From assembly GCA_029637525.1 (NCBI GenBank), contig CP072660.1, positions 1,451,612 through 1,515,611 of the forward strand: DNA of 64,000 nt. Reading direction: 5' to 3'. The notes under the pieces are model-generated. The model did no database searches and was not told where the DNA came from. It worked only from the letters and a program-made list of their open reading frames with translations. Both the position numbers and the translations under genes were made by a program. Shown in pieces: positions 1-64,000 of the stretch. The DNA comes from Desulfurococcaceae archaeon MEX13E-LK6-19. Lineage in GTDB: Archaea > Thermoproteota > Thermoprotei_A > Sulfolobales > Desulfurococcaceae. How positions within the stretch are numbered: position 1 is the first letter of the stretch; each line of letters opens with the position of its first letter.

Positions 1-759
1 CTCACCTATGATCTTCTCAGGAAACGCTAAGATGTATATTCCATCCATGTTTATTACTTCAAGCGCCTCTATGAGTCTTCTATAGTTTATCCAGCCATAC
101 TCTCTGGTACCTGTATAGAATGAGTCGCGTAGGAGAAAGTCAAGAACATCAGCTGGCATAAGCCAGTCTCTTACTATTTGTCTAAAGAATCTAGAACAAG
201 GATCTATATTAGTATGAGGGGCAAGCATCTGATCTACTAGTAACGCAATATTATTGGGATCCACACCATTTCCTGCCGCATTTTCTATAATTTGCCTTAT
301 CCTATGACTGTAAAGCTTATACGTTATAATTTCATGATTTAGGCCGTATTTTTCTAGAATATATCTGTCAAAAGAATGACCATAAGGACCATGGCCAATA
401 TCATGTAGTAGACCAACAATCCTGACAGCATAATATACTTCTTTTTCATTATACCTTGCTTTATTCTCATCACACCCACATATCTCATTAAAGACTCGAC
501 CACCCATCTTCTTCACTATATGTTCAAAATACTTACCAGAAAGATGCATAACACCTATGCTATGCTGAAACCTCGTGTGGTCAGCACCCGGGTAAACAAG
601 GTATGATAACTGCAGTTGCCTAATGTATCTCAGTCTTTGCAGGACTATATCATTTATTAAAGGTTCCTCATATTGTCTGTGAAAGTATACATGCCCGTAT
701 ATAGGATCGTTGACAACACCAGCATTTGTACTGTATTCTATAGCTTCATAAGAAGACAT
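1..759 (-). CDS. HD-domain metal-dependent phosphohydrolase (3' end outside window)
   Basis: Frame stays open from an ATG at 757-759 (preceded by GGAGG about 12 bases upstream) to the window edge, giving 253 codons, so the C-terminus is missing. Residues 61-70 read HTRFQHSIGV and 119-128 read HDIGHGPYGH, followed by PADVLDFLLRD; these are the metal-binding His/Asp motifs of the dGTPase/SAMHD1-like branch of the HD superfamily. Family members hydrolyse (d)NTPs or other nucleotides; the substrate here is unknown. Seen: motifs and order. Inferred: nucleotide phosphohydrolase. Confidence 0.85.
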   Translation of the reverse strand, partial: MSSYEAIEYSTNAGVVNDPIYGHVYFHRQYEEPLINDIVLQRLRYIRQLQLSYLVYPGADHTRFQHSIGVMHLSGKYFEHIVKKMGGRVFNEICGCDENKARYNEKEVYYAVRIVGLLHDIGHGPYGHSFDRYILEKYGLNHEIITYKLYSHRIRQIIENAAGNGVDPNNIALLVDQMLAPHTNIDPCSRFFRQIVRDWLMPADVLDFLLRDSFYTGTREYGWINYRRLIEALEVINMDGIYILAFPEKIIGE

Positions 760-1368
760 GATAACATCAATCCTCCACAAATAAGTATTACTACAGCTTT
801 TATATCGTTTACTCTTACTAGTAACTTAATGCTCAATATAGAATGTCTTACTCACAATTAAATATATAGAAACCTAAAGCATATAAAATCTAACAACAAT
901 CAATAAAGAGTCAAAGCTGGACACATTGATTCAGTATATAATTCACTATTATTTTGACAAAAGACTAGAATCTGTAATGCAACCTACAAGACTCCCTATA
1001 TCATCTTTTTGATTATACACATCAATACCAGTTAAATTAGATATTCATGCTATTAGTGATCTTTATAAAATATTTCAACCAAAGACCTAGGTGAGAACCC
1101 AACTCGCATGATACAACCACGTGAGATGCCTAAATTTTAACTTAAATTGATTCTATCTTTAATCTTGGCGAGTAAGACCTAGGCTGATGAAGAGTCTGTT
1201 AGGCATTTCTTTTTGTTACTTTTCTGGAGCCTCTGTCTTGAAGAATATTTGCATAAACATCTTGATATTAACATCGTGATGAAATCGCTTAATGTCCTTA
1301 ACTAAAAGTGGAGTTCTATTGCATTAATAGTATTGGACAGTAAACAAAAATAGGAGTAATTGTTTATT
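760..1368. other. Intergenic, about 600 bp, AT-rich
   Basis: No convincing gene. The only long open frame (673-861 +) overlaps the start of the HD gene antisense and has no family-like features. The block AAGACCTAGG occurs twice in direct orientation at about 1082 and 1173, the second running into GCTGATGAAG, which resembles a C box but has no CUGA at a suitable distance. Confidence 0.4.
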
Positions 1369-2469
1369 CTAAAGTTTATCAATTATATCCTTGGTATTTA
1401 TTGTTACAGGAAGTGTAACTAGGTCATGCCACGATGTGATCCTGTATTCTATTAGTATCTTTTCTGGAGCTACATTGAGTAGTAATGCTGATTTTGTGAA
1501 CGTCTCTAATATGTATTTTAGTGAATTTTTCTTTTCAGGTCTTACTTTGGTGCTTTTCTTAATGTTTATCCTCATAGAAAATGGATTCAAGGTTAAACAG
1601 CTTATCTCGTTACATCTTGGAACATCTGGAGCTATTAAAAATACTAAATCTGCTTGACCTAGACTATCATATTCTAGAGCTTGTTTGTATCCAGAATGAG
1701 CCCTCCTATATGATGGCTCTACCTCCCCTATAGTAATGATGTTATCTGAACTAATTAATGGCAGTTTTACATCAGGTTCAATCCGAGGAGCAGGCCCATA
1801 GAGACTGTAAATTGTTATTTCAGGTAAAAAAGCACCAGTATGTATAATCCCTTTATCCACAAGCTCATTGTTTATCTCTGTTCTCCAAGCAATTATATCT
1901 GGGAATTTCATGATAAAGTGTCCTTTAACGAATGGCTTTTCAAGATACAGCCCATGACCAGCATATCCAGCTACGTCAACAAGAAATCCCATTGCTCTTA
2001 GAACGGAGCCTCCAAGAATACAACCAATAGTTTCTTCAACCTCTTCTTCATGCCTTATATTGACCAGTATTACATTTAGATAATCCCTTCTAATAAGATC
2101 CCTAACATTCTCTAGTTCACGTAATATAACGTCCCTAGCATAGGATCTTGAAGCATAATTGAAATCACCTATGAGAAGAAGCAATGGCTCGTCGGTAAAG
2201 GGTGGGATATTTAGATCACGGTATAAGAGATGGGGCAGAGGGAATTCTTGTATACCATAAAGATTAGCCTGTGGCATATTCATCCATATGTCTGGTTTAT
2301 GTTTTGCATTAGGAAAGAAGTCTGGGATACTATCCATAAATGCTAAGTAACTGTAGAATATGACCTTCATAAACGGATCGGTTATTATAAATGATCTATA
2401 ACCATTCCTTTTCATACCCCATAGAAAACCCTTCCTAATAAATCCCGCTATATAGTCGGAAACATGCAT
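1369..2469 (-). CDS. Unknown protein, possible PD-(D/E)XK-like nuclease fold
   Basis: A 366-residue protein I do not recognise. The second half carries FPDIIAW (Asp191), IGEVE (Glu249, Glu251) and GYKQALEY (260-267). Acidic residue, ExE on a strand, then Q/Y on a helix is the order seen in PD-(D/E)XK nucleases, but the usual catalytic Lys is absent and replaced by Glu, so this is only a suggestion. No signal peptide or membrane segment. It stands alone with long AT-rich flanks. The N-terminal 180 residues match nothing I know. The gene is real by length and composition; function is a guess. Confidence 0.7.
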   Translation of the reverse strand: MHVSDYIAGFIRKGFLWGMKRNGYRSFIITDPFMKVIFYSYLAFMDSIPDFFPNAKHKPDIWMNMPQANLYGIQEFPLPHLLYRDLNIPPFTDEPLLLLIGDFNYASRSYARDVILRELENVRDLIRRDYLNVILVNIRHEEEVEETIGCILGGSVLRAMGFLVDVAGYAGHGLYLEKPFVKGHFIMKFPDIIAWRTEINNELVDKGIIHTGAFLPEITIYSLYGPAPRIEPDVKLPLISSDNIITIGEVEPSYRRAHSGYKQALEYDSLGQADLVFLIAPDVPRCNEISCLTLNPFSMRINIKKSTKVRPEKKNSLKYILETFTKSALLLNVAPEKILIEYRITSWHDLVTLPVTINTKDIIDKL

Positions 2470-3014
2470 ATTAGCTCCCTTGCCGCAATAAAATTATCTA
2501 TCAAACAATTAATTAGTTTTAATAGAGAAATCGCTTATCAGATCTTTACGTCAATGACTATATTTCTCGTAAAGCATAACCAAGTCATACAGAGCCAGAT
2601 CTATTTTTGATAAACTGCTCTATAGACATATCCATTACTTCTCCCTATACGAGGAGCTCACAATCATACTTAATCTTTGTTATCGTCGAGATGATTTTAC
2701 AGTTAATATCTCGTAGTGTGTTTGTGGCCGAAATTATAGTATAAAACTAGAAAGCGAGAATATTTTAATTACTTTTTATTAGAAAAACCTGTAATATTTT
2801 TACAAAAACTTTCCAATAACATAACATTACATTAAGAAAAGAAGCGTTCTTACGCTACATCATAAGGACTCCTAATGAGTCTACCGTCTTCTCGACAAGA
2901 AGTGTATCAATATTTTTACTTTACTTCTCTATTAATACAGTTCACAAGATCTTAGCTTCATATACGGTTTAGAGCGGAAAATGCCAAATATTTTATTGTA
3001 GGAGGTGTTCTTGT
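2470..3014. other. Intergenic, about 545 bp, AT-rich
   Basis: No open frame of note on either strand. TAGGAGGTG just before 3015 is the ribosome binding site of the next gene. I see no repeat or structured RNA signal. Confidence 0.4.
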
Positions 3015-3602
3015 TTGGTTAAGGCTGTTGTTTATGCTAGAATTTTTTCTAGCGATGAAGATATTGATAACCAGGTTAAGAGTATTCTAGACTGGGCTAG
3101 GAGGAATGGCTATAATATTGTAAGGGTGTTTAGGGATGAAGATGAAGTTGATGCTAGTAGTCTTCTGAAGCGTAAGGTATTCAAGGATATGCTAGGGTTC
3201 TGTAGAAACAATAGTGTGAAGACAATCCTAGTATATGATTTTAGTCGTCTTGGCAAGGGTCTTAGAGAAACTGTTGATTATTTGAAGCAATTGCTTGAAG
3301 AAGGATTCACGGTAATATTCACTAGATCCAATATGAAAGCTTACCTCGAGTATACCATGGGTAAGTCGAAGATTAGCCTCCTGCTTATGTCCGTGCTATC
3401 AAGAGATCTATCGGGGATAAAACCGGAAACAATAGGCAGCCTTGGTCTTGGTCTTGAGGAATACAAGGAGGCGCCCGTGTACGGGAAGAACATAGTGGAG
3501 ATGACAAGGCCAGACAACTATGCTATAGAGTACCAGCAGCTTCTACGGTATGTAAACAACCCATATTACATAGGGTTCAAGAGACTCCACGTATCTAGCT
3601 AA
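3015..3602 (+). CDS. Serine recombinase (resolvase) catalytic-domain protein
   Basis: TTG start at 3015, eight bases after TAGGAGGTG; earlier starts run into stops. Residues 5-20 (VVYARIFSSDEDIDNQ) match the N-terminal strand of serine recombinases with the nucleophile at Ser12 or Ser13. YDFSRLGKGLRE around 75-85 gives the Arg residues (78, 84) of the active site. The catalytic domain ends near residue 140; the remaining 55 residues do not look like the usual helix-turn-helix, and there is no N-terminal MerR-like domain as in IS607 TnpA. It is followed 22 bases later by a metalloprotein gene on the same strand, likely one operon. It may be a domesticated or regulatory resolvase rather than a transposase. 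Confidence 0.8.
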   Translation: MVKAVVYARIFSSDEDIDNQVKSILDWARRNGYNIVRVFRDEDEVDASSLLKRKVFKDMLGFCRNNSVKTILVYDFSRLGKGLRETVDYLKQLLEEGFTVIFTRSNMKAYLEYTMGKSKISLLLMSVLSRDLSGIKPETIGSLGLGLEEYKEAPVYGKNIVEMTRPDNYAIEYQQLLRYVNNPYYIGFKRLHVSS

Positions 3603-3623
3603 AAAGAGAGACCTCATGACACC

Positions 3624-4508
3624 ATGCAAAGTCTAGAAATCATCCTTCCCAGTAAAATCAAGGGCTCTAGTGAACACGTACAAAGGATCATCTATATTAT
3701 CTTACGGAGTATTGCTAGTGATGTAGAGTGGTATGTTGTTAAGGGCTTGGAGACTGTAGAAGAGATCATACTTGCCCAGCCTTTCACGAGATATGGGTGG
3801 CTCCTAGCAATCTACCAAGCTACCGGGAAAACAGAAGACTCCCGGATAATTGTCTACTATAACTCCGTGGATCCACGCTGGACAGCATCTTTCATAGTAC
3901 ATGAGACCATACATAAAGCACTGAATATTAGGCGTGACACGCTCGCAGACATAATAATTGATGAAACTCTAGCCTATCTGGCATCATTTAAATCAGGTTT
4001 CCTCGGACTATACGAGAAGGGTATCAGAGAATCCGTGGAGCTTCTATCCCAATGCATTACTCCCCCAGGAGAATCCGATCAGCTGCTACATGTCGTTGTA
4101 CCCAGGATATTGGCTAAGAGATTGAACGATTATGACTACGACTATGTTGTCAAGAAATCACTCAACAATCTCTACAGGCTTGTTAAACTATGGTTAAACA
4201 CTAACCCAAGCCTACGAGAGAGAACTGCTTTATCTACAGGATTCACCTTACTTGGTATAAACCCGGTAGACTATGGTTTAGAAAAAACGTGTAAGGAAGT
4301 AAAGACTATTGAATCCGAGGGCATTACTTCCCGGGAACCTGTCCTTGAAGGTGTTGACAAAGACTTCACAGAAATGACCAGGATACTCAAGAAAGTTGCT
4401 AGGAACCCTAGTAGGGCTAGAGACATACTCGCTCCATGGTGGAATGAGATCGAGCCAATCCTAAACGAGCTTGAAGCCTATATCATCTTGTATAGTTCCA
4501 GCTCTTAG
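3624..4508 (+). CDS. Putative HExxH zinc metalloprotein (zincin-like), function unknown
   Basis: A 294-residue soluble protein. Residues 93-97 are HETIH, the HExxH zinc motif, followed by DETLAYLA with Glu114 a plausible third ligand. That arrangement fits gluzincin-type metallopeptidases; no substrate can be named. It begins 22 bases after the recombinase-like gene and is probably co-transcribed. A protein with the same plan (HEVLH, then EE about 15 residues on) lies at 35887-36666, so the window holds two members of what may be one lineage-specific family. Seen: motif and spacing. Inferred: metal binding and possible proteolysis. Confidence 0.75.
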   Translation: MQSLEIILPSKIKGSSEHVQRIIYIILRSIASDVEWYVVKGLETVEEIILAQPFTRYGWLLAIYQATGKTEDSRIIVYYNSVDPRWTASFIVHETIHKALNIRRDTLADIIIDETLAYLASFKSGFLGLYEKGIRESVELLSQCITPPGESDQLLHVVVPRILAKRLNDYDYDYVVKKSLNNLYRLVKLWLNTNPSLRERTALSTGFTLLGINPVDYGLEKTCKEVKTIESEGITSREPVLEGVDKDFTEMTRILKKVARNPSRARDILAPWWNEIEPILNELEAYIILYSSSS

Positions 4509-4613
4509 CTACATGAAAAATTCTCTATTTACGTATAACAATGTTATTCCTTAAATTCTTGTTCTCTTGCAGATTTTGCATGTTAGCATAAATACTTAAA
4601 GAATTTAGTGATC

Positions 4614-5603
4614 TTAAGTTTCACCCTTATTTTGTAACATAAATATTAATCTATAAATCTTGATTAGTTCTTCTACAGTGAGTACTATATATTCGTCAAT
4701 GGATTCTTTTAACTCATCACGGATAATGCTCATAGCCTCATAAACTCTATTATCATTACGTACAATGATGCATGGTATAATACCTTCCTTCTTGGCCATA
4801 CTAAGATTATGTAATGCCTTTACTAAACCCGTTCTTTTATCGCTTAGTTCGATTTCAAATACAGCCACGGGTTTTTCATCTTTACACCATGCCGCGTCTA
4901 CCCTAGGGCCTACGGGGGATTTAAGTAAATAGTATTCATGGCGTGCATCGTATCCTAAGGTTTTACCTATTCTTACTAAAATTCCTTGCAACACTTTGTG
5001 ATTAGACTTTGCTAATTTTTCTAGATCACGGATAAATGTTTCATCAAATAATATACAGAGTATAACATAGTGTTCATTGTATCTAAGCTCTTCTAGTAGA
5101 TACCATTCATCCTTAGGGAGATGAAGAACTAGTCCGTATGATGACATAACGTCAAGTAATTCCTTTACTTTATTACTTAAAGGTTTTACCAGTCTATTAC
5201 AAGAAATAGTTTTCACTATATCTAGATCGATCCCTTGTTTAATACTCTTAATTTTAAGAATAATGTCTATTAGATAACTTGTTTCCTCTGCTTTTTTATT
5301 TTTAATAATATTCTTGACTAGCTCCAGCATTTCTTTTTTGATATTATCCTTGTTATTATCCTCGTAAGCAGTAAGCATATATATTCTTGTATTATGTTCT
5401 CTTAATTGTTCAACATGTTTTTCAAGAAACTCTCTGGTCAACTTTATGACGTTATCTAGTTCGTCGCCATTAAATATTTTGGCAAAGTAGTCCTGGAGAG
5501 GTTCCTGGCTAATAATTGTTGTAAGTCCTTTTCCTAAACTTCTACCCCATTTTGTAAATGTAATGTACAGGAGTGAGTAGTATTGAGGTAGAAACCTGTA
5601 CAT
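4614..5603 (-). CDS. Unknown protein with C-terminal PD-(D/E)XK-like motif
   Basis: A 329-residue protein, largely helical and charged in the first 200 residues. Near residues 230-270 it reads VGPRVDAAW (Asp236), then VFEIELSDK (Glu250, Glu252, Lys256), then a helix with KALHNLSMAK. This D...ExE...K pattern is typical of PD-(D/E)XK restriction-like folds that take the form of archaeal 'endonuclease-like' accessory proteins. No DNA-binding domain is recognisable. It is a lone gene within a run of accessory genes. Nuclease activity is inferred only. Confidence 0.7.
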   Translation of the reverse strand: MYRFLPQYYSLLYITFTKWGRSLGKGLTTIISQEPLQDYFAKIFNGDELDNVIKLTREFLEKHVEQLREHNTRIYMLTAYEDNNKDNIKKEMLELVKNIIKNKKAEETSYLIDIILKIKSIKQGIDLDIVKTISCNRLVKPLSNKVKELLDVMSSYGLVLHLPKDEWYLLEELRYNEHYVILCILFDETFIRDLEKLAKSNHKVLQGILVRIGKTLGYDARHEYYLLKSPVGPRVDAAWCKDEKPVAVFEIELSDKRTGLVKALHNLSMAKKEGIIPCIIVRNDNRVYEAMSIIRDELKESIDEYIVLTVEELIKIYRLIFMLQNKGET

Positions 5604-5756
5604 GGTTTATTTTTTGTTAAAAACAAATATATCTTTATCTTGTTTTTAAGTATTACGCAAGCAATATCATACATTTTTATGGCGTATTAGCATATCTATT
5701 ATTTCTCTTCTAGTGGGGTCAGTATAGAATCTTACATCAAGGTCGTGTGGCGGGAC

Positions 5757-5933
5757 TTAGTCTCTTGAGTGTTGTCTCAGGTATTTCCTTATCTTGAGTT
5801 TCTCAATAATCTTGTAGGCTTCATCCATGTTTATACCTGTGTTGTCCGCTATTTCTCTTAGCTTAACGCTGTGGGGTTGTCTCCTTATGTATCTTAGTAT
5901 GTTTGCCTCGGTTTCACTCAGCACGTGTCTCAT
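5757..5933 (-). CDS. Small winged-helix/HTH protein (58 aa)
   Basis: ATG at 5931-5933 to TAA at 5757-5759. The protein begins MRHVLSETEANILRYI and continues with SVKLREIADNTGINMDEAYKIIEKL, a standard ARM-type helix-turn-helix in which the recognition helix follows NTGI. It lies between a nuclease-like gene and a large winged-helix gene, and may be a small transcription regulator. AAGGTC just upstream is a weak ribosome binding site. Short, but its amino acid pattern is clearly protein-like. Confidence 0.65.
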   Translation of the reverse strand: MRHVLSETEANILRYIRRQPHSVKLREIADNTGINMDEAYKIIEKLKIRKYLRQHSRD

Positions 5934-6111
5934 GACCTTATTACTGTCTACTTAACACTACAAACACTTTCGTAGTCTTGGACTAATTAGCTGTAGAACA
6001 TGACGGCATTAATTCATTTTACTAATTGTATGTTCTTTTGTTTTAAATCATTGGCTCAGGAGTTGCATCACTACATTCACGATTAAACATATTATCATGG
6101 ATAGATGAATT

Positions 6112-6150
6112 ATGATAACTGTTATCATTTTTGATAACATTATAAGTTTA
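6112..6150 (+). promoter_or_regulatory. Palindromic operator overlapping promoter of the 6182 gene
   Basis: ATGATAACTGTTATCAT at 6112-6128 is a perfect 17-base palindrome about a central base, and a third half-site TGATAAC follows at 6132-6138. Immediately downstream ATTATAAGTTTA (6139-6150) looks like a TATA element, placed about 35 bases from the TTG start at 6182. The arrangement suggests a repressor competes with TBP/TFB; the winged-helix protein encoded downstream is an obvious candidate for autoregulation (inference). Confidence 0.55.
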
Positions 6151-6181
6151 AAAGGTGTATTATTGACATAGGGAGATATCC

Positions 6182-7699
6182 TTGGCAAATAGTAGATGTA
6201 AAAAGGGTAGACCTAGTTTTCTTGAAGAACAGATTGTGCTTAGCCGGATATTGAGTCTTTGGCATGAGAAAGGTGATGTATTAACTTTTAATGAAATACA
6301 TAAGGAGTTCGTTAAAATGGGAATAATCTCTAACATTAAATACCGAGGAAATACTCGAAGAATACTGAGACGCCTTATTGAGAAGGGTTATCTAGAGCAA
6401 GTAGGTAGAGGGAAATACCGGCTAAAGGTTTCTCCTAAACCATTTCAGGTCACAGACTTCATTAATGAGATTCAAGAAAAATACAGAGATAAAATGATAT
6501 ATGAGTGGCGTGTTGGCGGTAATCTCTGGACGCTTGTTGAAGGAATTATATTTGGATTACCATCTAATATAGAGGAAAACCCAGCATACAAGGCTATATT
6601 AGGAGTTCTATTAATAAGATTAGCCAGTATATTTAATGCGATTGTTGAGCTAGGAATAACAGCTAAGCTAGTTGGTAATGTAAAAGATGCTCCCGTACCA
6701 TATATTGCATTAAGAGAGTTTATACTCAATAGTCTACCACATATTGTGGGAGAACGATCTGGCATTGATGGGGACGGTCTCCCAGCATATGAATTAATAG
6801 AATTGTATAAAGTATTGGTTAAGAATATGCCGAAGGAAGTAGATGGACAACCAATCCTAATAGACGTGATAAAACAATATGTTGGAATAGGCGAGAAACT
6901 ACTCAAAAGTACAATAGATGTATCCGGACTAATTGATATAGCACTTCTTGAGAGCGGTGAAAGCGAAGATGTTTGGCGTAAAATTAGAGAGTTAAAGAAG
7001 ATTATATTGGTGGCATATCCACCAAGACATATCTTAGATGAAAACGAGGATGAAAGAGAACTATACGAATTGCTTAAAAATTCAATTAAAGAGGGAGATA
7101 GTGATGCTACTCTCTTAGCATACATGAGAATCTACGATGAAAACATAGTCAGAAAAATCATTAACTATTTAGAACCTATCCTTGGTAAGAAAAGAGCTAA
7201 TAGACTTATGGAGTTATACAAGTTGGCAAGAGCTGGTATGATTCTTGACAGTATAGTAGCGGCGCATCTCTCATTTAAGGAGAAGAAAGGAAAACCAAAA
7301 TACCTGGTATATGAGGACGAGTTTGGTAAATATACAGAAGTCAATGAGTTTGCTGATAAGACTGAAGAAGAGGTTCTATCAGAGCTTAGAAAACAAATAG
7401 ATGAAGCTAGAAGACATGGATATACGTTAGAAAACATGATAAAGGGTATATGGCTAAGCGATTGGTCATCAAACATAACACCTAGATTCATGCATTTCCA
7501 TTACCCAGACTCGGACGACATAGTCAGCTTTGTTAAAGAGTCTATAAGAGAAACGCTTAGAGTATTAGATATAAAGATTCCACGGAACTTTGACTCATTA
7601 GTGGAAGAGGGTTATAACTTAGTAATAGAACTTGATGAGCTGCTAAAGAAAGATTCTGAGAAAATACTCCGCCGTTTAGAGAAAACAGTAAATGGGTGA
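6182..7699 (+). CDS. Large protein with N-terminal winged helix, function unknown
   Basis: TTG start at 6182 after GGGAGAT. Residues about 15-80 form a winged helix (TFNEIHKEF ... RRILRRLIEKGYLEQVGRGKYRL), a pattern seen in archaeal transcription regulators and in some defence proteins. The remaining 420 residues are helical, without membrane segments, and match nothing I recognise. The next gene, a small membrane protein, starts six bases after the stop, so the two are likely co-transcribed. A palindrome over the promoter supports autoregulation. Function of the C-terminal domain is unknown. Confidence 0.75.
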   Translation: MANSRCKKGRPSFLEEQIVLSRILSLWHEKGDVLTFNEIHKEFVKMGIISNIKYRGNTRRILRRLIEKGYLEQVGRGKYRLKVSPKPFQVTDFINEIQEKYRDKMIYEWRVGGNLWTLVEGIIFGLPSNIEENPAYKAILGVLLIRLASIFNAIVELGITAKLVGNVKDAPVPYIALREFILNSLPHIVGERSGIDGDGLPAYELIELYKVLVKNMPKEVDGQPILIDVIKQYVGIGEKLLKSTIDVSGLIDIALLESGESEDVWRKIRELKKIILVAYPPRHILDENEDERELYELLKNSIKEGDSDATLLAYMRIYDENIVRKIINYLEPILGKKRANRLMELYKLARAGMILDSIVAAHLSFKEKKGKPKYLVYEDEFGKYTEVNEFADKTEEEVLSELRKQIDEARRHGYTLENMIKGIWLSDWSSNITPRFMHFHYPDSDDIVSFVKESIRETLRVLDIKIPRNFDSLVEEGYNLVIELDELLKKDSEKILRRLEKTVNG

Positions 7700-7705
7700 C
7701 ATCTT

Positions 7706-8023
7706 TTGCCTGGATTTGAACATGGACTAAATAGGGCTGTACAGGGATTCTTTTCAGGACTAGTTGTTGGGATTGCTTTAAAGTTGTTCTCCAATGTTGG
7801 ACTTATTGACGAGCATTTGGTTACAGCATTAATTATCTTATTAGGACTTGCTTCAGTACTTGATCTAATGTCAAGGATGAAGTATTGGAGTACAGCTTAT
7901 ATCCTTGGATTCATAACAGGATATTTTATGGTAGCTTATATTTTTGGTATTGATGTATCCATAGTCATAGTGATACTATTTGCTATGTGTATTGTGGCTG
8001 GAAGAATGTTCAAAGAACTGTAA
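7706..8023 (+). CDS. Small membrane protein, unknown function
   Basis: TTG start six bases after the stop of the upstream winged-helix gene, without room for a separate promoter. The 105 residues contain about three or four hydrophobic segments (around 12-30, 38-55, 62-80, 82-100). No family recognised. Coupling to the winged-helix protein suggests a joint function, perhaps membrane signalling or defence effector, but nothing in the sequence shows this directly. Confidence 0.65.
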   Translation: MPGFEHGLNRAVQGFFSGLVVGIALKLFSNVGLIDEHLVTALIILLGLASVLDLMSRMKYWSTAYILGFITGYFMVAYIFGIDVSIVIVILFAMCIVAGRMFKEL

Positions 8024-8277
8024 GAAACCACTAAACACTACTCAGCGACATACACAGTTATTGTTGCAGCTACGAGCTTTATCCACATAAGGGTCGCCAC
8101 CTTTGTAATGACTCTGTCACTAAAATAAATACCATCTTTGCATCCTTATAAGACATACAAAGAGAATTGCCCAGCAATTGTTTCTATAGACCTCTCAGGA
8201 ATATTTATCAGGATATCGCGAAACAGGTTTCTCAGAAGATAGTTTGAATAACAGCATGTATAAGAAAATAAGAATGA

Positions 8278-8899
8278 ATGTTAGTTATGTTCGCTCATAC
8301 TTGGAGTGAAGAACTTGTTGCTGAGCGGCTTTCCGTTCAAGGTTATGCTGTTGAAATAGGAGTTCCTTTGGGTTCGGGTAGGAGAGGTAGTAGGAAGGAA
8401 GCTGACGTGGCAGGCTTTAAGATCAGTAACGATGTTCTTAAGATAGTTCATGTCGAGATCTCATCAATATACGAGAGACCCCAAAGCATATTGAACAAGA
8501 TTAAAAACAAGTTTTTCTGACGATAGTGTAAGTTATGTTAAAGACTGTGTTTTTAAACAAGATCAGTAGACATTACAGTAGAATAAACTATGAGAAAATA
8601 GCAATCGTATTCACTTCAAAGAAAACCCTTAATTATATAAAAGAAGGGCTCAGCAAATACGGGATCAAGGTATACGAGCTAAAAGACTTCTACAAACAAA
8701 ACTCGAGCCCCTCCTAAAAGAGAAAGTCTCTAAAAAAAGAACCTTCCCTGACGGATGCTGTCTATTAAACATGCTATACTCCTTTAAAAACCAAAGAATA
8801 CTAATAGTTATGCCAATGGAAACCGTCTGGTTACCACTGAGGTTATTCATTCGTTTGTCATCAAGTCTTCATTATCTCATGTTATCGAAGCCATATTAA
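8278..8899 (+). pseudogene. Broken PD-(D/E)XK-like endonuclease gene (multiple frameshifts)
   Basis: Frame 8278-8520 begins MLVMFAHTWSEELVAERL and holds EADVAGF and VHVEIS, an archaeal nuclease-like N-terminus (Asp, then Glu on the next strand). It stops at 8518. A second frame at 8535-8717 continues with NYEKIAIVFTSKKTLNYI and YGIKVYELKDFY, and a third (from about 8705 to a TAA at 8897) continues EPLLKEKVSKK and so on. Together they read as one protein of about 200 residues in three frames, so at least two frameshifts have occurred. Sequencing error is less likely with several shifts. Confidence 0.6.
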
Positions 8900-9028
8900 T
8901 TAATACTTAAGGATTATATTGGAAAACGCTCTTCTATAGTGTACAATACTAATTATCCAAGTTAACCAAGAGAAAATTAATAGTGTAATCTTGCTATGTA
9001 CTAATGTAGTACAAAAGTATAGCAGTGG

Positions 9029-9070
9029 TTATAAATAGTATACGTATAGAAACATTTCTGTGCAGGTGTA
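9029..9070 (+). promoter_or_regulatory. TATA box and palindrome upstream of the 9075 gene
   Basis: TTATAAAT at 9029-9036 is a good archaeal TATA box about 25 bases before the expected start of transcription. The ten-base palindrome TATACGTATA (9039-9048) lies directly downstream and could be an operator. AGGTG at about 9064-9068 serves the ATG at 9075. Confidence 0.5.
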
Positions 9071-9074
9071 AGTA

Positions 9075-10091
9075 ATGTCACAGTTTACTTGGTCTAAAAC
9101 TTTTCCTGTTGATTCATTACAGATATATTTTGCTGCATCTCTTGAGCTTCAGGAGGAGTTCATTAATTACGGGTTCTATGTGCCTAAAAGTCCTGATAGG
9201 AAAATTTCTATGCCTATTCCGTTGGTTTATTGTAATTTTCGTGGTTGGTTAAAGCCTGTTGAACCTATAACTGTTGAGAGATTAATTCTTCCTAGCTGGC
9301 TTGGTTTAACTCCTCAGGAGCTAGGTTGGGCGAAGACTACTAGGGATGGGAAGGAAGCGTATATTCTTCCGAAGGAGGAGGTGTATGTTAATATAGGTAT
9401 TCTTGATAATAATGTCATTTTCGATCTTGACATTAGAAAATATCATCTTGAAAGAACATCTATTAGAGGCATTAATCCTGAGAAATGGACTAATTGGGCT
9501 ATGTTTTATATTAGCTTAGAGTATCTTGATGAACTAATTGATGCTCTAAGGAATCACTTACCTAAATCAACACAATCTTTTTGTGATACATTAATACCAG
9601 GAGGAATACCCAAACCTGTGAAGGAAGTTCAACAAGGTGGTAAAGAGGTAACATACTATGTCAAAGTCCCAGTAAAAGACTTCAGTTTTTGCCTAGGATG
9701 TTTTGATCTAACACATCGATATTTGTATGTGAAAGCCAAAGAACATTGCAAGATTGATCCCAATTCAATAGTATGTAGGGATCCCAATGCTGTGATTAAT
9801 AAGTTAAAGTTAAGGATAAAGTATAGCCCAAATGTTGACACATTTGCTAAAGTAGGTATAGCTAAGATAATTGGTAAACATCCACAAATAATGATTAAGC
9901 TAGCTTCCACGAACCCGAAGAGAGTAATTCGTGGAGTTCTTAAAGATAGAATCGAAGGAAAGGCTCGAGGAGAGCTTGTTTACTGCGACCATAAGGTTAA
10001 GAGACAATATATAGTTCTTAATTTGGAGAGTTTCTATAAAGCATTAATTGCTACAAGAAATTATGTGGATAAGTTGCCCAAGGATGAGTAG
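9075..10091 (+). CDS. Unknown cysteine-containing protein, candidate partner of adjacent DNA methyltransferase
   Basis: A 338-residue soluble protein starting at ATG 9075 behind its own TATA box and ribosome binding site. No family recognised. Cysteines cluster in the central part (SFC, then CLGC, EHC, IVCRDP) and later YCDHK, so a structural zinc site is possible. It converges on a DNA methyltransferase gene, ending one base from that gene's end. This tight tail-to-tail arrangement is common in restriction-modification loci, making it a candidate restriction enzyme, but I cannot identify a catalytic motif. Confidence 0.7.
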   Translation: MSQFTWSKTFPVDSLQIYFAASLELQEEFINYGFYVPKSPDRKISMPIPLVYCNFRGWLKPVEPITVERLILPSWLGLTPQELGWAKTTRDGKEAYILPKEEVYVNIGILDNNVIFDLDIRKYHLERTSIRGINPEKWTNWAMFYISLEYLDELIDALRNHLPKSTQSFCDTLIPGGIPKPVKEVQQGGKEVTYYVKVPVKDFSFCLGCFDLTHRYLYVKAKEHCKIDPNSIVCRDPNAVINKLKLRIKYSPNVDTFAKVGIAKIIGKHPQIMIKLASTNPKRVIRGVLKDRIEGKARGELVYCDHKVKRQYIVLNLESFYKALIATRNYVDKLPKDE

Positions 10092-10092
10092 G

Positions 10093-11010
10093 TTATCTTC
10101 CATTTTTGCTCCTTAATTTTTTCTCTATTACGTTCCTTAGCTTTGATCTAAGTCTTTTTGCATCGTCTCTAACAATGATCTCTATTTTGTCTCGTTCTCC
10201 TGCTCCTATGTATTCTGTTAAGGTTTTTGTTCCCAAGCCAAGTCTTTCTTCTATTGCTTCTCTGAGTTCTAAGTCTATTTCGTATCCAATACAGTTTCTC
10301 CCTAGTTTTCGCGCAACAACACAAGTTGTACCCGTTCCCAAGAATGGGTCCAATACTGTTTCTCCTACATAGCTGTAGAGACGAATTAATCTCTCCACGA
10401 GTTCTTCTGGGTAAGCTGCAGTGTATTTACTCCATTTTTCCGATGGCAATACATTCTTTATATCCCATACACTAAGATACCACTTCTCTGACTGGAATCT
10501 CGCGATATCTATTCTTGATTTCTCTTTAACCTCTTTGGGCACATCATTGTATTTAAACCTGCCTTTTTGGAAAATCACTATTTCTTCGTATATATTGTCA
10601 GGATAATAGTACATGGGGTAGGGATGCTGTATAATAACTCCACTTCTTCGCGAAATCCTGATATACCCCTCGGGTTTTCTCCAAATAATCTTATCTCTAT
10701 ATGTAAACCCTACCTCGTAAACCATAACCCTAATTAGATCTGCAACTATGGGATATAGCTTTCCTTCGATCCTAACATCCTGTGTAACAAAACATGCAAT
10801 TCTTCCTTCCTTTAGAACTCTATATAATTCTTTTCCTACTTGTTTAAGCATATCAAGAAATTCATCATAGCTCTTGAAGAGCCCTGGGAAATCAAATGGT
10901 GCGTTATAATATGGAGGCGAGGTTACGACTAAGTGTACTGATTCATTAGGTAGTTCCTTTATATTTCTTGAATCGCCGAAGATCACCTTAATATATACCA
11001 AATGGTTCAC
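10093..11010 (-). CDS. DNA methyltransferase, SPPY-type (N4-cytosine/N6-adenine)
   Basis: A 305-residue class I methyltransferase in the beta order: TSPPYYN (motif IV, residues 30-36) comes first and FLGTGTT (motif I, SAM binding) near the C-terminal third, with IGYEID following. SPPY is usual in N4-cytosine enzymes. It would transfer a methyl group from SAM to a DNA base. The gene overlaps the upstream 105-residue gene by four bases (translational coupling) and converges with the 338-residue gene. No recognisable nuclease is fused. Likely part of a restriction-modification unit. Confidence 0.85.
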   Translation of the reverse strand: MNHLVYIKVIFGDSRNIKELPNESVHLVVTSPPYYNAPFDFPGLFKSYDEFLDMLKQVGKELYRVLKEGRIACFVTQDVRIEGKLYPIVADLIRVMVYEVGFTYRDKIIWRKPEGYIRISRRSGVIIQHPYPMYYYPDNIYEEIVIFQKGRFKYNDVPKEVKEKSRIDIARFQSEKWYLSVWDIKNVLPSEKWSKYTAAYPEELVERLIRLYSYVGETVLDPFLGTGTTCVVARKLGRNCIGYEIDLELREAIEERLGLGTKTLTEYIGAGERDKIEIIVRDDAKRLRSKLRNVIEKKLRSKNGR

Positions 11011-11324
11011 CCCTTAATTGTAGCATATCTGTTAAGAATATTGGATAATCTATTAACAAGCTCGTTCCACTCTAGTTTATCGTACAAAGCCCATTCAATA
11101 ACATCATTGGTAGAATATTTTAAGACCTTAATGAATTTCTGCCACGTATACCCTTTGCTCTCTAAGACTTGTTTCCAGTGTCTCCATAGATATGAAGGTA
11201 ATTTATTGAGATACCATACTGCTAAAGAGTCATAATCAATATCAGGTGCTGAACCTAGTCTTTTCCTCTGCTCTTTAATAAAGATCTTTATATCTTTAGG
11301 TTCAGGAGGTACCGGCAAATCCAT
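11007..11324 (-). CDS. Unknown 105-residue protein coupled to DNA methyltransferase
   Basis: Starts at ATG 11324 and its stop overlaps the methyltransferase start by four bases, so the two are translated together. The sequence is rich in Trp and Lys (SYLWRHWKQVLESKGYTWQ) and helical; no family recognised. It could be a specificity or control component of the methyltransferase, which is inference from position only. Confidence 0.65.
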   Translation of the reverse strand: MDLPVPPEPKDIKIFIKEQRKRLGSAPDIDYDSLAVWYLNKLPSYLWRHWKQVLESKGYTWQKFIKVLKYSTNDVIEWALYDKLEWNELVNRLSNILNRYATIKG

Positions 11325-11507
11325 ACCTACAACCCCATACCCCTATCCGCTATATACTAATAATATCAGGGATATAAAGCTTCGTCCTAATGACATTTAT
11401 AAAAACATTGCCACAAAAAAGTTTTAAAAGATACAGCTAATAAGGAAAAGAAACTATAGTAATAAAATACAATATAGAGTTTTCTGACATCAGTAATTTG
11501 AACAAAG

Positions 11508-11711
11508 CTATTTGGTACCTGAAACTTCAAGAAACCTTTTAATAACTTTCGTAAGCCTCTCTATTGATATTGCTAGGGTACAAACCACTGTATGCGTATC
11601 TGGAGCGTCGATAAGAAACTCAACACAAAATGCATTAGTCAACCTTTTGCAAGATCCGCATAGCAGAAGCTTTCCAATTACCGTCAGAACAAAACATGAA
11701 AGAATGTTCAT
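11508..11711 (-). CDS. Small protein, unknown (possibly coupled to upstream gene)
   Basis: ATG at 11709-11711 overlaps the TGA of the upstream gene (ATGA), a common coupling. The 67 residues include CGSCKRL and further cysteines, then a helical C-terminus (ISIERLTKVIKRFLE). An in-frame ATG at 11726 would add five residues. An antisense frame of the same span is open, so the call rests on the ATGA overlap. Function unknown. Confidence 0.4.
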   Translation of the reverse strand: MNILSCFVLTVIGKLLLCGSCKRLTNAFCVEFLIDAPDTHTVVCTLAISIERLTKVIKRFLEVSGTK

Positions 11712-12061
11712 TTGAGATCCCAACATATTTTAAGTTTTCTCCTCTTTTTCATGAACCACTTAATATCACGTTGCCTTAAGTCAGGTCTAGCCATCACTTT
11801 CCTTAGTATTCCTTCGATGAAACTTATTGTATGGAACTTAAGTTCTTCAATCGTTGTGAAACCCATGGACTCGATGTCTTCTTTGCGAAAATAAACAGTA
11901 ATGTATACAACAATACGTCCAAAATGCGTGACAGAACCATACCCATAGAGAAAGTCCTCAAGCAGTGTCATCTCCCTCTTATTAAGTGCGATGGGAATAT
12001 TGGGCACAAGCTCTACATAAACCCCATCCCGCTGAATTCTGATCCTATAAACAACAACCAT
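11708..12061 (-). CDS. Unknown 117-residue protein
   Basis: I prefer the ATG at 12059-12061, because a TATA-like TTTTATGT (minus strand, about 12082-12089) sits about 25 bases upstream, giving a nearly leaderless transcript. An in-frame ATG at 12136 would add 25 residues. The protein is basic (ending KKRRKLKICWDLK) with alternating strands and one long helix around residues 72-95. No family recognised. Confidence 0.55.
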   Translation of the reverse strand: MVVVYRIRIQRDGVYVELVPNIPIALNKREMTLLEDFLYGYGSVTHFGRIVVYITVYFRKEDIESMGFTTIEELKFHTISFIEGILRKVMARPDLRQRDIKWFMKKRRKLKICWDLK

Positions 12062-12484
12062 CCTACTTGGAAGCCTAGACACATAAAAGTGTTTAGTCAA
12101 GCCTATCACACAAACAGAACTGCTAAAGATAAACATGAATAAGTAACTTTTAAACTTACCTGTTTATTATGGAAATGATCTTAAGCTTGATATTATGTAA
12201 AAAGTACTCTTCATATAAACACTCCTGTAAGGCATTTTAGTTGATCAGAACCTGAATTCTATCTTGCGTTAACATGTTAAAGTATTTAGTGATTTTCTAA
12301 ACCTCTATGTTGTCGTTTCCTTTTGACTTGTCCTGTGTCAGACAAAAATATTATGGTTTTCACATAATTGTTTCACTTTATATAATATCATGTTGATGAT
12401 CTACATGAATTCTTAATTGTATAAACTCTTTCTTGTAAATATTTTTATTTCAGTGTTGCAATATTAATATTGGTGTAACGCTAG
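12062..12484. other. Intergenic, about 420 bp
   Basis: AT-rich, no gene seen. The perfect palindrome CAATATTAATATTG at 12459-12472 lies between a T-rich TATA-like stretch (about 12441-12450) and the TTG start of the nuclease-like gene at 12485, a reasonable operator position. Confidence 0.4.
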
Positions 12485-13975
12485 TTGCCTTCTAAACAAG
12501 ATATTTTAGAGAAGATCTCGAGTATACGTGGAACAAAGAAGCCGTTTGTACAATACCTTCGAAGAAAGGGTATTGATGTTTCATATAATATGACTTGGGA
12601 TGATATAATAGACATTGTTTTAGGAACAAGAAAGGTAACCAAAAAAGACTTAGAGAGATTCCTTGCAAGATATGAAATTAAAATTAGAGATGAAGTGGTT
12701 GTTGAACGTGAGCGTATCATTGAGCGTGAAAGAGTTAGGAGAAGAAGAGAAAGAAAGTTTAGTGGAACTTTTGTTTATGAGAAAGGAATGTCGTTGGAGG
12801 AGAAATTCAAATATCTTGTGGGTCTTTTAGAATTTGATATAAAAAGATGGACTAGTGGTGCTGGAGGCGAAATAGGCGACTTTATTGTTATAGATAAAGA
12901 ATCAAACTCAAAGGCCTTAGTCTCATGCAAAAATGTATCAACACTAACTATTAAACATGTCAATGACTTATACGCTAATGCTATAGGTTTCGGTTTTAAG
13001 CATGCAATATTAGTGATAGGCAAGGATACAAAGTTAGCCAAGGGTTGTGTGGAGAGAGCCAACTACTGGGGTATACAAATAGTAAGAATTGATGATCTGG
13101 AACATAATTTACTAGCAAGAAAGAGCGTAAAAGATAGGATTTCCTATCTAAAAACAGTATTGTTTGCATCAATACTCAGAGGAATAGAAGAAAAACTTCA
13201 TAAAGCACAAAGAATGATAGAAGAAAAAATCCGTCCAACAGAAAAGAAAGAATCTCTACAACATCTTCTAGGAATGAATCTTGCTTATGAACCTCATAGT
13301 GAAAGTCTTGACTACTTAAAGACTAAATTAAGTCTGATCCATGGAACCGGTTTCCTAAGAAAGACACCTGCAGTAATAAGAGTGCTAAAGACAGTTCTTG
13401 TTTATGTTCCGTATATTATAGTAAAGTATAGCGGTAAAATGAAAGTTGGACGAGGCGTGAAACAATTTAGCGGAAAAATAGTAGTTAACGCAAATAATGG
13501 TAATCTAGTTGGCTTATCCATTGAAGAATTAGTTGCCGATCTCCACAAGATAAAACATGCACATGAAGTATCCGTCCATCATCCAGTCAAAGTAGCTACA
13601 CAAATTAATGAAAAAATACTTAGAGACAAAGTAATCGAATTAATAACTATGCTCGAAAGAACCTACTTCCTCGAGGAAAGAGGACTACTAGGAAGAGGAA
13701 AATACTATCTCACACCAAAAGATCTACTAAAGGAAAAAGAAGTTGATACCCTCGATGAAGCGATAAACGAAATTGAAAACGAGGAACATGGATTCCTAAT
13801 TAGAACATACAAAGTCAAAAGAAGCGATATAAAAATCGAATCAATGGATAAAATATACCTACCATACTGGTGTATAGAGTACGAAGTCCCAAGCAAAAAC
13901 TTCCACGGAGAAGCATACGGCGAAGCATACATTAGCGAGCCAGAACCATTGACAGAGCCGTGTCCCTGGAAATAA
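12485..13975 (+). CDS. Mrr-like restriction endonuclease domain protein
   Basis: TTG start at 12485. Residues 1-65 are a small helical domain (PSKQDILEKI ... KKPFVQYLRRKG), 70-92 a highly charged helix of alternating Arg and Glu, and 95-205 an Mrr-type nuclease core: EEKFKYLVGLLEF, GDFIVIDK (Asp132), ALVSCKN (the (D/E)xK position, with Cys before Lys149), then GFKHAILVIG and YWGIQIVRIDDLE, as in Mrr_cat domains. Residues 300-496 form a second domain of unknown type ending near LPYWCIEYEV. It would cut foreign or modified DNA (family knowledge). The usual Glu in ExK is replaced, so activity needs testing. Confidence 0.75.
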   Translation: MPSKQDILEKISSIRGTKKPFVQYLRRKGIDVSYNMTWDDIIDIVLGTRKVTKKDLERFLARYEIKIRDEVVVERERIIERERVRRRRERKFSGTFVYEKGMSLEEKFKYLVGLLEFDIKRWTSGAGGEIGDFIVIDKESNSKALVSCKNVSTLTIKHVNDLYANAIGFGFKHAILVIGKDTKLAKGCVERANYWGIQIVRIDDLEHNLLARKSVKDRISYLKTVLFASILRGIEEKLHKAQRMIEEKIRPTEKKESLQHLLGMNLAYEPHSESLDYLKTKLSLIHGTGFLRKTPAVIRVLKTVLVYVPYIIVKYSGKMKVGRGVKQFSGKIVVNANNGNLVGLSIEELVADLHKIKHAHEVSVHHPVKVATQINEKILRDKVIELITMLERTYFLEERGLLGRGKYYLTPKDLLKEKEVDTLDEAINEIENEEHGFLIRTYKVKRSDIKIESMDKIYLPYWCIEYEVPSKNFHGEAYGEAYISEPEPLTEPCPWK

Positions 13976-14139
13976 ATATACAATAATCTTCATACCACTA
14001 AACATAATTAAGCCAAAACACTAATCCATAAAACCATAGAAAACCAAGTCCCGATACCAAAATGAAGACTCTTAAACCTAAGGCTACAAAACTGCTTTGC
14101 CTAGCTGAATATGAGTTATGAAGGAAATGGCTATGCAGT

Positions 14140-14432
14140 GATATAAAAGCTAGATCGATTTTACAGAACTTTTCGCTGAACTACCAGACATGATTAATGG
14201 TATTGTGATACCCATCGCCGGGGCACCTATGGGCAAAGAAACAGTTGAGCTAGGTGACATAGAGTTTGTATCCACAGCCAGTATCGTCTCTGATAAATGC
14301 TTGGGAAAGCTGCTGAGTCCATTCAAGCTCAGCACCTATTTCACAGCATTAGCCCTAATCATCGGCTCCATCTTGGTAACCTACGATAAACCCGTTACCC
14401 GCACTAAAGACCTAGGGTACTTAAGTAGGTGA
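14140..14432 (+). pseudogene. Remnant of a KaiC-like ATPase gene
   Basis: The frame from about 14140 reads DIKARSILQNF, then after a shift MINGIVIPIAGAPMGKE and ELGDIEFVSTASIV. This aligns with residues around 125-180 of the intact KaiC-like protein at 45230 (DIEARALLQNYF, IIGGLVVLIAEVPLGKE, ALGDIEFTSDIAII). No Walker motifs are present upstream and the frame is interrupted. After about 14300 the frame continues into a hydrophobic segment unlike the ATPase. A decayed, possibly chimeric remnant. Confidence 0.55.
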
Positions 14433-14514
14433 TTTGTCTATTTTTCTAGACAATGTAGTCAATGACCCTAGGATTATATCTATCCTTTGACTTAATACCG
14501 CTTGGTGACGGGAC

Positions 14515-14949
14515 ATGGAGTCTAATGAGGTGTTCGAAGCCGTATCGCATCCTTTGAGGATAAAGATATTGATGCTACTAGCTAGGAGACCCATGAGTTT
14601 TTCTGAATTGAAGAGAGAACTTGGAATCAGGAGTAGTGGTAAACTAGATTTCCATATCAAGAAACTCGATGGCCTGGTGGCTCTAGATGACAATGGGAAA
14701 TACGTGTTGACCAAGGAGGGCTATGCTGCACTCCAAGCCATTGACACTATTAGAAAGTATGGGTGGCAGAAGAGAACATACATCATAGCCACAATAGCAT
14801 ATGCTATAGCCATACTCTACACTACATGGAACATGGTATCGAACCCCTCTAACCCAGTATACATAGTTACAGCAGCCCTGATCACTCTATGGTACATATT
14901 CTATAGCTACTGGTCTATCGTGAAAAGAAAAATCTTCAAAACACTCTAG
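14515..14949 (+). CDS. ArsR-like winged-helix regulator with two membrane helices
   Basis: Residues 5-75 are an ArsR/MarR-type winged helix: VSHPLRIKILMLL, SFSELKREL, SGKLDFHIKKLDGL, then the wing DDNGKYVLTKEG. Residues about 88-105 and 113-130 are hydrophobic, so the protein is probably membrane-anchored with its DNA-binding domain in the cytoplasm. Such one-component archaeal regulators are common; target and signal are unknown. It stands alone between a gene remnant and a ZIP transporter. Confidence 0.85.
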   Translation: MESNEVFEAVSHPLRIKILMLLARRPMSFSELKRELGIRSSGKLDFHIKKLDGLVALDDNGKYVLTKEGYAALQAIDTIRKYGWQKRTYIIATIAYAIAILYTTWNMVSNPSNPVYIVTAALITLWYIFYSYWSIVKRKIFKTL

Positions 14950-15217
14950 ACCACAGAAAGCACTGGAGACAAGCAACACAGTACAAGCACTTAAACACGT
15001 ATTTTTCAGCCCCCAACTATTGCCCGGGTCCTTAGACTATTCGCTTAATTTTGGTATTGATAGGTATCTTAGGAACTATGGAATTTCCTAAATGTTTTGG
15101 TAACTTTACTTCTGTTCTATGACTACTTGTATCTCGGCTTTACATCTAGAAACGTTTATGTAATCACTGCTGCTAAGGGTTATACTATAGTTAAACCATG
15201 GTATGTAGATTAGCTGG

Positions 15218-16024
15218 ATGAGGCATGTTAAGGAAATGACGTTCTACTTGGACCTCATGGGTTATTTGAGTAGTGTTAGCTTGCTTGCCAGGGTGTTTGT
15301 TCTTGGTTTGGTCCCGTTTCTGCTGACTTGCCTGGGTGTTGTTCCCGTGGTTTTCCTTGGGAGGAGTGTTGAGGAGAAGTGGCTTGACTTGGGGCTTGGT
15401 TTTTCTGCTGGTGTCATGCTTGTTGCCTCTTTTACTAGCTTGTTGTTGCCTGCTGTTGGTGTTGCTGGTGTCTGGGTTGTTGTCGTAGGGTTTGTTGTTG
15501 GCGTGGTTGTTGTGAGGCTTCTTGATGTTGTTGTTCCTCATATGCATGTTTTCAAGGGATATGAGGGTCCTAGGCCACCGCGGGCTGTTAGGCGTGCTTG
15601 GCTACTAGTCTTCGCCATGATGATCCATAATATACCGGAGGGAATGGCGGTTGGGGCTGCCGCTATCTACAGTGTCCACGCAGGCCTATCCCTAGCCATA
15701 GCGATCGGGGTACAGGATATACCAGAGGGGCTAGCGGTAGCGATGCCTCTCTATGCCTCCACTCACGACAAGAAAAAATCAGTAGCTCTCGGTGTCTTGA
15801 GCGGGTTTCTCGAGCTACTTGCCGCAATGATACCATTGCTAGTGGTCACACTAGTAAACTATGCTCTCCCGATCCTGATGTCGCTAGCGGCCGGTGCCAT
15901 GGTCTACGTGGTGGTGCACGAGATAACACCAGAGATCTACGGGCACAGCCACGATGACCAATCAACAGCAGGGTTCATCATAGGCTTCATCACAACACTC
16001 ATCCTAGAAACAATCCTAGGCTAG
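15218..16024 (+). CDS. ZIP family divalent metal transporter
   Basis: Eight hydrophobic segments. Family signature residues are clear: HNIPEG at 137-142 in TM4, QDIPEG at 166-171 in TM5, and HEITPE near 234, together forming the binuclear metal site; a short His-containing loop (PHMHVF) precedes TM4. It carries zinc, iron or manganese into the cytoplasm (family knowledge; metal not determinable here). ATG at 15218 chosen; an in-frame ATG six codons later is possible. The first third uses G/T-rich codons that leave a spurious antisense frame. Confidence 0.9.
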   Translation: MRHVKEMTFYLDLMGYLSSVSLLARVFVLGLVPFLLTCLGVVPVVFLGRSVEEKWLDLGLGFSAGVMLVASFTSLLLPAVGVAGVWVVVVGFVVGVVVVRLLDVVVPHMHVFKGYEGPRPPRAVRRAWLLVFAMMIHNIPEGMAVGAAAIYSVHAGLSLAIAIGVQDIPEGLAVAMPLYASTHDKKKSVALGVLSGFLELLAAMIPLLVVTLVNYALPILMSLAAGAMVYVVVHEITPEIYGHSHDDQSTAGFIIGFITTLILETILG

Positions 16025-16065
16025 ACGGGCCCACGCTGGAACAAGGCTTGCTGTTGTTTAACCGG

Positions 16066-16677
16066 CTACACAACCTCCATTACTAGTTCAAACCCAATAG
16101 TAGCACTAGCACGTTGCCAATAAATGTCAGCTAGTACCTCTACCACATATCTTCCTTTAACGGCATTGTAGGTGTATACCTTGAGAACGTAGATATGGTC
16201 ACTAACATTATTTAAAACAATATGTATGCCGTTAAAAGAGTAGTTGGTTTTATATCCCTCATAGTAGCCACTTATCATCTCTCTAGTCCCATTAACTCCT
16301 ATACTATTCAGGAAAACCTTCAAAGTATAGTTTGTTGTCTTGAAGAAACATAACGCGAAACTCTCGTTAACAACTACTCTAAAGTATATTACGAAGCTAT
16401 CATTCCTCCTAACCCTCACAAGCCATAAAGGCTCACTTCCCTCCTCCTTTACCCTAATACGCTTAGTCGAGTTCACCAACTCTACATAACCAGCTTTCCC
16501 ACAGTCAGGAGGACCAGGCTCCCAGCCAGGAGGCTCGAAGGATGGCGGGACACTTGGCTCCGAAGGCCTTCCAGCGAGATAGACGAGGAAAGAGAGAAGA
16601 CCTAGGGCAATTACCAGCGATAAAACCATTAATGGGAGATACCTGTCCTCAGAGGAGTACATTCCCTCCACCAGCAT
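16066..16677 (-). CDS. Membrane-anchored extracellular protein, unknown function
   Basis: Residues about 13-36 form one hydrophobic anchor (LPLMVLSLVIALGLLSFLVYL) followed by a Pro-rich linker (PSVPPSFEPPGWEPGPP) and a beta-rich domain with many N-x-S/T sequons (NST, NDS, NES, NYT, NGT, NYS, NVS), typical of glycosylated archaeal surface proteins. Two or three cysteines. No enzymatic motif. Lone gene. Confidence 0.8.
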   Translation of the reverse strand: MLVEGMYSSEDRYLPLMVLSLVIALGLLSFLVYLAGRPSEPSVPPSFEPPGWEPGPPDCGKAGYVELVNSTKRIRVKEEGSEPLWLVRVRRNDSFVIYFRVVVNESFALCFFKTTNYTLKVFLNSIGVNGTREMISGYYEGYKTNYSFNGIHIVLNNVSDHIYVLKVYTYNAVKGRYVVEVLADIYWQRASATIGFELVMEVV

Positions 16678-17130
16678 ACAACCATTAAATAATAACAGTT
16701 ACTCTAGAAATAAAAGATTTAGTTATTCCACATAAGAATACTATACAGGCAATAATCTTGTGAATCACACGTTATAAGACACGACAAGCATTTACGTACA
16801 GTACTTTCACACATAATCTCCATGTAACGTATCTATAGAACAAGGAATCCAGTGTTTATAGTAAACAAAAAGCACTAGAAACCAGTACGATTCGATAATA
16901 CCTGGCTAATCAATACATACGAATCCAACGCCAAAACAGTTTTAACGACAGCCATAATCATTATATCCATAATGTTCATACTAATGTTGATTGCTACTAA
17001 ACGTGTTAGACTATTTACCAGAAAACACTTAACTCCACGATAAGATCTTGAGTGTTTTACCTGTCTAGTATTAGCAGTATTCTAGAGAACATGGTAATCA
17101 AGCTTTCATACAAGCAGTAGTGGACATGTC
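16678..17130. other. Intergenic, about 450 bp
   Basis: AT-rich and without a supported gene. Only promoter elements of the vapB gene at its right end stand out. Confidence 0.4.
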
Positions 17131-17160
17131 TATATGGTAGTACTGCTTGGTAGTACTACT
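17131..17160 (+). promoter_or_regulatory. vapB promoter with direct-repeat operator
   Basis: TATATGG at about 17131 is a TATA-like element. The ten-base repeat TGGTAGTACT occurs at 17135-17144 and 17148-17157, 13 bases apart, directly before the TTG start at 17172. AbrB-type antitoxins usually bind repeats in their own promoter, so autoregulation is likely (inference). Confidence 0.5.
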
Positions 17161-17171
17161 GGTGAATACTT

Positions 17172-17393
17172 TTGTCTCTGGTTAAGGTTACTAGGAAAGG
17201 CCAGATCACAATACCCAAGGATATTAGGAATGCTCTTGGGATAAACGAGGGTGACTATGTAGTAGTTAGAGTCGAGGGTAACAGGATAATTATTGAGAAA
17301 CCCCGTTTACCTGAGCCAGGTGAGCCTGTAGGCTTAGACAAGTATAGAGAGTTGATAAAAGAACTGGAAGAGATGAGGAGCAGATGGCGCTAG
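17172..17393 (+). CDS. vapB: VapB-type antitoxin, AbrB/SpoVT fold
   Basis: TTG start. The 73 residues begin SLVKVTRKGQITIPKDIR, with ALGINEGDYVVVRVEGNRIIIEK, the swapped-hairpin AbrB DNA-binding domain, and end in a helix (LDKYRELIKELEEMRSRW) that would wrap the toxin. The following toxin gene starts ten bases before this stop, the usual vapBC overlap, but the toxin is frame-broken. Intact and possibly still active as a regulator. Confidence 0.9.
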   Translation: MSLVKVTRKGQITIPKDIRNALGINEGDYVVVRVEGNRIIIEKPRLPEPGEPVGLDKYRELIKELEEMRSRWR

Positions 17394-17776
17394 TTCATGA
17401 TACATTATTCTTGATAGCACGTTTCCTCCAATGCCCAACAATAAAAATGCTCTAAGGAATTCTTTAGGGGAAAGTACGAAGGAACACCATCTTCATAACA
17501 ACTATTACTATCACGGAGTTCTTGAAAATAGCTGGGAAAACAATGGGTTTGCAACAAGCTGAGACACAACTGCGATTGTTTCTGGAAGCAGGTGTTGGTA
17601 TAGAGACTATCACGTATACAGATGCCGTAGAAGCCGGGAGGATACTGTGCAGAAAAACAAACATACCCATAGCCGACGCACTAATAGCCTCCATCGCGAA
17701 AAGACTACGAGCCACCATCGTAACAGACGATCCCCACTTTAGAGAACTAGGCGTAAGAACAATCTGGTACAAGTAG
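17384..17776 (+). pseudogene. vapC: Frame-disrupted VapC toxin (PIN domain)
   Basis: ATG at 17384 overlaps vapB and reads ALVHDTLFLIARFL, the N-terminal PIN strand with its Asp, but hits a stop near 17453. The 17437-17470 stretch reads NNKNALRNSLG in another frame, and the original frame resumes with KVRRNTIFITTITITEFLK, then IPIADALIASIAKRL and IVTDDPHF. All four PIN acidic residues exist but across two compensating shifts. Either inactivated or a local assembly error. Confidence 0.75.
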
Positions 17777-17913
17777 CTCTTCATAGATACAGCCTTCTAA
17801 TCTGATACATTATATTTCGATACGATAGTGCTCCTCACAATAATGAAATACCTTCATTGGAGCAATTTATTAGGTTAAAAACAATTATGATCGAGGTTTT
17901 TACAGTATCATAT

Positions 17914-18321
17914 CTACTGGTTTTTCTCTAGGCTTCTGTCTATGTAGTTTGCCGTGTATTCTTCTGGTTGTAGTATTTCGATGAGGTAGTAGAATGCTTT
18001 CCATGGGTCGCTTTGTCCGCCGCATGTGTAGACGTCTATTGTTGCGTAGCGGTACTCTGGCCATGTGTGAATGGCTATGTGGCTCTCTATGACCAGCGCT
18101 AGGACTGATACACCGCCTTTCCTTCCTCCAAAACGCCAGCTCTTGACCTCGACTAGATGCATGTGGGCTAGCTCAGCCGCCTTGACTACTGCCTCTCGTA
18201 GCAACTCCTCGTTGTCGGCGACCTCGGGGTTGACTCCATAGAGGTCTCCGTAGACGTGTTTTCCCACAACACTATCTTCTAGGAGCGAGGGTTTTGTACG
18301 GAGGGTTTGAGTAGGGAGCAT
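17914..18321 (-). CDS. speD: AdoMetDC-family pyruvoyl proenzyme; probably arginine decarboxylase
   Basis: A 135-residue proenzyme. IESHIAIHTW places the self-cleavage between Glu79 and Ser80, the serine becoming the pyruvoyl group; His85 and Cys100 (DVYTCG) are the processing and proton-donor residues. In Crenarchaea this family includes S-adenosylmethionine decarboxylases and arginine decarboxylases that evolved from them; KHVYGDLY near the N-terminus and DRS near the C-terminus resemble the arginine enzymes as I recall them. Either product feeds polyamine synthesis. It lies 27 bases downstream of the deoxyhypusine synthase gene, whose substrate is spermidine, so one operon is likely. Confidence 0.85.
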   Translation of the reverse strand: MLPTQTLRTKPSLLEDSVVGKHVYGDLYGVNPEVADNEELLREAVVKAAELAHMHLVEVKSWRFGGRKGGVSVLALVIESHIAIHTWPEYRYATIDVYTCGGQSDPWKAFYYLIEILQPEEYTANYIDRSLEKNQ

Positions 18322-18348
18322 GGATACACCACCTCTTTCCAGGACGGG

Positions 18349-19398
18349 TTATGAGTCTAGATCTCTAAAAAGCCAGGTTAAATCAGGTGGATTAGAGCGA
18401 ACCACCTTCTCCTCGAGTAACCCGTGAGCAAGCAGTGGGAGAGCTATCGTTGCGTCGACGTAGACGACCCGTTTCTTAGCCTTGGGGGAGACCTTGCCCC
18501 AGCTAACAGCTTCCTCGAGCGTGGCACCAGACAAGCCTCCCCATTGGGGTGCATCGGTGGTTATCTGTACAACGTACTCCAACGGCTTATAGTAGTCCTT
18601 TATACCCTTCTTCTCCGCGAGGAGAGTCTGTGCAACAGCCACGAGGTTAACATAGTCCTTGGGCACACCACCACCTATGTATATCGCCGACATCTTCTTG
18701 GCCCTAAGCCCGATCTCTATTATCTGGTCGAAATCCCTAACCATATCGATGATAACCGGGTGTCCTTCCCTGAGAGCGAGAACAGCCGCTATACCATAAC
18801 CACTATCTACAAGCGCGGGCGAGAACACTGGTACACCACTACGGTAGGCTGCTGATACAATACAGTCGATACCCTTCTCGTCAAGGTACTTCCCGAACAA
18901 GTGTAGGAACTCGGCCGAGGAATAGACAGTGTTCTCTGGGAGAGACAGGATGAACTCCTTGATGAGGCTCTCCATCTTCCTGTAGTCGAGCTCACTAGCA
19001 TAAACATCATAGAACCTATCGATCTTATGCTTCAGGAGCTCGCTATCATCAACGAAGGGGCTCCCCTTGTAGTAGCTGAAACCCATCGCCTCATATATGT
19101 CCTCGGAGATGTTTGCTCCAGTAGACACGATCACGTCAACGTATCTCTTCTCTACAAGCCACTTGATTATCTTCCACATACCCGCAGTGCTCATGGAGCC
19201 GGCTAGCCCAAGGAAAATAACTGTGTCGGGATCCCTGATCATTTCAACGAGAATCCTAAAGGCCTCCCCAAGGGCACGGCCCTGGTAAGCCGTGTCAGCC
19301 ATAGCTCTTAGCAATTCGCTAATACTCTTCTCGGTTACATCCATTGTCTTGAGTTTCTCGACTAGATACGGGTTATACTCCACTTCATTAGACCTCAA
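18349..19398 (-). CDS. dys: Deoxyhypusine synthase
   Basis: A 349-residue full-length enzyme. It transfers the aminobutyl group of spermidine to a lysine of aIF5A in an NAD-dependent reaction. Seen: FLGLAGSMSTAGM and STGANISED near 62-100 (NAD site), GGGVPK near 242-247, and EAVSWGKVSP with the catalytic Lys302. It starts at ATG 19398 and precedes the AdoMetDC-like gene, tying hypusine formation to polyamine supply. Confidence 0.95.
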   Translation of the reverse strand: MRSNEVEYNPYLVEKLKTMDVTEKSISELLRAMADTAYQGRALGEAFRILVEMIRDPDTVIFLGLAGSMSTAGMWKIIKWLVEKRYVDVIVSTGANISEDIYEAMGFSYYKGSPFVDDSELLKHKIDRFYDVYASELDYRKMESLIKEFILSLPENTVYSSAEFLHLFGKYLDEKGIDCIVSAAYRSGVPVFSPALVDSGYGIAAVLALREGHPVIIDMVRDFDQIIEIGLRAKKMSAIYIGGGVPKDYVNLVAVAQTLLAEKKGIKDYYKPLEYVVQITTDAPQWGGLSGATLEEAVSWGKVSPKAKKRVVYVDATIALPLLAHGLLEEKVVRSNPPDLTWLFRDLDS

Positions 19399-19604
19399 GT
19401 CTATACTGCTGGAAAGCTAGCTTCTGATCTGTTTATAGCCCTAGTTACTACCATATGATGAAAAAACGTTTTACACACTCTCTACAAGAAAAGTCATCCC
19501 ACAATGACAAGACAGTGTACCAGAAACTACTTAATAACCAAAAACCTGTTACCATAGATAAGCCTCTATTGCACAGCGAGATACTGGCTTCTACGTGATG
19601 AACA

Positions 19605-20333
19605 ATGGACTCGCGGGAGAAGAGCATTAGGTCTCTTCTAGTACAACTACTCATCTCGCTAAAGAACTTCTATACATTCAAAGACCTAGAGCAACTACTC
19701 GGTGTATCACAGTATAATCTATGGAAATACACTAGCCTAAACATGATCCCGGAGGAGCAGACAGCCAGGAGGATATACGAGAAAATCACGTCATCAAGAA
19801 TAGTCGAGAAGATAATCATCGAGCAACTCGAGATCGCTGGAGAAGACAACGAGTGGCTATACCTATGGAACCCAGGGCTCCTAGACCTAGTGGGATTCAT
19901 GTCCCTGAAATACTTCGACAAAACATCCATAGACACCGTAGTAGGATTCCCCGAGAAATCAATAACACTCGGGCTAGCCATAGCCAAGTGGATGCGTAAA
20001 AAACTATGCATCGCCTGCAGCCACCAGGTCTACAGAAGCAGCAAATACATTATAGAAACATACATCACAAGCAACCACGAGCCCCGGCTACTATACCTAC
20101 CAAGAAACTGTATAAACAAGAACAGCCGGGTACTTGCCGTAACAAACATGATCAGCGACGCCAACGAGGTAAAAGCCCTACTAAACCTCATCGGGAAAAT
20201 CCCAGCGAAAACCATAGGCCTACTCGCAATAGACAGCACAATAGACCCCGAAGCCCTCAAACCTAGAACACCGATTACAATAAAGATACTGAAACATGAG
20301 ATCAACAAATCACTAGCACAAAAACAACACTAA
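19605..20333 (+). CDS. HTH/PRTase-like regulator (paralog of the 20685 gene)
   Basis: The N-terminal 60 residues hold an HTH (FYTFKDLEQLLGVSQYNLWKY, then IPEEQTARRIYEKI), as in the crenarchaeal phosphoribosyltransferase-associated HTH proteins. The rest (STIDTVVGFPEKSITLG..., SRVLAVTNMISDANEVKALL) follows the PRTase fold, but the PRPP-binding loop is degenerate, so catalysis is doubtful and ligand sensing likelier. The 20685 gene encodes a paralog on the opposite strand. Confidence 0.65.
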   Translation: MDSREKSIRSLLVQLLISLKNFYTFKDLEQLLGVSQYNLWKYTSLNMIPEEQTARRIYEKITSSRIVEKIIIEQLEIAGEDNEWLYLWNPGLLDLVGFMSLKYFDKTSIDTVVGFPEKSITLGLAIAKWMRKKLCIACSHQVYRSSKYIIETYITSNHEPRLLYLPRNCINKNSRVLAVTNMISDANEVKALLNLIGKIPAKTIGLLAIDSTIDPEALKPRTPITIKILKHEINKSLAQKQH

Positions 20334-20481
20334 ACCACGCTAGAACAAATAGAGCACACCAAAAACTCGATCAACCACAGTATGCACCACAGAATTTACA
20401 GTTATTCCCCAGCCCCCAGCCAGTTGTGTATACACTCCATCGTACAAACTCTCTTAACTTAACATTCCAGAGATAGACAAC

Positions 20482-20504
20482 GGCACCCCTTTGCCTGGGG
20501 TGCC
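20482..20504. other. Perfect 8-bp GC hairpin
   Basis: GGCACCCC at 20482-20489 pairs perfectly with GGGGTGCC at 20497-20504 across a seven-base loop, followed by GGGGACCCG. This is far more GC-rich than the surroundings. It may belong to a small RNA, or to the 3' ends of the two converging transcripts. Confidence 0.6.
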
Positions 20505-20515
20505 GGGGACCCGAA

Positions 20516-20581
20516 ATGGCTGAAAAGAAGAAGAAAGAGAAGAAAAAGAAGAAGGGAGAAGAAAAGAAGGAATACGAGTAA
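20516..20581 (+). CDS. Lys-rich 21-residue mini-ORF (tentative)
   Basis: ATG at 20516 to TAA at 20581 encodes MAEKKKKEKKKKKGEEKKEY plus Glu, an almost purely charged peptide directly after the GC hairpin. A purine-run artefact is possible since the strand is nearly all A and G. No strong ribosome binding site. Listed because of its position and composition. Confidence 0.25.
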   Translation: MAEKKKKEKKKKKGEEKKEYE

Positions 20582-20684
20582 CGACGACGCAGCGATAGTA
20601 TAGAGGGTCATTGATAGTAGACACGTATTTTTTGAATACACATAAACTATGGTATTGATGGGAACAAGCACATCATGTAAACAG

Positions 20685-21383
20685 TCATATGATACGGAAG
20701 ACCTTGATCCTCTGTATACCGAGTTCTTTCAGCTGGTCATAGACTTCTCTAGTCGACTGTATTGAGATCAGGCAGTAGGGCTCAGCTCTAGCTCTCCTTA
20801 TAGTGCTCGCTATAGCTGCTACACGATCCAGTTCTTCTACAGCGATATCAAGCAGTAGGGCCTTCACGCCTTTGTGTAGACACTTCCTGGGCATCGCCAA
20901 AATACAGTATTCACCAGTTTTCCGTGAAACATAATGTGTTACATGGAATCCTTCTTTCTCGTATTTAATACTGTGTTGTAGGGCAGGGCATATCTCCATG
21001 TCTAGCTCCATCGCTACTATAGAGGCTAGCGGTATAGCGTACTCAGACATAGGTACTATAGTGTTCACCCCCATGCCCTGGACAAAATCCTCTATGACTA
21101 GCGAGAAAAGTCTCAGAAACCCTGGGTTCCGGGCAACACCCCATATATCATCACTGTTTTCCTCGAACAAACCATCCACTGCCTTCTCGATCAAGCGGAG
21201 CTCCTGGATTCTCCTAAGGATCTTCTCGGCAGTCTTCTCCTCAGGAACAGTCAGCAAGTTGACATACTTCCATAGATTCTGGAAGGGGACTTCAAGAAGC
21301 TTCTCAAGATCCCTCAAGCTATAGAAGCAATTAAGGGCATCGAGTACACGTAGAACATATGAACGAATATTCTTTCTCACCAT
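20685..21383 (-). CDS. HTH/PRTase-like regulator (paralog of the 19605 gene)
   Basis: Residues 1-60 match the 19605 product closely in pattern: CFYSLRDLEKLLEVPFQNLWKY and VPEEKTAEKILRRI. The remainder (NTIVPMSEYAIPLASIVAME, AMPRKCLHKGVKALLLDIAVEEL) again follows a PRTase-like layout with no intact PRPP loop. Likely a transcription factor with a nucleotide-like ligand, by analogy with GfcR-type proteins. The pair converge on a shared GC-rich hairpin. Confidence 0.65.
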   Translation of the reverse strand: MVRKNIRSYVLRVLDALNCFYSLRDLEKLLEVPFQNLWKYVNLLTVPEEKTAEKILRRIQELRLIEKAVDGLFEENSDDIWGVARNPGFLRLFSLVIEDFVQGMGVNTIVPMSEYAIPLASIVAMELDMEICPALQHSIKYEKEGFHVTHYVSRKTGEYCILAMPRKCLHKGVKALLLDIAVEELDRVAAIASTIRRARAEPYCLISIQSTREVYDQLKELGIQRIKVFRII

Positions 21384-21611
21384 ACAGTTTCACGCTTACC
21401 ACATGGAGTCCTGCACCTACTACTGCCCGGCAGGAGATAATATTGGTTACATCACTCTTTGGAGAGACCGGATCTAAGGGGAGGTTTGTTCTTGTACCGC
21501 ATAGAACTACAGGGGATAGGGTTTGAGGAAGAGCCCACTATCAACTGATGTATTCGGGGCACTGAGTTTTGTTCTATATATTGTTTTCGTGTTGGTAGTC
21601 AAACAGTGGCA

Positions 21612-21645
21612 TTTATATTTAACTAGGTCATGAATATAGTAGCTG
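21612..21645 (+). promoter_or_regulatory. Promoter of the 21646 membrane protein gene
   Basis: TTTATATTTA at about 21611-21620 is a TATA box about 27-30 bases before the GTG start, implying a nearly leaderless mRNA; there is no Shine-Dalgarno motif. Confidence 0.5.
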
Positions 21646-22566
21646 GTGATTAAGTGCTTGGATTACAAGGTTTTGGATGAAATAGATTCTCTTAGGAGAA
21701 GACTTTATGATGAATTAGATAATGTGTGTAGTTTTGCATCACTATTCTTCTATGTAACACTTCTTGTAATCATCATATCCATTGTCCTAGGGATAGCACT
21801 CGGTCTAGCAACGGCATCCATAATAGCTAAGCATGCGAAACCCTACCAATTCCCTGAAGAAGTCTTGAAGGCTTCCGCACCAGAATTAGTAAACGTATTC
21901 ACGATCTTCATAATAATTACCTCAATAATAGGGCTGGTGTTATACTATATTCTAATAAAGTTTATGAGAACTTCCATAAATGGGTCACGTATCCTCTTAG
22001 ACATAGATAAAAAACTCAGAGAAATAGGTAAGAATGGACTGCTAATGCGTGATGTAGAGTATATTTATCCTCTCACTATGATAACAAGCTACCCAGGAAG
22101 AATACTTGTACTCGTCTTACTAAATGTCCCATTATCTATTCTCGGAATACATTTCCTCTTCAGGGGAGTACTATTAGGTGTTGAAACAGATTTAGCCGTA
22201 GGCTGCATATTAACGTTTATATCATTCGTAATTAATCTAGCAATATTATTCATGGTTTATAGATTCTTTAATTCACTAAAATACTATTACAATGTTGAAA
22301 GAGCTGGGACTGTTGCTAATCTCTTCGTCGTATCTGCTATTCTTAGCCTACTAGGTATTTTGCCGGTGATAGGCAATATTGTCAAGATATTCGGTTTCAT
22401 AATAACTATCATATACCTTGTATTCCTCTATGTTATGGTAGGTGATCTAAGACGTGAAACTGCAAGAATTATAGCACGACTCAATAATATAGTTGATGAG
22501 CTTAGACAGGAAGTAGAGAAATCTTCAAGCCAGGAAGAAAGAGATAAGTCCAGTAGCATTTCATAA
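21646..22566 (+). CDS. Multi-spanning membrane protein, unknown function
   Basis: GTG start at 21646. Six or so hydrophobic segments (about residues 30-58, 82-105, 150-170, 182-208, 222-240, 245-270) with a charged N-terminal helix (LDEIDSLRRRLYDELD) and a Glu/Ser-rich cytoplasmic tail. The general layout resembles DUF996-like archaeal membrane proteins but I cannot assign a family. Lone gene. Confidence 0.75.
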   Translation: MIKCLDYKVLDEIDSLRRRLYDELDNVCSFASLFFYVTLLVIIISIVLGIALGLATASIIAKHAKPYQFPEEVLKASAPELVNVFTIFIIITSIIGLVLYYILIKFMRTSINGSRILLDIDKKLREIGKNGLLMRDVEYIYPLTMITSYPGRILVLVLLNVPLSILGIHFLFRGVLLGVETDLAVGCILTFISFVINLAILFMVYRFFNSLKYYYNVERAGTVANLFVVSAILSLLGILPVIGNIVKIFGFIITIIYLVFLYVMVGDLRRETARIIARLNNIVDELRQEVEKSSSQEERDKSSSIS

Positions 22567-22707
22567 TCTTATGGTTTTCTTATCTAGAACCTACTTTGCC
22601 CACCCAAGATAACAAGCGTATAGAAACATTCTCTTATCTGTTTATGAGAGACTGGTTATCACACGTATTTTGAATAATATTATTCTTCTGTAGAATGCAT
22701 GAATAGA

Positions 22708-22721
22708 GTAGTACCAATATA
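22708..22721 (+). repeat. 14-base direct repeat, copy 1
   Basis: GTAGTACCAATATA at 22708-22721 recurs exactly at 23786-23799, flanking the methyltransferase gene. A third, diverged copy (ATAGTACCAATAC) lies at 23751-23763. Confidence 0.5.
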
Positions 22722-22807
22722 GTTGAAATACAGCTATTGTAGTAGTTATTAGCCCAATGTTTTATTGACATTAAATCTGTTGTTGATGTACATACCATAA
22801 CTGGTAG

Positions 22808-23686
22808 TTACCGGGGTTTTACGGCCTTAATGTAGAAACCAGCCATTCTAAGTTTTACACCATACTGTGCTGCTTGTTTAGGTAGATCGCCTTCTTCAGG
22901 GTCAAGTTCTCTTATACCTATCCTCCCGCCGAACAAGATCTTGAAACCAGTTTTCTCGACCAGAGATGCCCAATTACCGAGTAGTGCAGGAAATAATTTC
23001 AACCATTTCTCCCTAACATCAGCTGGGAGTTTCATGAAATCATCTGGTAAAATCCCTCCCTCAGCCATGTATAGTAGACCACCTGGTTTTAGCACACGAT
23101 AGGCTTCACGCAGAGCTTTCTCATGGCCAGGTATGTTTGAGAAACCACCAGCACTAACGACTACATCGATAGAACCATCTTTTATCGGCATATTAGTGGC
23201 ATCAAAAGCAGCATATCCAACATACTCTCCTCTGCCAATATTCTTCAAGAATTTTCTCCATAAAAGCAGGATCCTGTACTCCAGATCGTTAACCAGGATT
23301 TTAGCCTTATCGTTAAAATATAGTACGCAAGGCATAAACCCGCCTCCAGGGCCCGAAGCAACATCTAGTATAACCCCATTTAAACTAGCTATTTCTCGAC
23401 AGAAACTAGTCCAAAGACCACCCCTACTTGCTTTCTCTAAGTGATTTCTCCAATTACGTTCAATCCATTTCTCCTCTGCAATCCTTTCGATCAATTCATC
23501 ACTCCAACCAGTATCAATAGATTTAACAAATACAACAACATCGTCGATCACAGGATACTCGGCACCACTAGAACTCTTCAAAACACCATTAACCCACTCA
23601 TCACCAACAACTTCATCTTCAAAAACAAGATCACTACCATCAACAGGTTCCTTAAACAAGTGCCAATAAACACTCTTCAACCCCAA
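22808..23686 (-). CDS. SAM-dependent methyltransferase, UbiE-like
   Basis: A 292-residue class I methyltransferase. VILDVASGPGGGF near 105-117 is the SAM-binding glycine motif, DATNMPIKDGSIDVVVS near 165-180 is motif II, and ALREAYRVLKPGG near 192-204 is motif III, the order of the Methyltransf_11 domain. The N-terminal 90 residues (PVDGSDLVFEDEVVG, SSGAEYPVIDDVVVF) resemble the Trm112-like beta domain often fused to these enzymes. Substrate unknown. It lies between direct repeats. Confidence 0.85.
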   Translation of the reverse strand: MGLKSVYWHLFKEPVDGSDLVFEDEVVGDEWVNGVLKSSSGAEYPVIDDVVVFVKSIDTGWSDELIERIAEEKWIERNWRNHLEKASRGGLWTSFCREIASLNGVILDVASGPGGGFMPCVLYFNDKAKILVNDLEYRILLLWRKFLKNIGRGEYVGYAAFDATNMPIKDGSIDVVVSAGGFSNIPGHEKALREAYRVLKPGGLLYMAEGGILPDDFMKLPADVREKWLKLFPALLGNWASLVEKTGFKILFGGRIGIRELDPEEGDLPKQAAQYGVKLRMAGFYIKAVKPR

Positions 23687-24044
23687 GGACCCATGCTAAA
23701 CTTAGCTACTTTGAGCAATAAAAGTATTGCTTAGTGTTCTCAAACAAGATATAGTACCAATACTTAAGTAAATTAAAAATTAACAGTAGTACCAATATAC
23801 GCTACATATTTATTTTACCTTCAGTTATCTTGAGTTAAACAAGTAATCTTGATAACATGATTTCATAGAATAAATGGAAACACTTACTATAAACGAAGCA
23901 TTCTATAACTAATCTATAGCTAATGATTTAAGAATTCTGACAGAGAAAACAAATTGGTTAGAAAAACTAACATACTACTAATATAATGTTAAAGTTTAAT
24001 AAGGAAGAAAGCTAACTATAGCTATTGAAGGTGCTAACGATACA
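23687..24044. other. Intergenic, about 360 bp, with repeats
   Basis: AT-rich, no gene. Carries two copies of the GTACCAATA repeat (23751-23763 and 23786-23799). Confidence 0.4.
23786..23799 (+). repeat. 14-base direct repeat, copy 2
   Basis: Exact copy of the 22708-22721 repeat in the same orientation, 1,078 bases away. Confidence 0.5.
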
Positions 24045-24410
24045 ATGTATTTAGAGCAAAATATGGATAAGAAGCCTGTGGAACATGTACGTAGAGTTGC
24101 AGAGAAAGCTATTGAGATTTATAATCGCTATAGGTCGCCAGAGGCTATAGCAGAGCTCGTGGACTTCAAGGAGAATGGCGAAGAAGCTGTAGTAGCGGTG
24201 AGGTTTTCGGGCTCGTTCTGCAGCACTTGCGGCGTAAGGGACTGGGTTGAAGACTACGCGTATACCCTTGAGGAACTGGGGTATCATGCGGAGCTAGTAA
24301 AGTATATCGAGCCAGAGCACGGAGATAACTACCGTATAGGCGTGTTTAAAATAAGGATCAAAGGACAGGAAAACCATAGTGGGGATAATCAGGATGCCCG
24401 TCCAACTTGA
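24045..24410 (+). CDS. Unknown protein with CxxC motif, coupled to Lrp-type regulator
   Basis: A 121-residue protein from ATG 24045. The centre reads FSGSFCSTCGVRDW, a CxxC motif that could bind metal or be redox-active, within an alpha/beta layout (AVVAVRF, YTLEELGYHAELV, YRIGVFKIRI). The last residues overlap the start of the downstream regulator gene by 17 bases. Family not recognised; a sensor or partner for the regulator is plausible from position. Confidence 0.7.
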   Translation: MYLEQNMDKKPVEHVRRVAEKAIEIYNRYRSPEAIAELVDFKENGEEAVVAVRFSGSFCSTCGVRDWVEDYAYTLEELGYHAELVKYIEPEHGDNYRIGVFKIRIKGQENHSGDNQDARPT

Positions 24411-24828
24411 TGAAAAAGACATGAAGATAATCGAGATACTGATGAGCAACGCTAGGTCATCCTATAGCGAGATAGCCAAGGTGCTCGGCGTAAGTGATGT
24501 AGCGATCATAAAGAGGGTTAGGAAACTAGAGCAGCAAGGCATCATCAAGAAGTACACTATCCTAGTAGACCCAAAGAAGCTAGGATACGAAGCAGTATCG
24601 ATAACCGGGGTAGACGTTAACCCAGAGTACCTCTTCAAAACAGTCTCCATACTAAAAGAAAAAGACTACGTGAAATACCTAGCGCTAACCTCTGGAGACC
24701 ACCAGATAATCGCCACCATATGGGCCAAGACAAGAGACGAGCTAGCACAAATACTCGACGAAATCAGCAAGATGCCAGGCGTCAAAAGGGTCTGTCCCGC
24801 AGTCATACTAGACGTTGTAAAAGAGTAA
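24394..24828 (+). CDS. Lrp/AsnC family transcription regulator
   Basis: ATG at 24394 (MPVQLDEKDMKIIEIL) preferred over an in-frame GTG at 24379. Residues 5-55 are the HTH (NARSSYSEIAKVLGVSDVAIIKRVRKLEQQGIIKKYT) read in two parts, and 65-140 the RAM ligand domain (GVDVNPEYLF, YLALTSGDHQIIATIW, PGVKRVCPAVIL). These regulators respond to amino acids or related metabolites. Translationally coupled to the CxxC protein upstream. Confidence 0.9.
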   Translation: MPVQLDEKDMKIIEILMSNARSSYSEIAKVLGVSDVAIIKRVRKLEQQGIIKKYTILVDPKKLGYEAVSITGVDVNPEYLFKTVSILKEKDYVKYLALTSGDHQIIATIWAKTRDELAQILDEISKMPGVKRVCPAVILDVVKE

Positions 24829-24872
24829 AGAGAAAAACAACCAGGTGTTTTATAGGGGTATTGTTACCTATT

Positions 24873-25988
24873 TTACTCGACTTCTATGCCGAGGATTATA
24901 GACGCTATTCTCCCGATAATGTATGTCAGCAATGCTGAGCCAAGTCCTGCTACAACTAGTTCGAAGACCTTGCTTCTAATACTCAGGTTGGCTGTGACTG
25001 CTATGAAGAAACCAGTCATGGCCAGCATTATTGATGCGAATACCAGCGACAAGGGTATGGCTATGATTACTGGGAAGCCCATGAAGTATGGTATGAGCGG
25101 TATGAAGGCTCCAAGAATGTATGATAGCCCTGTGTAGAGACCTGATCGCACCGGGTTCTCGATACCTGCCTCGGAGACCCCGTATTCCTCCTCAGCTATT
25201 ATCTTGCTTAGCAACTCCGTGTTACCCAATGCTTCACGTGACATAGCGTCGGCTACCTCGTCGCTAAACCCTTTCCTCCTCATCAGCTCATGGAGTCTCC
25301 TAGCGAACACGTGTGGAACATACTTGGCAGCGAGGGCTAGCCTGGAGAAAATACTTGTCCTGACCTGCTTCTGTGCCCTGACGCTCGTGAACGATCCTAT
25401 GCCCATAGACAATGCCCCAGCTATACCGACTATAGAGCCCCCTAGAGCCACCGCGAAGGGGTTACCGTAGGCTCCGGCCAGTCCTGTTGACACGGATAGT
25501 ATCTCTACGAGCCCATCACTCATACCGAGGACGACGTCGCGTACATGGCTTATGAAGTCCTTGTACCTCTCTTCTTCCTCGGCAAACTCGTGTTCATGGA
25601 CGAGCTCGTCCTCGAGAATACGTAGTATCTCTCTTCGCTCACTCTCATCAATAGATTTGTCTCCAAGGATCCTAGAGTAGGTCTCGATAGCGTCTTCTTC
25701 ACTCATCTCAAGTATCTTAATCGTAATCCCGAGACCCAGCAGCCGCGCCAATAAGCTGAACAACCATATCCTCAGCTTGCTGACCCCTATGGTGCCCACG
25801 TCTACTCCACGTCGCCTTAGGAACTCTCTCCAGAAGCTGGCGTGGCGTGCCTCCATCTCGGCTATTGCCTTGAGCTTCCTTGCTATGGGTTTACCGTGGA
25901 ATATCCTTGCCAGCTTGGAGTACACTGTCTCGGAGTAAACCTCGTCTCTATAGGCTTTCCTAGCATACTCTATTACGGTGGATGACAA
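24873..25988 (-). CDS. Ferritin-like/VIT1 fusion iron or manganese transporter (MbfA-like)
   Basis: Residues 1-140 form a rubrerythrin-type four-helix domain with diiron ligands (RDEVYSE at 14-20, EMEARH at 44-49, EDELVHEHE near 127). The remainder is a CCC1/VIT1 domain (GMSDGLVEILSV, GALSMGIGSF, with two C-terminal hairpins). Members move iron or manganese out of the cytoplasm and can sense oxidants through the diiron site. It starts 11 bases after the flavodiiron gene ends, so the two share an operon. Confidence 0.9.
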   Translation of the reverse strand: MSSTVIEYARKAYRDEVYSETVYSKLARIFHGKPIARKLKAIAEMEARHASFWREFLRRRGVDVGTIGVSKLRIWLFSLLARLLGLGITIKILEMSEEDAIETYSRILGDKSIDESERREILRILEDELVHEHEFAEEEERYKDFISHVRDVVLGMSDGLVEILSVSTGLAGAYGNPFAVALGGSIVGIAGALSMGIGSFTSVRAQKQVRTSIFSRLALAAKYVPHVFARRLHELMRRKGFSDEVADAMSREALGNTELLSKIIAEEEYGVSEAGIENPVRSGLYTGLSYILGAFIPLIPYFMGFPVIIAIPLSLVFASIMLAMTGFFIAVTANLSIRSKVFELVVAGLGSALLTYIIGRIASIILGIEVE

Positions 25989-25999
25989 CGTGTTCTTCC

Positions 26000-27211
26000 C
26001 TAGCCGCTTATCTTCTCGACAAGAGTCTTGACGTGTTGTACAATAAGTTTCTCTGTATCCCCTGTCAGCCCGCTCTTGAACTCTACTACGCCAACCACGT
26101 CATACCCTGCTTTCCCGAGCATCTCCCCGATCTTCTTGCCGGCGACACCACCCCACCCATAGGCTGCTAGGACGAGAGCTGGCTTCCTTGCTTTCACCTT
26201 CCTCGCGATAAGCTCCACGATATACTTGATCAATGGGAACACGCCCGCTTCATAAGTCGCCGTTGCAACAACGAGGCCGCTTGCATCGTTTATCTCGCTG
26301 AGCAAGTCACTAAGCCTATCATGTACTGTATCGGTGAACTTGAAGACAACAACTTCTACTCCATTCCTCTTCAGCTCTTCAACACATTTCCCGACAGCTT
26401 TATCGATGAAGCCATACATCGAAGAATATATTACGACGACTTTCCTCCCCACGGGCTCCATCAACGCTAGTCTACGGTAATAGTCGACTATGAACATTGG
26501 GTTATGCTTCCAGACAAGCCCGTGGGCTGGTGCTATCATGTCTATCTTCAGGTTTTGCCCAGCGAGCTTGTCTATGGCTTTGACAACCCATCCCCTATAG
26601 AACCCTATGATCGTTGTGAAATACTTCCTGACGAAAGGAGTGATCTTGGCGGCCTCGTCTTCTTCATCGAATATTTTCCCGGGTATACCAAAAGAGCCGA
26701 AGGCATCTCCACTGAAGAGGATATGTTCGTTGTGGTAGTAAGTCATTATTGTCTCGGGCCAGTGTAGCCACGGAGTATACACGAATGTCAGCGTGGCATC
26801 GCCTATAGCCAGGGTTTCACCGTCTTTGACGGGCCTAGTCTTGGGTTTCACGCCGTAGAAAGAATTGATCATGCTTAGCGCCATTGGGTGGCCCAAGACG
26901 GTTGCCCTATAGTTGTTCTCCTCGAGCACGATAGGCAGGGAGCCGCTATGGTCTGGCTCCATGTGGTTAACGATAATATAGTCAATATCCTTCAGGTCAA
27001 CAATCCCGCGGAGAACCTCAATGAACTCTCTTGAGTACACATGTTTCCACGTATCGATCAGTATCTTCTTCTCACCAGTATCAATAAAGTAGGCGTTATA
27101 GGTTATACCCTCAGGTATCTCCCAAAGAGCCTCAAAGTATCTTACACGATCATCGTCTATCCTCAAGAGATAAATGTTTTGAGCTATATTGACCACGTGT
27201 GTTTTAGCCAA
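26000..27211 (-). CDS. Flavodiiron protein (A-type flavoprotein)
   Basis: A 403-residue two-domain enzyme. The beta-lactamase-like half has HMEPDHSG at 83-90 (diiron ligands) plus SGDAFGSFG and APAHGLVW with further ligands; residues from about 257 form a flavodoxin domain (VVVIYSSMYGF, ATYEAGVF, AAYGWGG) that binds FMN. These enzymes reduce O2 to water or NO to N2O, protecting anaerobes. Followed by the ferritin-like/VIT1 gene in the same operon. Confidence 0.95.
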   Translation of the reverse strand: MAKTHVVNIAQNIYLLRIDDDRVRYFEALWEIPEGITYNAYFIDTGEKKILIDTWKHVYSREFIEVLRGIVDLKDIDYIIVNHMEPDHSGSLPIVLEENNYRATVLGHPMALSMINSFYGVKPKTRPVKDGETLAIGDATLTFVYTPWLHWPETIMTYYHNEHILFSGDAFGSFGIPGKIFDEEDEAAKITPFVRKYFTTIIGFYRGWVVKAIDKLAGQNLKIDMIAPAHGLVWKHNPMFIVDYYRRLALMEPVGRKVVVIYSSMYGFIDKAVGKCVEELKRNGVEVVVFKFTDTVHDRLSDLLSEINDASGLVVATATYEAGVFPLIKYIVELIARKVKARKPALVLAAYGWGGVAGKKIGEMLGKAGYDVVGVVEFKSGLTGDTEKLIVQHVKTLVEKISG

Positions 27212-27305
27212 ACTAAATCACCCAAAAAGACTCAGTGCAAGTTAGAGAGATATGAGTTGATAGTAAAAATATTTTTAGGGGTAAAAAGAGGTCCAGCCAC
27301 TAAGT

Positions 27306-28013
27306 CTACTTGGCTCCTTCCGCCGCTCTCTTGAGGAACTCTCTTACCTGCTTAACGTCTTCCTCGGGTACTTTCTTCTCTTCGTAGCAGAACCACCAGT
27401 CGAAACACTTGTACTCCTTCAGCCTCTCCTCAGCTTCTTGTATCGTGGCCGCCGGAGGCACTATGACCCCATCACCTATAAGCTCATTGTTAGGCCAGTT
27501 AGCCGGCAGTGCACGGCCATACTTATCGACTATCTGGAGGCCCTTCACTATCCTCAGTATCTCGTCTATAAGCCTACCCATGTTCAATGGGTAGTAGAGA
27601 ATAGTCCTGATAACACCCTTGTCATCCACGACAAAGACTGCTCTAACAGTATGGGTCGCTGACTCGGCATGCAGCATACCTAGTTTCCTAGCAACAACAC
27701 CCTGGGGATCAGCTATTATCGGGAACGGTATCTCGACACCAAACTTCTCCTTAATCCACTCAATCCACTTGATATGACTGAAAGTACTATCAACACTTAA
27801 GCCAATAAGCTCGGTGTTAAGCTTCTTGAAATCACTATACCTCTTGGCAAACGCTACAAACTCCGTCGTACACACTGGAGTGAAATCAGCAGGGTGGCTA
27901 AACAATACAAACCATTTACCCTTATAGTCATCGGGAAGCTTCTTCGGCCCATGAGTAGTCATTACTTCTAGTTCAGGAAACTTCTCCCCGATTAGAGGTA
28001 TTTCACCAGGCAT
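27306..28013 (-). CDS. Peroxiredoxin (Prx6-type, Aeropyrum-like)
   Basis: A 235-residue thiol peroxidase reducing H2O2 and alkyl hydroperoxides. The peroxidatic Cys48 lies in [10 protein letters not shown]; Cys203 and Cys209 (KCFDWWFC) match the C-terminal cysteine pair of the Aeropyrum pernix enzyme. The C-terminal arm (residues about 160-235) is the long form typical of Prx6. AGGTGTC upstream acts as ribosome binding site. A dyad at 28101 may place it under the same regulator as feo. Confidence 0.95.
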
Positions 28014-28369
28014 TCAAGACACCTATCTATCTTGTTTTCAATGTACCAATAGTATAGTTAGAATATTTAAGTCTTTTTCTTCAATAAATAATATAGAATA
28101 GGTTAGGAATTCTAACCAAAGAAGATGGAACGCTAAAATAGTCTATGATACAAATGACTGATAAATTCTTCTTACGTTAGGGCATGGTCAGTAGTCACTA
28201 GAGGAGAATATCAAAGTAAAAATGTGTACAAGCTGTCAATATGAAAGGAAAACTATTGAGTTTTGAAATATTTGCAGAGCAGCACCGTAGCCATCAACAC
28301 TATGCACTGTTTTTACACTGTTATGACTACTTATCTTTCTTTAGATTAAGCTGAAATACGCAACTTAGT
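28014..28369. other. Intergenic, about 355 bp, with operator-like dyad
   Basis: Contains the peroxiredoxin promoter (CTTAAATAT on the minus strand, about 28062-28070) and the dyad at 28101-28117. No gene seen. Confidence 0.45.
28101..28117. promoter_or_regulatory. TTAGG-type dyad upstream of peroxiredoxin
   Basis: GGTTAGGAATTCTAACC has six-base arms (GGTTAG/CTAACC) around a five-base centre. It shares GTTAGG...CTAAC with the two dyads in the feo promoter, consistent with a DtxR-family regulator. It lies about 90 bases before the peroxiredoxin start, upstream of the presumed TATA box, so it might act at a distance or on another promoter. Confidence 0.5.
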
Positions 28370-28849
28370 TTATTCCTTATAGCTTAATTGTCTTTGCTTA
28401 TAGGCTGTAATGTATGTTATTAAGAGTATTGCTGATACATAGCCTAATACAGTATCTATTTTTGATAGTTGTAGTACAAGGTCTTGACTACTTATTTCTT
28501 CGCCGATGATGATTGTGTCGAGTAGCGTGGCTATTGTTGCTAATACCTGTATAGCCGTGGCCGCTACGGCTAATCCTAAACCACATAGAGCTGTTGCGTA
28601 CACCTCGATTATCCTTCCCTGCCTGTAGTAGTATGGTACGGCGGATAGAGCCAAACCGGATGCCAGGGAGACAAGCATCACCCCTAAATCGCCGGGGATG
28701 TACTGAGGCCATAGCATTAGCTTATTGTTACCCGTTAGCCCGATCGCCCAGTTATACAATGCTATGAATCCTACTGCAAGGTAAGCTACTCCAATGACTG
28801 TGAGTAGAGGTATTGTTGTTTTGAACAAGACTCTTCCACCCGGCATCAC
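28370..28849 (-). CDS. Small membrane protein in feo operon
   Basis: A 159-residue protein with about four hydrophobic segments (residues 12-30, 50-67, 82-105, 125-145). It begins nine bases after feoB ends, so it is almost certainly co-transcribed. Family not recognised; a role in iron uptake is inferred from position. FeoC is not seen in the operon. Confidence 0.7.
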   Translation of the reverse strand: MMPGGRVLFKTTIPLLTVIGVAYLAVGFIALYNWAIGLTGNNKLMLWPQYIPGDLGVMLVSLASGLALSAVPYYYRQGRIIEVYATALCGLGLAVAATAIQVLATIATLLDTIIIGEEISSQDLVLQLSKIDTVLGYVSAILLITYITAYKQRQLSYKE

Positions 28850-28858
28850 GGCTCACCT

Positions 28859-30922
28859 CTAGGTTAGACCGATTACATGGCCGATCACGGTAATGGATAA
28901 GGCGAGGATGTAGGCTAGAAGGATCTCATAGACTAGTGCGAGCAAGACATACTTTGCTCCAAGCTCCCCTCTTATGGCAGCCAGGGTTGCTATACATGGC
29001 ACATAGACTAGCACGAAAACCATGTATGCATAGGCTGTCAGCGGCGTGAAGACATGATGTTCGGCTAGTGCATCCACTACATTCTCTTCGCCAACACCAT
29101 AGAGGACTCCAAGCGATCCAACTACAACCTCCTTAGCTATGAAGCCAAACAATAGTGCTACAGCAGCTCTCCAGTCCCAGCCTAATGGTTTGAACACTGT
29201 TTCAGCAAGCCAATGGCCCAGGACTCCAGACCAGCTCTTCTCGACTACTTCCGGGTCTTCGAGAGCCTCTGGGCCAAGATAGCCCTGGGGCCCCGTGACA
29301 CTCAATAACCATACCACTATTACTCCAAAGAGTATGACCGTGCCTGCCTTCAAGAGGAACTTCTTTGTCCTCTCCCATGTCTTCAATAGAATACTTCCCA
29401 GCCTAGGGGCCATGTAGGGAGGTAGCTCCATGATAAACCCGCTACTAACACCTCTAAACACAATCTTCCTCAACACAAGACCAACAGTCAACGCCAGTAC
29501 TATACTCAACACATACATGCTGAGAACAGCGAAGCCAGCCGATGCACCCATTACGGCCCCCGCGATAACAAGGTATACTGGCAGCCTCGCACTGCATGAG
29601 GCTAGGGGGGCTATTAGTGCCGCCGCCTTCCTATCATTCTCATCCTCAATAGTCCTAGTAGCCATCACAGCCGGTACATTGCATCCAAAACCTATTATCA
29701 ATGGGACAACTGTTTTACCGGGTAGATTGAATTTATGGAATATCTTGTCCACGAGATAAGCTATTCTCGCCATATACCCGGTATCCTCAAGGAAAGCAAA
29801 ACCAAGGAAGAAGAACGCGATCACAGGGAGGAACGTCAAGACAGTACCGACACCAGCAATAACACCATCGGCTAATAGTGACGCAAGCCAACTAGGCAGG
29901 AAACCTAGCCCAGCGACAAAATCATGGAGATACCCATTAACGTATATATCGATTAGATCCACAAGCGGGGCAGAGACATCGAAGGCGAAGCGGAACAATA
30001 AGTACATTATAGCTAGAGCGAAAGGTATACCAAAGACTCTATGAGTTAAAACAAAATCAAGAACATCCGTAACACTAGTCCTAACGACTCTCTTCTCCTT
30101 GATGACAGCCCTGCTTATCTCAACAGCACGACTATACCTACGCTCGACAATATAGGCTTCCAGATCACCTATTTTCTCCTCAAGCTCCCGTCTAGCCCTT
30201 CTTGCATAAACCAGGACTTCACTGCCACCGGGTTGTCTTCTCACCTTCTCTACTACATCGGGGTCATTCTCGAGAAGCTTTAACACGACCCATCTAGCAG
30301 GATACTTTTCCGCGATGCCAGGTGTTTTCTCTGCAACAACTTTCTCAAGTAGCTTGATCTTCTCCTCTACATCCTTTCCGTAATCAACAATATTGGTCAT
30401 TGTATGTTTCTTCCTAAGAGCTTCTCTCAAGGCTTTCTTGAGATCCTCGATACCATAGCCCGTGGTCGCAATAGTGGGGACAACTGGTACTCCGAGTAGC
30501 CTACTTAGCTTCCTGTGGTCTACTTCATAGCCTTCCTTCAACGCTAAATCAATCATATTAAGGTCCACTATAACATTAGCTCCAAGCTCCATCAACGACA
30601 ATACTAGGTAAAGTCCTCTCTCAAGATTCAATGCACTAACAATACAGACCACGACATCAGGTTTTTCTTCAACAATAAAATTCCTCGCAATAACCTCGTC
30701 GACACTATAAGCAGTCAAACTATATATCCCAGGAAGATCAACAACCTCTACTTCAATACCATCAATCTTCATCCTACCAATCTTCTTCTCAACAGTAACA
30801 CCAGGCCAGTTACCAACCCATGCCCTACCTCCGGTAAGCTTGTTGAAAACAAGAGACTTACCAACATTAGGTGTGCCAGCAAGAGCCACTACATAACGAG
30901 GCTTATCACCGTCCACTACCAT
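28859..30922 (-). CDS. feoB: Ferrous iron transporter FeoB
   Basis: A 687-residue protein. Residues 11-200 are the G domain (GTPNVGKS at 16-23, DLPGIYSLTA, NMID), then a helical GDI-like region, then two Gate domains in the membrane part (GFGCNVPAVMATRTIED, ASCSARLPVYLV) and a core that ends near 687. It takes up Fe2+ in a GTP-dependent way. The start overlaps feoA-2 by 17 bases. Operon: feoA-1, feoA-2, feoB, membrane protein. Confidence 0.97.
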   Translation of the reverse strand: MVVDGDKPRYVVALAGTPNVGKSLVFNKLTGGRAWVGNWPGVTVEKKIGRMKIDGIEVEVVDLPGIYSLTAYSVDEVIARNFIVEEKPDVVVCIVSALNLERGLYLVLSLMELGANVIVDLNMIDLALKEGYEVDHRKLSRLLGVPVVPTIATTGYGIEDLKKALREALRKKHTMTNIVDYGKDVEEKIKLLEKVVAEKTPGIAEKYPARWVVLKLLENDPDVVEKVRRQPGGSEVLVYARRARRELEEKIGDLEAYIVERRYSRAVEISRAVIKEKRVVRTSVTDVLDFVLTHRVFGIPFALAIMYLLFRFAFDVSAPLVDLIDIYVNGYLHDFVAGLGFLPSWLASLLADGVIAGVGTVLTFLPVIAFFFLGFAFLEDTGYMARIAYLVDKIFHKFNLPGKTVVPLIIGFGCNVPAVMATRTIEDENDRKAAALIAPLASCSARLPVYLVIAGAVMGASAGFAVLSMYVLSIVLALTVGLVLRKIVFRGVSSGFIMELPPYMAPRLGSILLKTWERTKKFLLKAGTVILFGVIVVWLLSVTGPQGYLGPEALEDPEVVEKSWSGVLGHWLAETVFKPLGWDWRAAVALLFGFIAKEVVVGSLGVLYGVGEENVVDALAEHHVFTPLTAYAYMVFVLVYVPCIATLAAIRGELGAKYVLLALVYEILLAYILALSITVIGHVIGLT

Positions 30923-31211
30923 TCACCTCCTCAACAAAAACCTTCATAGCCATACCCGCCCCAAGCACGAGCCTCGGCCTCCTATAGCAGAAAGAACACC
31001 AGCCCCCAACACCCCATGGACATCTCTCCTTTGGAACACCATCAATAACCTCTACGATCACTGGTCCTGGACCGCTTGATCTCACAACCCTCAGGATACT
31101 ACCCTCAATAATCCCTAACTCGCGTAGCCTCCTCGCAAGCCCAACACCAGCCCTGATAGACACTACTCTAACCAGGGAGCCACTACGTGCATAAGCAAGA
31201 GGCATCATCAC
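30906..31211 (-). CDS. feoA: FeoA-domain protein with three-cysteine insertion
   Basis: A 101-residue SH3-like FeoA protein (RRLRELGIIEGSILRVVR, AMAMKVFVEEV read in parts). Between the strands it has an insertion CPWGVGGWCSFC with Cys64, Cys72 and Cys75, not part of the usual FeoA fold. This could bind iron, zinc or an Fe-S cluster, or form disulfides. It overlaps feoA-1 by four bases and feoB by 17, so all are translated together. Confidence 0.85.
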   Translation of the reverse strand: MMMPLAYARSGSLVRVVSIRAGVGLARRLRELGIIEGSILRVVRSSGPGPVIVEVIDGVPKERCPWGVGGWCSFCYRRPRLVLGAGMAMKVFVEEVNGSGR

Positions 31212-31450
31212 TTAACCTCCTCGACAATAACATGCTCTGCTTCAGAAGACCTCACACTAACAGGATACCCTCTGACAACAACCTCGATGGGGTCACCGAG
31301 AGGAGCCCTACGAACAACTCTGACAATAGAGCCGGGGATTATCCCTAGATCAAGTATTCTCCTCTTAACAAGACCAGTTCCCTCAACTCTTGCTACCCTG
31401 TAGACACCTCCCTCCCTAGCCTCCGAGAGCTTAAGTACTCTTGAGCCCAT
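31208..31450 (-). CDS. feoA: FeoA-domain protein (first gene of feo operon)
   Basis: An 80-residue FeoA protein of standard length: LSEAREGGVYRVARVEG, LVKRRILDLGIIPGSIVRVV, DPIEVVVRGYPVSVR. It binds FeoB's G domain in other systems and supports Fe2+ transport. ATG at 31450, with AGGTGAT about 5 bases upstream; promoter and operators lie directly before it. Confidence 0.92.
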   Translation of the reverse strand: MGSRVLKLSEAREGGVYRVARVEGTGLVKRRILDLGIIPGSIVRVVRRAPLGDPIEVVVRGYPVSVRSSEAEHVIVEEVK

Positions 31451-31463
31451 AGAATATCACCTG

Positions 31464-31505
31464 TTAGGGTACCCTAAGAAAATTAGGGAATCCTAACAAT
31501 ATAAA
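31464..31505 (-). promoter_or_regulatory. feo promoter with tandem DtxR-like operators
   Basis: On the minus strand TTTATATT (31505-31498) is the TATA box. Downstream lie TTAGG-ATTC-CCTAA (31496-31483) and the perfect palindrome TTAGGGTACCCTAA (31477-31464), the second at the expected transcription start. TTAGG/CCTAA arms are those of DtxR-family boxes (including archaeal MDR1). Position predicts repression when iron is plentiful. Confidence 0.7.
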
Positions 31506-31625
31506 GATAATTATGTGCAATAACACACAAACAACACGGCGTACACTTTGAGAAACAAACTAGTTGAATTCATAACAAAAATCTAATATAGTCCTAGCCA
31601 TTATATAAGAGCTTAGGTGTTATAT

Positions 31626-31871
31626 ATGAGCTTAGTTTTTGAATCAAGAGTTGGAAAGAAGAGGATAATTGTTCTACCTAAGGCGGCTGCAGAGGCTGTG
31701 GGTCTAAGTGAGGGGTCTAGGATTAGGATTCGTGTTGAAGACAATCGTATAATTATCGAGCCTATTCGTGATGCAGTATGGCTTTCCCTGTATGGGAAGA
31801 AGGTTGCTAAGATCACTCTTGAAGAGCTTGAGAAAGAGAGTACTCGTAGGCAGGCGAAATACGTTGGCTAA
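31626..31871 (+). CDS. vapB: VapB-type antitoxin, AbrB fold
   Basis: ATG at 31626 preferred over an in-frame GTG at 31617. The first 45 residues (SLVFESRVGKKRIIVLPKAA, GLSEGSRIRIRVEDNRIIIEP read separately) are the AbrB DNA-binding hairpin; the C-terminal helix (ITLEELEKESTRRQAKY) would bind the toxin. The toxin gene overlaps its stop. Confidence 0.88.
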   Translation: MSLVFESRVGKKRIIVLPKAAAEAVGLSEGSRIRIRVEDNRIIIEPIRDAVWLSLYGKKVAKITLEELEKESTRRQAKYVG

Positions 31872-32304
31872 ACAAGTGAAAGTACTTGTTGATACCAGTT
31901 TCCTTTTACCTGCATTAGGTATAGATGTTGAAGAAGAAGTCTATACTGCAATAAAGTACTTCTACTTAATGGAAGTCTACTATCTCGAGGAATCTATTCT
32001 TGAGGCGATGTGGAGTATACTCAAGCACGTCAAGGAAGAAGACCTAGACAATGTACTTGAAGGACTGAAAGCAATAAGAATGACGTACAAGCAAGCAATA
32101 CCGCCACCTGAAGCATACATGGACGCATGTAGGCTCTACTGGGAAGGACATAACGACTACATAGACAACCTCCTCTATGCTACATCACGTAGACTGGGTC
32201 TTAAGCTACTAACGATAGATAAGGAGTTCATAAACTTCCTTAGGAAGAAGAGTAAACCTATAGAAAACATAGTCACACCAAGCAACCTCAAAGACTTGTT
32301 TTAA
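31864..32304 (+). CDS. vapC: VapC-type PIN-domain toxin
   Basis: TTG at 31864 overlaps the vapB stop by eight bases; a GTG at 31876 is an alternative. The 146 residues carry the PIN acidic residues: VDTSFLL near the N-terminus, EESILEAMW, HNDYIDNLLYA and LTIDKEF. PIN toxins cut RNA in a Mg2+-dependent way. Unlike the pair at 17.2-17.8 kb, this toxin is intact. Confidence 0.88.
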   Translation: MAKQVKVLVDTSFLLPALGIDVEEEVYTAIKYFYLMEVYYLEESILEAMWSILKHVKEEDLDNVLEGLKAIRMTYKQAIPPPEAYMDACRLYWEGHNDYIDNLLYATSRRLGLKLLTIDKEFINFLRKKSKPIENIVTPSNLKDLF

Positions 32305-32567
32305 CCATGTTATTCAATGGAGAATACCCAAGTAATAGTAGCAAAAAAGAGTTACAGCTGTCCCATAGCATTTGTCTATGATACATAAAAGAGATAGACA
32401 CAAACATACTCATTAACAACTAGATCCTTACACTGTCCACCAGTTTCCATAAGAGATATCTGCTTCAAACTAGCTAATGCCACGGCCTATTGCCGTAAAG
32501 AAATTAGCGTATTTATGTGATTGATAACCTAATTGTTTCTAGGGCTGTATAGCCGCGTGGTGTTGTC

Positions 32568-33788
32568 ATGCTGCTACCCAGCTGGCTTATCAATAGCCTC
32601 GTGCTTATTGTTGCTCTCATTGTTGTCTATGGGCTTGTGCAGCTAATGTTTAATGTTGTCCGTGGTCTCAGGAATTCTGTTATCCGCGCCCTAGACATCA
32701 TTGAATCTAGGAGAAGTGCTCTGCAAAGCCTTACGAAAGATTTCTCTGCCGCAGGTCACCCGGTTATTAGGAAGATTGAGGATTACCTGGCTGGGATCCG
32801 TGGTCTTGAGAGAAAATATGCTTTCCGCCCTGGTCTCGTTCGTAGAATTGGGTATGTCTTCCGGGTATCATTCATGGTGCTAATAGTTCTCGCTCTACTA
32901 CACACTCTGCTGTATATCTTGTTGACTCCTATTCAGAACATTATCCCGCAAACTCTTGCCCCTGTATTGAGTATTGCCCGTGGAGTACTCGCTGGTACTA
33001 GTATGGTGCTCTATATCGTACTAATAGTGTACATCATCGCGGTCTATGTGATTGCCGTGTATTATGTTGCCTACAAGAGTGTTGCCTACGAGTTTCTCAG
33101 ACTTATAGAAGAGTTCATAGAGCTCATAGCGTCCCGCGCAAAAATAGCTATAACACAATATATGCAGGACAAGAGTATTGATGGTATTCACGTCGGCTTC
33201 CTACTAGCCCAAGGCCTCTACGAGGACTTCTACTCAGTACACCATAGTGGACTCCATGAGGTAAGAAGCATACTATCTAGATCACTGCCTAGGGCACTAT
33301 TACTCGGAGGCGTAGCACTATCGCTACTACTATTCATGATGATATCCGGGCTGACAACACCTATCGGCACAGGGGGTCTAGTACAACCATACCAGACACT
33401 GGTATGGACTATAGTGGTCTTCGTGATAACAACAGCGAGCATGCTGACACTAGTAAGGTATCCTGCGTTCCTGACACACTTGATCAAAGATACGTTCACT
33501 AGATTCATACACGATATGAAAGAAGATGTGCGGGGACAAGTGAACCAGTTTGTGACAGAGAGACTACTATGCAAGACATGTAGTGAAGATAAACTCGATA
33601 TAATAACCATTATAATGCTGTTGAACACGACTACAACATACCTCCAAGCACTAGAAACAGAGCTCAAAGAGATAGAAAACGAGGTAGAAACCACCATACC
33701 AAGAGTCAGGCTGGCAAGCCTAGCTGGTCCAGCAGCCTATATCATCTCGTTTATACTGAAAACACTGGGTCTACTCCCAATAAGATGA
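32568..33788 (+). CDS. Membrane protein, unknown function
   Basis: A 406-residue protein with hydrophobic segments near residues 6-28, 103-122, 145-172, 243-262, 278-298 and 382-402, separated by long charged cytoplasmic or extracellular helices (RNSVIRALDIIESRRSALQ; IEEFIELIASRAKIAI). A CKTC motif lies near residue 343. Family not recognised. Confidence 0.75.
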   Translation: MLLPSWLINSLVLIVALIVVYGLVQLMFNVVRGLRNSVIRALDIIESRRSALQSLTKDFSAAGHPVIRKIEDYLAGIRGLERKYAFRPGLVRRIGYVFRVSFMVLIVLALLHTLLYILLTPIQNIIPQTLAPVLSIARGVLAGTSMVLYIVLIVYIIAVYVIAVYYVAYKSVAYEFLRLIEEFIELIASRAKIAITQYMQDKSIDGIHVGFLLAQGLYEDFYSVHHSGLHEVRSILSRSLPRALLLGGVALSLLLFMMISGLTTPIGTGGLVQPYQTLVWTIVVFVITTASMLTLVRYPAFLTHLIKDTFTRFIHDMKEDVRGQVNQFVTERLLCKTCSEDKLDIITIIMLLNTTTTYLQALETELKEIENEVETTIPRVRLASLAGPAAYIISFILKTLGLLPIR

Positions 33789-33934
33789 ACCTGGTATCAG
33801 CCGGAAATCCAGCTGCTGAGCCAGTCATAGAGCATCCTGTAAAAAACTCTCGTGAAACAGCTTGTATCCCGCGGCTAAACACTTTTAAACAATGGTCAAA
33901 CTAACCATATATACACGTAGGTGAATGCGCATAC

Positions 33935-35293
33935 ATGGGTTACTCTCTTGGTAATAAGGAGCTAGATGAGCTTCTTGAAGAGGTAGAGCCGGGCACAGTT
34001 ATCCTTGTTGAAGGGCTCCCGGGAGCAGGGAAAACAACATTCACGTTATCACTAGCGTACCGTAACATAATACATAAGGGCAGTAAAGTACTCTACATGG
34101 TTTTTGGTGAAACACCAGAGAAACTAATGACTTTCAGTGAGAGACTAGGGCTTGAGAAAATAAGAGAACTTGCAAAGAAAGAACTCCTCAAATTCGTCAA
34201 AATACCGATAATTGCTGATACGATGCTTGTGGAGTACATAACAAAGGTACTCTCAGAGGAGTCAAAAGAATATGATATAATTGTTATAGATAGCGTTACA
34301 CCCATACTCAAAATACTCCATACCTATAAGGCGAAAAGAGCATGGATACAGAACCTCTACGACTTCATAAGCAAACTAAATAGTGGATTACTAGTACTCG
34401 TAGCCGATATAATGACCGATCCTGATACTGACTTGAGAATGCTTGAGTTTGTAGCAGACCTAGTTCTACGGATGAGCTTTGAATTCCGCCGAAATGGCTT
34501 CATTGAGAGAGCTATTGAGGTAAGAAAATACCGTGGAAAACCAATAAAAACAGCATCAATACCATTTGTTATAACAAGCAAGATGGGCATCATAGTATTT
34601 AACTACATTAGTAAAGACATCATAGAGAAAATAAGGCCAATGAAGAAACCAGTCAAAATAACATGTCCTCCTTTACAAAAACTATTAAGCACAGACATCA
34701 TAGAGCCTGGTACACAAATACTACTTGTAGACAAGAGGGGATGGCTTAGGGGCTCGTCTCTACTAAGGTATCTTGTTCAGAAGATCTATATGCTCCGGAA
34801 AGAAGGCTATAACATTCATGTAACAAGCTTCAGCCCCGAGCTACTAAAGATACTTATCTCTGAAATAAAGAGTTTAGTTGAGGCGAAAGGACCTGTAGAA
34901 GGGAAACTAAAAATACGCGAAATAGACCCATGCGTTATGGCGCCACATCACATAGTAAGCGAGAGTAGGCCTGAGGAAATAGCTACCAACATAGACATCC
35001 TCATAACCCTAGGGCTTGAGAGACTATTCTACATCTATGGTGCCGATGAATTAATGAACATGACAATAAACATAATCCAGATGCTCAAACAAATGGGTGT
35101 TTCAGCACTAAGATACATGATGGTTAGAGATGACAGCGAGATCCCAGGATACCTTATCGAGTTCCACGACATAGTGCTCACTATGTATGTTAAAGAGGAT
35201 GGCGAAGTAGCCATCAAGGTGCTGAAGAACCTAGAGGCAACACACGGTACAGAAATACTTGACAGAGAATTCAAGGAATGCCCAATGCTCTAG
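33935..35293 (+). CDS. KaiC/RadA-like RecA-superfamily ATPase (large form)
   Basis: Residues 1-235 are a RecA core: Walker A GLPGAGKTT at 27-35, Walker B region YDIIVIDSVTP near 110-120, and a 'LEFVADLVLRM...EVRKYRG' ending typical of archaeal KaiC-like proteins. Residues 240-452 form a second domain (TQILLVDKRGWLRGSSLL, INIIQMLKQMGVSALR) with a RecA-like layout and no Walker A. Function likely ATP-driven signalling or DNA-related regulation, but no partner is adjacent. Close in plan to the 45230 protein. Confidence 0.85.
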   Translation: MGYSLGNKELDELLEEVEPGTVILVEGLPGAGKTTFTLSLAYRNIIHKGSKVLYMVFGETPEKLMTFSERLGLEKIRELAKKELLKFVKIPIIADTMLVEYITKVLSEESKEYDIIVIDSVTPILKILHTYKAKRAWIQNLYDFISKLNSGLLVLVADIMTDPDTDLRMLEFVADLVLRMSFEFRRNGFIERAIEVRKYRGKPIKTASIPFVITSKMGIIVFNYISKDIIEKIRPMKKPVKITCPPLQKLLSTDIIEPGTQILLVDKRGWLRGSSLLRYLVQKIYMLRKEGYNIHVTSFSPELLKILISEIKSLVEAKGPVEGKLKIREIDPCVMAPHHIVSESRPEEIATNIDILITLGLERLFYIYGADELMNMTINIIQMLKQMGVSALRYMMVRDDSEIPGYLIEFHDIVLTMYVKEDGEVAIKVLKNLEATHGTEILDREFKECPML

Positions 35294-35401
35294 ATACCAT
35301 TAACTTATGCCGCAATAAAACATTGAGAAAGCAGTAAAAAGCTTAACTAATCACTAAAACCTTAGTTTCCTAGAAAGCTGGGGGATACATAATTATTTAG
35401 T

Positions 35402-35737
35402 TTACTGTTTAGTATTCCTATGCTCCAGTGCTTGTGTTTCAGATAACTCTATCCTACTTCTTTCCATAATCTTTGACTGAACTCTTCTTATAGCTTCTAA
35501 AGCACGTTCCTTCCATAACCTCAATGGGAATAACTCATAGGCTCTGTTATAGTGATATAATGCTCTTTCAAAATCAAACCTGGCTTCATACTCTAGTCCT
35601 AGAGCATAATGTATCATACCGTCGTCGCCATACTTCTCGAGTAGACCATGAAGACACTCAAGAGTATGTGATGGATCGTATTCTTCTAGGCATTCACGAA
35701 TACTAGCATTGATAATACGCCATAAATCCACATCCAA
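35402..35737 (-). CDS. TPR-like small protein
   Basis: TTG start at 35737. A 111-residue helical protein with TPR-type spacing: GMIHYALGLEYEARFDFERA and LYHYNRAYELFPLRLWKERA match the A and B helices of a repeat. Likely a protein-protein interaction module. Lone gene. Confidence 0.65.
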   Translation of the reverse strand: MDVDLWRIINASIRECLEEYDPSHTLECLHGLLEKYGDDGMIHYALGLEYEARFDFERALYHYNRAYELFPLRLWKERALEAIRRVQSKIMERSRIELSETQALEHRNTKQ

Positions 35738-35886
35738 TGTATAAACAACACCCTAGGCTGTGAAGTATCTAGCCCACCGAGATAATATTTACTGTGCATC
35801 ACCCAGCCAAGAGTTTTATGTAGTGTCTTAGAGACTGCTCTGTAGAAGGGGAAACAGTAGAAACCGGCCGGTTTCCATAAGTAGTC

Positions 35887-36666
35887 TTAAAACCTATAGC
35901 TCACTCTAGATCTCGTGTTCAAGTATTCTATGAGCCTTATGTTTTTCTCATATAGTTTCTCCTCAAAGTATGCTCTAACCATTGCTGTGATGTTGTCTTT
36001 ACTTGGCTTCTTAACGTCTTTAGCTAGACCAAGTATTTTCGATAAAAAGCCCTCGGGCATCAATGTATCAATTATTGTTTCTTCTACATCGCTTGGCACG
36101 TTTATCTTGTTGAGCCTGAAGAGACCATGGAGTACTTCATGGTAAACAAGGTCTAGTACCTGTTCTGCCTCCATGCTTGGTTTAGTGAAACTCGATACAA
36201 CCACTCTCTCTTCATCCCAGTAAAGCATCGAGCCCATGAGCCCACCGAGCGGGTTGAACCCATAGATCACGTGGACTTCCTTGAAGTACTTCTTGAACCC
36301 AAATATCCTGTCCATGTACTCTATGTACTTCTCTCTTATCTTCCTATGGAGTTTCTCTACAGAGGAAGATAGCTTGTCTAGAGTCTCCTTTATGGTATCC
36401 CATTTATAGACACTAATACTCTTGATGGCTTCTAGCGCCTCGGATACACAATCTGCATTACAGTCTTCCTTGAAGACAATGCACTTGAACAACTTGTCCC
36501 AACACTTCTTCTCCTCAGCAATAAATCCAGCATAGAGTACTCTAGAGTAATCACCAATATAGAATACGTACGGGTACCTGTGGACAGGACACTGTGGCAC
36601 GTGAACCAAGTCATAGAGAGCAGCAGCTACATGGCCTTCAACACTGGTGACACCATGGATCTCCAA
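35887..36666 (-). CDS. Putative HExxH zinc metalloprotein (zincin-like)
   Basis: A 259-residue protein. HEVLH at 176-180 and EE at 195-196 give a zincin-like site; earlier residues contain several cysteines (CPVH, KKCW, KCIVF, EDCNADC) that could bind metal. Same architecture as the 3624 gene product, so a second member of the family. No signal peptide seen. Proteolysis is inferred only. Confidence 0.72.
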   Translation of the reverse strand: MEIHGVTSVEGHVAAALYDLVHVPQCPVHRYPYVFYIGDYSRVLYAGFIAEEKKCWDKLFKCIVFKEDCNADCVSEALEAIKSISVYKWDTIKETLDKLSSSVEKLHRKIREKYIEYMDRIFGFKKYFKEVHVIYGFNPLGGLMGSMLYWDEERVVVSSFTKPSMEAEQVLDLVYHEVLHGLFRLNKINVPSDVEETIIDTLMPEGFLSKILGLAKDVKKPSKDNITAMVRAYFEEKLYEKNIRLIEYLNTRSRVSYRF

Positions 36667-36826
36667 GGAGCCGCCAACCCTCCGTCCATGGCGAGTTAGT
36701 GGTTTTCTACTTAAAATAAATGTACTCCTTATATAAAGTTAAACCACTGTATCAACGTTTTCTTCTTAATAAAAACAGTAACATTAATTATCTAAGACTA
36801 CTTGTTGATAATGCTGATTAGTATCA

Positions 36827-37498
36827 ATGGGTGGTCTGCAAGTGGATCAGAAACAAGCAGTGTTGGCTAGAGAAGTACTCGTCCAGGAAACCAAGACTAC
36901 CCAAAGACTAGATGTAAAAGAGATCGCTAAGGGTGCTGTGGAGACCGTTGGTGGCGCCGGGCTTCTCGCTCTCGGGGCCAAGACAATGTTCATACTACCC
37001 TTCACCATGATCCCGTTTACGCTACAAACACTATTCCTAACATACCTCATACTACTACTGGGTAATCGCTCGTGGAGACCTGTAGCAACATACATAGCAA
37101 TGGGCTTAATGGGGTTACCAGTATTCGCTTACGGTGGTGGACTATACTACGTGTTATCCCCCACGTTCGGCTACATAATAGGCTTCCTCGCCGCAGCAAT
37201 CATAGCCGGGTACTACATCGGGAACCCACCACTGCTCTACCCTAGGAAACTAGTCATAGCAGCCACATTGATACAAGGAATAGTCTATACCATGGGATTC
37301 CTATGGCTAGCCGGATGGCTTACACTGACGAGACTAATACCAGTACACACTGCTCTAGCAACAGCTTTCATCATAGGCGTGGCCCCATTCATAGCATGGG
37401 ATATACTCAAAGCACTAATGGCCGTAGGGCTACTAGTAGGAACACACAAGACAAAAACAATAATATCAAGATACCTCAGCGTACTAGGAAACACTTAA
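36827..37498 (+). CDS. bioY: BioY biotin transporter substrate-binding subunit
   Basis: A 223-residue membrane protein. After a 45-residue soluble extension it shows the BioY signatures: IPFTLQTLFLTYL, GLMGLPVFAYGGG and PTFGYIIGFLAAA. BioY is the biotin-binding S component of an ECF transporter or acts alone. No ATPase (BioM) or transmembrane (BioN) gene is adjacent, so it may work alone or share a general ECF module encoded elsewhere. Confidence 0.93.
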   Translation: MGGLQVDQKQAVLAREVLVQETKTTQRLDVKEIAKGAVETVGGAGLLALGAKTMFILPFTMIPFTLQTLFLTYLILLLGNRSWRPVATYIAMGLMGLPVFAYGGGLYYVLSPTFGYIIGFLAAAIIAGYYIGNPPLLYPRKLVIAATLIQGIVYTMGFLWLAGWLTLTRLIPVHTALATAFIIGVAPFIAWDILKALMAVGLLVGTHKTKTIISRYLSVLGNT

Positions 37499-37525
37499 TG
37501 AGAACTATTTGTTTTTAACACAATA

Positions 37526-38305
37526 TTATGGCTGTCTGGAAAACTCTTTGGCTTCCTCTATCACGATTTTTAGTTCCTCCACGAACTCATCGTAAGGTAG
37601 TGGTGTCGATAATATACGTTCATTCCCTCTATACTCTTCGCCATCAAGACCAGAATACACATTATCAACTTCACCTAGGTTTCTCGCAAAATTAAGGTGA
37701 TATACCATACCATCTTTATAAAGGAACACAGTATATCCTACAACTTTATAGACCTTGATATTAAGCCCACCATAAATAACTTCTTTATTACTACACCTAA
37801 AGCGTCCTGAGACCCATATTTTTGCTGGAAGCAACATAGCTATATATGTTCTACAGGGAAGCACTGGCCTCAGGAAATCAGGAAAAGCTATGGTATTTCC
37901 CGTAATCCTCTCAAAATCTACATAGACAATAATCTGTTTACCTTCAAGACTAGTATTGCCTTCAATGACTTCTTCTACAATAACACGGAAAACAGCCTTA
38001 CTAGTATCGGTTTCAAAAACACAATTCCGCCCATTTATAACAAAAACTTCACCACACTTATATACTCCAAGTACATGTATTTTAGCCCATATTGGGCGTA
38101 CTGTAGTATTATAGTATTTGGCTAGGAACTCACTGTAACTAATATTGCCGTTAACCAAGAGGCCTACTTCACAGCTATAAATAATATCCATACCACCAGG
38201 GTTAAGTTTATAGTATAAACATTCATTTTCTACGTTTGCAGTGAAGGCAAATATTATAGCTAAAAGTATTATTATCGAAACAATAATAACCATTGTTTTA
38301 TACAT
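37526..38305 (-). CDS. Exported or membrane-anchored protein, unknown
   Basis: N-terminal hydrophobic segment (MVIIVSIIILLAIIFAF, about residues 5-22), then a 235-residue beta-rich extracellular domain with cysteines (ECLYY, SCEV, YKCGE, RNCVF, LPCRTY, FRCSN) likely paired in disulfides, and sequons (NIS, NTT, NTS). Family not recognised. Confidence 0.75.
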   Translation of the reverse strand: MYKTMVIIVSIIILLAIIFAFTANVENECLYYKLNPGGMDIIYSCEVGLLVNGNISYSEFLAKYYNTTVRPIWAKIHVLGVYKCGEVFVINGRNCVFETDTSKAVFRVIVEEVIEGNTSLEGKQIIVYVDFERITGNTIAFPDFLRPVLPCRTYIAMLLPAKIWVSGRFRCSNKEVIYGGLNIKVYKVVGYTVFLYKDGMVYHLNFARNLGEVDNVYSGLDGEEYRGNERILSTPLPYDEFVEELKIVIEEAKEFSRQP

Positions 38306-38444
38306 AGTGACTCTCCTAATAAGATACTATTGACCATGGATTACATAAATGTTTATCATTACTTACTTAACTTACTTGACAGCAAACTAGATAAAACACT
38401 AAAAATAATTGATTATTATTGTCTCTTGAATACTTTTTATCTTA

Positions 38445-39239
38445 TTATCCTAGTATTGTTTTGCATGATTCTACTCTAGTCGTGTTCAATGTGTCATGGA
38501 GTACCGGGTAGTATATTGTGTTGGCTATTGTTGCTTTTAGTATGAAGTCTAGTATGATGAGGATTATCGCTATCAACAACATTTTCTTTACTGTGGAGTC
38601 TACTTTTATCCTAAGTGTTTTCTCCTCGACGATACTCATCATGAGTCTCGTTAGTATAGTGCCTAGGAACACATAGCCTATAACACGTATTATGGCGTAG
38701 ATAGGCCAGCCCATGACTACGGCGACGATACTCCCATTAGCCATCCATATCAGTGTACCGTAGTAGAAGTTCATGTAGTTAAGAAGTATGGCCCCCATGA
38801 ACAAGCCGCCGATACCCATGGTTAGAAACGATACTATCGTGAACAACACTATCTCTATTATCTTGGGTTTAAGGAAGAGACTCGGGTCACCCTCCGGCCC
38901 CTTACCTGTCTCAAGCCACTCTATCATCTCCTCAAGGTAACTCCTCCCCTTAATGATCTTGTCGACAGCACCAGCACTACATCCCGCATAGAAGGCGTAT
39001 GCTGCAACAACAATTGTTACGACAAGACTCCAGAGAAGCACTAAGCCAGCTGCACGCCATAACCTCCTCTTGTAGACCTCGACAAGAAAGAGATAAACTA
39101 TCACAAACAACTGCATCAATGGCAGTATAAGCCCGCCTACAATAAGCCCAGCAATACTAGCAACAACACCGCCGGCAACAATACATAGTATCTCGACACC
39201 AAGACTAAACTCTTTATCAAGTAATTTCTTTAAATCCAT
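38445..39239 (-). CDS. Multi-spanning membrane protein, unknown
   Basis: ATG at 39239 preferred over a GTG three codons earlier, because AGGTGG lies at the right distance. About six membrane segments. Family not recognised, though a Yip1-like arrangement is possible (KIIEIVLFTIVSFLTMGIGG, FYYGTLIW). Separate from the neighbouring exported protein gene by 140 bases. Confidence 0.72.
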   Translation of the reverse strand: MDLKKLLDKEFSLGVEILCIVAGGVVASIAGLIVGGLILPLMQLFVIVYLFLVEVYKRRLWRAAGLVLLWSLVVTIVVAAYAFYAGCSAGAVDKIIKGRSYLEEMIEWLETGKGPEGDPSLFLKPKIIEIVLFTIVSFLTMGIGGLFMGAILLNYMNFYYGTLIWMANGSIVAVVMGWPIYAIIRVIGYVFLGTILTRLMMSIVEEKTLRIKVDSTVKKMLLIAIILIILDFILKATIANTIYYPVLHDTLNTTRVESCKTILG

Positions 39240-39589
39240 AGAAACCACCTACTAGATCCACTATTTGTATGGTGGAGGAATAAATAGTATCAGTTATCCA
39301 CTGAAACCACGTATTAAAGAAGCCTTGAACACAACGATCAACGAACTCAATATCCTTGCCCTAACCCATTAAGTAAAGTATATCAAGCTGCTTCCATTTA
39401 TAATTGTAGTAATGGTGATGAAACCTCCTCTCTACTGAATAATAGAGATGTAGAACCTCACGGTGTCTGATTATTCTCCAAAATAAGACGAGAATACATT
39501 CTTATTCTTCGACTAGTTATGTGTTTTCCTGTAGAAGAGTGTTTAGTTAAAAAATATTTTGTTAAGGGCTGGTTTTATTTGGAATGTGT
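39240..39589. other. Intergenic, about 350 bp
   Basis: AT-rich with no supported gene, repeat or structured element. Confidence 0.4.
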
Positions 39590-41305
39590 TTACTCGGCTG
39601 TGTAGTTTGGTACTACTGGTGGTAAGTTTACTGCTTTCGCGTAGGCTATGTTGAGTACTCTGTGTAGTATCACGAGGAGTACTAGTCCTACTGGTAGGAG
39701 TATTGCTGGGTGGGTTATACCGATGTACATTAGGAAGAATAGTACTGCCGAGATAGCCATGGCTAGTAGTGCGTAGGGTATCTGTGTTGAGACGTGGTCG
39801 ATGTGGTCTGCACCGCTGAACATTGAGGACATGATGGTTGTATCGCTTATTGGGCTACAGTGGTCTCCGAAGATACCTCCGGCGAAGACGCTGGCAATGG
39901 AAGCGTATAGTGGTAGGTATGGGTCTACGCCTTGCTGGAGTGCTAGTGTCCAGGATAGTGGTATGGCTATGGGCATTACGAGGGCGAAGGTACCCCAGCT
40001 TGTACCTGTTGTGAATGATATGAAGGCTGCTGCTAGGAAGATTAGAGCTGGTACGAGAATTGCTGGTACGCCGGCCTTGGTGGCTAGGTCGATCACGTAT
40101 GGTGCTGTGCCTACGGCGTCTGCAGCTGACTTGATTGTCCATGCTAGTACTAGGATAGCGTTGGCGAGTACCATGAGGTACATGCCCCTGATCGTGGCGT
40201 CCATGAGTTTCTCGAAGTCCAGGCTCCTGGTTACCAAGGCAAAGAATGCTGCTGTTACGTAGCCTGCGAAGCTACCCCATAGTAGTGCAGTAGCCGCGTC
40301 AGCATCCATCAAGGCTTCAGTGAATGGTACTTCCCACCAATACTTCTCATAGCCTACTACCTCGGCACCAGTAACCCACATTCCTATGATCGTTACTACT
40401 ACTAGTACTATTACTGAGACAACGAAGTTCCACCATGGACCCCTAGCCTTGGGCTCACCTAGCACCGTCTCAGTAGGCATTAGTGGTACAGCACCGTCTC
40501 TAAGCACCTTACCCTCCTTGACGACACGGTGTTCTGCCTTGAGCATTGGGCCGAAGTGTCTTCTAGACAATACCACTAGGAATACTAGTATTATTGCGAA
40601 GATACTGTAGAATCTGAAGGGCACGCTGTGAATCCATGCTGCCATAGCCTCGATCTCAGGGGCCATCGCTATTTCTCCAGCAGCAGCCTTCTCAGCAAGG
40701 CTCTCGAATGACTCCTTGATCAAGCCTACCTCATAGCCTATCCAAGTTGATATCAATGCTAGTCCAGCAACTGGTGCAGCCGTTGAGTCGACTATGTAGC
40801 TCAGTAGCTCACGACTCACCCTAAGCTTGTCTGTTACAGGCCTAGTGGTGTTACCTACAATAACAGTGTTTGAATAGTCGTCGAAGAATATCAGTACACC
40901 AAGGACTGAGGCGAGGAAGCTTGCTCCGCGAGAAGACTTTACCTTACTCAGTAGCTTCGCGGCAACATCATGCATTGAACCAGAGACATAGAGCACTCCA
41001 ACAAATGCACCGATAATGAAGTCGAAGATCAGGATCGTGGCGTTCCAGGAGTCAGTGACATTCTCGATAACCCATGACAAGCTCTGCCTAGCGCCAAGGA
41101 ATACATTCCAGTCGTTAATCATGAGGCCGCCAACGAATATACCGGCGAACAATGCTACCAATACTTGTCTTGTAATGAAGGCTAATGCAATAGCTAGCAA
41201 TGGCGGGAGCAATGGAGGAGCTCTATAGCCAATGTAAAGTACTATAGCTAGCACAATGATGCTGGATACTATTCTATATGCTCTCCCACCACCAGCGGCT
41301 CCCAT
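39590..41305 (-). CDS. Na+/H+ antiporter, NhaC family
   Basis: A 571-residue carrier with about 11 membrane segments. Signatures seen: IFFDDYSNTVIVGNTTRPV near 140-158, SFTTGTSWGTFALVMPIAIP near 430-450 and IFGDHCSPISDTTIMSS near 480-496, all typical of the NhaC (TC 2.A.35) group. It exchanges Na+ for H+ across the membrane. ATG start, GGTG upstream. Some members carry amino acids, so the substrate remains inferred. Confidence 0.9.
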   Translation of the reverse strand: MGAAGGGRAYRIVSSIIVLAIVLYIGYRAPPLLPPLLAIALAFITRQVLVALFAGIFVGGLMINDWNVFLGARQSLSWVIENVTDSWNATILIFDFIIGAFVGVLYVSGSMHDVAAKLLSKVKSSRGASFLASVLGVLIFFDDYSNTVIVGNTTRPVTDKLRVSRELLSYIVDSTAAPVAGLALISTWIGYEVGLIKESFESLAEKAAAGEIAMAPEIEAMAAWIHSVPFRFYSIFAIILVFLVVLSRRHFGPMLKAEHRVVKEGKVLRDGAVPLMPTETVLGEPKARGPWWNFVVSVIVLVVVTIIGMWVTGAEVVGYEKYWWEVPFTEALMDADAATALLWGSFAGYVTAAFFALVTRSLDFEKLMDATIRGMYLMVLANAILVLAWTIKSAADAVGTAPYVIDLATKAGVPAILVPALIFLAAAFISFTTGTSWGTFALVMPIAIPLSWTLALQQGVDPYLPLYASIASVFAGGIFGDHCSPISDTTIMSSMFSGADHIDHVSTQIPYALLAMAISAVLFFLMYIGITHPAILLPVGLVLLVILHRVLNIAYAKAVNLPPVVPNYTAE

Positions 41306-41525
41306 GAGAATAACACCTAATTAAGTTTTTCACAATACACAAAACATTAGCAATAACTACGAAATATAAACATTACTCCGAACCTATCATTGGAGATAAC
41401 GAAACAATTTGATAGTAGATAAACCAAATTCTACTTAAACAATATAAATACATAATATAATGATCATTGGTTTCAAAGAATCAAGTAATAAACAGCTAAT
41501 TTATGACTATTACTAATAGGATATA

Positions 41526-42833
41526 CTAACCACCATACATTTCATGAAGGTATTCGGCAAACCATGCCGGAACGCTTTCCCTACAGACAAGCACTACTTT
41601 GGCAAGATACTCAATACTACTAGCAAGTATAAAAACATTACAACTACTACAATCAGCAGGCTCCTCGATATCCAGTTTCATAAAAATATCGACAAGAGAC
41701 ATGTTCGAGGCTATAGGGAACAATAATGATACAGTGTAAATACACTCACTACTAGTCTCAAAAGAATACGTTAACATGTTATCAGCAGTGGATACTGTTG
41801 TTGAACAATTACCTGTACCAATGAATAACGGCTCATTATACTCCCCCGCAAATACTCTAGACACCACGCAACAGCCCTCTCTAAGCGGAGAAAGTTCTAC
41901 CAGCACTTCACCACTTATTCTTCTACACAAGCAAGACTTGTCCATGTTTTCAATTCTTATAACCATTTTTGTTGCGAAAAATGGTGTCTTATTGACTCTA
42001 ACTATGTAGAGTGGAGTAAACATGTAGTCTATACTAGCCATATTCTTGCCTGTGTCTCCGGATAACGGGGGCACTACAGCTATGCTAAATGTTGTATAGA
42101 TGTCGTAGAAACCAATATCAACAACTACATCTTTCCTGCTGTCAACAACTACTTTAACATCTATGGTACTGTTTCTAGTTTGCTTAGACCTCCCAGGTAC
42201 ATTGATGAACAGTATAGTCCAGTTCCCCGGGTTCACTACGTAGTCTCTCGTTGCAACAGTACAATCGTTCACTTCAACACTCAGAGATGCATTAACCGGG
42301 TCCCTAGTGTTTACTCTTAATGCAAAAGCTATCGTGTAGTTGCTACGGCTAATAATCCTAGTGATAAAACCGTCACCTATATGTACATAGAATTCTGCTC
42401 TAGCCCTATCTCCGCTCCTAGTGGTTTCTAGTCTGATAAATCTAGTCCATGGAACACCGTCCCGTACCTCGATACTACTCCTGCTAACATAGACCCTATA
42501 GTCCCTCCCTGGAACACCATACATTGTCTTGCCGTCATCGATGTAGCTGACTAAAACTCTCCATCCATGTTCATACAATGTAACAGGGTCTATAGGCATA
42601 AAATCCTTATCAACGTCAACACTTAAATCAAGGAAACCAACACGTATAATGAAGTCCCTATAGTAGTCGAAATAAGGTTCAGCAAGCAGCTCCCAATAAA
42701 CAGTAGTCGTAGGCACACCAATCGAGCTCTTTATAGGAATACACATGACTACTAGAGAGCTAGCAAGGACCAGGATGAGAAGCAATCCCATATTCTTCTC
42801 TACACGAAGCATACTACCACTAGAATAGACCAC
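41526..42833 (-). CDS. Exported protein, unknown function
   Basis: GTG at 42833; an in-frame ATG at 42812 is an alternative. Signal-like hydrophobic stretch GLLLILVLASSLVVMCIPI at about residues 16-34, then a 400-residue beta-rich domain with sequons (NAS, NYT, NRT types) and cysteines in pairs (DCTV, CLCRR, GCCVV, CSSC). Family not recognised. It is the downstream gene of the GC-rich structured element at 42870-42950, which may be its mRNA leader. Confidence 0.72.
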   Translation of the reverse strand: MVYSSGSMLRVEKNMGLLLILVLASSLVVMCIPIKSSIGVPTTTVYWELLAEPYFDYYRDFIIRVGFLDLSVDVDKDFMPIDPVTLYEHGWRVLVSYIDDGKTMYGVPGRDYRVYVSRSSIEVRDGVPWTRFIRLETTRSGDRARAEFYVHIGDGFITRIISRSNYTIAFALRVNTRDPVNASLSVEVNDCTVATRDYVVNPGNWTILFINVPGRSKQTRNSTIDVKVVVDSRKDVVVDIGFYDIYTTFSIAVVPPLSGDTGKNMASIDYMFTPLYIVRVNKTPFFATKMVIRIENMDKSCLCRRISGEVLVELSPLREGCCVVSRVFAGEYNEPLFIGTGNCSTTVSTADNMLTYSFETSSECIYTVSLLFPIASNMSLVDIFMKLDIEEPADCSSCNVFILASSIEYLAKVVLVCRESVPAWFAEYLHEMYGG

Positions 42834-42869
42834 TGTACTGCTGAGTAAAACGGGTTACCACGTAGCATA

Positions 42870-42950
42870 GAGTGTCAGAAGAGGCCGACCACCCCGTTCA
42901 CGAGCCCGATCAACCGGGCCTCCCCGAGTAGGGGCTTCATCACTCCAGGA
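42870..42950 (-). ncRNA. Candidate structured RNA: GC-rich sRNA gene or 5' leader element
   Basis: A 70-base island at 42881-42950 is about 67% GC in an AT-rich intergenic region. Transcribed on the minus strand from a TATA box (42980-42971, TTTATAACC), it would begin near 42950. It contains GTGATGA (42943-42937) and ends with CTGA (42878-42875), matching C and D boxes, flanked by GAGTG/CACTC, which could close a terminal stem. Internal stems: GAGCCCG 42902-42908 with CGGGCCTC 42915-42922, CCCC 42922-42925 with GGGG 42931-42934; an alternative pairs GAGGCC 42881-42886 with GGCCTC 42917-42922. No clear D'/C' boxes. Confidence 0.5.
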
Positions 42951-42980
42951 TAGAATACTGTATTCTATGGAGGTTATAAA
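42950..42980 (-). promoter_or_regulatory. Promoter and inverted repeat before the structured RNA
   Basis: TTTATAACC (minus, 42980-42972) is a TATA box; between it and the RNA lies ATAGAATA-CTG-TATTCTAT (42950-42968), eight-base perfect arms. The position at the transcription start suggests an operator. Confidence 0.5.
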
Positions 42981-43180
42981 CGTAAGCAACATTGTTTCTC
43001 CTAGCATCTGATTCTCGTGTGGCTTAACATTAATAATATTGTATTCCTAGTAACCTATCTTGTAGATGATGAGCTCAGGCGGAGATGAAGTGATGATTAG
43101 ATCAGCCTTGGCTGAATCATTATGAGATAAACAATTGCTCTACTCCTGTTCCACCATAGCTCTGGGATAGGTGGGCTTGC

Positions 43181-43714
43181 ATGGATACGGGTTCTAGGCA
43201 GCACATAGAGTTCTTGTTGACACGTAGGAGTATAAGGAGGTTTGAAGACAAGCCTGTTCCACGGGATCTCTTGCTTAAAGTTATTGATGTAGCAAGGTAT
43301 GCTCCTAGCGCGAAAAACTTGCAGCCATGGGAATTCATTATAGTCGATGACCCCGAGGTCAAGAAGAAGCTCTCTGGGATACATGTCGGCGCTAGGCCTC
43401 TAGAGAATGCCCCTGCCGCCATAGTTGTTGTAGCCGATAAAGAGTTGTCGCCAGTATCCTACCTAGTTGATGGAGCCAATGCAACCATGTATATACTGCT
43501 TGCAGCCCACGCCTACGGCCTAGGGACGGTATGGATACAAACACTACGCAACATCAGCGAGATCCAGAAGATACTCGGACTCCCCGAGAACAAAGTGCCC
43601 GTGGCAATAATAGCTATCGGGTGGCCAGCCGAGAAACCAGGTCCTAGGCCAAGAAAGCCTCTGGAGGAACTAGTCCACATCAATAAGTATGGAAACAGGT
43701 TATCAAAACAATAG
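43181..43714 (+). CDS. Nitroreductase family FMN oxidoreductase
   Basis: A 177-residue protein. LLTRRSIRRFEDKPV (12-26), APSAKNLQPWEFIIV (46-60) and GLGTVWIQ with PVAIIAIGWPAEKPGPRPRKPLEEL at the C-terminus are the FMN-binding signatures. Acts as an NAD(P)H-dependent flavin oxidoreductase; substrate unknown. It precedes the DUF401-like permease gene. Confidence 0.92.
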   Translation: MDTGSRQHIEFLLTRRSIRRFEDKPVPRDLLLKVIDVARYAPSAKNLQPWEFIIVDDPEVKKKLSGIHVGARPLENAPAAIVVVADKELSPVSYLVDGANATMYILLAAHAYGLGTVWIQTLRNISEIQKILGLPENKVPVAIIAIGWPAEKPGPRPRKPLEELVHINKYGNRLSKQ

Positions 43715-43823
43715 GTTATTAAACAAGAGTAGATGCATTAAGACACCATTTTTCCCCTCTTATCCGAGCCCAAGTCTATTAACTACTTCTCGGGGAAACT
43801 ATGCTGTAGCGGTGGCATGTGCT

Positions 43824-45059
43824 ATGGATAGTGTTGCTGTCCTGCTACTAGCCATAACCATGCTTATCGTGATGCTTGTTCTACGTATTCCACTATGGAT
43901 AGTATTCTTCGTGACAGCGTTCACTACAGCTCTCATCGCTGGTGGACCAAGTCTTCTCGCCAATATAATTTGGACAACCACAACAGACCCGACTACAATA
44001 GATCTTGTCACAATAATGTTCTTGATAGCAGTGCTAGTTGGGAACTATAGGGAGACTGGTTTCATCGACAAGCTCGGCGAGGAACTAGTAGCGTTCTTCA
44101 AGAAACCTGTTTTGTCGGCAACACTGGTGCCAGCAATACTTGGTCTACTCCCCGTGCCCGGCGGTGCATTGATGTCTGCCCCTATTGTCGACAAGGTTGG
44201 CGACTACATGGAGCTTGACAATGTGAGGAAAGTGTTTGTGAATGTCTGGTATAGACACATAATATTCATGATCTACCCGTTGAGTACATTATTGATACTA
44301 ACAGCGACACTCACCAATACAAGCATATGGGTGCTCATAACAAGACAGGCACCTATAGCATTATTTATGTTCGTCATAGGCTTCATTATAGGCTTCCCTA
44401 TGCTGAGATCTAAGAGTAAGACCAGGACAAGCTATAGTGTTGGCAGTGCTAACAAGAAGATTTTATTGAAAGTATTCTCCCCGATAATAGTGGCTATAAC
44501 CATAGCTGTCTCCACATCCAGGTTCCTCGACTACAAACTACCGTTACCTATAAACAGAGTCTCCATGGTTCTCGGCGTTAGCATGGGGATAATACTATTG
44601 TACTTGTTGTCGAGAATACCTAGACATAAATTCATGAGAACCTTCTACTCCAAGAGCACAATAGAGCTGGTACTAGTTGGTTATGGTAGTATGCTTCTCC
44701 GCGGAGTCTTCCTGTCGATAAGTGTCGAGGACTTGGCAAGCTATATACCAGGCTACATTAACCCATTGGCTGTGGCACTAATGCTACCACTATTCTTCTC
44801 CCTAGTAGCAGGTGTCCCGACAAGCGGTATAGTACTATCTATACCAATTATACAGGAAGTATGCAGTATCACCCCAGGGATAGCATCAATGATCTATGTC
44901 TCAGCCTTCATAGGATATCTCGGCTCACCACTACACTTATGCTATATATACACAGCACAATATCTAAACACACCGTTAATGAAGACCTACAAATACATGG
45001 CACCAGCCTGCATGATAACCCTGTTATTTACATTCTTCTTAAACGCCTTCTACCCATAG
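43824..45059 (+). CDS. DUF401-like integral membrane protein (permease)
   Basis: ATG at 43824 (MDSVAVLLLAITML) chosen; the frame is open further upstream to 43689 but those residues are unlike the family. About ten membrane segments with LGLLPVPGGALMSAPIVDKV near 105-124, the signature of DUF401 and related IT-superfamily carriers, and GVPTSGIVLSIPI, FIGYLGSPLHLC in the second half. Substrate unknown. Confidence 0.85.
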   Translation: MDSVAVLLLAITMLIVMLVLRIPLWIVFFVTAFTTALIAGGPSLLANIIWTTTTDPTTIDLVTIMFLIAVLVGNYRETGFIDKLGEELVAFFKKPVLSATLVPAILGLLPVPGGALMSAPIVDKVGDYMELDNVRKVFVNVWYRHIIFMIYPLSTLLILTATLTNTSIWVLITRQAPIALFMFVIGFIIGFPMLRSKSKTRTSYSVGSANKKILLKVFSPIIVAITIAVSTSRFLDYKLPLPINRVSMVLGVSMGIILLYLLSRIPRHKFMRTFYSKSTIELVLVGYGSMLLRGVFLSISVEDLASYIPGYINPLAVALMLPLFFSLVAGVPTSGIVLSIPIIQEVCSITPGIASMIYVSAFIGYLGSPLHLCYIYTAQYLNTPLMKTYKYMAPACMITLLFTFFLNAFYP

Positions 45060-45229
45060 TTAACCGAGTGTTATATTAAAGTATAACACTGTTAAGAATA
45101 AACTGTCTAATAGATAGTATTACCTGTACCAGACATTGTATACAATAAGTTTTATATCTACTTCCAAGTACTCGTCTCATGTAACCACCAGTAAGGACTA
45201 TAAGATTGCCATTTTGGTGACGATTACAT

Positions 45230-46627
45230 ATGCAGTTTGTTATAGGCGTTAAGGAGCTTGACGAAGCGATCGGTCGTGCACTAATGAAAGGAGCTACTAT
45301 CCTCATTGCCGGTAATCCTGGTACCGGGAAGACTACACTTGCAGCCACAATATGCTATAATAACGCATTAAGAGGTATTCCCTGTGCCTACATAACATTT
45401 CATGAAAACAAAAGCAGATTCATAAGCCAGATGAAAAGCTTCAATATGGATTTTGAAGAGTTGGAGAAGAAAGGCCTATTCCGCTTCTATAGATTCCCGT
45501 TAGTGACGTCGCCTGACTTGATCGGCGACCTCCTAGAAGAAATAAACGAGATCGTGAAGAAAGGACCCGGCGTGATCGTGATAGACAGTATAACTCCGCT
45601 TGGGAAAATCTTTGAACGAGACATTGAAGCACGTGCTCTCCTACAGAACTACTTCTACAACCTCGCGAACATTATCGGCGGGCTCGTTGTATTGATAGCC
45701 GAGGTACCATTGGGCAAGGAGGTTATTGCCCTAGGAGACATAGAGTTCACAAGCGACATAGCGATCATACTTAAGCATAAGATTGAGAAAGGGCTCCTCG
45801 TAAGACTCATGGAGATCAGGAAAGTGCGTGGAGCACCAGTAAAAATAGCTGAGGTACCCTTCGCTATAATAGATGGTGTTGGACTCCAAGTAATGACTCC
45901 TCCGATACTTAGTAGAATTGTCCCCCCGAAATATGATGTTGAAATAAAGATCCCGTGTAAACAGCTTGCACGCGAACTCAAACACTTACATCCTGGACAA
46001 TACATTTACGTAGCGTATCAGGCTGATGCCTACAACCCCTACATAATGCCCCTACTCCTCGCAACAATAACTATGAATAACCTAAAGACTCTAGTGATAA
46101 GCTACGTAAGATCCCCCAGAGAAGCCTTTGCAGTATTCACCTCGATATCAACTTATGAGAAGGAGATACGCGAGGAACAAATAAAGAAGCTGTTTGGCGA
46201 AGACAAGATCATTGTTGAATCAATAAACCCTGCAAGCTGTAGCATTGAAGAACTGAATTCACTTGAACTACAACTCATTGATAAGTATCAACCCGAAGTA
46301 GTGATCTTTGATGGAGCAGAAATACCATGTCTCATCCACGGGTTCAGGGAACCAGACAAGTACTTCATGTACTTGAGAAACCAGCTATTGAGATTCAGGG
46401 ATCTAGGGATACTCACCATCAGGATCTCAGCTCTAATAAACGAAGAGATCTATAGGAGAGAGAGCAGTATCGCCGATGTAGTATTACGTTTCGAGTATCG
46501 CGAGAGAAACGGAAGACTTGAGCCATGGCTTTACCTATGGAAAATAGGATACGATCCAATAATCCTTGGGCCAGATGAGGTCAGGAATTGTATGAAAGAA
46601 TGTTTAAACACCCTATGGGGTGGGTGA
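45230..46627 (+). CDS. KaiC/RadA-like RecA-superfamily ATPase (large form)
   Basis: A 465-residue protein. Walker A GNPGTGKTT at 28-36, GVIVIDSITPLG near 115-126 (Walker B), and IEKGLLVRLMEIRKVRGAPV typical of KaiC-like cores. Residues 245-465 form a second domain (GQYIYVAYQADAYNP, PEVVIFDGAEIPC, ILTIRISALINEEIY), a RecA-like fold without Walker A, as in the 33935 protein. It is followed two bases later by a small gene in the same operon. Confidence 0.87.
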   Translation: MQFVIGVKELDEAIGRALMKGATILIAGNPGTGKTTLAATICYNNALRGIPCAYITFHENKSRFISQMKSFNMDFEELEKKGLFRFYRFPLVTSPDLIGDLLEEINEIVKKGPGVIVIDSITPLGKIFERDIEARALLQNYFYNLANIIGGLVVLIAEVPLGKEVIALGDIEFTSDIAIILKHKIEKGLLVRLMEIRKVRGAPVKIAEVPFAIIDGVGLQVMTPPILSRIVPPKYDVEIKIPCKQLARELKHLHPGQYIYVAYQADAYNPYIMPLLLATITMNNLKTLVISYVRSPREAFAVFTSISTYEKEIREEQIKKLFGEDKIIVESINPASCSIEELNSLELQLIDKYQPEVVIFDGAEIPCLIHGFREPDKYFMYLRNQLLRFRDLGILTIRISALINEEIYRRESSIADVVLRFEYRERNGRLEPWLYLWKIGYDPIILGPDEVRNCMKECLNTLWGG

Positions 46628-46629
46628 TC

Positions 46630-46974
46630 TTGGTTAAAATAAAGCAATTAGATTTAATTATTTACATGAAGGAATACATAGCAATGAAAGCACCTGGTTT
46701 ACTTGAGATGCTAAACACCATAACGAGAGCGAAGACAGGAAAGAATGCTTTAGAATTATTTCTTTCAAGTCCAACGACACTATATAAGATACTTTCAGAA
46801 CACTATATGAGCCCTGAAGCTGCTTTATTCGCAATGGCTAACTTGTTTATAAGACCGCTTGTATTGAAGCTTGGGAAACTGGAGCTTGAGGATGCTCTCC
46901 TCAAGGCCGCGACCGAGGATGATAATAAGTTCAAGGAGATGCTTAAGTCTCTGGGGGTTGAGATAAAAGACTAG
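46630..46974 (+). CDS. Small partner protein of KaiC-like ATPase
   Basis: TTG at 46630, preceded by GGTGAT, only two bases after the ATPase stop. 114 helical residues (DLIIYMKEYIAMKAPGLLEML, LELFLSSPTTLYKILSEHY, PLVLKLGKLELEDALLKAA), reminiscent of the 'NitrOD5' or small helical subunits found next to archaeal KaiC-like genes, though I cannot name it. Likely binds or regulates the ATPase. Confidence 0.7.
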   Translation: MVKIKQLDLIIYMKEYIAMKAPGLLEMLNTITRAKTGKNALELFLSSPTTLYKILSEHYMSPEAALFAMANLFIRPLVLKLGKLELEDALLKAATEDDNKFKEMLKSLGVEIKD

Positions 46975-47063
46975 ATCGTGTAATCACATGAGATGTCTTG
47001 AATACTAGAAGTATTAAACATTAAGTGTTGTAGACGTAGTTTTCTCGTAGATATTTTTTCTCC

Positions 47064-48002
47064 CTAGCTTATATCTTCAAGAAACCCACTGTACTTATGT
47101 GTCTTCAAGTCTTCTTCGCTGCCAGGTTTTTTGAACACATATAGCTTCTCATGGTAGATCAGGAGGAAATCTCTTTTCTTAAGCTTCCTCCAAACTTCCC
47201 TGGTTGTCTTCATTTTATGCTGTATCTTTATGATCTCTTCTTTTAGTATGAAGCCTTGTTTCAAGAACACTCTTAGAACATAATGGGATATTGGGACATA
47301 GTGTCTGCGAATCCTCGTATCACCTATAAGTACGGCACAGTATCTTCCTGGCTTCAAAACACGGTATGCTTCTCTTGCTACATCACTCATCCACGATAGG
47401 TATTCTTCTAGTTTCCTGGTCTTCGAGAGATCTCCTTCAACTTTCTTAGTATACCTTATAATATTGAAATAAGGAGGGTGGGTTGCTATGAGATCTATTG
47501 ACTCATCCTCTATTTCTTCAAGGTTACGTGCATCACCGTGATATAGTTTCGTCCAGGTTGACAACACGTTTCTAGACCACTCGTTGTCGGGATTGTTCTT
47601 GGCGTATTCCTCGAGGTAGTAGAGTCTATGGTGAGAGAGCATTATGGCGGCATAGTTTATATCGATGCCAATACAGTTTCGCCCGAGGAGACGTGCTTCA
47701 ATACATGTTGTCCCGCTTCCAACCATCTGGTCTAGAACTACTTCACCGGGATTACTATACATTTGTATTAGTGCACGTGGTATTTGTGGAGCCCAGTTGC
47801 CTCTATAGTCTCCTTTGTGTGTAGCCCAAGAGCCCCTCTTAGGGAAACTCCATACAGTAGTATCAGTGGGCTGGTCCTCGTCTTCATCAGGTTCAAGCCT
47901 ATCTATGGTAATGGGCTTTAATGGAACAACCTGGTCTTCAATAACAATACTGTCGTGCTCACGAATATAATCGAGGTATTCTTCCCTAGTAACAAGCCTC
48001 AA
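47064..48002 (-). CDS. DNA methyltransferase, HPPY-type
   Basis: A 312-residue class I methyltransferase with motif I first (LDQMVGSGTTC, 90-100) and motif IV later (THPPYFN, 174-180), the reverse order to the 10093 enzyme. NCIGIDIN follows motif I. SFPKRGSWATHKGDYRGNW near 52-70 is the usual N-terminal segment of such solitary methylases. Probably methylates DNA; no cognate nuclease nearby. Confidence 0.85.
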   Translation of the reverse strand: MRLVTREEYLDYIREHDSIVIEDQVVPLKPITIDRLEPDEDEDQPTDTTVWSFPKRGSWATHKGDYRGNWAPQIPRALIQMYSNPGEVVLDQMVGSGTTCIEARLLGRNCIGIDINYAAIMLSHHRLYYLEEYAKNNPDNEWSRNVLSTWTKLYHGDARNLEEIEDESIDLIATHPPYFNIIRYTKKVEGDLSKTRKLEEYLSWMSDVAREAYRVLKPGRYCAVLIGDTRIRRHYVPISHYVLRVFLKQGFILKEEIIKIQHKMKTTREVWRKLKKRDFLLIYHEKLYVFKKPGSEEDLKTHKYSGFLEDIS

Positions 48003-48149
48003 GGATCTATTCCACCATAAGACAAGCCTGCTTAGATGATACCCGGGTATTAGCTGGATATTACACTGTCTCCCATATTTTAACTATCCCATTTAAATAC
48101 TACCATATAGGTAAGCCGCCCCAGCCTATAGTATACATGTACCAAAGGG

Positions 48150-48611
48150 ATGATAGTATTGTCTGCTGATGCACGAGCACTCTTCCTACTAGCAATGATT
48201 ATGGCGAGCTCACTTGGCTCCATAGTCCCTATCATAGTCAGGATAGTAAATACTATTGAGGAACTAGCGAAGAGTGCTGAAGAGAAACACGTGCTCGAGA
48301 GACTTCTTGAGGCGACAATAGAGTACTTTAAGAACGTTGCCGTAATCCTATGGGACTGGCTCTCTTCAGTAAACACTACGTCCGTAGAGGACAATGATAC
48401 CGGGATAGACATTAACATAACAAGTATCGTAGGGAGGGAGCTCATAGAGTTAATCAACAAGACGATCTCTGAGCAAACAATTGAATCACCTTTTGGTTTG
48501 GGAGAAAAACAAATTGTTGTAGAGCCCCCGTATAGGGATGAGCTTGACGGGAACAGTACAGTAGTCATTGAACCCTATAATAAAGGTTCGTTGGTTCCCG
48601 CTCCACGATAG
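48150..48611 (+). CDS. Small membrane-anchored protein, unknown
   Basis: A 153-residue protein. Hydrophobic segment at residues about 10-32 (ALFLLAMIMASSLGSIVPII), then charged helix and an acidic, sequon-containing tail (NTTS, NITS, NSTV). The antisense frame (48080-48568) is also open but less protein-like. Function unknown. Confidence 0.6.
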   Translation: MIVLSADARALFLLAMIMASSLGSIVPIIVRIVNTIEELAKSAEEKHVLERLLEATIEYFKNVAVILWDWLSSVNTTSVEDNDTGIDINITSIVGRELIELINKTISEQTIESPFGLGEKQIVVEPPYRDELDGNSTVVIEPYNKGSLVPAPR

Positions 48612-48720
48612 GATTAGTGGATGCTTTTCTGTATACCAAATAGCTTGATTGTTTTTAGATCCGTTTCCTCTTTTATAGAAGAGCACGTATAAAACTAATA
48701 TTGTAGCCAAAGGTCTCTGG

Positions 48721-49374
48721 GTGGACTCCCTATTGGGTTTCCTAGAGAAGCTTAAGGAGAAGATCAAGCCGAGGTTTCTTGTTGTCAACGAGGTTTTGGT
48801 AAGAGATGTTTTCGGCGAGCCTGATAGAGTACTCGAGGTTCTCCGGAAGAAACTTGTTGACGAAGGTGCTAGAGTGGATTTTGACCGGGAAAAGAATACT
48901 CTCATGGTCAAGCATGGTAAATTGAAAGCCTATAACCCAAGTGATTACAAGAAACATGTTGTCGTGAAAGCCGAGAAAGAAGGACTCAGAACGGTGCTGA
49001 AGGTATTTATTGATGTCAGGAAGTACGTCTATACATGGCTTCTCCTAGACTTCATAGTCTTGGCTATAGGAGGCTACATAGCTTATTCTGGTTTCGTTGC
49101 AACACTATACTTGTTCGATATATTCAAGGGATTGCCGTTGACCCCCCTAGCAGAATACATTATAGATGTTGTGGGGACAAGTTTTCTCTTAGACATGATA
49201 TTGTTCATGAGCGGTCTAATGATCTTATTCGCTATACTAGACTTGTACCCCACGTTGAATGCTCTAAAGTTTAGCCATAACTGGATGTGGGATCTTATTG
49301 ATAGCGTTAAAGAAGAAATTGAGGGCAAAACCAAGCCGGACAAAGATAGTAAACAGGAAACACCCGCCGGCTAG
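48721..49374 (+). CDS. Membrane protein with two helices, unknown
   Basis: GTG start. N-terminal soluble domain of about 100 residues, then hydrophobic segments near residues 103-125 and 155-180, and a charged tail. It converges on hel308, overlapping it by four bases. Family not recognised. Confidence 0.7.
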   Translation: MDSLLGFLEKLKEKIKPRFLVVNEVLVRDVFGEPDRVLEVLRKKLVDEGARVDFDREKNTLMVKHGKLKAYNPSDYKKHVVVKAEKEGLRTVLKVFIDVRKYVYTWLLLDFIVLAIGGYIAYSGFVATLYLFDIFKGLPLTPLAEYIIDVVGTSFLLDMILFMSGLMILFAILDLYPTLNALKFSHNWMWDLIDSVKEEIEGKTKPDKDSKQETPAG

Positions 49375-51533
49375 TCGACAACACTATACCCCATGTCAGC
49401 TAGCTGCTTCTTTATGGACTCAACTATCTTGGGCCCGAAACCAGGTAGTCTAACCAGGACACGGCTGGGTGTCTTGGCTAGTTTCTCGAGACTATTAATC
49501 CCTGCCCTGATCAGCGTTCTTGCTCTAACACGTCCTATACCCTCTAGTTTAATCAATTCTAGAGCGTCTTCACGTACACCATACTCTAGTCTAATCGATA
49601 ACTTCTCTAGAGCCATCGAGGCTTCACCAAGCCCAGCCACCCTGGCTATCCTGGAGAGACCCGAGGCTATCCATGCCGCTGTGTCTCTAGCCGAGTAGAT
49701 ATCACCTGGGCCGACACCGTATCTCTGGCTTATAGTGTCCTCGCTTGCTTCATTGATCCAGTCATAAAGCATGCGTGCATGAACATATGCTTGGAGCCAA
49801 TAAACATAATCAGCCTCGTCGTCGGGCGGGACAGGTATTAGCTCGCGTGAAGCCTGTTCCCAAGCCTCCTCTTCAAACTTATCCATAACCGAGGCGGTAA
49901 TGTAGGGTCTGCTCCTCAAATAATCGGGCGTACTAGCTATAATGTGGAGTAGTCTTAGCACACCAGGCTTGTCCTGCCCCTTCATTTTCTCCAGGAACTC
50001 ATAGCCTGTTAACGGGTCGAGGTATGTATGTGTTATAATCCTGCCTATTTCTGTTGGCAACAACATATTGCTCCTACGCTCGATCATACCCCACTCCCAT
50101 AGGTCCTCCACAATCCTCTCTATTTTCGCCTCAAGATACCTCTTACTCCTGAACTGGTGGTAGAACAACGTGTTCTCCATAACCCTGAGCAGAGCATCGA
50201 GACTAGGCGCCTCGCCGCCAGCAATAAGCGCTAGGACATGTATCCTCAGAGCTCTCTCGCTGGCAAGCTTGCTTTCCACGGGCTCGAGACGGCCATAAAC
50301 ATACTTCTTGAAGCCCTCTTCCCTCTTGCCAGCATCAATTATAATCGCCTCGCCATAGGGATCGTATTTTGGTCTACCAGCGCGTCCAGCCATCTGCTTG
50401 TACTCGAATACTGGTATATCCCGGTTCCTACGGCTACTAGGGTCGTATCTCTTGATGGAAACTATTACACGTCGTGCCGGCAAGTTGACGCCAGCTGCGA
50501 GTGTTGGTGTGGCGAAAACAGCTTTTATTAATCGTTCACGGAAAGCTTCCTCGACTATACGGCGAGCAGCCATACTAAGCCCTGCATGGTGGTAAGCCAC
50601 GCCGTGCATGATGAGATTGCCTAGTTTCTCAGCCTCCATACGGCTGGGAGACTCCTGTTTCAGCTTCTCAACATACTCTCCGAGACGCTTCTTGTCGAGA
50701 GTGTGCTCGAGGAGGTTCATGTGGTTCACTAGCTCGGCTGCATAGTTTTCTGTCCTCTTCCTGTTATGGATGAAGACTAGTACCTGGTACCCGTTTGTAA
50801 TACTCTGGAGTACCACGCTCAGTATGTTATTTGATAGCCTATGGACAATCTTCTCGACACGCCCATCACTAAAGAATATTGCCTTGGCTTTCCTGTCATA
50901 AACACCCTCAACAAGCTTGACTGGCCTCCAGTCAATGTTAACGAGCTCTGCTCCAAGCCACCGTGATAACTCTAGGGAGTTGCCTATGGTTGCCGATAAT
51001 CCTATCAACTGCACGTTGTCCATCATTTTTATCCTAGCGATAATCATTTCGAGAACAGGGCCCCGCTCTCCATCACTAACCATGTGGAGCTCGTCGATAA
51101 CAACAACACCGACTCTCCTGAGCCACCATGGCTTGAGTCTGAGGAGTGAATCGAATCTCTCGTAGGTAGCTACAACAATATTGTATCTACCAAGGTATTC
51201 ACCGGGAGACTCGTAGTCGCCAGTCGATATACCTATTTTCGCGCCAATACTCTCCCAAACCTTGAACTCCTCGTATTTCTCGCTTGCAAGAGCCTTCAGT
51301 GGAGTCAAGTAAACACCCATCTTGCCTTCAAGAAAAGCCTTGACAAGCGCTAGCTCCGCTATAAGCGTCTTACCACTAGCGGTTGGCGATGAGACAAGAA
51401 TATTCTTGCCACTAAACAACCCTGCCTCAATAGCTTTCTCCTGGACGGGGTTGAACTCGTTTATACCACGCTTCCTAAGAATCTCTACAACATCCACAGG
51501 GAACCCATAGTCGACAAGCCTGTCTACTTTCAA
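49371..51533 (-). CDS. hel308: Hel308 (Hjm) DNA helicase
   Basis: TTG at 51533 (MKVDRLVDYG) fits the family start better than the GTG at 51563. Superfamily 2 helicase: SSPTASGKT (Walker A), DELH (Walker B), SATIG, and QMAGRAGR (motif VI); the C-terminal part has the ratchet domain and two HhH-like motifs (LEGIGRVRARTLI, LPGFGPKIVESI). It unwinds forked DNA 3'-5' and supports repair and stalled fork processing in archaea. Length about 720 residues is normal. Confidence 0.95.
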   Translation of the reverse strand: MKVDRLVDYGFPVDVVEILRKRGINEFNPVQEKAIEAGLFSGKNILVSSPTASGKTLIAELALVKAFLEGKMGVYLTPLKALASEKYEEFKVWESIGAKIGISTGDYESPGEYLGRYNIVVATYERFDSLLRLKPWWLRRVGVVVIDELHMVSDGERGPVLEMIIARIKMMDNVQLIGLSATIGNSLELSRWLGAELVNIDWRPVKLVEGVYDRKAKAIFFSDGRVEKIVHRLSNNILSVVLQSITNGYQVLVFIHNRKRTENYAAELVNHMNLLEHTLDKKRLGEYVEKLKQESPSRMEAEKLGNLIMHGVAYHHAGLSMAARRIVEEAFRERLIKAVFATPTLAAGVNLPARRVIVSIKRYDPSSRRNRDIPVFEYKQMAGRAGRPKYDPYGEAIIIDAGKREEGFKKYVYGRLEPVESKLASERALRIHVLALIAGGEAPSLDALLRVMENTLFYHQFRSKRYLEAKIERIVEDLWEWGMIERRSNMLLPTEIGRIITHTYLDPLTGYEFLEKMKGQDKPGVLRLLHIIASTPDYLRSRPYITASVMDKFEEEAWEQASRELIPVPPDDEADYVYWLQAYVHARMLYDWINEASEDTISQRYGVGPGDIYSARDTAAWIASGLSRIARVAGLGEASMALEKLSIRLEYGVREDALELIKLEGIGRVRARTLIRAGINSLEKLAKTPSRVLVRLPGFGPKIVESIKKQLADMGYSVVD

Positions 51534-51624
51534 CACAACTAACCTTACACCCTCTTTTCCCACAAACCCCTATACAGTAATAACCCACTATATAAAACAA
51601 CGAAGTTTTCAGCAAAACCATTAC

Positions 51625-52008
51625 CTAGAACAAGGGCGGTATGATGCCGTATAAAGCCAGGTAATATATAGCCATTGTGTACAAGAAGGCGAAACCAAGA
51701 TCTATAACGAGCTCCTTGACCCCATAACCGCCTACACGCAAAGCCGCTACATGCATAAGCAGGAAGCCGAGGACATTAGTAAACAAGTATGCTCCAACAA
51801 ACAATAGTGGAAACAAATCACGGCCAAAAAATAGCGTGAGAATACTAGCGATAACATAGGATAAAGGTATGTTGACTACAGCATCATTCCACCACGACAA
51901 AGGCGATAGTATATAACCTATGGTGAACAATACTCCACGTACACCCTTTTCCTTATAGTTCATTGCACGATACTTGTTAATGTACTCTCTTATCTTTTCG
52001 CGAAACAT
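51625..52008 (-). CDS. Small membrane protein, unknown
   Basis: A 127-residue protein with about three or four hydrophobic segments (about 28-50, 52-65, 68-90, 100-122). Family not recognised. It lies between hel308 and the giant solute-binding protein, on the same strand, with gaps that suggest separate transcription. Confidence 0.7.
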   Translation of the reverse strand: MFREKIREYINKYRAMNYKEKGVRGVLFTIGYILSPLSWWNDAVVNIPLSYVIASILTLFFGRDLFPLLFVGAYLFTNVLGFLLMHVAALRVGGYGVKELVIDLGFAFLYTMAIYYLALYGIIPPLF

Positions 52009-52052
52009 TGTTTATTCAACACCGTGTACCTATACCAAGGTTTTCCTTAAAC

Positions 52053-55000
52053 TTATTCTTCCTTCTTTCCACTAACTCTGGCTCTAGCCACTATATAGTA
52101 CAGGAGTGCTGTAAGCGCTATTATTGCTAGCATGATTACTGTCATGACTTGTGGGTTAGTTAAGTCTATGGTGAACGGGGGCGCTAATACTGTTTCCATA
52201 GTGGTGGTTGTAGTGGTCGTGTTCTCTTCTAGGCCGAGCACTATCTTCCTGCTATACGTGCTTGTTTTACCCATTATATCCACGGCTTTAATGAGAAGCT
52301 CGTGTTCGCCTTCTCCTATGTTGAGTACCATTGAGCCCTGGCTTGGTATAGTAATGTTGGTGGAGTCTATGGTTAGACTTGCATTAGCGACAATTGTGTC
52401 GTCAATAATACTCCATTTAATGTATACAGCTGTGTCATTAATTTCCTTTACAGCAAACATGATCAATGGTTTTACCTTATCAACGTTTATACGGATAGGT
52501 ATTCCCGTAAGAGTTCTATTAACTTGGTTGTACACTATAAGCCAATATGACTCACCACTAGTACTGATATTCAAGACAATACGATCCCTGTTCTCGAGAG
52601 GATCAATCCATGTACTATAGACGCTATTCCCTTCGTCATCAATTAAAACTATTTCAGTCATGTGGTTAATCCAGCTAGTATCTAGAACCAATGTTATGTT
52701 ACTAGCACTTGCATCGACGATAAAGCTGAGTCCTCTACTGTAATCACTGGTTATGATGAAACAGTTTTTCCTCGTGAAATTATTGAGTACAAGCATTTCA
52801 TCAAATATGCTTTTAGCCAAATATTCGTTGACAAGTATGAGGAAGAACTCGTCATAACCAAGATCTTGCTCGTCGACAATATAGTAGTCTAGCATATAGG
52901 AGTACATTTCCAGTCCAGTGGTGTTAAGTTCTAGTATAAACTGGTTGAAAGGAGTTATCAAGAGTGTTCCCCTATTAGCGAGAGTTACAGCAACATACTT
53001 TATCCCATAGCCGTGTAGAACAACTGTCTTCACAGGTATTATACCCGATAAAATGTATTCACTTATTCTTGGCGACGTAATTACTATTGGACGCATCGTA
53101 TAGGATAGTATGTCGTTGATCATTACACTATAATAGAGTGATTCAGCGTACACATTGCTGTATAGTATGAGCACAAGCTCTAGATCACTTGTATCGTTGT
53201 TGACTTCTATCACGAAAATATTGCTGAAACTCTTGATTTCACCACTATAAATAATCTTGTTGCTAGACGTGCTCCGTATGAAGTACTTCAATATATAATC
53301 TGGCTCGCCTTTAACTGAAATATAGATCTTGGTTTTATTGTCCTCGTTCACCTTGTATACAAGGTCTATACTAGGCTTATCGACAACAGGGCGCCCTATA
53401 ACGGAGTAAATGTAGTATGGAGGTAAGGGGTATCCGTCGGTGAAACGGAGTAATACAAGGGTTTTGTTACCGGGATAATACTTGTCGATATAGTAGGGCC
53501 CCTGACTTATAACTAAGTGGCCGTGCTCGCTAAACCATTTCTTTAGAGCATTTACTCTCTCCTCCCATTCATCAATAGTCATATAGGCTGTCTTGTTTAT
53601 CGTTATGTAAACACCTACATCTCTACTGAAGTCAATAGTCTCCAGGCTTTCGAGGAGTTCTTCTGCTTGTGTTTTATTTAATAAGTTGAGTAGAATATAT
53701 TTAGGTGAACCATGAATTCCTATAACATACTTCTTGTAATCAATAGCTAGCTTCTTTACACCAGCATATACTTCTATTGGTGAGGCGAATAGTGAAATAG
53801 TCGTTAATACATAGTATGTTTTCTCTAGATCGTATACGCAACACTGTCTTATGTATAGTATAACTTTGTTGTTCTTAGTATCAAAAACAATGCCTTTTAT
53901 GCGTTCGACCATTATGTTAATAAGGATCCAATCAATTTTATCGCTACTATAGTATTTTTCTAAAGACGGGTCTAGAGATAATCCGTAGACTATTTTATAG
54001 CTTATATCAGTAATGTATGCAAAAGAAGCTATTACATCGGCCCACGTGATCTTTATTCCATGGTGCCACTTGCTACCAATAATATTACTTAAATCGATTT
54101 CTATAATCACCTCTGCAGTAGCATTAGGTTCTTTCTCTCTAACATAAACCCATTTCTGAGACCAGGGATCCCATATGACAGCGTTTGGTGGTACGGTAAA
54201 GTAGTTGTTTCCTGTAGCAGTCTTCACATGAATTGTTGCTCTATAGGGGACTCTTTCGCCAGTAAACGGGTTCACTATAATCAATGGATCATATACAGCT
54301 GTCCATGTTTTCCCGTAGGTGAAAATATTAAATGTATAACCATATTCTCTTACATCAGGATATCCTATTTTCACATAGGTTCTGTTCGAGACAAAAACTG
54401 TTCTATAGGTAACAGGCATACTGGCAACGTAGTTCCAGTCGATACCCGAGTTGACAACGTTTCTAAGCGGATTCAAGAAAGAAGTAGCATAGGGTACTAC
54501 GTTGTATTCGACAACCGTTGTCACTCTTATGGACTCACTTAATGTTAAGTCCAAGCCCCTCCTCAAGTATTCTAGAATAGTTTCTTCATCAGCACACTCC
54601 CGCTCCACCCAAACCTTGAACAAGAAGTCTATAGTATCAAGCACTGTTTTGTTCCTATATACCCAGTATCTAGTATCATAGAAGTCGCCGCCCCAAACAG
54701 GGACTGGACCGCTGCCCGGAATGTATGTTGCATATGTATGGAGGGCTATGAGGGGAGCATCTTTACTTATGCCAATGTTCTTCCATTTCTCGATAGCTAA
54801 ATGCCATTTATGCGCTATAGCAAAAGTGTTAATTAATATCTCAAAGTAGCTCCTATAGTTTTCTACATACGTCTTATTTACGGTAAACCCGAGATCCTCT
54901 AGTACTTCACTAATATATTCTCCAACAACTAGTCTCGCTTTATCGTACGTGGGTATAACAGCGTTTAATATGACGGGTTTTCCTTCATAGTACCATTTCC

Positions 55001-55748
55001 CATCAACATACTCGGCTCCGATACTGGTTAGCTTGTCGTATATTATCTTGAAGGCTTTTCTGTAATCGTATCTATCTATACCGTACTTCACTATTATATC
55101 GACGACACTAGGATACCATAGGTCGTGGCGAGTTATTATGGTGTATTCTTTAGACGCAAGAATATTGTTTTCCCGGAGAAGCTCTTCCAAGAGAGTCCTA
55201 TTAATAGCATTGTTTATCGCGCGTCTTATCTCCCTGAAGGCAAAAGGATTAATGCCGCGGCCAGGATATGCTCCAAGCTCAATATACGTCCTCACAACAC
55301 CATTGCTATCCCTGTATGCTTTTATGAAAGATATTGCTTCGCTACTTATGTTCAAGACCTTGGCTGCTTCTTCACGTGTATAATTGCCCTTGAGTGAAAC
55401 CATGCGTATGGGTGCTGGATTGAATAATACATCGATAACCGCTAAAGGCGCATTGATTCCAGTAATGGTGGTCATGAACCCCTTATATCTTGTTATATTC
55501 TTGACTCCTTTCAGGTAAATCTCCGAGGAGACAGGGTGTCCATACAAGTCTATAGTACCATTAGCAAGAGCTTTTACCGACTCATTCTCAGGCACTTCCT
55601 TAATGACGATTTTCTTTGAATAACCAATATATTCACGAAAGCCATCAAACAAGACTTCTTCTTGGCCATGCTTTAAACACGTTGCAGGAATAGATGATGC
55701 AACCACAAGAAGCATAAATACTATAGCGATGATTCTGGTCTTAAACAC
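52053..55748 (-). CDS. Giant extracellular solute-binding protein, family 5-like
   Basis: GTG start at 55748. 1,231 residues: signal peptide (IAIVFMLLVVASSIPATC), a family-5 (DppA/OppA-like) binding domain in two parts (FAFREIRRAINNAINRTLLEE; WHHGIKITWADVIASFAYI; PYYIDKYYPGNKTLVLLRF), beta-rich domains with sequons, a Thr-rich linker and a C-terminal membrane helix. It would bind peptides or sugars at the cell surface and feed an ABC importer, but no permease or ATPase genes are adjacent in the window. Confidence 0.82.
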   Translation of the reverse strand: MFKTRIIAIVFMLLVVASSIPATCLKHGQEEVLFDGFREYIGYSKKIVIKEVPENESVKALANGTIDLYGHPVSSEIYLKGVKNITRYKGFMTTITGINAPLAVIDVLFNPAPIRMVSLKGNYTREEAAKVLNISSEAISFIKAYRDSNGVVRTYIELGAYPGRGINPFAFREIRRAINNAINRTLLEELLRENNILASKEYTIITRHDLWYPSVVDIIVKYGIDRYDYRKAFKIIYDKLTSIGAEYVDGKWYYEGKPVILNAVIPTYDKARLVVGEYISEVLEDLGFTVNKTYVENYRSYFEILINTFAIAHKWHLAIEKWKNIGISKDAPLIALHTYATYIPGSGPVPVWGGDFYDTRYWVYRNKTVLDTIDFLFKVWVERECADEETILEYLRRGLDLTLSESIRVTTVVEYNVVPYATSFLNPLRNVVNSGIDWNYVASMPVTYRTVFVSNRTYVKIGYPDVREYGYTFNIFTYGKTWTAVYDPLIIVNPFTGERVPYRATIHVKTATGNNYFTVPPNAVIWDPWSQKWVYVREKEPNATAEVIIEIDLSNIIGSKWHHGIKITWADVIASFAYITDISYKIVYGLSLDPSLEKYYSSDKIDWILINIMVERIKGIVFDTKNNKVILYIRQCCVYDLEKTYYVLTTISLFASPIEVYAGVKKLAIDYKKYVIGIHGSPKYILLNLLNKTQAEELLESLETIDFSRDVGVYITINKTAYMTIDEWEERVNALKKWFSEHGHLVISQGPYYIDKYYPGNKTLVLLRFTDGYPLPPYYIYSVIGRPVVDKPSIDLVYKVNEDNKTKIYISVKGEPDYILKYFIRSTSSNKIIYSGEIKSFSNIFVIEVNNDTSDLELVLILYSNVYAESLYYSVMINDILSYTMRPIVITSPRISEYILSGIIPVKTVVLHGYGIKYVAVTLANRGTLLITPFNQFILELNTTGLEMYSYMLDYYIVDEQDLGYDEFFLILVNEYLAKSIFDEMLVLNNFTRKNCFIITSDYSRGLSFIVDASASNITLVLDTSWINHMTEIVLIDDEGNSVYSTWIDPLENRDRIVLNISTSGESYWLIVYNQVNRTLTGIPIRINVDKVKPLIMFAVKEINDTAVYIKWSIIDDTIVANASLTIDSTNITIPSQGSMVLNIGEGEHELLIKAVDIMGKTSTYSRKIVLGLEENTTTTTTTMETVLAPPFTIDLTNPQVMTVIMLAIIALTALLYYIVARARVSGKKEE

Positions 55749-55953
55749 TCCCGTAAACCACCCAGGTAAAATGTTTATGCTAAATAGTATTTATTGATAA
55801 CTTGTACATAGTATTAATACTTTTTAGTTAAATAAATAGACATAAGCTTTTCTGTTAAGGTATTTACGCTATCTCTTAAACATATCTTAATTCCTTCGCA
55901 AACCCAATTACTTAAAACTTATAGTTTTGAAGTACTCGCCTGGAGGGATAGTG

Positions 55954-56964
55954 ATGCTCTGGAGAGCTTTCTTGTTTCCAAGGTATAGGTTGGTGTCTCT
56001 TCCCACTCCTCTTGAGAAGACCGTGCGTTTAGGAAAGGAGCTTGGCATTGATCTTTATGTTAAACGCGATGATGTAATGGAGCTTGCTCTCGGCGGTAAC
56101 AAGGTTAGGAAACTAGAGTTTATTCTTGGCGACGCATTGTCCAAGGGATGCGATGTCCTTGTGACAAGAGGTGCCTTCCATTCTAACCACGTGAGACTTA
56201 CTGCTGCAGCAGCTAGGAAGGCTGGGCTTGACGTATACCTCGTGCTAACGCCGCCTGGGGAGCCCGTGTTCCAAGGGAATGTTCTCTTGGATAGATTGTT
56301 TGGAGCAAAAATACTTTATGCAAGTAGTTACGATGAAGCCGATGAGCTTATGGAGAAAATTGCTGGTGAACTAAGGAGTAGGGGCAAGAAACCATACGTT
56401 ATCCCAGGCGGCGGAGCATCACCGCATGGAGTACTGGGTTATGTGACAGCTTCTCTCGAAATAATCCAGCAACTCCACGAGCTCGGCAGGAAGCCTGACT
56501 ACATAGTTCATGCCACTGGTACTGGTGCCACACAAGCAGGCCTCATACTTGGACTAAAACTCCTAGGGCTAGATGACGTAGAGGTTATCGGTATTAGTGT
56601 TAGTAGGAAAGCTAGTGAAGTGAAGGAAAGGGTTTCCAAACTAGCCAGCGAGACTGCCAAGCTGTTGAAGGCTGACATATCTGTTGAGCCCGAGGATGTT
56701 ACTGTGTTCGACGATTATGTTCTCGGTGGCTATGGTGTGACTCCAAGAGAGATAATCAAGTTCATAGTCACTATAGCTAGAAGAGAGGGGCTGTTACTCG
56801 ACCCTGTTTACACCGGGAAGGCAATGTATGGTCTCGTAGACCTTGTGGAGAAAGGATACATAAAGAAGAACAGTACTGTTGTGTTCATACATACTGGTGG
56901 TACACCGATACTATTCCAGTTGAGCAGTGTGATCGAGGAGTATCTACGTACAGAAACGAGTTAA
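55954..56964 (+). CDS. PLP enzyme, ACC deaminase/D-cysteine desulfhydrase family
   Basis: ATG at 55954, six bases after GGAGGG; upstream in-frame starts at 55951 and 55927 are less likely. 336 residues of fold-type II PLP enzyme. GGNKVRKLEF has the PLP lysine (Lys50), with HSNHVR and GTGATQAG (phosphate binding). It would deaminate ACC or desulfhydrate D-cysteine. Sequence alone does not separate the two activities. Confidence 0.93.
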   Translation: MLWRAFLFPRYRLVSLPTPLEKTVRLGKELGIDLYVKRDDVMELALGGNKVRKLEFILGDALSKGCDVLVTRGAFHSNHVRLTAAAARKAGLDVYLVLTPPGEPVFQGNVLLDRLFGAKILYASSYDEADELMEKIAGELRSRGKKPYVIPGGGASPHGVLGYVTASLEIIQQLHELGRKPDYIVHATGTGATQAGLILGLKLLGLDDVEVIGISVSRKASEVKERVSKLASETAKLLKADISVEPEDVTVFDDYVLGGYGVTPREIIKFIVTIARREGLLLDPVYTGKAMYGLVDLVEKGYIKKNSTVVFIHTGGTPILFQLSSVIEEYLRTETS

Positions 56965-57100
56965 GTATTCCCCGAAACAATATAGCAGTCATTAAGGTAA
57001 TGGAGTTGGGCTGAGCCGCTAGTTTATATTATTGGGTTGTGATAGTAGATTAGAGTATGGCTATATGAGTGTTGAGTAGTGTATTGTGGTGGTTGCGTGT

Positions 57101-57349
57101 ATGGTGTACAGGATTTTGCTGGCTTTGAATCATAAGATCGAGGAGTATGATGTTAGGGCGTCTATTTATGGTGAAGACGGTAGGCTTGTTGATGAAAAGG
57201 AGTTCAAGGGGGTTAAGAGGGTTAGTATTGTTAACTCAAGAGTATACGTGTCAGCACAGTTGTCGTCAAACCCGTTTACATTGATTATAGAGACAGAGAA
57301 ACCTAGTGTAAGGCTTAAGAACGAGAATATTCTTGTTGTTGGTGAGTAG
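57101..57349 (+). CDS. Small unknown protein, gene 1 of a four-gene operon
   Basis: ATG at 57101 (an in-frame GTG at 57086 is possible). About 82 beta-rich residues (YDVRASIYGEDGRLVDEKEF, KRVSIVNSRVYVSAQLS). Followed 3 bases after its stop by gene 2. Family not recognised. Confidence 0.62.
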   Translation: MVYRILLALNHKIEEYDVRASIYGEDGRLVDEKEFKGVKRVSIVNSRVYVSAQLSSNPFTLIIETEKPSVRLKNENILVVGE

Positions 57350-57352
57350 CTT

Positions 57353-57799
57353 TTGAGCAGTAGTGGCTATAGGATTAGTGGTCTTGTTGTCGAGGAGAGT
57401 AGGAGTAGAAGCAAGAAACACTTGATCCGTAGACTAGTGCTTGTGTTGAAGAAGGATGGACGTGTAATTGATGTGGAGAAACACCGTGAGGTCATTGTCG
57501 GGGAAAAAGAGACCAAGCCAACGTATGCTCGTGGCTGGGCGAAGAACATAGATGTACTCCTAGAGCATGGCGACTATGTTATACAAGCAGTATTCATAAA
57601 GAACTTCCTCGGGAAAGTAAAGGGTGTAATCGAGGTCTATAACTACCACGGGGAGCTAGTGTACCGAGCAGTATACCGTGATGGAGAGCTTAGGAGAAGT
57701 ATCGGCGACCCCGTGTACGCTTGGATCATAAGACTTGTCGCGGAGAGACTAAGGATCCCTGTCAAGAAAACCAGGCTTGGTGATGAGAAGAAGAGGTGA
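57353..57799 (+). CDS. Unknown protein, gene 2 of the operon
   Basis: TTG start at 57353, three bases after gene 1. 148 residues, beta-rich and basic, resembling gene 1 in style (RRLVLVLKKDGRVIDVEKHR; DYVIQAVFIKNFLGKVKGVI), so a relation to gene 1 is possible. Family not recognised. Confidence 0.62.
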   Translation: MSSSGYRISGLVVEESRSRSKKHLIRRLVLVLKKDGRVIDVEKHREVIVGEKETKPTYARGWAKNIDVLLEHGDYVIQAVFIKNFLGKVKGVIEVYNYHGELVYRAVYRDGELRRSIGDPVYAWIIRLVAERLRIPVKKTRLGDEKKR

Positions 57800-57804
57800 T
57801 CCCC

Positions 57805-58182
57805 ATGTCGGAGGAAGAGATAATCGAGATGGCCAAGAGGATGAGGCAAGCCTTCTCTAATGTCCAGTGTTTTGTTTTCGAGAAACAGGAACTACAGCTC
57901 GTTAGGAAGACGATAAATACCATAGGCTTGAGGGGTCTTGTTAGGCTAAGACTTGCTGACCCGAAGTATCCTTATCTATACATCGTGGAGCCCGATATAA
58001 GGGATTGTGAGAAAGATTGTGAGTCGAAAGCATTGAAGAAAATAGCTAATGGTGAGGTACGGGAGGAGCTCAAGAAGTACTTCTTGTCTAGCTTCATAAG
58101 ACAATGTATAAACTACTGTATACACGAGAAAACAAAAAGTATACTCTCAATCATAGATAAATTCTTGGGTAAGGAGAAATGA
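57805..58182 (+). CDS. Unknown protein with cysteine pairs, gene 3 of the operon
   Basis: ATG at 57805 with GAGGTGAT about 5 bases upstream, five bases after gene 2. 125 residues. Cysteines in DIRDCEKDCESK and QCINYCIHEK suggest a metal site, C-x3-C twice. Its stop overlaps gene 4 start by four bases (ATGA). Family not recognised. Confidence 0.68.
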   Translation: MSEEEIIEMAKRMRQAFSNVQCFVFEKQELQLVRKTINTIGLRGLVRLRLADPKYPYLYIVEPDIRDCEKDCESKALKKIANGEVREELKKYFLSSFIRQCINYCIHEKTKSILSIIDKFLGKEK

Positions 58183-58985
58183 GCCTTGTACCCCTGAGGG
58201 AAGAGATCAAGGAGTTTGATGAGTCTTCACGTAAACTACTGTTCTACGGGTACATAGTACGTGTTATAGGGGACTTGATAAGCTACATTGCAGGCATAGG
58301 CTACATCTTAACAGGTATAGGTTGGGCAAAATGCTATAGCAAGGTAAGTCGTAAAACAATATTCATATTAGCGGCAATACTAGGCTTGATTGGCGGCGCG
58401 ACATCACTTTACCTAGTGGTCACGGGTATAAGTGCCTACACTTCAGTCATGGGCGGAACTGGTTTTACAGGGAATCTAACACTAAGTAAATTCAGAGACA
58501 TGATAGTACTGACAGCCGATGCTCTATCATCAATGCAAGCCTATCTCAACTACACAATTCTGGGGCTCATGTTCCTTATTGACTCTCTCGCTATCTTCTA
58601 CCTGATGAAAGAGTATAGAGAAGCATTCAACGTGTTCTCATGGATACTATTATTCCTAGCTGGCGTACTCTTATTAATGATGCTTGCCATAGTGCCGCAT
58701 ACCTACAACCAGTTAATGCAGCTTGCAAACAGGATCGACTCCTACATACAAGAATACGGAGATCAACCAATAACTCCTGAGTCGATGTATTTCTTCAGTG
58801 AATACTTTTCGATACTAATGCCTGTAATAGCGATGCAAGTCATTGGCGTAATATTAAGGATTATAGGACACATATTAGTGATCCTAGGTTTCAATAGAAT
58901 ACCAAAGATTATAGAGAGAATGAAGATACTGAGCGAAGCCATGAAGAGAGAAGAAGGGACAACGTCTACGGAGGGTACCATTTAA
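58179..58985 (+). CDS. Membrane protein, gene 4 of the operon
   Basis: 268 residues overlapping gene 3 by four bases. Five or so hydrophobic segments (about 25-50, 58-85, 122-142, 152-172, 215-242), with a charged N-terminal helix and a Glu/Thr-rich tail. The antisense neighbour overlaps its 3' end by 20 bases. Family not recognised; may anchor the other operon products. Confidence 0.7.
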   Translation: MSLVPLREEIKEFDESSRKLLFYGYIVRVIGDLISYIAGIGYILTGIGWAKCYSKVSRKTIFILAAILGLIGGATSLYLVVTGISAYTSVMGGTGFTGNLTLSKFRDMIVLTADALSSMQAYLNYTILGLMFLIDSLAIFYLMKEYREAFNVFSWILLFLAGVLLLMMLAIVPHTYNQLMQLANRIDSYIQEYGDQPITPESMYFFSEYFSILMPVIAMQVIGVILRIIGHILVILGFNRIPKIIERMKILSEAMKREEGTTSTEGTI

Positions 58986-59259
58986 CACTGATCTTGTAGT
59001 TTGGAAACACTTTTTTAACAACACCTACTATCACATCTTTCACCTCACTAGCCTCATCTCTCGAGTACTTGTAAAGCCTAATACTTGCTTCCTCGAAACC
59101 CGGGTACAAGTGGATACTTGCGATAATCTTCCCTTTGTATAATAGCCTATAGCTGTAGGCATGCCTACTAGCTTCTATATCATGTTTCTCGAGCAACATG
59201 TTGATCATATCTAGTTCGCGTGCACTAACCCATCTAAGGAGATTCTTTGGCAAAACCAT
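58966..59259 (-). CDS. Unknown 97-residue protein
   Basis: Soluble alpha/beta protein (ARELDMINMLLEKHDIEASR; YRLLYKGKIIASIHLYPGFE; EASEVKDVIVGVVKKVFPNY). Converges on the operon above, overlapping by 20 bases. Family not recognised. Confidence 0.6.
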   Translation of the reverse strand: MVLPKNLLRWVSARELDMINMLLEKHDIEASRHAYSYRLLYKGKIIASIHLYPGFEEASIRLYKYSRDEASEVKDVIVGVVKKVFPNYKISVKWYPP

Positions 59260-59374
59260 GAGCTCACACCTATGTTTCCCACATCCTGTATTGTTGTACT
59301 AGATGTACTAGAGTATAAACGATTATTATCCCTCTTATACAAATAAACTAGAGGCTGGGAAAAAGGTGGGTGCC

Positions 59375-59878
59375 ATGATCCCTCCTAGCATAGAAAAAGT
59401 ACTTGGCAGCGCTAAGAAGAGTATTGACGTGTCGATCCCGGTGTTCAAGTACGGTGAGAGAATACCACCGAAATACACTTGTGAGGGAGAAGACGTCTCT
59501 CCACCAATAGAGATCAAGAACATCCCCGAGAATACTAAAGCACTAGCATTAATAATGTACGATCCTGATGCACCTATTGGAGTATTCTACCATTGGGGAC
59601 TATACAATATACCGGTAGACAAGACTAGCCTGCCTGAAAACATACCCAAGACTCTTGAAACACCCTATGGTCTCCAGACAAGCAACGACTTTGGAACAAT
59701 AGGCTATGGAGGACCATGCCCTCCCCCAGGACATGGCATCCATAGATACTTCTTCCTAGTAATAGCACTTAGCCACCCACTTGAAGCAGAACCTGGCATA
59801 AGTGTTAGGAGACTACCCGAGTACATTAAAGGGAAAGCACTAGCCTACGGGCTATACATGGGAACATATAGTAGATAA
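59375..59878 (+). CDS. PEBP family protein (YbhB/YbcL-like)
   Basis: ATG at 59375 after GGTGGG. 167 residues with the PEBP signatures: PPKYTCEGEDVSPPIEI, LIMYDPDAPIGVFYHWG (anion-binding pocket) and GGPCPPPGHGIHRYFF. It binds phosphate-containing ligands or inhibits proteins in other organisms; the role in archaea is unclear. Confidence 0.93.
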   Translation: MIPPSIEKVLGSAKKSIDVSIPVFKYGERIPPKYTCEGEDVSPPIEIKNIPENTKALALIMYDPDAPIGVFYHWGLYNIPVDKTSLPENIPKTLETPYGLQTSNDFGTIGYGGPCPPPGHGIHRYFFLVIALSHPLEAEPGISVRRLPEYIKGKALAYGLYMGTYSR

Positions 59879-59949
59879 AACACTTGTCTACATAAAGTGA
59901 AAACTGTTGAACGCATAATTTTTTACAATGAACAAATTCTCCTTATACT

Positions 59950-60276
59950 CTACTTGTACTCCATGATCTTGAATCTAGGCGGCTCAATCCATTGGCTCTT
60001 ACATCTCGGGCACTTACTTGGTTTACGTGGTTCACGCAAATCCTTGAAGACATACCCGCATTTCATACACCTCGGGGGTATCATGAACAATGACTCTCTC
60101 CCACGACTACTTCTCCAAACACTCTTAGCAATATGCTTCAAATGCTCATAAACAATTTTCTCCCCACCAATAGGGTTAAGGCCTAGCTCAGCCGCGATCT
60201 CTGCTGCAGACAACGGGGTCTTGCTTTCCCTCAAAATCCTCGCTATCTTTTCACGAACAGTCTCATCAAGAGACAA
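59950..60276 (-). CDS. Transcription regulator, HTH plus zinc ribbon
   Basis: 108 residues: winged HTH (DETVREKIARILRES, LSAAEIAAELGLNP, IVYEHLKHIAKSV) followed by a zinc ribbon with CMKC and CPRC pairs near the end. It is the COG3357-type archaeal predicted regulator. Target unknown. Confidence 0.88.
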   Translation of the reverse strand: MSLDETVREKIARILRESKTPLSAAEIAAELGLNPIGGEKIVYEHLKHIAKSVWRSSRGRESLFMIPPRCMKCGYVFKDLREPRKPSKCPRCKSQWIEPPRFKIMEYK

Positions 60277-60378
60277 TAGAGACCACCTAGGATGCCAGAT
60301 ATGTTATTCTACTTGATAGTCTAGGTAAATATGTGGTTGTGTCTAGACAATTATTTTAAATACTTATCCCAATAATTT

Positions 60379-60855
60379 ATGGCACGAAAAATGGATTTAG
60401 CATATGGTGCAATGCCCATGTATGGGGATGAAGAGCTGTCAAGTATTTTGGATAAAAAGTTAGAGGAGATTCTTAAGCGCAGAAGCGTTAGTGTATGTTG
60501 TAGCAAGGTATATGAGGGAGTCATCGAGATCACTGGTATTAAGGAGCTTGAAGAAGCTATTAATACTTGTAGAACTGTCTTCGTGAACTTCTACTCGATC
60601 ACATGCCCTTACTGCGAGATGTTCCATCCAATATTCAGTGAAGTTGCTAAGAAATTCATTGGCAAGGCCTTGTTTGCACGTGTAAATGTATCGTATAATC
60701 CGGAGCTAGCCTACATCTACAACATCATGGCTACGCCGACAACACTAGTCTTCATAGACGGTAAACCCGTGTTGAGCATACCGGGCTATGTGCCATATGA
60801 TGTATTCCTGAATATTGTCGAGAAGGCCTTGAGGAGGACGAATTGTCTAAACTGA
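60379..60855 (+). CDS. Thioredoxin-like protein with CPYC active site
   Basis: 158 residues. The N-terminal 50 residues are extra (with Cys40-Cys41 in VCCSKVYEG), then a thioredoxin fold with CPYC at 76-79 and cis-Pro in MATPTTLVF. The CPYC motif is more glutaredoxin-like and thioredoxin-like than DsbA-like. Likely cytoplasmic redox protein. TATA-like ATTTTAAAT lies about 27 bases before the ATG, giving a leaderless start. Confidence 0.88.
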   Translation: MARKMDLAYGAMPMYGDEELSSILDKKLEEILKRRSVSVCCSKVYEGVIEITGIKELEEAINTCRTVFVNFYSITCPYCEMFHPIFSEVAKKFIGKALFARVNVSYNPELAYIYNIMATPTTLVFIDGKPVLSIPGYVPYDVFLNIVEKALRRTNCLN

Positions 60856-60869
60856 CTCTATAGCCTTGC

Positions 60870-61640
60870 TTACTGTTTTCCCTGTTCACCACTAAGCTCT
60901 AGTTGTGCCTTCTTGATCTTGTCTAGTAGAGCCTTTATGTCAACAGGTTCAAGCCCCTTATCGGTGATCTGGAATGGTACCCAGCCTATATTGTGTTTCG
61001 TCGACCTGAGTTTCAGTATCCTTACTCTCCTCAGCGGCAAACCTATCTCCTCGAACCTTGGGTCGAAATCCATTACAACAACACCATCTGCAAGATAATA
61101 TGTCAGAGACTCCATTTGCTCGAAACCAGGTATCCCCGTATGGAGCACCGTCATTACTAGTACATTGTATTTCCTCGACAACCTCTTGATCGACTTAATA
61201 AACGAGATCGTGATCGAGGGGTCTAGTGAGAGAATTATCTCGTTCAATGAGTCTATAGTCAGTAACGAGACATTGTCTGCACGGAGAAACTGTTCGAACC
61301 TCGACAACAAGACCTCAGGATTAAGTGTCTCGAGATCAACAACCATCAAGTCCTCAGGGATCTTAGTGCCCTCACCAAACCCGTTGATGACAATAATGTT
61401 CTTCATATAACTCCTAGCACGCTCAACAATATGCCCGACAACATCCATAGGATCATTATCAAGAGTTGTTACAATAACTTTCTCGTTTAAGAGAACCCGG
61501 GCAGTAATAATCCATTTCAACACAAAAGACTTCCCAACACCAACAGGACCACTAATCACAATAAAGCTATTACGTGGAAACCCCTTTTCAATAAGACTAT
61601 CAAGCAATGGAAGACCAAAAACAGTCCTCACGAACAACAC
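60870..61640 (-). CDS. KaiC/RadA-like ATPase (short form)
   Basis: 256-residue single-domain RecA-superfamily ATPase: GPVGVGKSF (Walker A, 31-39), VSLLTIDSLNEII (Walker B) and RRVRILKLRSTKHN at the C-terminal strand, which is the pattern of archaeal KaiC-like/RadA-like proteins. Lacks the extra domain of the two large paralogs. Role unknown; signalling is the usual guess. Confidence 0.82.
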   Translation of the reverse strand: MLFVRTVFGLPLLDSLIEKGFPRNSFIVISGPVGVGKSFVLKWIITARVLLNEKVIVTTLDNDPMDVVGHIVERARSYMKNIIVINGFGEGTKIPEDLMVVDLETLNPEVLLSRFEQFLRADNVSLLTIDSLNEIILSLDPSITISFIKSIKRLSRKYNVLVMTVLHTGIPGFEQMESLTYYLADGVVVMDFDPRFEEIGLPLRRVRILKLRSTKHNIGWVPFQITDKGLEPVDIKALLDKIKKAQLELSGEQGKQ

Positions 61641-61762
61641 CCTCCCACACTAACTAATTCGAACAACCTACTACATAAACAACATTCTGTTTCCTAGACA
61701 AGAAATCCTAAGTCTTTCCCGAGAACAAGACTCTGGCTACCATGTCTCTGTACCCCTTGTCT

Positions 61763-62269
61763 TTAAAAACAATATGACTCAATATATTCCATAAATTCAT
61801 CGTGTTCTAGGAAATATTTTGAACAGAATATGGCGGTGTAGCTTGAGTCATAGTATGGGTGTGCCGGAGAGAGTCCAACAAGGAGGATTTCTCCAAACCG
61901 AGTTTTGATGACTCTACTTTTTATGAATCTCTTGACTTCATAACTAATACCGGTTTCATCAAGTATTCTAATCAAATCCTTCAAGCAATCATCAAGAACT
62001 CTTTTAACGCGTATTTTACAATCGAATTTAAGTAGTCCATAAAGACAAAGCAACCCCTCAATCGTGAAGAGATAAAACCAGACAATACAGAGAAACAAGA
62101 GAACCCAGAAGCCAGGATGATTCCATCCTGAACGAGTCCAACCAAGAATTAAAAGATAAATAAATACAGCAAGAGGAATAGACAAAACACCGTGTATAAA
62201 AGTCCTTATAATCAGCGAGTACACAGCTCTCCGTCTACGGTCTGTACAAGTCTCCTTAAGACGGTTCAT
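61763..62269 (-). CDS. Membrane protein with two helices, unknown
   Basis: 168 residues with two hydrophobic segments (about 26-48 and 53-78) followed by a soluble C-terminal domain (RVLDDCLKDLIRILDETGIS; KRFIKSRVIKTRFGEILLVG). Family not recognised. Lone gene. Confidence 0.68.
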   Translation of the reverse strand: MNRLKETCTDRRRRAVYSLIIRTFIHGVLSIPLAVFIYLLILGWTRSGWNHPGFWVLLFLCIVWFYLFTIEGLLCLYGLLKFDCKIRVKRVLDDCLKDLIRILDETGISYEVKRFIKSRVIKTRFGEILLVGLSPAHPYYDSSYTAIFCSKYFLEHDEFMEYIESYCF

Positions 62270-62460
62270 CGCTGTCCCCCAAAGAATCCGTGTACACCAC
62301 TACCAAGGCATCTATCTTGGTTATTTAAGTTATATTCAGTTATTGTGTTTCTGAGGAAGATTTACTATTTGCGGATCTACTATATCATTATGTAGGTCAT
62401 GTTTTTAATGCCCTAAAAGTATTCTATTGCAGTTAGCTAGAGAGAAAAGGGTGCTGTAAT

Positions 62461-62835
62461 ATGGCTGAGGAGTTGCCAGAGGAGTTGAAGCTAAAGATCA
62501 TGAAGAAGCTTATGAAGAAGGTTGCCGAGGAGTCTATGAAGCAAAACCAGCAGCAAAGCCAGATGCTCGACCCTGAGAAGCTTGTTTGGAGTAAAGTCAG
62601 CGATGATAGGGCTGCTGAGTTACTCGAGAAAACAAAGAATCTATATCCAGAAGCATACCAAGGTGTGATCAGGGTGCTTGCGTACCTCATCCAAACGGGT
62701 AGTATCAGTGAACTCGATGGGTACACTGTGTACGCTATACTACAGAGACTCGGGATACCAGTTAAACCCGATTTAAGAATACGTTTCGTGAAACACGGCA
62801 AAGAAGTTGACTTCAAGGAGTATGTTGAAGACTAG
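62461..62835 (+). CDS. Conserved small protein, weakly PDCD5/TFAR19-like
   Basis: 124 residues. Charged N-terminal helix (ELPEELKLKIMKKLMKKVAE), Gln-rich linker, then a helical domain (DDRAAELLEKTKNLYPEAYQ; VIRVLAYLIQTGSIS) with the spacing of archaeal DNA-binding PDCD5/TFAR19 proteins, and a C-terminal strand ending FKEYVED. The resemblance is weak, so the name is tentative. Confidence 0.6.
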   Translation: MAEELPEELKLKIMKKLMKKVAEESMKQNQQQSQMLDPEKLVWSKVSDDRAAELLEKTKNLYPEAYQGVIRVLAYLIQTGSISELDGYTVYAILQRLGIPVKPDLRIRFVKHGKEVDFKEYVED

Positions 62836-62988
62836 GTTTGATAGACCATTATTTTAGGTGTTTGTTTAACGCAATTTATTCTGCCACAATATTAGAATAC
62901 TAATTATGGTACTGGATTTCATAAACGGTTATTTAAATGCTATTACTGGTTATAGTTATAGATTGCAAGTATTTAAAAGAGTTTTTAA

Positions 62989-63028
62989 GATTATACTAGC
63001 ATATCTATGATTATACATAGGATTATAC
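62989..63028 (+). promoter_or_regulatory. Triple GATTATAC repeat upstream of mscS
   Basis: GATTATAC occurs at 62989-62996, 63009-63016 and 63021-63028, shortly before the ATG at 63051. Such spaced repeats can be regulator binding sites or could simply be promoter AT richness. Confidence 0.4.
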
Positions 63029-63050
63029 ACAAATTTCATAGGGGTACGTC

Positions 63051-63674
63051 ATGAGAGGTAAGGGAGCATTAGGTGTTGTTGCAGGTAAACTTATAGTCTA
63101 TGGAATCCTGTTGACACTAATACTAGCATTAATTGACTACTTCTTTACAGGCATACTACCTTTACTAGAAGGTGTTTGGGAGAGCCTCGAAATCATTAGT
63201 GAGTATAAGAGCTACATTATGGTAATTGTTATCCTGGTATCTGGCTGGCTTATCATCAACTCTATTTCGAATACGCTATATCAGTTATTTGAACAAGTTT
63301 ATGGGAGACAAGGTGCTGGTGCTGTCCGTAGTGTCGTTAAAATACTTGGTATCGGAGCATTACTAGCCAGCATAGCTGGATGGATCGCAGGCGGCGTTGC
63401 TGGTGTTGCTTTAGGAGGTTTCATAGGTATTGTCGTAGGCTTTGCTACACAACAAGTTCTTGGACAAGCAATAGCTGGTTTATTCATTCTATTAGCTAGA
63501 CCATATAGAATTGGAGATATTATTGATCTTGAGAAAGAGAAAGAAAGCAATGTAGAAGTAGTTGATATCACTACCTTATTTACTATTCTTAAGCGCGCAA
63601 ACGGAGATATTGTTCTAGTACCTAACAACAATATTATTAATCAGAAAATTGTTATACACAAGAAAAACAAGTAA
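63051..63674 (+). CDS. Small mechanosensitive channel, MscS family
   Basis: 207 residues. Three or four membrane segments (about 12-32, 52-75, 95-125), the pore helix GFATQQVLGQAIAGLFILL near 135-155, and the beta domain signature RPYRIGDIID with VEVVDITTLFTILKRANGD and VLVPNNNIINQ. The large C-terminal alpha/beta domain of E. coli MscS is missing, as in short archaeal members. Opens on membrane tension. Confidence 0.9.
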   Translation: MRGKGALGVVAGKLIVYGILLTLILALIDYFFTGILPLLEGVWESLEIISEYKSYIMVIVILVSGWLIINSISNTLYQLFEQVYGRQGAGAVRSVVKILGIGALLASIAGWIAGGVAGVALGGFIGIVVGFATQQVLGQAIAGLFILLARPYRIGDIIDLEKEKESNVEVVDITTLFTILKRANGDIVLVPNNNIINQKIVIHKKNK

Positions 63675-63820
63675 TTGAGTTCACTTCATCTATATGTCTT
63701 GATGTCTTATGTAGTACTGGTAGTTATTGATAATAAAAACCGGTATTTTCAATGATTACCGCTTATTTTACTTATTAGAGAGAACTATCACTATATAGAC
63801 ACTGTAGAAGGGTGATCGAT

Positions 63821-64000
63821 ATGGTTTGGCCTAGTTATGTAGAGGTTGGGAAGAGGATTAGGCTTAACCGTATTCTCCGTGGTGGCAGAGCTGTTGTGTT
63901 TGCTTTCGATCACGGCGTGGAGCATGGGCCAAGTGATTTTCCTCCCGAGCACATTGACCCACGTGTTATCATCGGCAAGGTTGTTGAGGCTGGTGTCGAT
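63821..64000 (+). CDS. DhnA-type class I fructose-bisphosphate aldolase (5' part)
   Basis: ATG at 63821 with GGGTGATCGAT before it. The 60 codons seen ([40 protein letters not shown]) are the N-terminus of the archaeal DhnA/FbaB-type aldolase; the catalytic lysine lies beyond the edge. The related enzyme ADH synthase of aromatic synthesis shares this start, so function is likely but not certain. Confidence 0.85.

Follow-up and report, generated by a model that had tools for sequence, protein, structure and literature searches.

The DNA at positions 42870 to 42948, on the minus strand, very probably encodes a double-guide box C/D sRNA that would pair with 16S rRNA for methylation or folding, as judged from its boxes and guides. 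The predicted RNA is about 70-79 nt long, with inferred ends, and has homologues in many genomes. Of the two readings in the preliminary description of this locus, the sRNA gene was borne out by conserved guides, C/D boxes and a covarying kink-turn geometry. Nothing in the element lies outside the known box C/D sRNA kind; the RNA family is new, the kind of RNA is known, and an unusual type is not called for. The genome carries the fibrillarin and Nop5 genes next to each other. From what is known of such RNAs, L7Ae, Nop5 and fibrillarin would bind the sRNA, which would form two kink-turns, one at C/D and an internal one at C'/D' with a short apical stem.

Read along the minus strand, on which all features of the RNA lie, the order was TTTATAAC, a 19-base palindrome, CCTGGA, GTGATGA, AAGCCCCTACTCG, GGGA, a hairpin, GTGAACG, GGGTGGTCGGCCTCTT, CTGA and CACTC. 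The GTGATGA (42937-42943) and CTGA (42875-42878) that had been called C-box-like and D-box-like are a real box C and box D, aligned and conserved in relatives. The D' guide region AAGCCCCTACTCG (42925-42936) spans the 12 nt from box C to D' and holds the core GCCCCTAC. The D' box GGGA (42921-42924) and the C' box GTGAACG (42895-42901, from RTGATGA) were both placed by alignment; both are degenerate in this member and better in relatives, where D' reads CTGA or TTGA. The apical hairpin between them (42903-42920) has six pairs here, with arms at 42915-42920 and 42903-42908, and a 3-nt bulge, CGT (42900-42902), precedes the GA of C'. The D guide region GGGTGGTCGGCCTCTT (42879-42894) combines GGTGGTC, the ancestral anchor, with TCGGCCTCTT, both complementary to rRNA. 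It fills a C'-D spacing of 16 nt; many relatives that belong to other taxonomic families have 12 nt, and guides of archaeal box C/D sRNAs are generally some 10-12 nt long. The closing pairs GAGTG/CACTC proposed earlier can be drawn on paper, but this pairing takes up part of box C. Beyond the C/D kink-turn, a canonical terminal stem was weak, a single pair forming in the strict kink-turn register.

The island of GC-rich sequence in AT-rich DNA, previously put at 67% GC, was confirmed at 64.2% for 42870-42950 on the minus strand and 65.3% for 42875-42946, against 41.4% for the window, the whole stretch of 64,000 nt that was analysed. Only 0.05% of the 72-base windows reached the GC level of 42875-42946, at two places, and 42870-42950 is the sole non-coding GC island in the window. 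The other place, 16490-16588, is the proline-rich part of an exported-protein-like ORF at 16066-16677 on the minus strand. Fold energy gave no signal against shuffles (z from +0.45 to -0.82). Since it was not below that of the shuffles, GC content and fold energy alone are no proof, and proof comes from conservation. ARAGORN found no tRNA in the GC-rich region. The Rfam scan that had been proposed gave no match of the window element to any covariance model, at the gathering threshold or at E values up to 5. The Rfam sR families (Pyrococcus-type C/D sRNAs) are the same kind of RNA, yet they left the window sequence unmatched at any threshold tried, and the new family is an annotation absent from Rfam. 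Matches to sR41, sR5 and SNORA44 in relatives were weak, below the cut-offs and on the other strand or at another place, and were rejected.

A BLAST search with a 126-base query against 60 related genomes returned several matches with 17-19 identical bases from box C onward. When aligned, they shared TGATGAAGCCCCTAC, followed by a variable hairpin, a second conserved stretch and CTGA. A sequence-only model built from ten members had matches at E <= 0.05 in 67 of 229 genomes, the weak ones being partly noise. A twenty-member model, run on 398 genomes of the phylum, had matches at E <= 0.001 in 23, most of them from the same order. About 37 sequences, including the one in the window, were inspected and kept as the RNA family set. 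Of the eleven taxonomic families in the order, at least seven contained convincing members (f1, f4, f6, f7, f8, f9 and f10 of f1-f11, with f1 that of the window), and there were a few candidates outside the order. Scanning named genomes with a pattern yielded nine matches, all of them in MAGs whose labels were Desulfurococcales, Pyrodictiaceae, Pyrolobus or Acidilobaceae. The common features were box C, the D' guide core GCCCCTAC, near-invariant across independent genera, the D'/C' motif, a D guide element GTGGTCCT or GTCCTCCC, and in most cases box D, which was not clear in a few relatives. In L082 (G190:C50), L123 (G429) and L126 (G519), GTGGTCCT was replaced by AGGGTCCCATTCG or GAGGTCCCATAG. 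A text search of the literature for the guide sequences returned none; supplementary lists of archaeal sRNAs lay outside this search and may already hold members. Two contig ends, L032 (G002:C174) and L034 (G039:C8), were nearly identical in MAGs of different families; as G002 is listed as 7% contaminated, its L032 contig is probably misbinned.

In the standard kink-turn geometry, a stem directly follows D' and a three-base bulge lies ahead of the GA of C'. The covariation check on homologs that had been suggested for this locus revealed compensatory changes in the apical stem in this register. Across 26 members, 120 of 156 cells were paired, and 15 of the 26 had at least 3 bp counted from D'. 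Stem position 1 alone showed five pair types (G-C, C-G, G-U, U-A and A-U). Slid registers mostly gave 53-104 cells, although the left +1 register with a bulge of 4 came close, with 114 cells and 19 members. The D'/C' borders were drawn by hand, and the pairing counts therefore lean toward the kink-turn model. The D'-C' interval was only 3-6 bases, the K-loop form, in G013, G031 and G030, and held a stem of 5-8 bp in others, including the window member. Archaeal C'/D' motifs are internal K-turns or K-loops, as set by the flanking helix (PMC8413462). The new family resembles the K-loop and internal K-turn motifs of Nolivos 2005, as these are cited in PMC8413462, in its C'/D' pairing and L7Ae-type geometry. 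Both forms are known there; compared with that account, the new family by itself holds both, the short loop (G013, G031) and the 5-8 bp stem. It also shares the box order C, D', C', D, the two guides to nearby rRNA, the N+5 rule and the size of archaeal double-guide box C/D sRNAs (489 in PMC4644070). It differs from them in the long D'-C' apical stem of many members, the degenerate D'/C' of the window member, and the over-long D guide in the window's taxonomic family.

The D guide core GTGGTCCT had a single perfect complement in 16S and 23S rRNA, at 673-680 of the genome's own 16S, in five of the five genomes checked. This site starts 19 bases beyond 646-653, a complement of GCCCCTAC; 2.4% of shuffled cores had a site near a D' site. 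The two sites flank a GAAAU loop, which in E. coli numbering we take to be the 690 loop of helix 23, and the target stretch was invariant across seven genomes. The guides were complementary to rRNA with N+5, the fifth base before box D, in a paired position. N+5 fell on G674 in 14 members, and on G675 in three; outside the window's taxonomic family it was mostly G674, and the D guides of relatives formed 8-11 bp with 16S 671-681. GCCCCTAC and, ancestrally, GTGGTCCT would each pair with one of the two helix 23 strands that flank the 690 loop. The pairing may keep the two strands apart during assembly, and most members that do not belong to the window's taxonomic family would direct 2'-O-methylation to G674.

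GCCCCTAC has three rRNA complements, at 16S 292-299, 16S 646-653 and 23S 259-266, and the extension of the D' guide past this core did not separate the sites 16S 646, 16S 292 and 23S 259. The D' guide of the window member formed 10-11 bp with the 16S/23S sites. Its longest duplex, 14 bp with one wobble, was at 23S 253-266, which may be a second D' target. This duplex could mean that the sRNA acts chiefly on 23S, with the 16S match secondary; so could some D guides in the window's taxonomic family (CTCCCTACTAG), which pair in phase with 23S 231-241, about 40 bases upstream (G013). We consider such a role quite unlikely, however, as the invariant D guide core is complementary to 16S helix 23 only, and members with GCCCCTACCCC match 16S better than 23S. 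The best evidence for helix 23 as the target came from a second sRNA in G039 (L129, G039:C23:42935-42993), a genome that also has a main family member, and from one in G064 (L124, G064:C5:103772-103829). Both kept the D guide AGTGGTCCT but carried the D' element TACCCCGGGA, whose complement is found only at 16S 639-648, so that the D' element had slid within the same helix.

The guides of archaeal C/D sRNAs are said to evolve fast and to share few targets. The present RNA family has retained both rRNA-pairing cores in many genera; what varied was the hairpin between them, the spacing at D and the adjoining genes. The D side drifted in the window's taxonomic family: its conserved element GTCCTCCC pairs with 16S 670-677, 6-7 bases off the N+5 register, which makes methylation at that site doubtful. 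In the window member, GGTGGTC retained 7 bp with 16S 675-681 as the anchor, and TCGGCCTCTT formed 10 in-phase bp with 16S 623-632, with N+5 at G627. Shuffles matched this 10-bp duplex in 7.9% of cases anywhere in rRNA and in 1.65% near a D' site, so that 623-632 is a likely but not certain new target. In this genome it has probably taken the place of the earlier methylation target. The family thus offers a natural series for guide drift, from in-register methylation through out-of-register pairing to a new target, and lets one ask whether selection keeps pairing or methylation.

Guides that base-pair with the two opposing strands of a single 16S helix have been described, and chaperoning was proposed for them (PMC4644070). 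The new family resembles the chaperone-type sR15 and sR17 of Nanoarchaeum equitans (PMC4644070) in that its two guides pair with the opposite strands of a single helix, h23 in this case. It differs in the distance between the strands, 19 bases instead of hundreds, and in that the pairing is conserved in many genera. A helix 23 clamp around the 690 loop, acting as a folding chaperone, might be the main role of the family, with pairing selected without methylation in the window's taxonomic family, and with lineages like this one gaining methylation targets beside the anchor. We put this forward tentatively and hold it to be rather unlikely.

The RNA ends 37 bases before the first GTG (42833) of a gene on the same strand (41526-42833; possible ATG at 42812), as previously described. 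This gene lies outside the RNA and encodes 435 aa with an exported-protein-like N-terminus resembling a signal peptide. The protein had no Pfam match and no relative in the genome collection. The other reading in the preliminary description was a cis-acting switching 5' leader of this mRNA with two conformations. The position and strand fit such a leader, and so does the pairing underlying the proposed switch, in which GGCCTCTT of the D guide pairs with GGGGAGGCC of the D'/hairpin region. This GAGGCC/GGCCTC helix, of at most 9 bp when wobbles are counted (shuffle p 0.055), does exist here and competes with the apical stem. It was not conserved: in relatives, helices of this type were no better than shuffles, and no conserved mutually exclusive helices were found. 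Family members adjoin differing genes, and both the 435-aa protein gene and the upstream nitroreductase gene were absent from the flanks of every other member examined, so that the family is unlinked to the exported-protein gene. What is conserved is the rRNA-complementary guides and the C/D boxes, not the switch. With an alternative helix confined to this sequence and relatives located next to other genes, the two-conformation leader is unsupported, and we regard it as very improbable.

The box C/D sRNA would instead be transcribed from its own promoter, starting just 5' of box C. The TATA box reported earlier on the minus strand was confirmed as TTTATAAC at 42980-42973, a full match to the TTTAWA type 37 bases 5' of box C. 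Several relatives, not all, had a TATA-type box at -32 to -37, and control windows were often equally good. A TATA-like motif is found in only about 20% of archaeal C/D sRNA genes, and most of the RNAs are processed from longer ones (PMC7994747). The C/D sRNA might accordingly be co-transcribed with the downstream gene and excised from its mRNA leader, lowering or timing the expression of that gene. The spacing between the two and the merely weak TATA-like sequence just before the ORF are compatible with this, as are published findings that longer transcripts contain most C/D sRNA genes of archaea and that 5' overlap cuts downstream expression (PMC7994747). Here, however, the sRNA and the ORF do not overlap, the sRNA has its own TATA box, and other members have different neighbours. 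Co-transcription therefore seems somewhat unlikely.

The inverted repeat noted between the TATA box and the start is present as the 19-base palindrome ATAGAATACAGTATTCTAT at 42968-42950, just before the inferred start of the RNA. Its sequence was not conserved among relatives. A regulon operator was considered and rejected: the genome has one perfect site (TAGAATACNGTATTCTA), the palindrome itself, and the four two-mismatch sites were not obviously promoters. At up to three mismatches, the pattern occurred at 56 genomic sites against 19 for the reversed control, about three-fold commoner, and the palindrome is possibly a candidate operator for some regulator.
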